Position numbers and translations under genes: made by a program. Source: a virus. From it: DNA of 26,681 nt. This document shows, piece by piece, positions 1 through 26,681 of the stretch. Positions within the stretch are counted from its first letter, which is position 1; each line of letters opens with the position of its first letter. Under the pieces are notes generated by a model, which was not told the DNA's origin, ran no database searches, and was given only the letters and a program-made list of their open reading frames with translations. The DNA is taken from IMG/VR virus record IMGVR_UViG_3300030098_002037, positions 1 through 26,681 of that record; one strand, 5' to 3'.

Positions 1-189
1 CCTGAAGCAGCACTTTACAGTTATTTTGATACACCTAGCTCAACCTCTCAAATAGCCTACAAAGTGGGAGTGGTTCAGGGATCAGGCGGTGCAGCTACTT
101 GGTACACTAACAGAACAGTTGCTGACACAAATTCTGGGGACTATGAACGAGGTATTTCATACATCAGTGTAACAGAGATAGCGGGGTAA
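1..189 (+). CDS. C-terminal fragment of a phage tail-fibre-like protein (5' truncated)
   Basis: An open frame enters from the left edge and ends at TAA 187-189, giving the last 62 residues. The text is rich in Ser, Thr, Gly and Tyr and ends with a YISVTEIAG-type strand. That closing pattern (short beta strand, then V-T-E-I-A) is common at the C-termini of phage fibre and virion-surface proteins. No start is visible, so total length and N-terminal attachment domain are unknown. The next gene begins 4 nt after the stop in the same direction, and everything downstream is fibre or virion structure, so a structural role is the simplest reading. A specific fibre class cannot be assigned from this fragment. 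Confidence 0.7.
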   Translation, partial: PEAALYSYFDTPSSTSQIAYKVGVVQGSGGAATWYTNRTVADTNSGDYERGISYISVTEIAG

Positions 190-193
190 TCAG

Positions 194-865
194 ATGCCAT
201 ACATAGGAAAAGCCCCAAATTTTGGTATTAGAACCCGCTACTATTACACAGCGTCAGGTTCGGAAACCACTTTGTCTGGTGCGGACGATAACGGCCTAAC
301 ACTAAAGTTTACTGATGGTCAGTATGTAGATGTAAAGTTGAACGGCGTGTCACTCGTTGCAGGTACAGACTATAACACAAACACTGCTAACACCATCAGT
401 GGTCTAGCTGCGTTGACCGCAGGGCAGATAGCTGAGATTGTAGTGTTTGATGCGTTCAGCGTAGCTAATACTGTTCCAGTTACGGGCGGCACATATTCAG
501 GCGCAGTTGTGTATGACAGCGATGTTACCTACAACAAAGCGTTGCAGGGGAATACCAGCACGGACACAACCAACACAGGTAACATTACTCTTGACTTTGA
601 TACTTTTCAAAACTTCGTGCTGACATTCACAGGTAACGTCACCTTTGACAATCCTTCAACCGAGGCAGTGGGTCAGTCTGGCTTTATTGTAATAATCCAA
701 GACTCAACAGGTGGCAGGACCTTATCCCTGGGTACTGATTTTGAAACTGCGGGTGGCGGATCTGTTACGTTAACTTCAACAGCATCAGCAACCGACATGA
801 TCCCGTATATAGTGGTTGCATCTAACCGAATTTTGTTGGGTACTCCGCTACTCGCATTTAGCTAG
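194..865 (+). CDS. tail-fibre-type virion protein, 223 aa
   Basis: The protein begins MPYIGKAP and has an N-terminal beta-rich module (about residues 1-95) with the pattern FTDGQYVDVKLNGVSL, AGTDYN and ANTISGL. I recognise this pattern from small fibre/adhesin proteins of marine phages. The C-terminal half (about 110-223) is a Thr/Gly/Asn-rich strand-turn region with NTGNITLDF and FTGNVTFDN, typical of fibre shafts. It has no signal peptide or membrane segment. It sits between a fibre fragment and a LamG/SPRY adhesin, so it is probably part of the host-contact apparatus. The start follows the previous stop by 4 nt and has only a weak Shine-Dalgarno sequence, which suggests translational coupling. 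Confidence 0.75.
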   Translation: MPYIGKAPNFGIRTRYYYTASGSETTLSGADDNGLTLKFTDGQYVDVKLNGVSLVAGTDYNTNTANTISGLAALTAGQIAEIVVFDAFSVANTVPVTGGTYSGAVVYDSDVTYNKALQGNTSTDTTNTGNITLDFDTFQNFVLTFTGNVTFDNPSTEAVGQSGFIVIIQDSTGGRTLSLGTDFETAGGGSVTLTSTASATDMIPYIVVASNRILLGTPLLAFS

Positions 866-874
866 GAGGAATAA

Positions 875-3340
875 ATGTCTACTCCTCTTGGCTCCTCTCA
901 GCTTTTTGTCTCTAGAAGTTTTTATCCACACCCCATAGACCAATCCCTGCGGTTCGAGGATGGTGATACTGCATCTATGTCACGCACAAATTCAGGTGCT
1001 GGAAATCGTAGAACATGGACATTTAGTGCTTGGATAAAGCGTTCAAATTTGGGCAGTGGCACACAGAATTATATACTTGGTGCAACTACAGACAACTATA
1101 GCGCAAATTGGGCTATATTCTTTCTTGGAAGTGATGAGTTAACATTTTATTCATATACATCAAGCCAACAATATCAAATTAATACTGGAGATAACGGAGT
1201 TTTTCGTGACCCTTCAGCCTGGTATCATATTGTGCTTGCTTGGGACACAACACAATCTACAGCCGCTGACAGAATCAAACTTTATGTAAATGGTTCTCAA
1301 TTTACAAATTTTGAAACTGCCGTATATCCATCGCTTAATTATGAAGAGGGTTATATAAACAATAATATTCAGCAGGATATTGGCAGAGCAGCAACTGCCG
1401 CCTATGGATATGATGGATATATGGCAGAAGTGCATTTTGTAGACGGCTCTGCATTAGCCCCAACCTCCTTTGGCGAAACAAAATCTGGAATTTGGATACC
1501 TAAAAAATACACTGGCTCTCACGGCACAAATGGTTATCATCTTGATTTTGCTGATGGGTCTGCGTTGGGTGATGATGAATCCGGCAACAACAACGACTTT
1601 ACGCCTACTGGACTTGCGGCAACAGATGTGGTGCTGGACAGCCCTACGAATAACTGGGCTACGATGAACCCTTTAGACCCGCCTGTAGGCACATCAGTTA
1701 CACTTTCTGAGGGCAACTTAAAAGCAACAGGTTCAACATCTAGTTATTCGGGTGGTGTTGCGTCTACGTTTGAGTTTGAAAGCGGTAAATGGTATTGGGA
1801 AGTTTACATAAACAATGAGGTTGATGCTGGCAGTAATTACTATAGTTTTGTTGGTGCGGCCACTGGCGAAAACAATGAGGTTCACAGAACTAACGTCAGT
1901 AATGTGCCATCGGTAGCCACAGGTGTAGATGGATGGTCTTGGGAAGGTGACGGTAAAATAAATCTAATAGGCACTGGAACGAGAGCGGTGACTTCTGTTT
2001 CTGCTCCATCGGCTGGTGATATTCTTGGATTTGCTATGGATTTAGATAATGGCAATGTTTACTTTTACTTAAATGGCACTGCACAAAACTCTGGTAGTGC
2101 AGTAATAACTGGGGTAACTGGATTAAAAACCAATCCTATGGTTGGTGTTTATAATTCAAGTGCTGTTACTTTTAACTTTGGTCAGGATAGTTCATTTGCT
2201 GGCACAAAAACAGCACAGGGCAATACAGATCGCAATGGCAACGGTGACTTCTATTACACTCCCCCCTCTTTTTATTTAGCTTGCTGTTCAGCCTCATTAC
2301 CCGACCCTGACATTGACCCTGCCATTGACCAATCACCAACAGATCATTTTAATACGGTGCTTTATAGTGGCACAGGCTCAACAAGAACCGTTACAGGCGT
2401 AGGCTTTCAACCTGACTTTGTTTGGATTAAGGACAGGACTACTGCCTATGACCACCACTTGTTTGATGTCGTAAGAGGTGGTGAAAACAGTCTGTATTCT
2501 AACGACAGCGTTGCTGAAAACACCTACCCAACAGATATTACTTTTACTTCCGATGGTTTTTCTATTGCTGATGGAAGCGCAGTTCCACAAATTTACATAA
2601 ACAAAAGTTCAGATGCTTTTGTTTCTTGGAACTGGTTGGCTGGCGGCTCTGCGTCAAGCAATAGTAATGGGTCAATTACATCTTCTGTATCTGCAAATAC
2701 AGAAGCAGGGTTTAGTATAGTTAGCTATACTGGCAATGGTTCTGCTGGGGCTACGGTGGGTCACGGCCTAACTAATGCGCCTGAGTTTTTTGTTACTAAA
2801 AGACGAAGCCAAAGTGACCCTTGGCAAACTTATGTTGCATCATTAGGCGCAACTAAAAGACTTGAACTTGATGCAACTAGTGGTGCAATAACATCAACCG
2901 CATCATTCAATGATACCGAACCTAATTCTTCTGTTTTTACTTTAGGTTCTGGTGGTTATGGCAATGCGTCTAGTGCTACCTACATAGCCTACTGTTTTCA
3001 CAGCGTTGATGGTTACAGCAAGGTTGGCTCATACAGCGCAAATAATTCTAGTGATGGGCCTTTTGTTTATTTAGGTTTTCGTCCTGCGTTTATTTTCATT
3101 AAAGGAACTAGCACAACAACTCATTGGGTTATATCAGATAATAAACGTGACGGTGTTAATGTAACAAGCAAAGCACTTTTTTCAAATTTAAGTAATTCTG
3201 AGTCAACAGACAGGCACGTTGATTTTTTATCAAATGGGTTCAAATTACGATTAACTGCTTTAGACCCTAATACTAATGGCACAGATTACATTTACCTCGC
3301 CTTTGCAGAACAACCCTTTAAATATTCTAATGCCCGATAG
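875..3340 (+). CDS. large tail adhesin with LamG-like, SPRY-like and repeated beta modules, 821 aa
   Basis: Starts 5-6 nt after a strong AGGAGG. Residues about 35-215 look like a concanavalin/LamG jelly roll (WTFSAWIKR, WYHIVLAWD, KLYVNGSQ, IGRAATAAYGYDGYMAEVHF). Residues about 255-440 look like a B30.2/SPRY domain (ESGKWYWEVYI, GDILGFAMDLDNGNVYFYLNG). The C-terminal half holds three related beta modules marked by G-[FL]-x-x-x-P-x-F-[VFI]-x-[IT]-K near residues 508, 629 and 732, which resembles the DUF7483-type repeat seen in phage fibre proteins. No catalytic residues stand out, so carbohydrate or surface binding fits better than depolymerase activity. It is probably the main receptor-binding protein. 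Domain names rest on pattern recognition. Confidence 0.82.
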   Translation: MSTPLGSSQLFVSRSFYPHPIDQSLRFEDGDTASMSRTNSGAGNRRTWTFSAWIKRSNLGSGTQNYILGATTDNYSANWAIFFLGSDELTFYSYTSSQQYQINTGDNGVFRDPSAWYHIVLAWDTTQSTAADRIKLYVNGSQFTNFETAVYPSLNYEEGYINNNIQQDIGRAATAAYGYDGYMAEVHFVDGSALAPTSFGETKSGIWIPKKYTGSHGTNGYHLDFADGSALGDDESGNNNDFTPTGLAATDVVLDSPTNNWATMNPLDPPVGTSVTLSEGNLKATGSTSSYSGGVASTFEFESGKWYWEVYINNEVDAGSNYYSFVGAATGENNEVHRTNVSNVPSVATGVDGWSWEGDGKINLIGTGTRAVTSVSAPSAGDILGFAMDLDNGNVYFYLNGTAQNSGSAVITGVTGLKTNPMVGVYNSSAVTFNFGQDSSFAGTKTAQGNTDRNGNGDFYYTPPSFYLACCSASLPDPDIDPAIDQSPTDHFNTVLYSGTGSTRTVTGVGFQPDFVWIKDRTTAYDHHLFDVVRGGENSLYSNDSVAENTYPTDITFTSDGFSIADGSAVPQIYINKSSDAFVSWNWLAGGSASSNSNGSITSSVSANTEAGFSIVSYTGNGSAGATVGHGLTNAPEFFVTKRRSQSDPWQTYVASLGATKRLELDATSGAITSTASFNDTEPNSSVFTLGSGGYGNASSATYIAYCFHSVDGYSKVGSYSANNSSDGPFVYLGFRPAFIFIKGTSTTTHWVISDNKRDGVNVTSKALFSNLSNSESTDRHVDFLSNGFKLRLTALDPNTNGTDYIYLAFAEQPFKYSNAR

Positions 3341-3349
3341 GAGACAATA

Positions 3350-3847
3350 ATGCCCTGGAAACACAACAATAAAGTCATACGCGCAGGACGCGGGTGGGTA
3401 TCTGATAAAGGGATAAAACACCCGACTAACTGGATGTCTTGGTCGGACGAAGAAAAAAAGGCTGCTGGGCTTGTTTGGGAAGATGACCCCAAACCCTTTG
3501 ATTCACGTTTTTGGTGGGACGCGACTACACCTAGAGACATTCATAATCAAAAAAACGATGATGGAAGTGTGACCCCTGGTCTTAAAACACTCTGGAAGCA
3601 AAAAACAAAAGAAACAGCCGCATCTTTGCTTGCGCCTACAGATTGGTATGTAATACGTTTTCAGGAAGATGACACAAAAATTATACCTAACAAAATTAAA
3701 ACCTATCGTGCAGAAGTTCGCAAAAAAAGCGGAGTGATAGAAACAAGTATCGACAACGCTTCAACTCACGCTAAATTTATGGCACTATTTGATGCCCCAG
3801 AAGGAGGCGTTGCGCCAATAGCTAACTGGCCTGATCCTGTGGAGTAA
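3350..3847 (+). CDS. probable tail-fibre assembly / DUF4376-like protein, 165 aa
   Basis: Preceded by GGAGACAATA-ATG, a clear ribosome site. The N-terminal half is Trp- and charge-rich (GRGWVSDKGIKHPTNW, DSRFWWDATTPRD). The C-terminal half contains LLAPTDWYVIRFQEDDTKI-x-P-N-K and YRAEVRKKSG. The order 'T-D-W-Y/M-x-x-R ... P-x-x-x-x-x-Y/F-R-x-x-[VL]-R' is typical of small proteins encoded just after phage fibres (tail-fibre assembly chaperones, DUF4376). Its place directly downstream of the large adhesin agrees with that. It could instead be a minor virion component. No signal peptide or membrane segment. Confidence 0.65.
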   Translation: MPWKHNNKVIRAGRGWVSDKGIKHPTNWMSWSDEEKKAAGLVWEDDPKPFDSRFWWDATTPRDIHNQKNDDGSVTPGLKTLWKQKTKETAASLLAPTDWYVIRFQEDDTKIIPNKIKTYRAEVRKKSGVIETSIDNASTHAKFMALFDAPEGGVAPIANWPDPVE

Positions 3848-3850
3848 TAA

Positions 3851-4321
3851 ATGCCGTTAACCAAACTACAGTTCAAGGCAGGAGTTGTAAAAGACACCAC
3901 AGCTTATTCAAATGAAGGCGGCTGGGTTGATAGTGATAAAGTGCGCTTTCGGTTTGGTTATCCAGAAAAGATTGGTGGCTGGGAGTCTCGTACAGACGAC
4001 ACTATTAAGGGTACACCTAGAGCATTACATGCTTGGCAAACGCTAGATTCTCAAAGCCTAACAGGCATTGGCACAAACACAAAATACTATATTGAAAGTA
4101 GCGGTAATGTTTTTAACATAACACCGCCTCGCTTAGGGGTTCTTGTTCCGCAACGTGTATCTGGTCTTGCCGCAACAGGAGCAATAGGTACAGTAACTAC
4201 GCAAAGTACATATTCCGTGACAGGTGTTTCTGCAACTGGCACAATGGGTGTAAATGCGGTACAATTTAGTAGTTTACTTGCAACAGCGAGCGTTGGCACG
4301 GTAACGGTGTCTATCTCATAG
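3851..4321 (+). CDS. N-terminal part of a split tail hub / stabilisation protein, 156 aa
   Basis: The opening MPLTKLQFKAGVVKDTTAYS-NEGGWVDSDKVRFR matches the N-terminus of a phage protein related to P22-type stabilisation/tail-hub proteins, which I know as a single polypeptide of about 700-800 aa. Here the frame ends at TAG 4319-4321, inside a stretch of repeated peptides (GLAATGAIGTVT, GVSATGTMGV, ATASVGTVTV). The rest of the expected protein follows in the next gene, shifted to the +1 frame. It may be a real split gene, a +1 recoding site, or an assembly/sequencing slip in a repeat tract. The start is 3 nt after the preceding stop (GTGGAGTAATAAATG), so it is probably coupled. Confidence 0.75.
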   Translation: MPLTKLQFKAGVVKDTTAYSNEGGWVDSDKVRFRFGYPEKIGGWESRTDDTIKGTPRALHAWQTLDSQSLTGIGTNTKYYIESSGNVFNITPPRLGVLVPQRVSGLAATGAIGTVTTQSTYSVTGVSATGTMGVNAVQFSSLLATASVGTVTVSIS

Positions 4322-4672
4322 GTGGAACATGACCAATATTACCGTAAATCTTACTGGTGTTCAGGGTACTAGCCGACTTCCTCTATACTCAATAGTTACA
4401 GCACCTGCTGCCGCAATCCTTACAGGCTTTAATGTTACTGCTAGTCTTGGTAGTATTGACGTTGTTGGCGATATTACCACCACAATCCCTGTGACAGGTT
4501 TTGCTGGCACAACGAGTCTTGGCACAGTTGTTGTTCCAGTGGTTATTGACACGGGTTTGTCTGCAACGAGCGGATTAGGTGATGAGACTGTAACAGTTGA
4601 TGCAAATGTAGCTACAACAGGCGTGTCTAGTACAACCGCACTTGGTACGCCAACGCTTACCATGACAACTGT
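4165..4672 (+). repeat. degenerate peptide repeats spanning the split
   Basis: At least seven units of about 19-24 residues share the core T-G-[VFL]-x-[AGS]-T-x-x-[LIV]-G-[TS]-x-x-V. They run from near residue 105 of the upstream ORF to near residue 115 of the downstream ORF, crossing the frame change. They look like short beta-hairpin or Ig-like strand repeats. DNA identity between units is low, so simple slippage of a perfect repeat is not evident. Confidence 0.6.
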
Positions 4673-6221
4673 GTTTACCAACAATGTGTTGGATTTTGTT
4701 CTGACGCAAGGAAGCACTACTGTAACTGTTCGACACGTTGACCACGGCGCACAAACAGGTGAAGACATTCAAATAAAAGATGTTGATCTTGACGGCGGTA
4801 GCGGTGCCTACGACACAGAAGAAGCATCCTTGACAGGTGAGTTTACCGTGACGCGGATAGATGCAGACAGCTACACTATTACAATTCCCACGGCTTCGAC
4901 AATAAACCTTACGGGCGGTGAGGCAACTGTAGTCTACGAAATTAGTGCAGGCTTGGACACTGTTGTCGGTGGTTATGGATGGGGTGCTGGTACTTGGGGC
5001 AGAAACGGTTGGAACCAACCTGCTACAGTGACAGCCAACTCACAGCTTCGACTTTGGAAGCATGACAACTTTGGTGAAGACCTTATATTTAACATCAAGG
5101 GTGGTAAGATATTCTATTGGGATGCTACAGGTGGGTTTGCTGGTAGAGCAAGACCGCTTGATGCGTATTCTACAAATATTCCTATTTTAGCTAATCAAAT
5201 ACTTGTATCTGACAGAGACAGGCACGTTATTGCTGTTGGTACAAACGCAATAGGTTCAACTGACTTGGACCCGTTGCTTGTTCGATTCAGTTCGCAAGAA
5301 GATCCGTTTGATTGGAATCCTACAGCAACAAACACAGCTGGTGACCTAAGAGTTGGTAATGGATCAGAAATTATCCAAGCGGTAGAAACACGGCGCGAAA
5401 TACTACTTATTACCGATGCGTCTGTAAACTCAATGCAGTTTATAGGACCCCCGTTCACGTTTGGTATCACACAGCTTTCAAGTCAAACGACAATTATTGG
5501 GTCTAATGCGGCAGTAGCAGTGGGGGATGCTGTGTTCTGGATGGGTGAGGACAGGTTCTACCTCTACGATGGTCGCGTTCAACCTTTGCCCTGTACCGTG
5601 CGAGACTACATTTTTGATGACTTTGACCTTCAACAGGCAGACAAAGTGTTTGCTGGCTCTAACGCAGCCTTTGGTGAGGTGTTTTGGTTCTACCCGTCTG
5701 AGACAGGCGCGGCAGAAAACGACAGGTACGTTGTCTACAATTATGAGCAAAAAATTTGGTATGTAGGCAATCTGGAGCGTACAGCGTGGCTTGATCGTGG
5801 TGTTAATCGTTTTCCTCTGGCAACAACATCTGCCAGCAACACATATGCCAGCAAACTGTACGAACATGAAAAAGGAAGTGACGCAGACGGTGTTGCAATC
5901 ACATCGTTCATCGAATCTGCACCAATTGACATCGGCGATGGCGACAACTTCTTGTTTATTCGCCGCATGATACCTGATGTAAGTTTTGACAGGTCTGCTT
6001 CTACTGCAACAAAAGAAGCAACTATAACGCTCAAGTCGCAACGCTCTCCTGCTGGTGGTTTTACAACCTCAAAGGCGTTGACAGTTACTGATACAACTGA
6101 ACAAAATCATACGAGGCTTAGAGGCAGATCCTTTGGGCTTAGGATAGAATCAGACAATCTTGGTGTTGCGTGGAGACTCGGATCTCCTCGTGTAGAAATA
6201 CAACAGGATGGTAAACGATGA
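4329..6221 (+). CDS. C-terminal part of the split tail hub / stabilisation protein, 630 aa
   Basis: Continues the previous ORF. Residues 1-115 hold more of the same repeats (TGFAGTTSLGTVVV, TGLSATSGLGDETVTV, TGVSSTTALGTPTLT). The remainder has the usual body: GYGWGAGTWGRNGWN (about 215), LWKHDNFGEDLIFNIKGG, IFYWDATGG, ILVSDRDRHVIAVG, SSQEDPFDWNPTATNTAGDL, EILLITDASVNSMQFIGPPF and AVFWMGEDRFYLYDGRVQPL. These are characteristic of the P22 gp10-like/phage-stabilisation family that closes the portal and tail. The start ATG is 7 nt past the upstream TAG, with AGGTGG just before it, so re-initiation is plausible. Its own Met-Thr-Asn start has no recognisable family N-terminus, supporting the view that both ORFs came from one gene. 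Confidence 0.8.
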   Translation: MTNITVNLTGVQGTSRLPLYSIVTAPAAAILTGFNVTASLGSIDVVGDITTTIPVTGFAGTTSLGTVVVPVVIDTGLSATSGLGDETVTVDANVATTGVSSTTALGTPTLTMTTVFTNNVLDFVLTQGSTTVTVRHVDHGAQTGEDIQIKDVDLDGGSGAYDTEEASLTGEFTVTRIDADSYTITIPTASTINLTGGEATVVYEISAGLDTVVGGYGWGAGTWGRNGWNQPATVTANSQLRLWKHDNFGEDLIFNIKGGKIFYWDATGGFAGRARPLDAYSTNIPILANQILVSDRDRHVIAVGTNAIGSTDLDPLLVRFSSQEDPFDWNPTATNTAGDLRVGNGSEIIQAVETRREILLITDASVNSMQFIGPPFTFGITQLSSQTTIIGSNAAVAVGDAVFWMGEDRFYLYDGRVQPLPCTVRDYIFDDFDLQQADKVFAGSNAAFGEVFWFYPSETGAAENDRYVVYNYEQKIWYVGNLERTAWLDRGVNRFPLATTSASNTYASKLYEHEKGSDADGVAITSFIESAPIDIGDGDNFLFIRRMIPDVSFDRSASTATKEATITLKSQRSPAGGFTTSKALTVTDTTEQNHTRLRGRSFGLRIESDNLGVAWRLGSPRVEIQQDGKR

Positions 6222-6448
6222 GTAGAGAACTAGTACCGCCACAGTTTCCATTAGCTCCTGAAGAGTATGATAGGCAGTATTTTGATGAGATGGTTCGCTC
6301 TTTAACTCAACTTGTGGTACAGTTACAAAACCCCGGTGAGTTGCGAGGCACAAAAATAACGCTCACAGACTTACCGACATCTGCCACTGGACTTGAGATA
6401 GGGGCATTGTATAATGATGGTGGGACAGTAAAGGTTGTCACGACATGA
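6218..6448 (+). CDS. small conserved virion-region protein, 76 aa
   Basis: Overlaps the previous stop by 4 nt (ATGA) and the next start by 4 nt, so it is embedded in a translationally coupled run. The sequence begins SRELVPPQFPLAPEEYDRQY, has an amphipathic helix (FDEMVRSLTQLVVQLQN) and ends in a short beta pattern (TSATGLEIGALYNDGGTVKVV). I recognise the type from the same position in marine phages, next to the stabilisation protein, but know of no proven function. It could be a head-tail connector accessory or a scaffold for the neighbouring internal proteins. Confidence 0.7.
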   Translation: MSRELVPPQFPLAPEEYDRQYFDEMVRSLTQLVVQLQNPGELRGTKITLTDLPTSATGLEIGALYNDGGTVKVVTT

Positions 6449-7437
6449 GTTTAGGAAAATTACTTAAAACAGCATTACCTGCCGCAGCAGGTGCGTTTTT
6501 AGGTCCAGCAGCAGGCGCTGCTTTGTTTCCAGGCGCTACAGGCATCATGGCAAGCCCATTTATACAGCGTGCTTTAACATCTGGTGCTGTTGGGCTGTTA
6601 ACAGGCCAAAAACCTAAAGATGCTATTCTAAGCGGTATTATGGGTGGTGTAGGGGGTCAATTTTTAGGTGGCAACCAAACAGCTATGCAACAAGGAATAG
6701 GCGGCACAGGTCTTCCAATTGGTCCAAGCGGACAGGTTAGTTTCGATCAAATGGCTAAAAAAGCTGTTCAAGATGCTGCAAAAACTTCTGCCAGCGCTCC
6801 TGGTGGCGCTGGTTTTGGGGCATTAAGAGGAGCTGCTAAGGCCGCTGATGCAAAAACCATGTCTGGAGACTTGTTAAAATCTCTTGGTTTCGCTGGTCAA
6901 GATGAAGGTAATCTGTTGTTTAAAATCCTCAATACACAATTAGGAGAGGGTGTGGCGGCTGGTCTTATTGCTCAATTATTAGCTGGTGATGATGATGAAG
7001 AAGTTGTGGGTGAGTTTGAGCGTAGACCGTTTGGCGCTGGTGGACCAGGAGGGAAACTTGGAGATATAAATTACGCTGAAGGTGGAGAGGCGATGAAGCC
7101 AAAACGTCAACCCACTATTATGGACATAATTAATAAGTTTAAAACCATAGAAACTCCATTTGGCTCTGGGGTTACAAGAGATCAAAGACTAGAGTTATTA
7201 AAACGTCTTGGAATGGTTCAAACCGCAGCAAAGGGCGGCGAAATGTCTTTTCCACGCCGTAATGGTGGTATAGATCCAGCGGAGGGTTCTGGCACAAAAG
7301 ATGATGTACCAGCTATGTTAATGGCTGGTGAATTTGTAATGACCCGTGACGCTGTAAAAGGAATGGGCGATGGTAACTTACGCAAGGGTATAGACCGCAT
7401 GTACGGTATGATGGATAACCTTGAGAGGATGGCATAA
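6445..7437 (+). CDS. putative internal/ejection virion protein, 330 aa
   Basis: The N-terminal 70 residues are Gly/Ala-rich and hydrophobic (LPAAAGAFLGPAAGAALFPG, GAVGLLTGQ, GIMGGVGGQFLGG), a glycine-zipper-like pattern suited to membrane insertion. The C-terminus has GTKDDVPAMLMAGEFVMTRD followed by AVKGMGDGNLRKGIDRMYGMM, a block I have seen often at the end of phage internal or tape-measure-like proteins. There is no enzymatic motif. Position between the hub protein and two more Gln/Ala-rich proteins suggests a set that enters the host envelope during DNA delivery. Start overlaps the previous gene (ATGA); stop overlaps the next (TAATG). Confidence 0.65.
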   Translation: MSLGKLLKTALPAAAGAFLGPAAGAALFPGATGIMASPFIQRALTSGAVGLLTGQKPKDAILSGIMGGVGGQFLGGNQTAMQQGIGGTGLPIGPSGQVSFDQMAKKAVQDAAKTSASAPGGAGFGALRGAAKAADAKTMSGDLLKSLGFAGQDEGNLLFKILNTQLGEGVAAGLIAQLLAGDDDEEVVGEFERRPFGAGGPGGKLGDINYAEGGEAMKPKRQPTIMDIINKFKTIETPFGSGVTRDQRLELLKRLGMVQTAAKGGEMSFPRRNGGIDPAEGSGTKDDVPAMLMAGEFVMTRDAVKGMGDGNLRKGIDRMYGMMDNLERMA

Positions 7438-8306
7438 TGTCTACCCAAACTGTAGAGCAAATACAAAGATTAGCACCTTATCTTGAGGGGCTTGAAAAAC
7501 GCATATTGCAGACAGCGTTTGGTGAATTTGACGGGGATACGCAAACATCCAAAGGCTTGTTAGATACACGTTTAAACCTTCCGCAACAACAAGTAGCTGG
7601 TCTTGACCCACTTCAATTAGCGGCGCAAGAACAAGCGTTGCAGCAGTTTGGCATGTTTCAGCCAATGGTTCAAACGGCTGGACAATTAGCTGCGTCTGGC
7701 ATAGGCCAAGGCATGGCAATGCTTGACCCATCACAGGGCATACAAGCATTTATGAATCCATATCAACAAAATGTTATTGATGAAATCAATCGTCAAGCAG
7801 CTATTGGTCAACAAGGCTTAGATGCAAAAGCAATTCAAAGAGGTGCTTTCGGGGGGTCTAGACAGGGCATACAGGCAGCAGAACAAGAGGGTCGCAGGCT
7901 TGGTGAAATTGGCAAGTTCTTGTCTTCTGGGTTTGATAAAGCAGTTGGAGCTTCTCAAAAAGCCGCACAATTGTTCGGTGGACTTGGGCAGGCTGCGGGA
8001 ACATTAGGTGATTTGGGCAGGTTGCAATCAGAACTTGGTCGTGCTGACATAGGAATGTTGTCTCAACTTGGCGGTATTGGTCAAAGACAAACGCAAGCAC
8101 AGCTTGACGCACAAAGACAAAACCTGCTACAGCAAGCTCAAGAGCCGTTTACTCGCTTGCAACTTGGCAGTCAGTTGTTAAAAGGCACACCATCAGGAAG
8201 TCTTTCATCTACATTTAAGAGCGTGACAGAACCTTCTGCTAACCCATTCTTGCAGGGTGTTGGCGCTTACACAGCCCTTCAAGGCGCTGGAATGACATCC
8301 GCATAA
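7437..8306 (+). CDS. putative internal/ejection virion protein, 289 aa
   Basis: A Gln/Ala/Gly-rich helical protein. It contains FMNPYQQNVIDEINRQAAI (about residues 104-122) and GAFGGSRQGIQAAEQEGRRL (about 138-157). This 'N-P-Y-x-x-x-V-I-D ... G-A-F-G-G-S-R' arrangement is recurrent in proteins of this position in marine phages. It has long amphipathic helices, no signal peptide, no transmembrane segment of full length and no catalytic pattern. Its ATG shares an A with the TAA of the previous gene, with GAGAGGATGG upstream as ribosome site. Assignment as an ejection or core protein comes from composition and context only. Confidence 0.6.
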   Translation: MSTQTVEQIQRLAPYLEGLEKRILQTAFGEFDGDTQTSKGLLDTRLNLPQQQVAGLDPLQLAAQEQALQQFGMFQPMVQTAGQLAASGIGQGMAMLDPSQGIQAFMNPYQQNVIDEINRQAAIGQQGLDAKAIQRGAFGGSRQGIQAAEQEGRRLGEIGKFLSSGFDKAVGASQKAAQLFGGLGQAAGTLGDLGRLQSELGRADIGMLSQLGGIGQRQTQAQLDAQRQNLLQQAQEPFTRLQLGSQLLKGTPSGSLSSTFKSVTEPSANPFLQGVGAYTALQGAGMTSA

Positions 8307-8316
8307 GGAGCTTGGC

Positions 8317-10074
8317 ATGGCGGTTTCTGGAATAAAAGGCACAGGCATAGGTCAGGTTACAATTCCTAGCGCAGAGGAGGCTTACGAAGCTCAAAAAGAG
8401 AGCATTGGTGATATTGCATCCTCTTATTTAGAAGGGCTGACTTCAGGCACTGGCAAAAGAAGCGGCATGTTTATGGGGGTTCCTGACTTTGCGCCTGAGC
8501 CGCAAACTAGATTTGGTCAGTTATTTGATTTACCTGGAATTGCTGAAAGCGCTGCCAGAGGCGCTAGATTTGTAACTGGATTGCCAGTTGCTGTTGGCGG
8601 TACTGTAGCTGAAATTTTAGCCTCTCCTACTGAAGCTGGTATTCAAAGTGAAATACAGAGAATAGAATCTGAACTTTCTCCTTTTAGAGAGCAGCTTCGC
8701 AGAACAGGTGCAGATGTTCCGAAAAGTGGGGTTGATGATTCTGCTGAGTTTATAGGAAATGTAATTGAAGAAAGCCCTGTTAATGAACCCCAAAAACAAA
8801 GTGGAGTTGATGGTTCTGCTGAGTTTACAGGAAATGTAACTGACGAAGGCCTTGAAGACATTACAAAAATGGCCTTGCAAGATTATCTTGATCAAGCCCG
8901 ACCAGGCACTCAACCCCAAGATTATAAAGAATATATAAAAGAATTTGCTGACGCTACAGGGCTTGATGTATCTGGCAAGCCTGACAAAAGTACAGCGTTG
9001 ATGGCGCTTGGCTTATCTCTCATGCAGAACAGGGCTGGTAAAGGCTTTGATGTAGGAAAGATGCTAGGCGCTGTTGGTGAGGCTGGTGAAGCTGCATTGC
9101 CTGCATATCAAAAAGCCAAGTCTGAGGCTCGTGCGCTTCGTGCAAAGGCTGGTGAATATGCGCTTGGCAGGAGAAAAGAAGACGAAGCAAAAGCTCAACA
9201 AAGAAACTTTATGTATGTTGTGCCTAAACAGGGTGAGGGCAAGACAGAGAAAGAGCGTCTTGCTAATAGAGTGATGCGCGGCAAATACATTAGAGTTAAC
9301 GCATCAGAACTTAACGCCCTTGACACTAATGAAGGTTTTAACAAAAACTATGAGTTTTTACCACCAGATGCCCTTACAAGCATGAAGGATTTGTTTAAAG
9401 CTCCAGAAAGCAACTACGGAGAAGGCTTAGAGACTTTAACCTTGTTTGAGGATAAAGATGGCCCCGTTGAAATGAAGGTTAGATTTCCAAAAGCTGGATT
9501 TGAAAACTTGCCTACCAAAGCGGCTTCTTCTGACCAAATTGAAGGTGCGTTAAGTGGACTTAACGCTCGTAGAGCAAAACTAGATCAAGTTGAATCTAGA
9601 TTTCAAGAATTTTCAAATTCTTTTAGCAACACGCCACCTACATTAATTCCGCAAGCAATTACGGCTGTTGGCGAGCTAACAAGAGCGATAGGGTTTTTGC
9701 CAATAACAAACTTCAAACAAGCTGTAGAAGGCGAAGATGACGTTCAAAAGCAGAAAAGATTTTTACAATGGGTTTCTACATCTTATGCCCCCGAAATTTT
9801 GCAAGAAGCTGGGAAAACCATATCTGACGCTGACCGCGTAAGAGTTAATCAACTTGTTGGTGAAATAAAAGCATTAAGCGACCCCAGAGCTATAGCAGCA
9901 AGAGTTAATCAACTTCATGGATTGATTATTCAGTCTTCAAGAGCAAAGCTTTCACAAGGTTACGAAATGTTAAATAGAGTTGGTGGCGGCGTAGAGTTGC
10001 AGCCTTTATCAGAAGAGGATAAAGCAGAACTTGCAGAGCTTAGAAAACAAATTGATTTAGTGACCAACAAATGA
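8317..10074 (+). CDS. putative internal virion protein with a 25-aa duplication, 585 aa
   Basis: Good ribosome site (AAGGAG, 6 nt before ATG). The N-terminal third has a hydrophobic Gly/Ala/Val stretch near residues 85-110 (GARFVTGLPVAVGGTVAEIL). Two near-identical 25-residue units follow (SGVDDSAEFIGNV then SGVDGSAEFTGNV). The C-terminal two thirds are charged and helical, with coiled-coil-like stretches and a 20-residue repeat starting RVNQL near residues 509 and 529. No enzyme motif was found. Between two other putative ejection proteins, it is probably part of the internal core or DNA-delivery complex. The stop overlaps the next start (ATGA). Confidence 0.6.
   Translation: MAVSGIKGTGIGQVTIPSAEEAYEAQKESIGDIASSYLEGLTSGTGKRSGMFMGVPDFAPEPQTRFGQLFDLPGIAESAARGARFVTGLPVAVGGTVAEILASPTEAGIQSEIQRIESELSPFREQLRRTGADVPKSGVDDSAEFIGNVIEESPVNEPQKQSGVDGSAEFTGNVTDEGLEDITKMALQDYLDQARPGTQPQDYKEYIKEFADATGLDVSGKPDKSTALMALGLSLMQNRAGKGFDVGKMLGAVGEAGEAALPAYQKAKSEARALRAKAGEYALGRRKEDEAKAQQRNFMYVVPKQGEGKTEKERLANRVMRGKYIRVNASELNALDTNEGFNKNYEFLPPDALTSMKDLFKAPESNYGEGLETLTLFEDKDGPVEMKVRFPKAGFENLPTKAASSDQIEGALSGLNARRAKLDQVESRFQEFSNSFSNTPPTLIPQAITAVGELTRAIGFLPITNFKQAVEGEDDVQKQKRFLQWVSTSYAPEILQEAGKTISDADRVRVNQLVGEIKALSDPRAIAARVNQLHGLIIQSSRAKLSQGYEMLNRVGGGVELQPLSEEDKAELAELRKQIDLVTNK
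8723..8847 (+). repeat. 75-bp period direct repeat inside the 585-aa gene
   Basis: Bases 8723-8772 and 8798-8847 match at 45 of 50 positions by hand alignment, offset exactly 75 nt. The duplication keeps the reading frame and adds 25 residues. Four of the five differences change the amino acid, so the copies have diverged at protein level. Confidence 0.85.
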
Positions 10075-13025
10075 ACGAAGCTCAAGAATTTTTAATTTTA
10101 AAAGCAATTCAACAAAATTTGTTGACTGATAGAGAGAAAGATATCGCTGCAAAAGCTTTGTCTGGTAGTGATATAGATGCACAAAGATTGACCTCTTCTC
10201 TGGTAGCTAGACAACAAGCTGGTTATAGCCCTAATACTAATTTTGGTTCTGCTTTTGAATTATCCTCCAGCGAAGATGAAAACTTTGATTATGAGTCAGG
10301 GGCTGATTCTGGTCTTCGCGCTCTTATGTCCTTTGGGGAAACGGCTGGTGAGCGTGAGGGTATATTAAAAGATATCGTTGGAGAAGACGGATACATAAGA
10401 GATTCTCAAGGAAGACTTGCGCTGACAGAGGCAGGGCAACGTGCTAGAGGAATGGAGCCAATTGGCAAAAATCTTGTTATTGAAGATAAAGGATTTTCTT
10501 TGGGTGATTTTGCTGATTTAGCTGGTATTGTGCCTGAAACAGTTGGTGCAATCGTAGGCGGTATCTTAGGTGCGCCAGGACTCGTCACTGGAGCTGTTGG
10601 AGCGGGAGTTGGCGCGGCTTTAGGGCAGACGGTGGAAGAAGGCATAGAAAGTTTATTAGGAGTTCAGCAACAGACCGCTGGTGAAGTTGCGGCTGACGCT
10701 GCAAAAGAAGCTGCATTAGCTGCTGGTTTAGACTATTTAACTGTTGGAACATTTAGATTGGGCAGAGCTGTTGTTGGTGGTGCCGCATCCAAAGTTGGCG
10801 CTAGGGCAGGCGACCCAGTTGCCCCAGAAATGGGCAAAGAGCTTGTTGATAGAGGCTTTAGGCCTAGTTTAGAGGCGTTGGGTGCGCCCACTCTTTTAGC
10901 TAAAGGTGTTAAGTTCGCAAAAGGCGCAACTGGAGATACATCAGATATATTTAGAAATACTGAACTAGCTTTAGCAGAGAAAAAAGTTTTACTAGAAGAG
11001 TTGCAAGCAGCTACACTAGAAAATGCGGGTAAGGCTTTTGAGGATGTTACCAGTGCTAAGTTTAAACAACTTGAGAAACAGCTAAACTTAGCTCAACGAA
11101 AATCATTAGAAGCTGTAGAAAGTAGCTTGGCTCTTGTTGGCAAGTCACTTGATGAAGGTTTTGATATAAACCCTGAAGCCCTTAGCGCAATTACCAGAGC
11201 GTTTGATTCATTCAACACAGATGCAGTTAGCCGTTTTGAAGTTATGGATAAGCTTCTCGCAAAGCTTGATATAGACCCAACTGCCGCAGGGTTAAAAATT
11301 GATGGCGGTAGAATAAAGCCTATTGATTTAAGTCCTGAGTCAGCAATTAAAGGCGTAATAAATGACATTATTGAAGGTGGGGCTGGCACAAGAACATTGT
11401 TAGACCCAAATGTTGCTAGAGTTATAAAAGGTCTTGAGGACTTAGGTGAAGCTGCTACATTTGGCAACATATCAGCTCAAAGAAAGCTTATAAACGACAT
11501 TCTGTTTAGTAATGGAGGGCAAGACGGTCTTAGTACTCTTGGACGAAAAGACCTGTTTAAGATTAGAGAGGCATTGGACAATGCTTTAAGCGCAGACCAA
11601 CTTCTTCGTGTAAAAGGTCTGGCTCCAGGTCAAAACAAACAGTTAGCAAAAATAGGCAGATTAAGAAAAGAAGCCATAGATAATTATAGAGATGGTTTAA
11701 AAAGATTTGACGAGTTAGAGCGTTTTGGTGTGATTAAAGATATCCGTGACGCAACAAAAAACCCACAACTGTATGCTGACCAATTCTTTAACAAAATATT
11801 AAGACCAAACTCACCAGAGCGGCTAAAGGCAACTTTAAAGGCAGTTGATAACCCAGAAGAGTTACGTCAGGCATTAGCTCGTTCATACGCTGATAATGCT
11901 ATGTTTAAGACGGGCATAGACTTAGATAACCCAGCTAAATTTAGTGGGATTAGGTTCTATAACGAAATAGAAAAACTTGGCAGCACTGGCAAGGTTTTGT
12001 TTGGAAACGAATGGCCTGCTGTAAGGCAACTTGCTAAAACGATAGCTAAGATATCTCCAGATGACATGCCTGCCGAAGCAATAGAATCGATTATGAGACA
12101 AAACCTTGATAGAGGTATTGTTGATTCTATGCGTGAGCTTTCTGAAGCGTCAAAGGCATTAAATGAAGCATCCTCTTTAAGCTTTATAAAAAAGTACAAC
12201 AACGGCAGTTTAACTCCAGAAGAAGCTGTAACTGAACTTTTAAAGCCAACAAACAAGGTTGCTGATTGGAAAAAGATAGAAGCGTTTTATGGTAAAAACT
12301 CACCAGAACTCGCTCAAATAAAAACAAACCTTATCGAAAGAATTTTAAACAAAGTTGATGGAAACGTATTTACTTCTCCTAATGCAGCGGCTGAAATGCG
12401 TAGAACTATAGACCAATACGACAAAGACTTGTTGCAAACAATTATTGGTAAAGAAGCTTATGACAAATTAATAAAGTTTTCTGATGAAATGATTTATTTA
12501 GGTGATGTTGGCACCGAGGGTTCTATAGCTGCTGGTGCGGTTTTTGCTCAAGTCTCAACAAGCCCTGTAGCCGCAGTTCGCAGAGATTTACGACACAAAG
12601 CTATGGCTAAAGTTTTCTCTAACCCAACAGTTATAAATTATTATGCGGGCAAGGGCGTAAATAATGCTAGTAAGAATGTTAATGGCGTTGCAAATGCGGT
12701 TGCTACTGCGGCGGGTATAACTGCAAGGGGTGTTGCTGTCGCAAGACAAGGTGGCGTTAGGGCCGCTATGGAAGAGGGGGACCAACAAGTACAAAGATTT
12801 GAGGCACGCGAAGCTGCACGCATGAACTCCCCGCAGCTCACAGAACCGAACAAAAGTTCGTCTTTGGCTGCTACAAGTCCGATAACACCAGGGCCAGCAC
12901 AATTTTACGGAATACCACAGCAGGCTTCACAGCCTAGCATCAGACAACAGGCCGCTGCCAACCCTGGCATAGCACAGGCGTTAGGCATTCGCGGCCCAAC
13001 AGCAGGATTATTAAATAAGCCATGA
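10071..13025 (+). CDS. large putative ejection protein with glycine-zipper hydrophobic segment, 984 aa
   Basis: The largest gene in the window. Residues about 150-192 form a Gly/Ala/Val-rich hydrophobic block (AGIVPETVGAIVGG, APGLVTGAVGAGVGAAL), able to form a membrane-spanning glycine zipper. Most of the rest is charged and helical with long coiled-coil stretches (about 270-360, 490-560, 660-760). The tail is rich in Ala, Gln and Pro. I found no lytic transglycosylase or peptidase motif, unlike T7 gp16. Size, coiled coils and position directly before the lysozyme agree with a podovirus DNA-ejection protein. Start and stop both use ATGA overlaps with neighbours. Confidence 0.6.
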   Translation: MNEAQEFLILKAIQQNLLTDREKDIAAKALSGSDIDAQRLTSSLVARQQAGYSPNTNFGSAFELSSSEDENFDYESGADSGLRALMSFGETAGEREGILKDIVGEDGYIRDSQGRLALTEAGQRARGMEPIGKNLVIEDKGFSLGDFADLAGIVPETVGAIVGGILGAPGLVTGAVGAGVGAALGQTVEEGIESLLGVQQQTAGEVAADAAKEAALAAGLDYLTVGTFRLGRAVVGGAASKVGARAGDPVAPEMGKELVDRGFRPSLEALGAPTLLAKGVKFAKGATGDTSDIFRNTELALAEKKVLLEELQAATLENAGKAFEDVTSAKFKQLEKQLNLAQRKSLEAVESSLALVGKSLDEGFDINPEALSAITRAFDSFNTDAVSRFEVMDKLLAKLDIDPTAAGLKIDGGRIKPIDLSPESAIKGVINDIIEGGAGTRTLLDPNVARVIKGLEDLGEAATFGNISAQRKLINDILFSNGGQDGLSTLGRKDLFKIREALDNALSADQLLRVKGLAPGQNKQLAKIGRLRKEAIDNYRDGLKRFDELERFGVIKDIRDATKNPQLYADQFFNKILRPNSPERLKATLKAVDNPEELRQALARSYADNAMFKTGIDLDNPAKFSGIRFYNEIEKLGSTGKVLFGNEWPAVRQLAKTIAKISPDDMPAEAIESIMRQNLDRGIVDSMRELSEASKALNEASSLSFIKKYNNGSLTPEEAVTELLKPTNKVADWKKIEAFYGKNSPELAQIKTNLIERILNKVDGNVFTSPNAAAEMRRTIDQYDKDLLQTIIGKEAYDKLIKFSDEMIYLGDVGTEGSIAAGAVFAQVSTSPVAAVRRDLRHKAMAKVFSNPTVINYYAGKGVNNASKNVNGVANAVATAAGITARGVAVARQGGVRAAMEEGDQQVQRFEAREAARMNSPQLTEPNKSSSLAATSPITPGPAQFYGIPQQASQPSIRQQAAANPGIAQALGIRGPTAGLLNKP

Positions 13026-13468
13026 ACAAAGATAGATTATGTGAAGAGATAGCCGAAGACGAAGGCTGTAAATACGAGATTTATTTGGACCATCTTGGTC
13101 TGCCAACTTTCGGAATTGGTGCGCTGATTAAACAGGGCGATCCCGAATATGGCAAGCCTGTAGGCACTGTCATAGAACAAGAGCGTGTTCAACAAAGGTT
13201 TCATTTGGATATGGCTGTAACTCTTGATGAGTGTAAGGTTTTGTATCCAGACTTCGATGACCTACCAGAAGAGTGCCAACATATCATTGCAAACATGATG
13301 TTTAACATGGGTCGGCCTCGATTGAGTAAATTTAAGGGCATGAAAGCTGGCGTTGATGCCAGAGATTGGAACAAGGCCGCAGACGAGATGGTTGACTCAA
13401 AGTGGTACACACAAGTACCGAATCGCGCACGGCGCTTGGTAGACCGCATGAGAGCGTTAGCTGATTAA
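13022..13468 (+). CDS. T4-type endolysin (lysozyme, GH24), 148 aa
   Basis: Hydrolyses the MurNAc-GlcNAc bond of peptidoglycan at lysis. The N-terminus has E14-G15, then D23 and T29 in F-G-I-G context. The spacing E, +9 D, +15 T is exactly that of T4 lysozyme (E11, D20, T26), so the catalytic triad is intact. The helical lobe ends with NMMFNMGRPRLSKF and W-Y-x-Q-V-x-x-R-A-x-R, also family features. There is no signal peptide or SAR segment, so it is cytoplasmic and needs a holin, which is not next to it. The ATG overlaps the stop of the ejection gene. The gene converges with the minus-strand operon, with 2 nt between stops. Confidence 0.93.
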   Translation: MNKDRLCEEIAEDEGCKYEIYLDHLGLPTFGIGALIKQGDPEYGKPVGTVIEQERVQQRFHLDMAVTLDECKVLYPDFDDLPEECQHIIANMMFNMGRPRLSKFKGMKAGVDARDWNKAADEMVDSKWYTQVPNRARRLVDRMRALAD

Positions 13469-13470
13469 CT

Positions 13471-13674
13471 TTATTTTAAGGAACCAGCTTCATCAGTTGA
13501 ATCAAAGCTACATGAAGCTGTCTCTCCTTGACAGCATTCCTCTATAACAAGGTGACAGACAGCGCATTGCACATGACCATGTACTTCAATAGGCTGCATC
13601 TGTGTCTGACATCGAGGGCATAAGCCATCGCGTATGTTTTTCTGCATTGATCCGTCACCCATAGAAATGTTCAT
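13471..13674 (-). CDS. zinc-ribbon peptide, 67 aa
   Basis: Contains C-P-R-C-x12-C-A-V-C, two CxxC knuckles near residues 19-22 and 37-40, the spacing of a compact zinc ribbon. A further CC pair lies near 47-48. The pattern LCPRCQTQMQPIEVHGHVQC is one I recognise from small bacterial and phage proteins of unknown role. Its ATG overlaps the TGA of the upstream AT-hook-like gene (ATGA), so it is the last gene of a coupled minus-strand operon. It may bind DNA or act as an adaptor to a host enzyme. Function is unknown. Confidence 0.72.
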   Translation of the reverse strand: MNISMGDGSMQKNIRDGLCPRCQTQMQPIEVHGHVQCAVCHLVIEECCQGETASCSFDSTDEAGSLK

Positions 13675-13784
13675 TTCTTTTTATTCTTGCTGCCTTTAGG
13701 TCTACCTCTACCGCGCTTTTTCTTTTTGGGCTTTTCTTCTTGAATGCAATTTGGGAAGAACGCTCTTAAAAATTTAGCAAACAT
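13671..13784 (-). CDS. 37-aa basic AT-hook-like peptide
   Basis: A short gene with an excellent ribosome site (TAAGGAG, 7 nt before ATG, on the minus strand). It encodes an aromatic N-terminus (MFAKFLRAFFPN) and a very basic C-terminus, KKKKRGRGRPKGSKNKKK. The core R-G-R-P-K-G is the AT-hook minor-groove-binding motif. It lies 13 nt after the methyltransferase stop and overlaps the zinc-ribbon gene by 4 nt, so all are one transcript. It may coat AT-rich DNA or recruit a partner to it. Ribosome site, coupling and motif together make it likely to be real despite its length. Confidence 0.7.
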   Translation of the reverse strand: MFAKFLRAFFPNCIQEEKPKKKKRGRGRPKGSKNKKK

Positions 13785-13797
13785 TATAATCTCCTTA

Positions 13798-14379
13798 TTA
13801 TATCCATTGAATGCTAGGTTGGTCTACGTCTTTTTTAAACCTGTTTATTTTCCAAACAAACCATGCCATAGCTGTCTTACCGCTACCATACCAAGCTGAT
13901 TCGTGGTCGCCTCTAATTAAAGTTAGTCTTTTGGTATGGACCAGAACAGTGTCTGGTGGCGTGTGTTGAAAAATCTCCTCATATCTTTTCTGACCTTCGA
14001 GAAAAGCTAGACGAAGTAGAAAAATAAATCCCTCTCCATCTTTGCTTTGTTCTTGCAGTTTATACGCATGTTTAACAAATTCATTTGCCAACTTGTACGG
14101 GGGGTTGGTCACAATCCACGGCGCTAAACTCTTTTGCTCCATTAGAAAGTCTATGTTGCGTAAATCACCATAGCCACGGTCCACAAGATCAGTGCTGTAT
14201 GTTTTTATACTATGATCTTTTAAAACCTCTGATATATGCCCCTCACCACAAGCAGGCTCCCATACATCATACGATGTTTGATTATTATTGCATAACAACC
14301 ACGGGCAGCAATCAATCATCTTCTTGGTTGCGTCAGGCGGGGTTGGATAATAATCGTCTTTTTCTCTGCTGCTATCCAA
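13798..14379 (-). CDS. adenine-specific DNA methyltransferase (N6A-type), 193 aa
   Basis: Transfers a methyl group from SAM to adenine in DNA. The protein shows D-Y-Y-P-T-P-P near residue 9, the SAM-binding motif W-E-P-A-C-G-E-G at 40-47 and the catalytic motif T-N-P-P-Y at 91-95, which defines amino-methyltransferases. It is shorter than restriction-linked enzymes and has no obvious target-recognition domain; small phage solitary methylases look like this. No restriction endonuclease is adjacent, so protection of phage DNA or regulation is likely. The start is TTG: an in-frame TAG lies three codons upstream and the first ATG would remove the YPTP motif. It overlaps the RHH gene stop by 8 nt. 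Confidence 0.88.
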   Translation of the reverse strand: MDSSREKDDYYPTPPDATKKMIDCCPWLLCNNNQTSYDVWEPACGEGHISEVLKDHSIKTYSTDLVDRGYGDLRNIDFLMEQKSLAPWIVTNPPYKLANEFVKHAYKLQEQSKDGEGFIFLLRLAFLEGQKRYEEIFQHTPPDTVLVHTKRLTLIRGDHESAWYGSGKTAMAWFVWKINRFKKDVDQPSIQWI

Positions 14380-14557
14380 CTGAACCTATGCCCAAAGAAT
14401 CATTGTTTTTAAATGTGTCACGGTATTCCCTGTTAACCATTCTTTTTATTTGCTGGCTAATATTTCTATCTTCTTCTTCGCAAATTTTGCGAAGTTTATT
14501 GTATGTGTTAAGGTCTATACCTACCGATTTCCACTGTTTATTATTTTCTTTTTCCAT
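14372..14557 (-). CDS. ribbon-helix-helix-type small regulator, 61 aa
   Basis: I chose ATG 14557 over the TTG 24 nt upstream. The core KSVGIDLNTYNKLRKICEEE (one beta strand, then a helix) followed by DRNISQQIKRMVNREYRD (a second helix) fits the Arc/MetJ ribbon-helix-helix fold, with the strand residues K-S-V-G-I-D as the DNA contact. It is first in the minus-strand operon with the methyltransferase and faces the DUF1064 gene, with only 17 nt between start codons. It could repress that divergent region, but no clear operator is visible in those 17 nt. Confidence 0.7.
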   Translation of the reverse strand: MEKENNKQWKSVGIDLNTYNKLRKICEEEDRNISQQIKRMVNREYRDTFKNNDSLGIGSVG

Positions 14558-14574
14558 ATGAAAGACACCATAAA

Positions 14575-14928
14575 ATGCCAAGGTTTAACAAGTTCTATCA
14601 TAAGAATAAATTTAATGCAAAAAAAACAGAGTGTCTTGGTATTATGTTTGATAGTAAGTGGGAAGCAGAGCGATATGGACAATTGGTCATGTTGCAAAGA
14701 GCGAATCAAATTCGTGATTTAGTTACGCAGGTTAAGTTTGATATTAAAATAAATAATGAAAAAATCTGCACATATATAGCTGATTTCACTTACTACGAAA
14801 AAAATAAAGACGGTGTTGAAGAATTTGTCGTTGAGGACGCAAAAGGGCTGGAAACTGCGGTTTTTCGCCTAAAAAAGAAATTGATGAAAGCTGTAAATAA
14901 CATAGAAATAAAGATTTCTAAAAAATAA
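14575..14928 (+). CDS. DUF1064 family nuclease-like protein, 117 aa
   Basis: Matches the DUF1064 pattern: K-F-N-A-K-K near 12-17, F-D-S-K-W-E-A-E (25-32), I-R-D-L then Q-V-K-F (about 47-55), Y-I-A-D-F (67-71) and V-E-D-A-K-G (86-91). E30/E32, D70 and D88-x-K90 are placed as in PD-(D/E)XK nucleases, to which this family is thought to belong. In phages it sits among replication genes, probably resolving or nicking branched DNA. No strong ribosome site (GAAAGA only). It opens the plus-strand replication block. Confidence 0.78.
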   Translation: MPRFNKFYHKNKFNAKKTECLGIMFDSKWEAERYGQLVMLQRANQIRDLVTQVKFDIKINNEKICTYIADFTYYEKNKDGVEEFVVEDAKGLETAVFRLKKKLMKAVNNIEIKISKK

Positions 14929-14931
14929 AGC

Positions 14932-14960
14932 TTGCAATTGTGAAAAACTTTTCCCATATT
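14932..14960 (+). promoter_or_regulatory. possible sigma70-like promoter before the recombination operon
   Basis: TTGCAA (14932-14937) and CATATT (14955-14960) are 17 nt apart, each 4 of 6 to consensus. A start near 14967 would give a short leader before the AAGGAG ribosome site at 14980-14985. Suggestive only. Confidence 0.3.
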
Positions 14961-14991
14961 AGTCTTAACGACATTTTTGAAGGAGTCTAGT

Positions 14992-15429
14992 ATGACTGAT
15001 ATCGAATCAGTGCGTGAGTCTGATCTGTCTGAACTTTATGTTTTAAAAAAGCAGCTTGAGCAGACAATCTCTGACGCACAACAAAAAGTTAAAATTATTA
15101 AAGATGTTCTTGAGTCCAGGTATCTTGAGAGGGCGCAAAATAAATTGCGTCAAGATGGCAAGGACTTTGGTAGCGTGGTTTTGCAGGACAAAGATTTTAG
15201 GATTAAAATCAACATTCGTAAGAAGGTTGAGTGGGATCCTGATAAAACTATCAGCGTTCTAAACAACATGGACGAAGATACTGCAAGGCACTACGCCACA
15301 GTTAAGTACACAATTCCTGAAGCTAAGTTTAACAATGCTCCGCCTGATATTAAGGCAGTGCTGAGTGAAGCTAGAACCGTGCATCTGCAAGGTATTAGCG
15401 TTGATTTGGAAAGGGAAGAAGATGCTTAA
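14992..15429 (+). CDS. conserved coiled-coil protein upstream of Sak4, 145 aa
   Basis: ATG 14992 is preceded by GAAGGAG at 6-nt spacing, so I prefer it to the TTG 15 nt upstream. Residues about 10-45 form a coiled coil (SDLSELYVLKKQLEQTISDA). Then comes a beta-rich part with GKDFGSVVLQDKDFRIKINI, a KKVEWD motif and YTIPEAKFNNAPPDIKAVL. I know similar proteins next to Sak4-type ATPases in phages, but no biochemical function. It overlaps the ATPase start by 8 nt (ATGCTTAA), so the two are translated together. It may be a partner of the annealing machinery. Confidence 0.72.
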   Translation: MTDIESVRESDLSELYVLKKQLEQTISDAQQKVKIIKDVLESRYLERAQNKLRQDGKDFGSVVLQDKDFRIKINIRKKVEWDPDKTISVLNNMDEDTARHYATVKYTIPEAKFNNAPPDIKAVLSEARTVHLQGISVDLEREEDA

Positions 15430-16282
15430 CATTATCACCGCTGAACAAAGATTGAACGAAAAGAAGGGCCATAAGCTTGTGGTTTGTGGCCCCTCTGGGG
15501 TGGGCAAGACTTCTCTTGCCCGAACCCTTGACCCCTCTAAAACATTGTTTATGGATTTAGAGGCTGGTGATGCTGCTATCGAGGGCGTGGCTATTGATGT
15601 CATTCGCCCACGAACATGGCAAGAGTGCCGTGATTTCGCAGTTTTTCTTGGTGGGCCTAATCCTTCTTTAGGTGAAGAGGCTACATACAGCCAAGCGCAT
15701 TATGAATATGTTGTGCAGACTTATGGGGATCCCTCAGAGGTTCTGTCTAAGTATGATACCTTATTCGTTGATTCGATTACGGTTGCTGGACGTTTGTGTT
15801 TTACATATTGCACTAATCAACCTGAGTGTAAATCAGATCGCACTGGTAAGTTAGATACCAGAGCGGCGTATGGTATGCAGGGTAGAGAGATGATGGGCTG
15901 GCTATCACATTTACAACATATCAGAGACAAGAATGTCGTATTCGTTGGCATTCTTGACGAAAGAGTTGATGATTACGGGCGGCAGATTTATGAACTACAG
16001 ATTGAAGGTTCAAAGACAGGCCGTGAACTACCTGGAATCGTTGATGAAGTTATTACGATGGCTGTCATGTCTAGTGACAATGGAAGCCCGTATAGAGCCT
16101 TTGTATGTCAAACGCTAAACCAGTGGGGCTATCCTGCCAAGGATAGGTCTGGTAGGCTCGATCTCCTAGAAGAACCACACCTTGGTAGACTTCTAGAAAA
16201 AATGTCAGGGGGTGAGCCACAGGCAGAACGCCCGATGAATTTTGTAAACCCAAATGAAGTAGAGGACGAAACCAATGCTTAA
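15422..16282 (+). CDS. Sak4-like RecA-family ATPase (single-strand annealing), 286 aa
   Basis: ATG 15422 starts MLNIITAEQRL. The P-loop G-P-S-G-V-G-K-T is at residues 23-30, an acidic residue at L-F-M-D-L-E near 44-49, and Walker B Y-D-T-L-F-V-D-S at 111-118 (D117). This is the AAA_24/Sak4 layout: a minimal RecA core of about 250-300 aa without RecA's DNA-pairing N-terminal domain. Phage Sak4 proteins promote annealing and recombination together with an ssDNA-binding partner, and the next gene is a candidate partner. It overlaps both neighbours by ATGCTTAA. Pro/Glu/Asn-rich tail follows residue 265. Confidence 0.85.
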   Translation: MLNIITAEQRLNEKKGHKLVVCGPSGVGKTSLARTLDPSKTLFMDLEAGDAAIEGVAIDVIRPRTWQECRDFAVFLGGPNPSLGEEATYSQAHYEYVVQTYGDPSEVLSKYDTLFVDSITVAGRLCFTYCTNQPECKSDRTGKLDTRAAYGMQGREMMGWLSHLQHIRDKNVVFVGILDERVDDYGRQIYELQIEGSKTGRELPGIVDEVITMAVMSSDNGSPYRAFVCQTLNQWGYPAKDRSGRLDLLEEPHLGRLLEKMSGGEPQAERPMNFVNPNEVEDETNA

Positions 16283-16940
16283 TCTAAATGAAATCCCTGT
16301 GTCTGAATCAAGCAATGAACCATTGCCGTTGATTCCAGATGGCACGATTGTTCGTGGTGTTTTAATGTTTGAAGGGGGTGATCATATCAAACCTGAATTT
16401 TCTCAAAGCGCCATGTTTTTTAAAAAATCCCAAAGCACTAGTGCTGAATGGATGCCTATCGCAATGACCATTGTTGGTGGTGAGTATGATAGGCGTAAAG
16501 TCTGGCAGAATATTTTTGTTCATGGCGATGCCATTGATGAGAAAACTGGTGTGTCAAAAGCAAGGCTTATTGGGCTGAATACAATTCGTGATATTGTAAA
16601 CAGCGCACATGGCTTGGATGCAAATGACATGTCACCAGAGGCGCAAGCTAAACGTCAGATCAATGGCGTTGAAGATTTACAGGGCATGGAAGTGTGTTTT
16701 GTAGTTGGTATTGAGAAGTCTAATGATCCTCAATATAAAGACAAAAACCGTGTTAAGTCTTTCTTGCCAGCAAATAGCCCATCCTTTATTCCGCCAAATG
16801 CTTCTGGCGGGGCTTTAGGAGCGCCTACAGCGGCTCCTATGCCTCCAAAGGTTCAACAGGCTATGAACGCACAGATGCCTCCTGCAACGGCTCAAAACGC
16901 CAGCAATGCGGGTATCACGCCAGCTTGGGCAAAAAGTTAA
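16275..16940 (+). CDS. probable ssDNA-binding protein (DUF669-like), 221 aa
   Basis: The N-terminal region (P-L-I-P-D-G-T-I-V-R-G-V-L, then WMPIAMTIVGGEYDRRKVWQ-N-I-F) has the beta-barrel-like pattern of DUF669 and related phage SSB substitutes. About 100-150 is helical (LNTIRDIVNSAHGL). About 140-165 returns to beta (LQGMEVCFVVGIEKS). The last 55 residues are a flexible Pro/Ala/Gln/Met-rich tail ending GITPAWAKS. Coupling to the Sak4 ATPase (8-nt overlap) agrees with a recombinase/SSB pair. The assignment to DUF669 is probable rather than certain. Confidence 0.7.
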   Translation: MLNLNEIPVSESSNEPLPLIPDGTIVRGVLMFEGGDHIKPEFSQSAMFFKKSQSTSAEWMPIAMTIVGGEYDRRKVWQNIFVHGDAIDEKTGVSKARLIGLNTIRDIVNSAHGLDANDMSPEAQAKRQINGVEDLQGMEVCFVVGIEKSNDPQYKDKNRVKSFLPANSPSFIPPNASGGALGAPTAAPMPPKVQQAMNAQMPPATAQNASNAGITPAWAKS

Positions 16941-17051
16941 CTTTAATGGCGTACTAACGGCATCTCCTTCATGAGTCGTTAGCTGGTTTGGGTGGCACCA
17001 GTGCCGTAAAGCCACCCACCTTAAATTTTACAGAAATACTGGAGGGTAAAA
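16941..17051 (+). promoter_or_regulatory. structured leader between the SSB-like and RAMP-like genes
   Basis: The 111-nt gap has two hairpins. The first pairs CTAACGGC (16954-16961) with GTCGTTAG (16975-16982), one G-U. The second pairs TGGGTGGC (16989-16996) with GCCACCCA (17011-17018), 8 bp and a 14-nt loop. No U-run follows, so a classic terminator is unlikely. CTGGAGGG at 17039-17046 is the ribosome site of the next gene. It could be an attenuator, an mRNA-processing site or a protein-binding leader. Confidence 0.55.
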
Positions 17052-17810
17052 ATGGCTGTAAAGAAAACAAATGATTCAATTAGCATTCCTGTGATCAAGC
17101 AGGGTACGATTAAATTACGTTTGATTGGTCAAACGCCAATGTACTTTAATAGTATGTCGTCTAAAGCTAAGAGAGACTTACTCGTTGGCGCAGGTCGTAA
17201 GACTGCGGCTGAGAAAAAAGAGATCAAGCATAATCCAGAGCAAGAGTTTATTGACTCTATGCACACGCAAATGAAGGGCGATACTTTACTGTGTTTCCCA
17301 GCGGCTGGTGTAAAAGGTGCAATGGCTACTGCTGCGCTTGAAACTGCTGGTGTAAATAAAACTAGCGTAAATAGACTAATCTTCTTACCGCAAACCAATA
17401 TTAATATTTGGGGTAAGCCGTACCTTAAAATTGACGTGGTTCGCTCTGCTGATATGAACCGCACACCAGATATGCGTACTCGCGCTTATCTTCCTAATTG
17501 GTGTGCGGAAGTAGAGATTAGGTTTGCTACGCCTAACTTTAGTGCGATGTCTATTTCGTCTTTGGTGCAGAACGCTGGTCAGTTAGTTGGGCTGGGTGAT
17601 TTCCGCCAAGAAAAAGGCAGAGGTTCTTTTGGTACGTTCACCATTACAGGATCTGAAGACCTTGGTGATCATAAAGACTTCTGGGATGAAATGATGGAGG
17701 AAGGTCGCGCAGTGCAAGAATTGTCGCGAGATAATCCAGAATGTGCTGATGAAGAAACAGCAGAACTGATGCAGTTCTTGCAAGAAGAGCGGTTGCGGAG
17801 GGCTGCTTAA
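17052..17810 (+). CDS. RAMP/Cas7-like phage protein, 252 aa
   Basis: Not a protein with a known phage role. Two features resemble RAMP (Cas7/Csm3-type) RNA-binding proteins. F-P-A-A-G-V-K-G-A-M at 82-91 lies where those proteins carry hPGSSLKGxhR. G-L-G-D-F-R-Q-E-K-G-R-G-S-F-G at 180-194 looks like the C-terminal RAMP glycine-rich loop. Between them are beta-rich segments and D-M-N-R-T-P-D-M-R-T-R-A-Y (134-146), a possible RNA-contact loop. The last 50 residues are acidic helices. There are no Cas1, Cas2, Cas6, Cas10 or CRISPR repeats nearby. It has a strong ribosome site (GGAGGG) and is followed at once by a GC hairpin and the pentamer array. Family assignment is inference from motifs. Confidence 0.6.
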   Translation: MAVKKTNDSISIPVIKQGTIKLRLIGQTPMYFNSMSSKAKRDLLVGAGRKTAAEKKEIKHNPEQEFIDSMHTQMKGDTLLCFPAAGVKGAMATAALETAGVNKTSVNRLIFLPQTNINIWGKPYLKIDVVRSADMNRTPDMRTRAYLPNWCAEVEIRFATPNFSAMSISSLVQNAGQLVGLGDFRQEKGRGSFGTFTITGSEDLGDHKDFWDEMMEEGRAVQELSRDNPECADEETAELMQFLQEERLRRAA

Positions 17811-17817
17811 ACTATTA

Positions 17818-17837
17818 GGCGGGGGTTTCCCCCCGCC
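17818..17837 (+). terminator. GC-rich hairpin bounding the pentamer array
   Basis: GGCGGGGG (17818-17825) pairs fully with CCCCCGCC (17830-17837) around a 4-nt loop, 8 nt after the RAMP-like stop. No U-tract follows, so it is either a factor-dependent stop, a 3'-end protector of the upstream message, or the 5' boundary element of the array. Confidence 0.6.
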
Positions 17838-17840
17838 ACG

Positions 17841-18231
17841 GGTTGCGGTTATCTATGGATAGGTCTGGCATGTCGAGGCGGTTATGGAGAGGCATGGCAC
17901 GAAAAGTCATGTTTCTTTGTGGTAAGTCTAGGCGGTTGAGTCATGTTGCGTTTCGGTTGGGTCTCGTAAGGTTCGGTTGGGTAAGTTCTGGCGGTTAAGG
18001 CTGGATAGGCAAGGCGGGGTAGGGTCCGTCACGGCACGGCTAGGCGCAGTCAGGTTGGGCTGGGCGAGGCGGTTGAGTTGAGTTTTGTTATGCCGAGATG
18101 CGGCTTGGTGGGTTTAGGCGGTTTTGGTCTGATATGGTCTGTCGCGCTAGGGTTAGGACGGGCTTGGTACGGCACGGCGGTTTCGGTATGTTCAGGTCTG
18201 GTAGGGTTACATGGGGTTGGGCATGGCGGTT
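17841..18231 (+). repeat. non-coding 5-nt periodic array with phase-resetting GGCGGTT marks
   Basis: Eight marks (starting at the GCGGTT of 17845, 17878, 17932, 17991, 18069, 18118, 18177 and 18226; seven are GGCGGTT, the first TGCGGTT) divide the block into segments of 33, 54, 59, 78, 49, 59 and 49 nt. Five segments parse exactly as GGTTNN, then whole pentamers, then GGC (9+5n). The 33- and 78-nt segments parse with a 5-nt lead (3+5n). In this register I count 64 inner pentamers: G in first place in 58, pyrimidine in third place in 58, second place mostly G or T, fourth and fifth variable. Examples are GGTCT, GGCAT, GGTTG and GTCAT. The block is G-rich against an AT-rich genome, has no coherent long ORF, and ends in the ribosome site of the next gene. 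Confidence 0.92.
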
Positions 18232-18252
18232 AATTTTTAAAAGGAGAATGTA

Positions 18253-18762
18253 ATGAGTAATTTTGCGAAAAAAACAAAACAGAGGATCATTGATGGGTAT
18301 CTGCAAGCTACTGGGCTAAACATTTACAAGCCAGATGAATTTGTTGATTGGTTAGCTGAACAGCCCGACCATGAGGCGTATGATGCTTTTTATGGCATGG
18401 ATGACAGTGTAGCGGCTCGTAACTGGCGCATCGATAAAGCGCGGCAGATGGCAAGCGGCTTACGGATTGTTGTTAAACAAGAGGATGTAACGCAGAGCGA
18501 AGTTATTTCGATTAAGGTCACTGAATATCCGGCCTACATTTCACCTGTTGCTACACGAAAGTCAGGCGGTGGTTATGAGCGGTTTGACCCTAAAGATGAA
18601 GCAGCGCAGCAAGAGTTAAGAAAACAGGCTGGAGTTTATTTAGCGGGATGGCTTGGTCGTTTTAGGGGCGCGGCTGAAAATGCTGGTTTAGACTTAACGT
18701 CAGTTGAATATATTGTTAGGGTTTTAAGAGACGATAAAGATGAGAAGCTAGAGGCTGGATAA
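18253..18762 (+). CDS. phage protein of unknown function downstream of the array, 169 aa
   Basis: AAAAGGAG at 18239-18246 gives a strong ribosome site. The N-terminus is basic and helical (MSNFAKKTKQRIIDGYLQAT), followed by Y-K-P-D-E-F-V-D-W-L and D-H-E-A-Y-D-A-F-Y-G-M-D-D-x-x-A-A-R-N-W-R, a pattern I recognise from prophages of alphaproteobacteria without an assigned function. The middle has a beta strand pair (VISIKVTEYPAYISPVATRK) and a glycine turn; the C-terminal third is helical (LAGWLGRFRGAAENAGLDL). The whole pentamer array lies in its 5' leader if it is co-transcribed with the RAMP-like gene, so its translation could be controlled by the array. DNA or RNA binding is possible from the basic N-terminus but not shown. 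Confidence 0.72.
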   Translation: MSNFAKKTKQRIIDGYLQATGLNIYKPDEFVDWLAEQPDHEAYDAFYGMDDSVAARNWRIDKARQMASGLRIVVKQEDVTQSEVISIKVTEYPAYISPVATRKSGGGYERFDPKDEAAQQELRKQAGVYLAGWLGRFRGAAENAGLDLTSVEYIVRVLRDDKDEKLEAG

Positions 18763-18763
18763 A

Positions 18764-19042
18764 ATGCGCGGTGAAATAAACGTAGTTATGTTTTTTGCTG
18801 ATAAAGAGGTGAAGAACATAAAAGCTTTTATCAAATTAAATGAAAACTTTGGTGATGAAGATATAATAGATGAAATGTCTAATTTTATTGATTCTGTTAT
18901 TAAACAGCACAGAGATAAATTTAGGATGGGCATAGCTACTCTAATGGTAGGTGGAGATGAACTTTTCCAGTTATCTTTCTCTAATAAACGAGGCAGAAGT
19001 TTATGGAACCTAACGATACCAGACGAAACAACAGTGCATTAA
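18764..19042 (+). CDS. unknown small protein, 92 aa
   Basis: Begins 1 nt after the previous stop (TAAAATG). A second in-frame ATG at 18788 is possible. The sequence alternates short strands and helices: INVVMFFADKEVKNIKAFIK, DIIDEMSNFIDSVIKQH, FRMGIATLMVGGDELFQLSF. It is acidic with no cysteine and no membrane segment. I do not recognise a family. It overlaps the next gene by 40 nt in another frame. The compact globular look and coupling to real neighbours support coding. Confidence 0.6.
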   Translation: MRGEINVVMFFADKEVKNIKAFIKLNENFGDEDIIDEMSNFIDSVIKQHRDKFRMGIATLMVGGDELFQLSFSNKRGRSLWNLTIPDETTVH

Positions 19043-19245
19043 AAGAAGTTGCAAATTGTTTTGAGAATATAGGCTGGGAAAAAAGGTTATGTGATTTACA
19101 GGAGCGAGAAGTTCTTGGGCTTATAGCCATCATACAAAAAGCGAGGGATCTAACAGATGACTATACAGAACAGGGCGTTCTTGAATTTGAACAGAGTGTC
19201 ACCCGTGTTGACGAACCCTTCTTTGACGACCCAATTCCATTCTGA
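19003..19245 (+). CDS. small replication-region protein with SSB-like acidic C-terminal tip, 80 aa
   Basis: Overlaps the previous gene by 40 nt and the next by 89 nt. The central helix R-L-C-D-L-Q-E-R-E-V-L-G-L-I-A-I-I-Q (about 27-44) is a pattern I know from alphaproteobacterial phages. The protein ends E-P-F-F-D-D-P-I-P-F. Bacterial SSB proteins end with D-D-D-I-P-F, the tip that binds PriA, RecO, ExoI and other partners, so the tail could mimic it and recruit host repair or replication enzymes. It has no OB-fold, so it is not itself an SSB. The mimicry is inference. Confidence 0.65.
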   Translation: MEPNDTRRNNSALKEVANCFENIGWEKRLCDLQEREVLGLIAIIQKARDLTDDYTEQGVLEFEQSVTRVDEPFFDDPIPF

Positions 19246-19948
19246 TGCCATCGAACTTATTTCCTACGAAATAGACAGAGCCATCTGCGAAAAAAACGAC
19301 ACTCAACCACAGAGGACGTATTTAGGTGGCTCTTCTTTAGGCAGCCCGTGTTCACGACAAGTTCAGTATAGATATATGCAAGTTAAACCAGATGAAGACA
19401 AAATGTTTTCAGCAAGAACTTTGCGTATTTTTGATATGGGTCACTTCATTGAGGACTTACTGGCTAAGTATATTAAAGAAGCAGGTTTTGATTTAAAGAC
19501 ACATGACTCTAATGGCAAACAGTTCGGGTTCTCTGTAGCAAATGAACAGATAAGGGGTCACATTGACGGCGTTATATGCTCTGGCCCTGTTACCATGTCA
19601 TACCCAATGCTATGGGAGTGTAAGTCCGCTAACAGCAGGAAGTTTAATGAATTTGTTCGCAAGGGAGTTGCTGTTGCGAATCCTACTTATGCGGGGCAAA
19701 TAGCACTGTATCAGGCATATATGGATTTATATGAAAACCCAGCCTTGTTTACTGTTTTAAACAAAGATACAAGTGAGATTTACTACGAGCTTGTTCCCTT
19801 TGACAGAGAGCTTGCCCAGAAGATTAGCGATAAAGGTGTAGAGATTTTAAAGGCAACAAAAGCAAATGAGATGTTGCCGCGTGTGGCGGTTAATTCAGAT
19901 TATTTTACTTGCAAATATTGTGAGTTTCGCCAGACTTGTTGGTCATAG
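19157..19948 (+). CDS. Cas4-like PD-(D/E)XK nuclease with Fe-S cluster cysteines, 263 aa
   Basis: Residues G-H-I-D137-G-V-I, E154-C-K156 and Q181-x-x-x-Y185 are motifs II, III and IV of RecB/Cas4 nucleases. Cysteines C65 (G-S-P-C-S-R-Q) and C252, C255, C261 (C-K-Y-C-x5-C-W) match the four ligands of the Cas4/AddB 4Fe-4S cluster. Such phage enzymes act as 5'-3' exonucleases that make ssDNA for annealing proteins like Sak4. No Cas1 or CRISPR is present, so it is a recombination nuclease, not an adaptation one. The start is uncertain: ATG 19157 has GAGGGA upstream, but GTG 19196 or 19205 would shorten the overlap. Confidence 0.85.
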   Translation: MTIQNRAFLNLNRVSPVLTNPSLTTQFHSDAIELISYEIDRAICEKNDTQPQRTYLGGSSLGSPCSRQVQYRYMQVKPDEDKMFSARTLRIFDMGHFIEDLLAKYIKEAGFDLKTHDSNGKQFGFSVANEQIRGHIDGVICSGPVTMSYPMLWECKSANSRKFNEFVRKGVAVANPTYAGQIALYQAYMDLYENPALFTVLNKDTSEIYYELVPFDRELAQKISDKGVEILKATKANEMLPRVAVNSDYFTCKYCEFRQTCWS

Positions 19949-19950
19949 AA

Positions 19951-19987
19951 AAAGGGGCCGCCAGTTAATACCTGAGCAGACCCCTTT
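19951..19987 (+). terminator. weak hairpin after the Cas4-like gene
   Basis: AAAGGGG (19951-19957) pairs with CCCCTTT (19981-19987) across a 23-nt loop. Only three U residues, within the stem, so termination would be inefficient; partial attenuation before the primase gene is possible. The rest of the 98-nt gap shows nothing else. Confidence 0.35.
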
Positions 19988-20046
19988 AGTGTGAGAACGA
20001 AATCAGATGTTAAGGAAAACAAAAAACTGAGTTCAGGTACAATATA

Positions 20047-22221
20047 ATGAGTGTTTTACGTTTTGACAATACTAAATATGGTAGCGCCCATGAATTAGTT
20101 CAGAAGATTAGCGATGAGGTTCCGCGTTCTGTTCAGATAAGCATTTTGCAGGAAACTTATCCTAACGGTAGGATTCGGGGTCATGATTTCTTTATCGGGT
20201 CACTGGCGGGTGAAGCTGGTGAAAGTTTAAAGATAGATATCAACCCCAGTAGTCCACATTTCATGCGTGGGCAGGACTTTAATGGCGGCGAGGGAATCGG
20301 CGGAATCGTTAAGATTTTGATGGAGGCCCGTGGTATGCGGCTGCCTGAAATCAAAGAAATGTTCGGGTCTTATTTATCAGATGATGTCAGACCAGTTGTT
20401 AATGAACCATCTTGGCGTATGCCTAACGGGGGCATTGATTTAAATAGTTTGCCTGTTCAAGCAGAAGATCAAAAAGAAAAAGTTCGGATTGATGCTGCAA
20501 CAGAACATAACGGTCAGTGGGACTATATCAGTCGGGACGGTGAGGTATTAGTTACTGTCCGCCGTTATGATATCGGTGGCAAGAAAGAGTTTCGCCCGTG
20601 GATTCCAGGCGTTAACTATCCAAAAGCGCCTGATGTTCGGCCTCTGTATAATATCCCGAACATTTTAGACCAGCAGCGGGTTGTCTGGGTAGAAGGCGAG
20701 AAGTGCGCCCAAGCTTTAATTGATGCTGGTATTACAGCTACATGCACACTGGGAGGTGCTGGTGCTTTAACCAGAAAGAACGCAGATAAGTTTGATTTCA
20801 CACCTCTTCGGGGCAAAGAATTAATTATATGGCCTGATAACGATGACGCGGGTAGAAGGCTTGCTGAAATTGTTCGGGAAGTGGCGCTCGATGCTGATGC
20901 TGACAGCGTTACTATACTACATCCGCCTGCTGGCAAGCCGCCCAAATGGGATGCTGCTGATGCGATAGCAGAGGGTTTGGACATAGATGAGTTTATCAAC
21001 AACGGTGTTGGGCATACGCACAAAGCTATTAATCTTCTTAACGATAGCCTTCTTATATCTAGGTTTACAGGTAGTGCGCCTGTTCAAAACTTCTTAATTG
21101 ACGGGACTTTTCCGTTGGGTGTGCCAATCATATTCGCTGCCGCAGGTGACGCAGGTAAGGGCATGATGACCCTTGATCTATCTATGAAGGTGGCATCTGG
21201 AAAGCCGTTGCAGAACGCTTTCGGGGGTACAGTAAAAGAGTTCGGGGATGTGGTTATCTTCACTGCTGAAGATGATGAGGCGGAGATGCACAGACGTATT
21301 GAGAGATTGGATGAAGCAGGCGAGAGGTTTGATTACCCGAACAAATTACATGTTGTGCCGCTGCCAAATGTCGGTGGCGTGTTTCCTATCTTACGCGATA
21401 ACATGGGTGATTACTCAGAAACAGATGAGTTTAAAAAGATTTACGAACAAATTTTACAGCTTAGTAATTTAAAGCTTATTGTATTTGACCCGTTGGCATC
21501 TTTCGTTCATGCGGATGTAAATGCTGATCCTGCCGCAGGTGCAGCTTTAACTGGCTTATTGTCTAGGGTGGCAACAGAAACAGGTTCATCTGTTATTGTG
21601 TGTCATCATATGACCAAGGTGCAGGGTGATAAGGTTATATCAAAGCCTGAAGAGGCTCGTAATTTGATTCGGGGTACGTCAGCTTTAGTTGATGGTGTTC
21701 GTTCTGCTTTTGCGCTATGGCAAGTAGATGAAAAGACTTCAGTTGGTCGATGCAACGACTTAGGGGTTACCTATGAGCGTAATCGGTGTTTTGATGGTGC
21801 TGTTGTTAAATCTAATGGCCCTGCCAGCAGGCACATAAGACATTTTGTTCGGGATATGCTCACAGGTCTACTTGAGGACAGGACCGAACAAATTAGAAAC
21901 TTGGGCCAAAGCAATCAGGCACACTTACGCAAAGATGCGATGTTTAACTGGATTGCTGACTGTGAACGTAACGGTCGGGCTTTGTGTCAGCAGGGTGGAG
22001 CAGATGGCATAATAAACAGGCTCACCGACCCAGAAACACCAGAGATATTAAGAGGTCTAGGTCAATCGACCATAGACAGAATTGTTCGGGATTTAATCAA
22101 CGAGCGGCGTGTTGAGAAGTATTCGTTCAGCACGGCTGGTGGTCGCAAGTGGCTTGGAACTACAAACGGCGTGATGAGTCGGGGTGAATATGAAGCGGTT
22201 ACAGCGAGGGATAATGTATAA
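20047..22221 (+). CDS. TOPRIM primase / RepA-like helicase fusion, 724 aa
   Basis: Probable replicative primase-helicase. An N-terminal module (about 1-110) occupies the place of a zinc-binding primase domain but lacks CHC-type cysteines. TOPRIM follows: V-W-V-E216-G-E-K and I-I-W-P-D264-N-D266-D-A-G-R-R. The RecA-like helicase has P-loop G367-D-A-G-K371-G, Walker B L-I-V-F-D481-P and V-C-H-H (about 518-521). The usual Ser/Thr after the P-loop Lys is Gly, as I recall for other RepA-like phage proteins. The C-terminal 130 residues may be a winged-helix domain. It faces no strong ribosome site. The next gene starts directly after its stop. Confidence 0.85.
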   Translation: MSVLRFDNTKYGSAHELVQKISDEVPRSVQISILQETYPNGRIRGHDFFIGSLAGEAGESLKIDINPSSPHFMRGQDFNGGEGIGGIVKILMEARGMRLPEIKEMFGSYLSDDVRPVVNEPSWRMPNGGIDLNSLPVQAEDQKEKVRIDAATEHNGQWDYISRDGEVLVTVRRYDIGGKKEFRPWIPGVNYPKAPDVRPLYNIPNILDQQRVVWVEGEKCAQALIDAGITATCTLGGAGALTRKNADKFDFTPLRGKELIIWPDNDDAGRRLAEIVREVALDADADSVTILHPPAGKPPKWDAADAIAEGLDIDEFINNGVGHTHKAINLLNDSLLISRFTGSAPVQNFLIDGTFPLGVPIIFAAAGDAGKGMMTLDLSMKVASGKPLQNAFGGTVKEFGDVVIFTAEDDEAEMHRRIERLDEAGERFDYPNKLHVVPLPNVGGVFPILRDNMGDYSETDEFKKIYEQILQLSNLKLIVFDPLASFVHADVNADPAAGAALTGLLSRVATETGSSVIVCHHMTKVQGDKVISKPEEARNLIRGTSALVDGVRSAFALWQVDEKTSVGRCNDLGVTYERNRCFDGAVVKSNGPASRHIRHFVRDMLTGLLEDRTEQIRNLGQSNQAHLRKDAMFNWIADCERNGRALCQQGGADGIINRLTDPETPEILRGLGQSTIDRIVRDLINERRVEKYSFSTAGGRKWLGTTNGVMSRGEYEAVTARDNV

Positions 22222-22485
22222 ATGAACAGAAAAGAGATACTGAAAGACGCTAACAACAAGATTAGCCAGGAAAGAGCAGCGGAATATGGGGATGCTTTTC
22301 AAACACATGTTCGGGTTGCGAAGATGTGGTCGGCTATACTCGGACATGAAGTAACGGTCCCGCAGGTGTATCAGTGTATGATTGCCGTTAAGTTAGGTCG
22401 ATTGAGTTTCTCGCCAGAACATATTGATTCATGGGTGGACATTGCGGGTTACGCAGCTTTAGGAGGAGAAGCGCCGCAAGAATGA
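22222..22485 (+). CDS. DUF6378 family protein, 87 aa
   Basis: Starts on the base after the primase stop. R-K-E-I-L-K-D-A-N-N-K-I-S-Q-E-R-A-A-E-Y-G, W-S-A-I-L-G, V-Y-Q-C-M-I-A-V-K-L-G-R and H-I-D-S-W-V-D-I-A-G-Y-A match DUF6378, an all-helical phage family that resembles the MazG-like nucleotide pyrophosphohydrolase fold. E18 and the D-x-x-D/G-Y pattern near the C-terminus could bind metal, but no reaction is proven. Position in the replication operon suggests a role in nucleotide pools. It is followed at once by a terminator. Confidence 0.82.
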   Translation: MNRKEILKDANNKISQERAAEYGDAFQTHVRVAKMWSAILGHEVTVPQVYQCMIAVKLGRLSFSPEHIDSWVDIAGYAALGGEAPQE

Positions 22486-22532
22486 AAAAAGCAGACAAGT
22501 TGTTCGGGGTTGCCCGCTTGCCTGCTTTCTTT
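22485..22532 (+). terminator. rho-independent terminator ending the replication operon
   Basis: AAAGCAG and CAAG (22488-22499, one mismatch between them) pair with CTTG and CTGCTTT (22517-22528), with an inner CGGG/CCCG stem at 22505-22516. An A-tract precedes and TTTCTTT follows, so it may work in both directions. It contains one of the GTTCGG hexamers. Confidence 0.75.
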
Positions 22533-22554
22533 CATGGTGACTATATATTGTAAA

Positions 22555-22602
22555 CCGCGCTGTTTTACAAAACGCGGCTACGGTCTACCCGAACAATTCG
22601 GG
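22555..22602 (+). promoter_or_regulatory. two inverted repeats upstream of the zinc-finger gene
   Basis: CCGCG (22555-22559) pairs with CGCGG (22573-22577). CCCGAA (22588-22593) and TTCGGG (22597-22602) form a perfect 6-bp stem around CAA. They lie between the terminator and AGAAGGA, the ribosome site. They could be an operator or an RNA leader. No good promoter hexamers were seen. Confidence 0.45.
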
Positions 22603-22619
22603 CAGAAGGATAGAATAAC

Positions 22620-22838
22620 ATGAGCAGCAAGACAGAAAAACAAAAAAAGCAGGAACAAGAATATAAAAAATGGAAGCGCAGCCAGGGCAAACCCGAAGAA
22701 TTGTTCGGATCTAAACCCGCGCAGCCTGGAAGAAAAAACTTGTTCGAGAGAAAATGTTCGGTTTGTGGCAGCTCGCAGGCCTGGAGATCATCAGACTTTG
22801 GGAGAACGTGGCAATGTTTCGCGCACGCAAAAGATTGA
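22620..22838 (+). CDS. small zinc-finger protein, 72 aa
   Basis: The first 40 residues are highly charged and helical (Lys/Glu/Gln-rich, KTEKQKKQEQEYKKWKR). The C-terminal 30 hold C-S-V-C-G-x13-C-F-A-H, a CCCH or CCC zinc knuckle with aromatic residues (W55, W64). This suggests a DNA- or RNA-binding finger on a flexible basic tail. AGAAGGAT upstream is a fair ribosome site. It lies after the replication operon terminator and so probably has separate control. Function unknown. Confidence 0.7.
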   Translation: MSSKTEKQKKQEQEYKKWKRSQGKPEELFGSKPAQPGRKNLFERKCSVCGSSQAWRSSDFGRTWQCFAHAKD

Positions 22839-22915
22839 AGCGTTGGTTTGATTTTAATCGACTGAGAAACAAGAGGCGAATCTTTAAGTATAAGTCGCCT
22901 GTAGTTAAATTTTAA
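22814..22915 (+). CDS. possible 33-aa very basic peptide
   Basis: An ORF overlapping the zinc-finger gene by 25 nt reads MFRARKRLKRWFDFNRLRNK and ends KYKSPVVKF. About 15 of 33 residues are Lys or Arg. GGGAG lies 9 nt upstream of the ATG. Composition is unlike a random frame, but it is short and has no recognised relatives. Confidence 0.35.
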   Translation: MFRARKRLKRWFDFNRLRNKRRIFKYKSPVVKF

Positions 22916-23081
22916 ATTTTTTATTTTTTTACTCGCCAGAAGATCAATTCTGGTTATGGGTTGTGATATACTAAGTATAATAATAATGAGAAATGTTTTT
23001 CCAAAATTTACCCGTTAAATATTTCTCATGTTATAATACTAAAGTAGAGAACGAACGCTCATAGAGCAGAAAGATAAAAAC
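22916..23081 (+). promoter_or_regulatory. AT-rich regulatory gap with operator-like palindrome and extended -10 promoter
   Basis: ATGAGAAAT (22986-22994) and ATTTCTCAT (23021-23029) are a perfect 9-bp inverted repeat; the stem extends to 13 bp with one G-U. The right arm ends in the TG of TGTTATAAT (23029-23037), a perfect extended -10 element, so a bound repressor would block it. A second TATAAT lies at 22976-22981 and a smaller repeat CCAGAA/TTCTGG at 22936-22953. The predicted transcript would start near 23044 and read the 158-aa gene. Confidence 0.6.
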
Positions 23082-23558
23082 ATGATTAACTTAGTTCAAT
23101 TACAGCCAGAATATCGTTTTGACACTAAAGACATTGATCCGTATTGCGACAAGGATTTGGAGGAATGCGGCTGGCATGTCAAAAAAGAAATCAAAACAAT
23201 CATCGAAAAATGGCAAGTGCAGCCGAATCCAGAACGTGATGCAAAAGGTAAAGTGCCACGCAATAGGCAAACGCCTTACTGGTGTTCTTACAGAGATGTA
23301 TTTATCCGTAATGGTTTTCAGGCTGACGACATTGAAATTTTACAGCATGAAGTAAACCAAGCTTTGGGGAAACGCATCGGAGAAAAGAGAGATGCTATCA
23401 AAGAATTAGAGAAAATGCCGCAAGTAGATAATTTAGATTGCATCATTGCATCACCGCCTAAAGTGATCAGGTTTCTTAAAGAACTTGTTGAACAGCTTAA
23501 ACGTGACCAAGATTATGTTAATCAACATCTGGGTAGGGTTTTAAAACAGATTTCATAA
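23082..23558 (+). CDS. unknown protein under its own promoter, 158 aa
   Basis: I do not recognise a family. Residues 1-50 are acidic (DTKDIDPYCDKDLEECGW). A conserved-looking centre reads VPRNRQTPYWCSYRDVFIRN, and the rest is helical with coiled-coil character (VNQALGKRIGEKRDAIKELE, then VIRFLKELVEQLKRDQDYVN). No membrane segment. The gene stands alone between a regulated promoter and a strong bidirectional terminator, so it is expressed apart from its neighbours. That isolation is typical of early or host-takeover genes, but this is speculation. Confidence 0.65.
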   Translation: MINLVQLQPEYRFDTKDIDPYCDKDLEECGWHVKKEIKTIIEKWQVQPNPERDAKGKVPRNRQTPYWCSYRDVFIRNGFQADDIEILQHEVNQALGKRIGEKRDAIKELEKMPQVDNLDCIIASPPKVIRFLKELVEQLKRDQDYVNQHLGRVLKQIS

Positions 23559-23567
23559 TGGTAGCAT

Positions 23568-23614
23568 GGGGTAGAGATGGGTTTGGGATCGGCTAGTTAA
23601 AAATTCTCTACCCC
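23568..23614 (+). repeat. 10-bp perfect inverted repeat in the 3' UTR
   Basis: GGGGTAGAGA (23568-23577) and TCTCTACCCC (23605-23614) enclose a 27-nt loop, starting 10 nt after the stop of the 158-aa gene. No U-run follows, and the true terminator comes 25 nt later. It could stabilise the mRNA 3' end or form part of a small RNA released with the terminator. Confidence 0.6.
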
Positions 23615-23631
23615 GCATATGATACGCATAT

Positions 23632-23663
23632 AAAAAGAGGGCGGTTTATTCCGCCCTTTATTT
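23632..23663. terminator. bidirectional rho-independent terminator
   Basis: AGGGCGG (23638-23644), loop TTTATT, CCGCCCT (23651-23657), with AAAAA before and TTTATTT after. It separates the convergent 158-aa gene (plus) and the 69-aa gene (minus) and has poly-U on both sides. Confidence 0.88.
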
Positions 23664-23666
23664 ATC

Positions 23667-23876
23667 TTATTTAAAATCTGATTTACTAATGTCTGTTTGT
23701 TCTTTGATTGTTTTCACAAACGCATCAATCAGATTGTAGTGTTGCCTTTCGGCTGGATAATACCAGTTCTTTCCGAAATCAGGATTTTCATATGGGTTGT
23801 CCATCCCCATAGTGTGGTTCGTTTCTTTGATTCCTTTAAGGATTTCAATCAGCTTATCGCAGGTAAAACTATCCAT
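23667..23876 (-). CDS. unknown small protein, 69 aa
   Basis: I take ATG 23876, since GGAG lies 7 nt upstream and the gene then starts 1 nt after the stop of the upstream gene; the longer frame would overlap that gene. The sequence starts MDSFTCDKLIEILKGIKETN and contains NPYENPDFGKNWYYPAERQH near 33-52, rich in Asn, Pro and Tyr. One amphipathic helix (LIDAFVKTIKEQT) closes it. No family recognised. Last gene of a two-gene minus-strand operon that ends at the bidirectional terminator. Confidence 0.62.
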   Translation of the reverse strand: MDSFTCDKLIEILKGIKETNHTMGMDNPYENPDFGKNWYYPAERQHYNLIDAFVKTIKEQTDISKSDFK

Positions 23877-23877
23877 C

Positions 23878-24123
23878 TTAACGCTCCATATTCTTAAGAA
23901 ACTCTTCATTGCCTTTGTATAAGTCCAGAGCCTCGCTAGGAACATCTGTAGGCTTCATTCCCATCGCCTTAGCTACCGACTGACGATAACTGCGAAGAAT
24001 GCGCTTGTGAACGACTACAGCCTCATCATTGCCTTGAAAGTTACACTCGTTAAGACAGATCCATTTAATAAACAAATTTGCCTGCCTTGGATTTTTTGCT
24101 TCTAATTTCATTTCTTTCTCCAT
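23878..24123 (-). CDS. unknown small helical protein, 81 aa
   Basis: Start ATG 24123, or ATG 24111 four codons later. Sequence features: ANLFIKWICLNECNFQGN, a basic helix (VVVHKRILRSYRQSVAKAMG) and a C-terminal acidic segment (SEALDLYKGNEEFLKNMER). The helix-turn pattern 'SYRQSVAKAMGMKPTDV' could be a DNA-binding helix pair, but there is no firm HTH match. First gene after a promoter with a parS-like palindrome in its leader. Confidence 0.6.
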   Translation of the reverse strand: MEKEMKLEAKNPRQANLFIKWICLNECNFQGNDEAVVVHKRILRSYRQSVAKAMGMKPTDVPSEALDLYKGNEEFLKNMER

Positions 24124-24139
24124 TCTTTCGTCTCACAAA

Positions 24140-24155
24140 TGTTTCACATGAAACA
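24140..24155. promoter_or_regulatory. parS-like palindrome
   Basis: TGTTTCACATGAAACA differs from the canonical ParB-binding site TGTTTCACGTGAAACA at a single position. With flanks it is an 18-nt near-palindrome, ATGTTTCA-CA-TGAAACAT. It sits in the 5' leader of the 81-aa minus-strand gene, so it could also be an ordinary operator. Confidence 0.6.
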
Positions 24156-24165
24156 TCTTAAATAG

Positions 24166-24194
24166 AGTATGAAACACTTTTCACATAATGTAAA
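24166..24194 (-). promoter_or_regulatory. sigma70-like promoter for the 81-aa/69-aa operon
   Basis: On the minus strand TTTACA (24194-24189) is followed after 17 nt by CATACT (24171-24166). A short inverted repeat TGAAA-N4-TTTCA (24170-24183) overlaps the -10 and spacer. Transcription would start near 24160 and run through the parS-like site. Confidence 0.45.
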
Positions 24195-24218
24195 CACATT
24201 AAATAAATTTTGCTCTAA

Positions 24219-24605
24219 CTATATGTAATTATTGAGTAATGCGTTCATGTACCCCTCGCTCTTTTCTTTTCGCTTAGGGTTTTTAAGTGATTCGATTCGC
24301 CTTCTTTCTGCGGCAACATACGCACCATCATATCCAGATGGCAGACGGTTACCCTGTCCGCACGATCCTAAATTACCTCGATAAGGTTCGTTTACATCCA
24401 TAGAGTAGTTGAAGCTTGTGAGAAAGTTTTCATCATCGAAGTCTGGATCAACAATATCGTAATGTGCTTGCAGTTCGTTCATACTATTTACGTTAATGCG
24501 ATTTAACACATTTAGTCTACGGGCAGTTCGAGCATCATTTTTAATAATGCTCTTACTGTGTTTTGGAATGAAGCCAATATCTTCTTCTTTTTCTAAATTG
24601 TTCAT
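24219..24605 (-). CDS. unknown protein, 128 aa
   Basis: I prefer ATG 24605, with AGAGGTGAG just upstream; GTG 24611 is an alternative giving 130 aa. The protein is polar: basic N-terminus (SIIKNDARTARRLNVLNRIN), acidic middle (YDIVDPDFDDENFL), a Gly/Ser/Asn loop (YRGNLGSCGQGNRLPSGYDG) and basic C-terminus (YVAAERRRIESLKNPKRKEK). No membrane segment or known motif. It follows the 104-aa gene by 8 nt and is co-transcribed with it. I do not recognise it. Confidence 0.6.
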   Translation of the reverse strand: MNNLEKEEDIGFIPKHSKSIIKNDARTARRLNVLNRINVNSMNELQAHYDIVDPDFDDENFLTSFNYSMDVNEPYRGNLGSCGQGNRLPSGYDGAYVAAERRRIESLKNPKRKEKSEGYMNALLNNYI

Positions 24606-24613
24606 TCTCACCT

Positions 24614-24928
24614 CTAATCGTTAAACTGACGTTCTGTTTTAAATTTACAGTCTTTGCCATCGTAAAAAATTTTATACTTACGATTGTCTGACCTATAGAC
24701 CGTAATGTTTCCAGAAGTGGGCCAGCTTTTACTTACCACAACCTTTTCTGGAAAGTGTGTGCCTGTGTCGTACTTACAAAGCTTAGACAAAAGCCTCAAA
24801 GCCTGATTATGCCATACAGCAGGCAGGTTACGTTTAATTTGCTTTTCAGCGTAATTTCTACGCTCAATCATTTTTGATAATCTTGCCTCTTCTTTTTTAA
24901 GAGGATTAATGTGAAAGACTAAACTCAT
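24614..24928 (-). CDS. unknown basic protein, 104 aa
   Basis: AAAAGGAT lies 7 nt upstream of the ATG. The N-terminal half is a basic helix (KKEEARLSKMIERRNYAEKQ), the middle LPAVWHNQALRLLSKLCKYD, and the C-terminal half beta strands (EKVVVSKSWPTSGNITVYRS, then RKYKIFYDGKDCKFKTE). The mix suggests a small nucleic-acid-binding or adaptor protein, without a known family. It is the first gene of a minus-strand operon read from the face-to-face promoter pair. Confidence 0.6.
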   Translation of the reverse strand: MSLVFHINPLKKEEARLSKMIERRNYAEKQIKRNLPAVWHNQALRLLSKLCKYDTGTHFPEKVVVSKSWPTSGNITVYRSDNRKYKIFYDGKDCKFKTERQFND

Positions 24929-24963
24929 TTTTTTATCCTTTTTACTGAAAATGTTTTCCTATA

Positions 24964-25007
24964 CTATTGACTATGGACTATACATCACTATATTGTCAAT
25001 AGTGATG
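24964..25007. promoter_or_regulatory. overlapping face-to-face promoters with nested palindromes
   Basis: Plus strand: TTGACT (24967-24972), 16 nt, TATATT (24989-24994). Minus strand: TTGACA (24999-24994), 18 nt, CATAGT (24975-24970). The two -35 boxes are the arms of one inverted repeat, CTATTGAC (24964-24971) and GTCAATAG (24995-25002). A second inverted repeat, CATCACTAT (24983-24991) and ATAGTGATG (24999-25007), covers the plus -10. Polymerase cannot occupy both, so the 104-aa and cyclotransferase operons are probably exclusive. Confidence 0.65.
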
Positions 25008-25034
25008 AACGAAATTTATGAAAGGAATATCACA

Positions 25035-25487
25035 ATGAGTAAATTATATTTGGCCTACGGGTCTAATCTTAATAAAAAGCAGATGGCTGTACGATGTCCA
25101 GCTGCCAGGCCTGTTGGCTCTGCTATGATTTATGGTTGGGAACTCGTGTTTCGCGGCGTTGCTGACATTGTTAAATCAAAAGATACAAGCATGTATTTGC
25201 CTGTAGGTATCTGGGAAATCGAGCCAGAGGATGAATTGTCTTTAGATGTTTATGAGGGCTATCGTGGCGACGACACTAGTCTTTACGACAAGATTAAGGT
25301 CGCTGGTATCATGACTTACCAAATGACATCAGATGGCATCTATGCACCTAGCGCATCTTACTTTAACTCTATCTTAGAGGGTTATCGTGATTTTGGGCTG
25401 GACACTAGCTATTTGTACGATTCGGCTGGTTGGGCTGGATACCAAAGCAATCATTCTGACAACGTGTTTGGATTGGAGGCTGTGTAA
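25035..25487 (+). CDS. gamma-glutamylcyclotransferase-like protein, 150 aa
   Basis: Start ATG 25035 has AAAGGA upstream and restores the family N-terminus K-L-Y-L-A-Y-G-S-N-L-N-x-x-Q-M, the substrate-binding loop of the GGCT/BtrG fold. The catalytic Glu fits L-D-V-Y-E-G-Y near residue 74. The enzyme class cyclises gamma-glutamyl groups to 5-oxoproline, acting on gamma-glutamyl amino acids or amines. The phage substrate is unknown; glutathione turnover or removal of a gamma-glutamyl mark from a protein, DNA base or polyamine are possible. Length is normal for the bacterial family. First gene of an operon of four. Confidence 0.85.
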   Translation: MSKLYLAYGSNLNKKQMAVRCPAARPVGSAMIYGWELVFRGVADIVKSKDTSMYLPVGIWEIEPEDELSLDVYEGYRGDDTSLYDKIKVAGIMTYQMTSDGIYAPSASYFNSILEGYRDFGLDTSYLYDSAGWAGYQSNHSDNVFGLEAV

Positions 25488-25708
25488 TGGACTATGAAGA
25501 AATGTATGACCGTTTGCTTGATGTAACTGAAGAGTTTAACAAGCAAGGTGCAACGCCTTTTCAGGTCGCAAATGTAATGTCAAGGTTCGTGGTCGAATTA
25601 TCATTCGACTGCGCCCCTGATCCAAGACAAGCAACTTATTTAATTATGACTGCGATTACTGATCGCTTTGACCGTGATTTTGACCAAGAAATGAAAGAGA
25701 GCGCATAA
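25487..25708 (+). CDS. unknown acidic protein, 73 aa
   Basis: TAATG overlap with the cyclotransferase; GGAGG lies 8 nt upstream. All-helical and acidic: MDYEEMYDRLLDVTEEFNKQ, then TPFQVANVMSRFVVELSFD and YLIMTAITDRFDRDFDQEM. This helical repeat pattern is common in small phage proteins that bind a partner enzyme, but I cannot name a family. The stop overlaps the next ATG (TAATG). Confidence 0.65.
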   Translation: MDYEEMYDRLLDVTEEFNKQGATPFQVANVMSRFVVELSFDCAPDPRQATYLIMTAITDRFDRDFDQEMKESA

Positions 25709-25830
25709 TGAGCATGATGCAAAAGGTTTACAAAGTTGTTCGACAGTATCTTAATAAAGAGGAAGCCAGATACTTTGCTATCAGGTTTACTGAAATTCAA
25801 CTGAAAGACAAAAAGGAGATTAAGGAATGA
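25708..25830 (+). CDS. small basic helical peptide, 40 aa
   Basis: Starts in a TAATG overlap and ends in an ATGA overlap, so it fits exactly between two coupled genes. It reads MSMMQKVYKVVRQYLNKEEA and ends QLKDKKEIKE, a single charged amphipathic helix. The AAAAAGGAG ribosome site of the next gene lies inside its end. Function unknown. Confidence 0.6.
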   Translation: MSMMQKVYKVVRQYLNKEEARYFAIRFTEIQLKDKKEIKE

Positions 25831-26018
25831 TCTATAAAGGCATCTCTTGGGCTTGCATTTTGTTCGGCCTAATCTTGTTCGGATCGTCTTATGAACTTCT
25901 CAAATACCAGCAAAATGCTGGTGAGATTGTCGCCATGATTATGGTCGGTGTAATGGGTTCTGTCATTATCGTGATGGGCCTGTTTGGACTGTGGGAACTA
26001 AGGCGTAAAAAAGCTTAA
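25827..26018 (+). CDS. small inner-membrane protein with two helices, 63 aa
   Basis: Strong AAGGAG upstream. Two hydrophobic segments: about 4-20 (KGISWACILFGLILFGS) and 34-56 (IVAMIMVGVMGSVIIVMGLF), with a basic C-terminus RRKKA that should stay in the cytoplasm. Size and topology (two helices, charged tail) allow a class II-like holin, which this phage needs because its lysozyme lacks a signal. However, it is 12.5 kb from the lysozyme and next to metabolic-type genes, so a host-membrane effector is equally possible. Confidence 0.7.
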   Translation: MIYKGISWACILFGLILFGSSYELLKYQQNAGEIVAMIMVGVMGSVIIVMGLFGLWELRRKKA

Positions 26019-26021
26019 TTT

Positions 26022-26223
26022 ACTGTCACACTGTCAACTGTCAAATGACAGTAAATCGGGTGACAGTAAAATGTTTATATTTATCAGATAGTTATGACTT
26101 TACTGTCACAACTGTCAAGTTAAAGTAAAAAGTGTGACAGTTTGTGTAACTTGTTGTAATCATTGCAACTATCACAACTGTCACAACTGTCATATATATA
26201 TATATGTATGGGGACATGACAGT
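26022..26223. repeat. cluster of eleven ACTGTCA heptamers in both orientations
   Basis: Plus-orientation copies start at 26022, 26030, 26037, 26102, 26111, 26177 and 26186; inverted copies (TGACAGT) at 26046, 26061, 26135 and 26217. A variant ACTATCA is at 26168. They form clusters with 7-9 nt spacing, close to one helical turn. The 240-nt gap (26019-26258) has no other gene. Directly before the small terminase, it may be the packaging-initiation region (pac or cos-type binding sites), iterons, or an operator array. Confidence 0.82.
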
Positions 26224-26235
26224 CCCCCATATATA
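26203..26235 (+). promoter_or_regulatory. long hairpin before the small terminase gene
   Basis: GGGGAC (26210-26215) pairs with GTCCCC (26222-26227) around ATGACA; after one bulged C the stem continues for 7 AU/GU pairs (26203-26209 with 26229-26235). No U-run follows. It includes the last TGACAGT copy and ends 23 nt before the start codon. Confidence 0.5.
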
Positions 26236-26258
26236 TAACTAAAATGGAGAGTGTTTTC

Positions 26259-26681
26259 ATGCCGCAAGCAGGTGAAGATTTAACTAAAGAACAACGTCAT
26301 GCTGGATTGAAAAAACTAACACCTCAACAGCAAAAATTTCTTAATAACTATTTCAATGGAGATATGACGCAAACAGGAGCGGCCAGAGAAGCAGGATATA
26401 AAAACGCTTCTGTGAGTGCTGTAAGGCTGTTGCGTAATCCTGTGGTGCAGGAACGTCTGGAAGAGATGAGACTCGAAGCCAGAACAAAATATGGGGTTAC
26501 TATCGACAAGTCTGTAAGAGACTTAAAGCAGATGAGAGATCAGGCTTGGGAACTCGGTAGGTTCGGGGAAGCTATTCGGGCTGAAGAGCTGAGATTGAAG
26601 GCAACTGGACTACTTGTAAATAAAAGCCACGTTATGCATGAAGATGTTAACGCAATGAACAGAGAACAAGTGCTTGAGAAA
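26259..26681 (+). CDS. terS: small terminase subunit (3' truncated)
   Basis: ATG 26259 is 8 nt after GGAGAG; 141 codons remain open to the edge. L-T-P-Q-Q-Q-K-F-L-N-N-Y then G-D-M-T-Q-T-G-A-A-R-E-A-G-Y and A-V-R-L-L-R-N-P-V-V-Q-E-R-L match the N-terminal helix-turn-helix of the Terminase_2 (XtmA-type) family. Residues about 75-130 form the coiled oligomerisation region. The protein binds the packaging site on phage DNA and passes it to the large terminase, expected just beyond this window. The repeat cluster upstream is a plausible binding site. Confidence 0.9.
   Translation, partial: MPQAGEDLTKEQRHAGLKKLTPQQQKFLNNYFNGDMTQTGAAREAGYKNASVSAVRLLRNPVVQERLEEMRLEARTKYGVTIDKSVRDLKQMRDQAWELGRFGEAIRAEELRLKATGLLVNKSHVMHEDVNAMNREQVLEK

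What the first reader, a model, noticed from the sequence alone, without database searches (positions are those of the whole stretch)
17841..18252. A non-coding array with strict 5-nt periodicity and phase-resetting marks
The block between the RAMP-like gene and the 169-aa gene is not random and not coding. Read from each GGCGGTT mark, the DNA parses into pentamers G-K-Y-N-N for 33-78 nt, then ends in GGC and starts again with GGTT. All segment lengths fit 9+5n or 3+5n. By hand I count G in first place in 58 of 64 inner pentamers and a pyrimidine in third place in 58 of 64. Places four and five look free, as if each unit holds a fixed trinucleotide and a variable dinucleotide. A 5-nt repeat cannot come from codon structure. 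It suggests a polymer that binds nucleic acid with a 5-nt step, or an RNA with a regular backbone. I know of no named element with this layout, apart from a vague memory of GG-pentamer stretches in other phages.
Basis: seen in the sequence. Interest (0 to 1): 0.94.

Follow-up and report, generated by a model that had tools for sequence, protein, structure and literature searches.

The report
Phage guide-RNA array against rival phages
The odd five-letter rhythm in this marine phage genome is a string of guide RNAs of the recently described VIPR system, and read with VIPR's skip-one-letter code most of the guides spell out conserved parts of genes carried by other phages.

Summary
Between the RAMP-like gene and the 169-aa gene lie seven modules of G-K-Y-N-N pentamers punctuated by GGCGGTT (lag-5 G autocorrelation z=7.2). 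Relatives in IMG/VR carry the same layout at the same place: 386 distinct mark-to-mark segments, 316 of length 5n+4.

It is not an unnamed element. The RAMP-like protein belongs to the same PHROG (phrog_4652) as the Vipr protein of Escherichia phage SUSP1, and the array matches the vrRNAs of VIPR (preprint PMC13142463), in which fixed GGY alternates with NN and the NN pairs read DNA with one skipped base.

I tested that code here. The NN series of window modules, with one wildcard between pairs, gave exact hits in viral contigs for five of six modules: ribonucleotide reductase (35/35 in one peptide, skip at the wobble base), integrase active site (8/8), endonuclease I (6/6), terminase (86/90) and tRNA-Arg. 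In 224 unrelated modules only skip 1 gave exact hits (7, against 0 for other skips and shuffled NN).

So this is a new marine member of a known kind, with a multi-guide library aimed largely at core genes of rival phages. Transcription, processing and effect are untested.

The parts
17052..17810 (+). Vipr protein (RAMP/Cas7-like), 252 aa
   Evidence: Near full-length match to phrog_4652, the PHROG that SUSP1 Vipr hits at 1.4e-96. Profile hits PDB 36pp 'SUSP1 Vipr protein' E=0.0028; hhalign to SUSP1 Vipr prob 91.3. Even the weak AF2 model (pLDDT 48) finds Csm chains first.
17818..17837 (+). 8-bp G+C-rich hairpin between vipr stop codon and array; no T-run, so not a typical terminator; possible processing or boundary element
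   Evidence: Folds GGCGGGGG/CCCCCGCC (the z-score is not significant); hairpins of different sequence occupy the same place in relatives; no terminator called on the + strand there.
17841..17879 (+). Leader module M0, GGTTGC + 6 pentamers + GGC (NN: GC TA AT TA CT AT GA); target unknown
   Evidence: Sequence parse; leader conserved in close relatives; only 14 specified bases, no convincing hit in fetched loci.
17880..17933 (+). Guide module M1 -> ribonucleotide reductase, peptide MDMTNISVNY
   Evidence: 1-nt-skip pattern: 35 exact hits, all in the same peptide, sense frame, skip = wobble (Pfam PF02867). 19/20 match in isolated Roseobacter phages CRP-3 and CRP-212.
17934..17992 (+). Guide module M2 -> tyrosine integrase catalytic motif RFHDLRHEAIS (antisense)
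   Evidence: 22 specified bases, 8 exact hits, all antisense frame 0; PF00589.
17993..18070 (+). Guide module M3 (78 nt, one 4-nt unit) -> T7-gp3-like endonuclease I, peptide YKGSPTTYAQWC[ED]
   Evidence: 26 specified bases, 6 exact hits, all sense frame 0; PF05367.
18071..18119 (+). Guide module M4 -> terminase large subunit nuclease motif DDFIDALGY (weaker: 18 bases, mostly one phage group)
   Evidence: 90 exact hits, 86 in sense frame 0, 79 the same peptide; PF17289.
18120..18178 (+). Guide module M5; target not found
   Evidence: 20 specified bases, 0 hits; none at up to 3 mismatches in 20 rival records or in other fetched loci.
18179..18227 (+). Guide module M6 -> 5' end and D-arm of tRNA-Arg genes (antisense)
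   Evidence: At least 121 exact hits in mixed reading frames; ARAGORN reports tRNA-Arg in all 16 loci checked, at the hit position.
18225..18231 (+). Last punctuation mark GGCGGTT, followed by the ribosome-binding site of the next gene
18253..18762 (+). 169-aa protein that follows the array in the relatives; candidate accessory (vap) protein, function unknown
   Evidence: 81 sequences with a homologue; phrog_15946; no useful PDB match by sequence or fold.

Best explanation
The block is the vrRNA array of a VIPR system. The upstream gene makes a RAMP-type Vipr protein that is inferred to coat the RNA with one subunit per pentamer, holding the fixed G-K-Y and presenting N-N. The NN pairs of a module read double-stranded DNA as NN-x-NN-x, skipping one base, which in coding targets is the wobble base. 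Each module between GGCGGTY marks is one guide. Shown here: protein family membership, array architecture, the 1-nt skip, and targets in genes of other phages (ribonucleotide reductase, integrase, endonuclease I, probably terminase) plus tRNA-Arg. Inferred from the preprint: the RNP assembles, binds DNA, and represses or blocks those genes, so that this phage suppresses rivals in the same cell. Modules are gained, lost and replaced between related phages while their relative order is mostly kept.
For: Same PHROG as SUSP1 Vipr, PDB profile hit and hhalign. GKYNN consensus and 5n+4 lengths. NN composition follows codon positions 1-2 (r=0.78, against 0.25 or less for other codon frames and 0.55 for whole-genome dinucleotides). 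Exact 1-skip hits for five of six window modules, concentrated in one gene each. In 224 modules unlike the window's: 7 exact and 7 one-mismatch hits with skip 1, against 0 and 1-2 with skips 0, 2, 3, and 0 and 0 with shuffled NN; all 18 listed hits have the skip at the wobble position. Isolated rival phages CRP-3 and CRP-212 carry near-perfect M1 targets. Gordonia phages have GGYNN arrays right after their phrog_4652 gene. VIPR mechanism: PMC13142463.
Against: No RNA or binding data for this phage. AF2 model of the Vipr protein is poor, and the direct alignment to SUSP1 Vipr covers only the C-terminal part. Position 2 is T in 26% of pentamers, so the consensus is looser than GGY. No 3' tail like that of the SUSP1 vrRNAs is visible between modules. 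M0 and M5 have no target. M4 and M6 hits rest on 18 bases. The VIPR paper is a preprint whose supplement was not available to me.
Confidence: 0.93

Rival explanations
1. The array is a structural or decoy RNA: the protein binds GKY every 5 nt and the NN positions carry no target information.
For: GKY is strongly fixed. Two modules (M1, M6) fold into strong hairpins.
Against: NN substitutions are no more frequent than those at K and Y. NN series find in-frame hits in single conserved genes far beyond shuffled controls.
Confidence: 0.03
2. The guides act on the host rather than on rival phages, for example repressing host tRNA, integrase or reductase genes.
For: M6 matches tRNA-Arg, which is also a host gene. 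Integrases and reductases also occur in bacteria. The host is unknown.
Against: Targets of many other modules are phage-specific: endonuclease I, gp2.5, T7-type primase-helicase, phage DNA polymerase, terminase. Only viral collections were searched for targets, so host targets are not excluded.
Confidence: 0.12
3. Ordinary simple-sequence repeat or selfish DNA that expanded by replication slippage.
For: Low C and A content, pentamer period.
Against: Modules are not copies of one another; there are 172 module families in 52 distinct arrays, with a protein family beside them and decoded targets.
Confidence: 0.01

Closest known systems
VIPR systems, SUSP1 type II (Escherichia phage SUSP1; PMC13142463, PDB 36pp)
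   Same: RAMP protein of phrog_4652; vrRNA of pentamers with fixed GGY and variable NN; 1-nt skip; skip at wobble; targets in other mobile elements; phage-borne.
   Different: Here the guides are packed head to tail with GGCGGTY marks, 3-16 segments per array, no visible tail of the SUSP1 kind, GTY pentamers common, a different neighbour gene (169 aa instead of the SUSP1 146-aa protein), and targets that include core replication genes of marine podoviruses rather than satellites.
VIPR staggered or overlapping arrays (PMC13142463, fig. S18, named in the text only)
   Same: Multi-guide array in one intergenic block.
   Different: Cannot be judged: the figure and the seven-type classification were not readable here.
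CRISPR class 1 effectors (Csm3/Cas7) with CRISPR arrays
   Same: RAMP-type protein with RNA-guided targeting; array of exchangeable guides.
   Different: No identical repeats with contiguous spacers, noncontiguous pairing, no adaptation genes recognised in the window; a Cas4-domain exonuclease lies nearby but sits among the phage recombination genes.

Membership tests
VIPR | Vipr protein: RAMP homologue of the SUSP1 family | tested here: met
   Same PHROG as SUSP1 Vipr; PDB 36pp profile hit; hhalign.
VIPR | vrRNA of about 9-16 pentamers alternating GGY (or related consensus) with variable NN | tested here: met
   304 modules, mean 8.8 inner pentamers plus the first NN; G .94, G/T .91, C/T .94, N, N.
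VIPR | NN read DNA with a 1-nt skip | tested here: met
   Skip 1 has 7 exact hits, other skips and shuffles none; window modules. Sequence evidence only, no binding assay.
VIPR | Skip base falls on codon wobble in coding targets | tested here: met
   35/35, 8/8, 6/6, 86/90 and 18/18.
VIPR | Natural targets in competing mobile elements | tested here: met
   Phage RNR, endonuclease I, polymerase, primase-helicase, terminase, integrase.
VIPR | Accessory vap gene | tested here: inconclusive
   A 169-aa gene follows the array in the relatives but falls in another PHROG (phrog_15946) than the SUSP1 neighbour protein (phrog_5926) and matches no known fold.
VIPR | Conserved 3' tail on each vrRNA (SUSP1 clade) | tested here: not met
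   No room between modules; only GGC|GGTY separates them. The preprint describes the tail for the vrRNAs it characterised, so this may not define all seven types.
VIPR | vrRNA expressed and bound by Vipr | not testable with these tools
   Needs infected cells or expression.
CRISPR-Cas | Array of identical repeats with spacers and cas genes | tested here: not met
   The only constant part is the 7-nt mark; of the seven neighbouring proteins scanned, PADLOC finds no significant Cas protein beyond weak matches (Cas4 in the nearby exonuclease, E=7e-4).

The most novel reading that the evidence does not exclude
A distinct VIPR variant in marine phages: tail-less, head-to-tail guide arrays separated only by GGCGGTY, carrying up to about 16 exchangeable guides that aim at conserved catalytic motifs of rival phages. 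By skipping the wobble base, one guide covers many diverged rivals at once, so the array works as a broad-spectrum, escape-resistant anti-phage library.
Probability: 0.6. Interest if true: 0.78.

Novelty: new member of a known kind. Interest (0 to 1): 0.66.

Why it matters
VIPR was described only in April 2026, with experiments on an Escherichia phage and a Pseudomonas prophage system. This family adds dozens of marine phages with some 170 guide families and independently supports the skip-one code from sequence alone. It shows natural guides aimed at conserved motifs of core phage genes. The decoded targets suggest which phages compete in the ocean. Two isolated roseophages (CRP-3, CRP-212) carry near-perfect targets, so the prediction can be tested in the laboratory.

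Tried and rejected
Rfam, tRNA and nucleotide BLAST against phages found nothing for the block. Pairing at the full 5-nt spacing (3-base skip) was tested first and found nothing; skips 0-3 against loci fetched up to then, mostly the VIPR phages themselves, gave no convincing targets either, and the only perfect long 3-skip hit was an array itself. I first took modules to be freely shuffled between phages; pairwise order is in fact mostly kept (251 concordant, 9 discordant pairs). AF2 of the Vipr protein was poor. Literature searches by description failed; the PDB name 'Vipr' led to the paper. Promoter and terminator scans were uninformative.

Full report
**Observation.** The block at 17841-18231 is strongly 5-periodic: G autocorrelation at lag 5 is z=7.2 over dinucleotide shuffles and recurs at lags 10 and 15. 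A plain Fourier test at period 5 is not significant, because the phase is reset at each mark. GGCGGTT occurs seven times in the block. The parse is a leader module and six modules of the form GGTTNN (GKYNN)n GGC, with mark-to-mark lengths 54, 59, 78, 49, 59 and 49. The 78-nt module contains one 4-nt unit.

**Relatives.** The upstream protein finds at least 80 related loci in IMG/VR. Of 64 examined with sequence downstream, all but one (a contig end) carry the same kind of array directly after the gene, and a homologue of the 169-aa protein follows it. Of 386 distinct mark-to-mark segments, 316 have length 5n+4. The consensus of 304 modules is G(.94) G/T Y N N with little dependence between places. 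There are 52 distinct arrays with 172 module families, 84 of them in two or more arrays. The same module sits at different ordinal positions, but the relative order of shared modules is nearly always kept (251 concordant, 9 discordant pairs). This points to gain, loss and replacement in place.

**Protein.** The 252-aa protein matches phrog_4652. A profile of its family hits one PDB sequence at E below 0.01, entry 36pp, 'SUSP1 Vipr protein' (E=0.0028). The SUSP1 protein itself, read from KT454805, hits phrog_4652 at 1.4e-96, and hhalign joins it to our alignment. A low-confidence AF2 model still finds Csm chains and other RAMP proteins first. Gordonia phages Ecliptus and UmaThurman also have a GGYNN run just after their phrog_4652 gene.

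**Known system.** PMC13142463 (bioRxiv 2026.04.26.720920) describes VIPR: a RAMP protein and vrRNAs of 9-16 pentamers with fixed GGY and variable NN. The NN pairs bind double-stranded DNA with one skipped base, usually the codon wobble base, and repress genes of competing elements. Seven types exist, some with arrays. Our block fits this description in every feature I could test except the 3' tail described for the SUSP1 clade; the accessory gene is open.

**Independent test of the code.** (a) NN frequencies correlate with codon positions 1-2 of the window's genes (r=0.78), not with the other codon frames (0.25 or less); whole-genome dinucleotides give 0.55. (b) Between homologous modules, NN change no faster than K and Y. 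(c) I wrote the NN of window modules with one wildcard between pairs and scanned IMG/VR for exact matches. M1: 35 hits, all in the peptide MDMTNISVNY of ribonucleotide reductase, all with the skip at wobble. M2: 8 hits at 22 specified bases, all antisense over the integrase catalytic motif RFHDLRHEAIS. M3: 6 hits at 26 specified bases, all in endonuclease I. M4: 90 hits, 86 in frame, 79 the same terminase peptide. M6: at least 121 hits at the 5' end of tRNA-Arg. M5: none at 20 bases, an indication that such patterns do not readily hit by chance. Pfam confirms the gene identities. (d) For 224 modules unlike the window's, in 2.64 Mb of other viral DNA, skip 1 gives 7 exact and 7 one-mismatch hits. 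Skips 0, 2 and 3 give no exact and 1-2 one-mismatch hits, and shuffled NN order gives none of either. All 18 hits listed are in the wobble frame; two of the seven exact ones lie in low-complexity collagen-like repeats. The genes hit include gp2.5-like SSB, endonuclease I, DNA polymerase A, T7-type primase-helicase and ribonucleotide reductase.

**Who is targeted.** The contigs with M1 targets carry podovirus replication genes like those of pelagiphages and roseophages. The isolated Roseobacter phages CRP-3 and CRP-212 carry LDMTNISVNY, a 19/20 match to M1. The window itself has no good match to its own guides (best 14/20 for M1). The host of the window phage is unknown; one relative lies on a contig binned as Rhodobacteraceae and another on one binned as Nealsonbacteria, a weak hint.

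**Mechanism, shown and inferred.** Shown: family, architecture, skip-one code, targets. Inferred: transcription of the block, one guide per module, assembly of Vipr on the RNA, DNA binding and repression, benefit against rivals. The skipped wobble base means one guide can match many diverged relatives of a target gene, which fits the finding that guides sit on conserved motifs. The 3'-most pentamer of modules is often GGCAA or GGCGA, and some of the mismatches in aligned targets fall there, so it may be part of a constant handle with GGC|GGTY.

**Limits.** The preprint's supplement was not readable, so I cannot say which of the seven types this is or whether its fig. S18 already covers this array form. 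M4 and M6 rest on 18 bases. Targets were searched only in viral sequence. The hairpin at 17818-17837 and the 169-aa protein are unexplained.

Noticed in passing
17818-17837: A strong hairpin sits just after the vipr stop codon in the relatives, with quite different stem sequences (one group has GGGGCAACGCGC..GCGCGTTGC instead), followed by a leader such as CGGGTTGCGG or CACGG. No T-run follows.
   Followed up: partly
17880-17933 and 18179-18227: Modules M1 and M6 fold alone into long hairpins (z=-4.1 and -3.3), unlike the other modules. It is unclear whether this matters for a guide RNA.
   Followed up: no
18179-18227: M6, the last module in several arrays, matches the 5' end of tRNA-Arg genes (anticodons TCT, CCT, CCG) rather than a protein gene; a variant in L017 keeps the D-arm part and changes the acceptor part.
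   Followed up: partly
17993-18070 and other segments of length 5n+3 in relatives: About 9% of segments have length 5n+3; in the window's case (M3) this comes from one 4-nt unit instead of a pentamer, as if one codon were read by a single base.
   Followed up: no
20047-22221: The primase-helicase is most like that of Wolbachia phage WO (39% identity over 98% of its length).
   Followed up: no
14575-19948: The VIPR locus sits inside a recombination gene cluster: DUF1064 resolvase, Sak4-like annealing protein, Cas4-domain exonuclease.
   Followed up: no
L484:4771 and L485:4617: Gordonia phages Ecliptus and UmaThurman carry a GGYNN run of 10-11 pentamers right after their phrog_4652 gene; in Ecliptus it lies in an unannotated gap.
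   Followed up: partly
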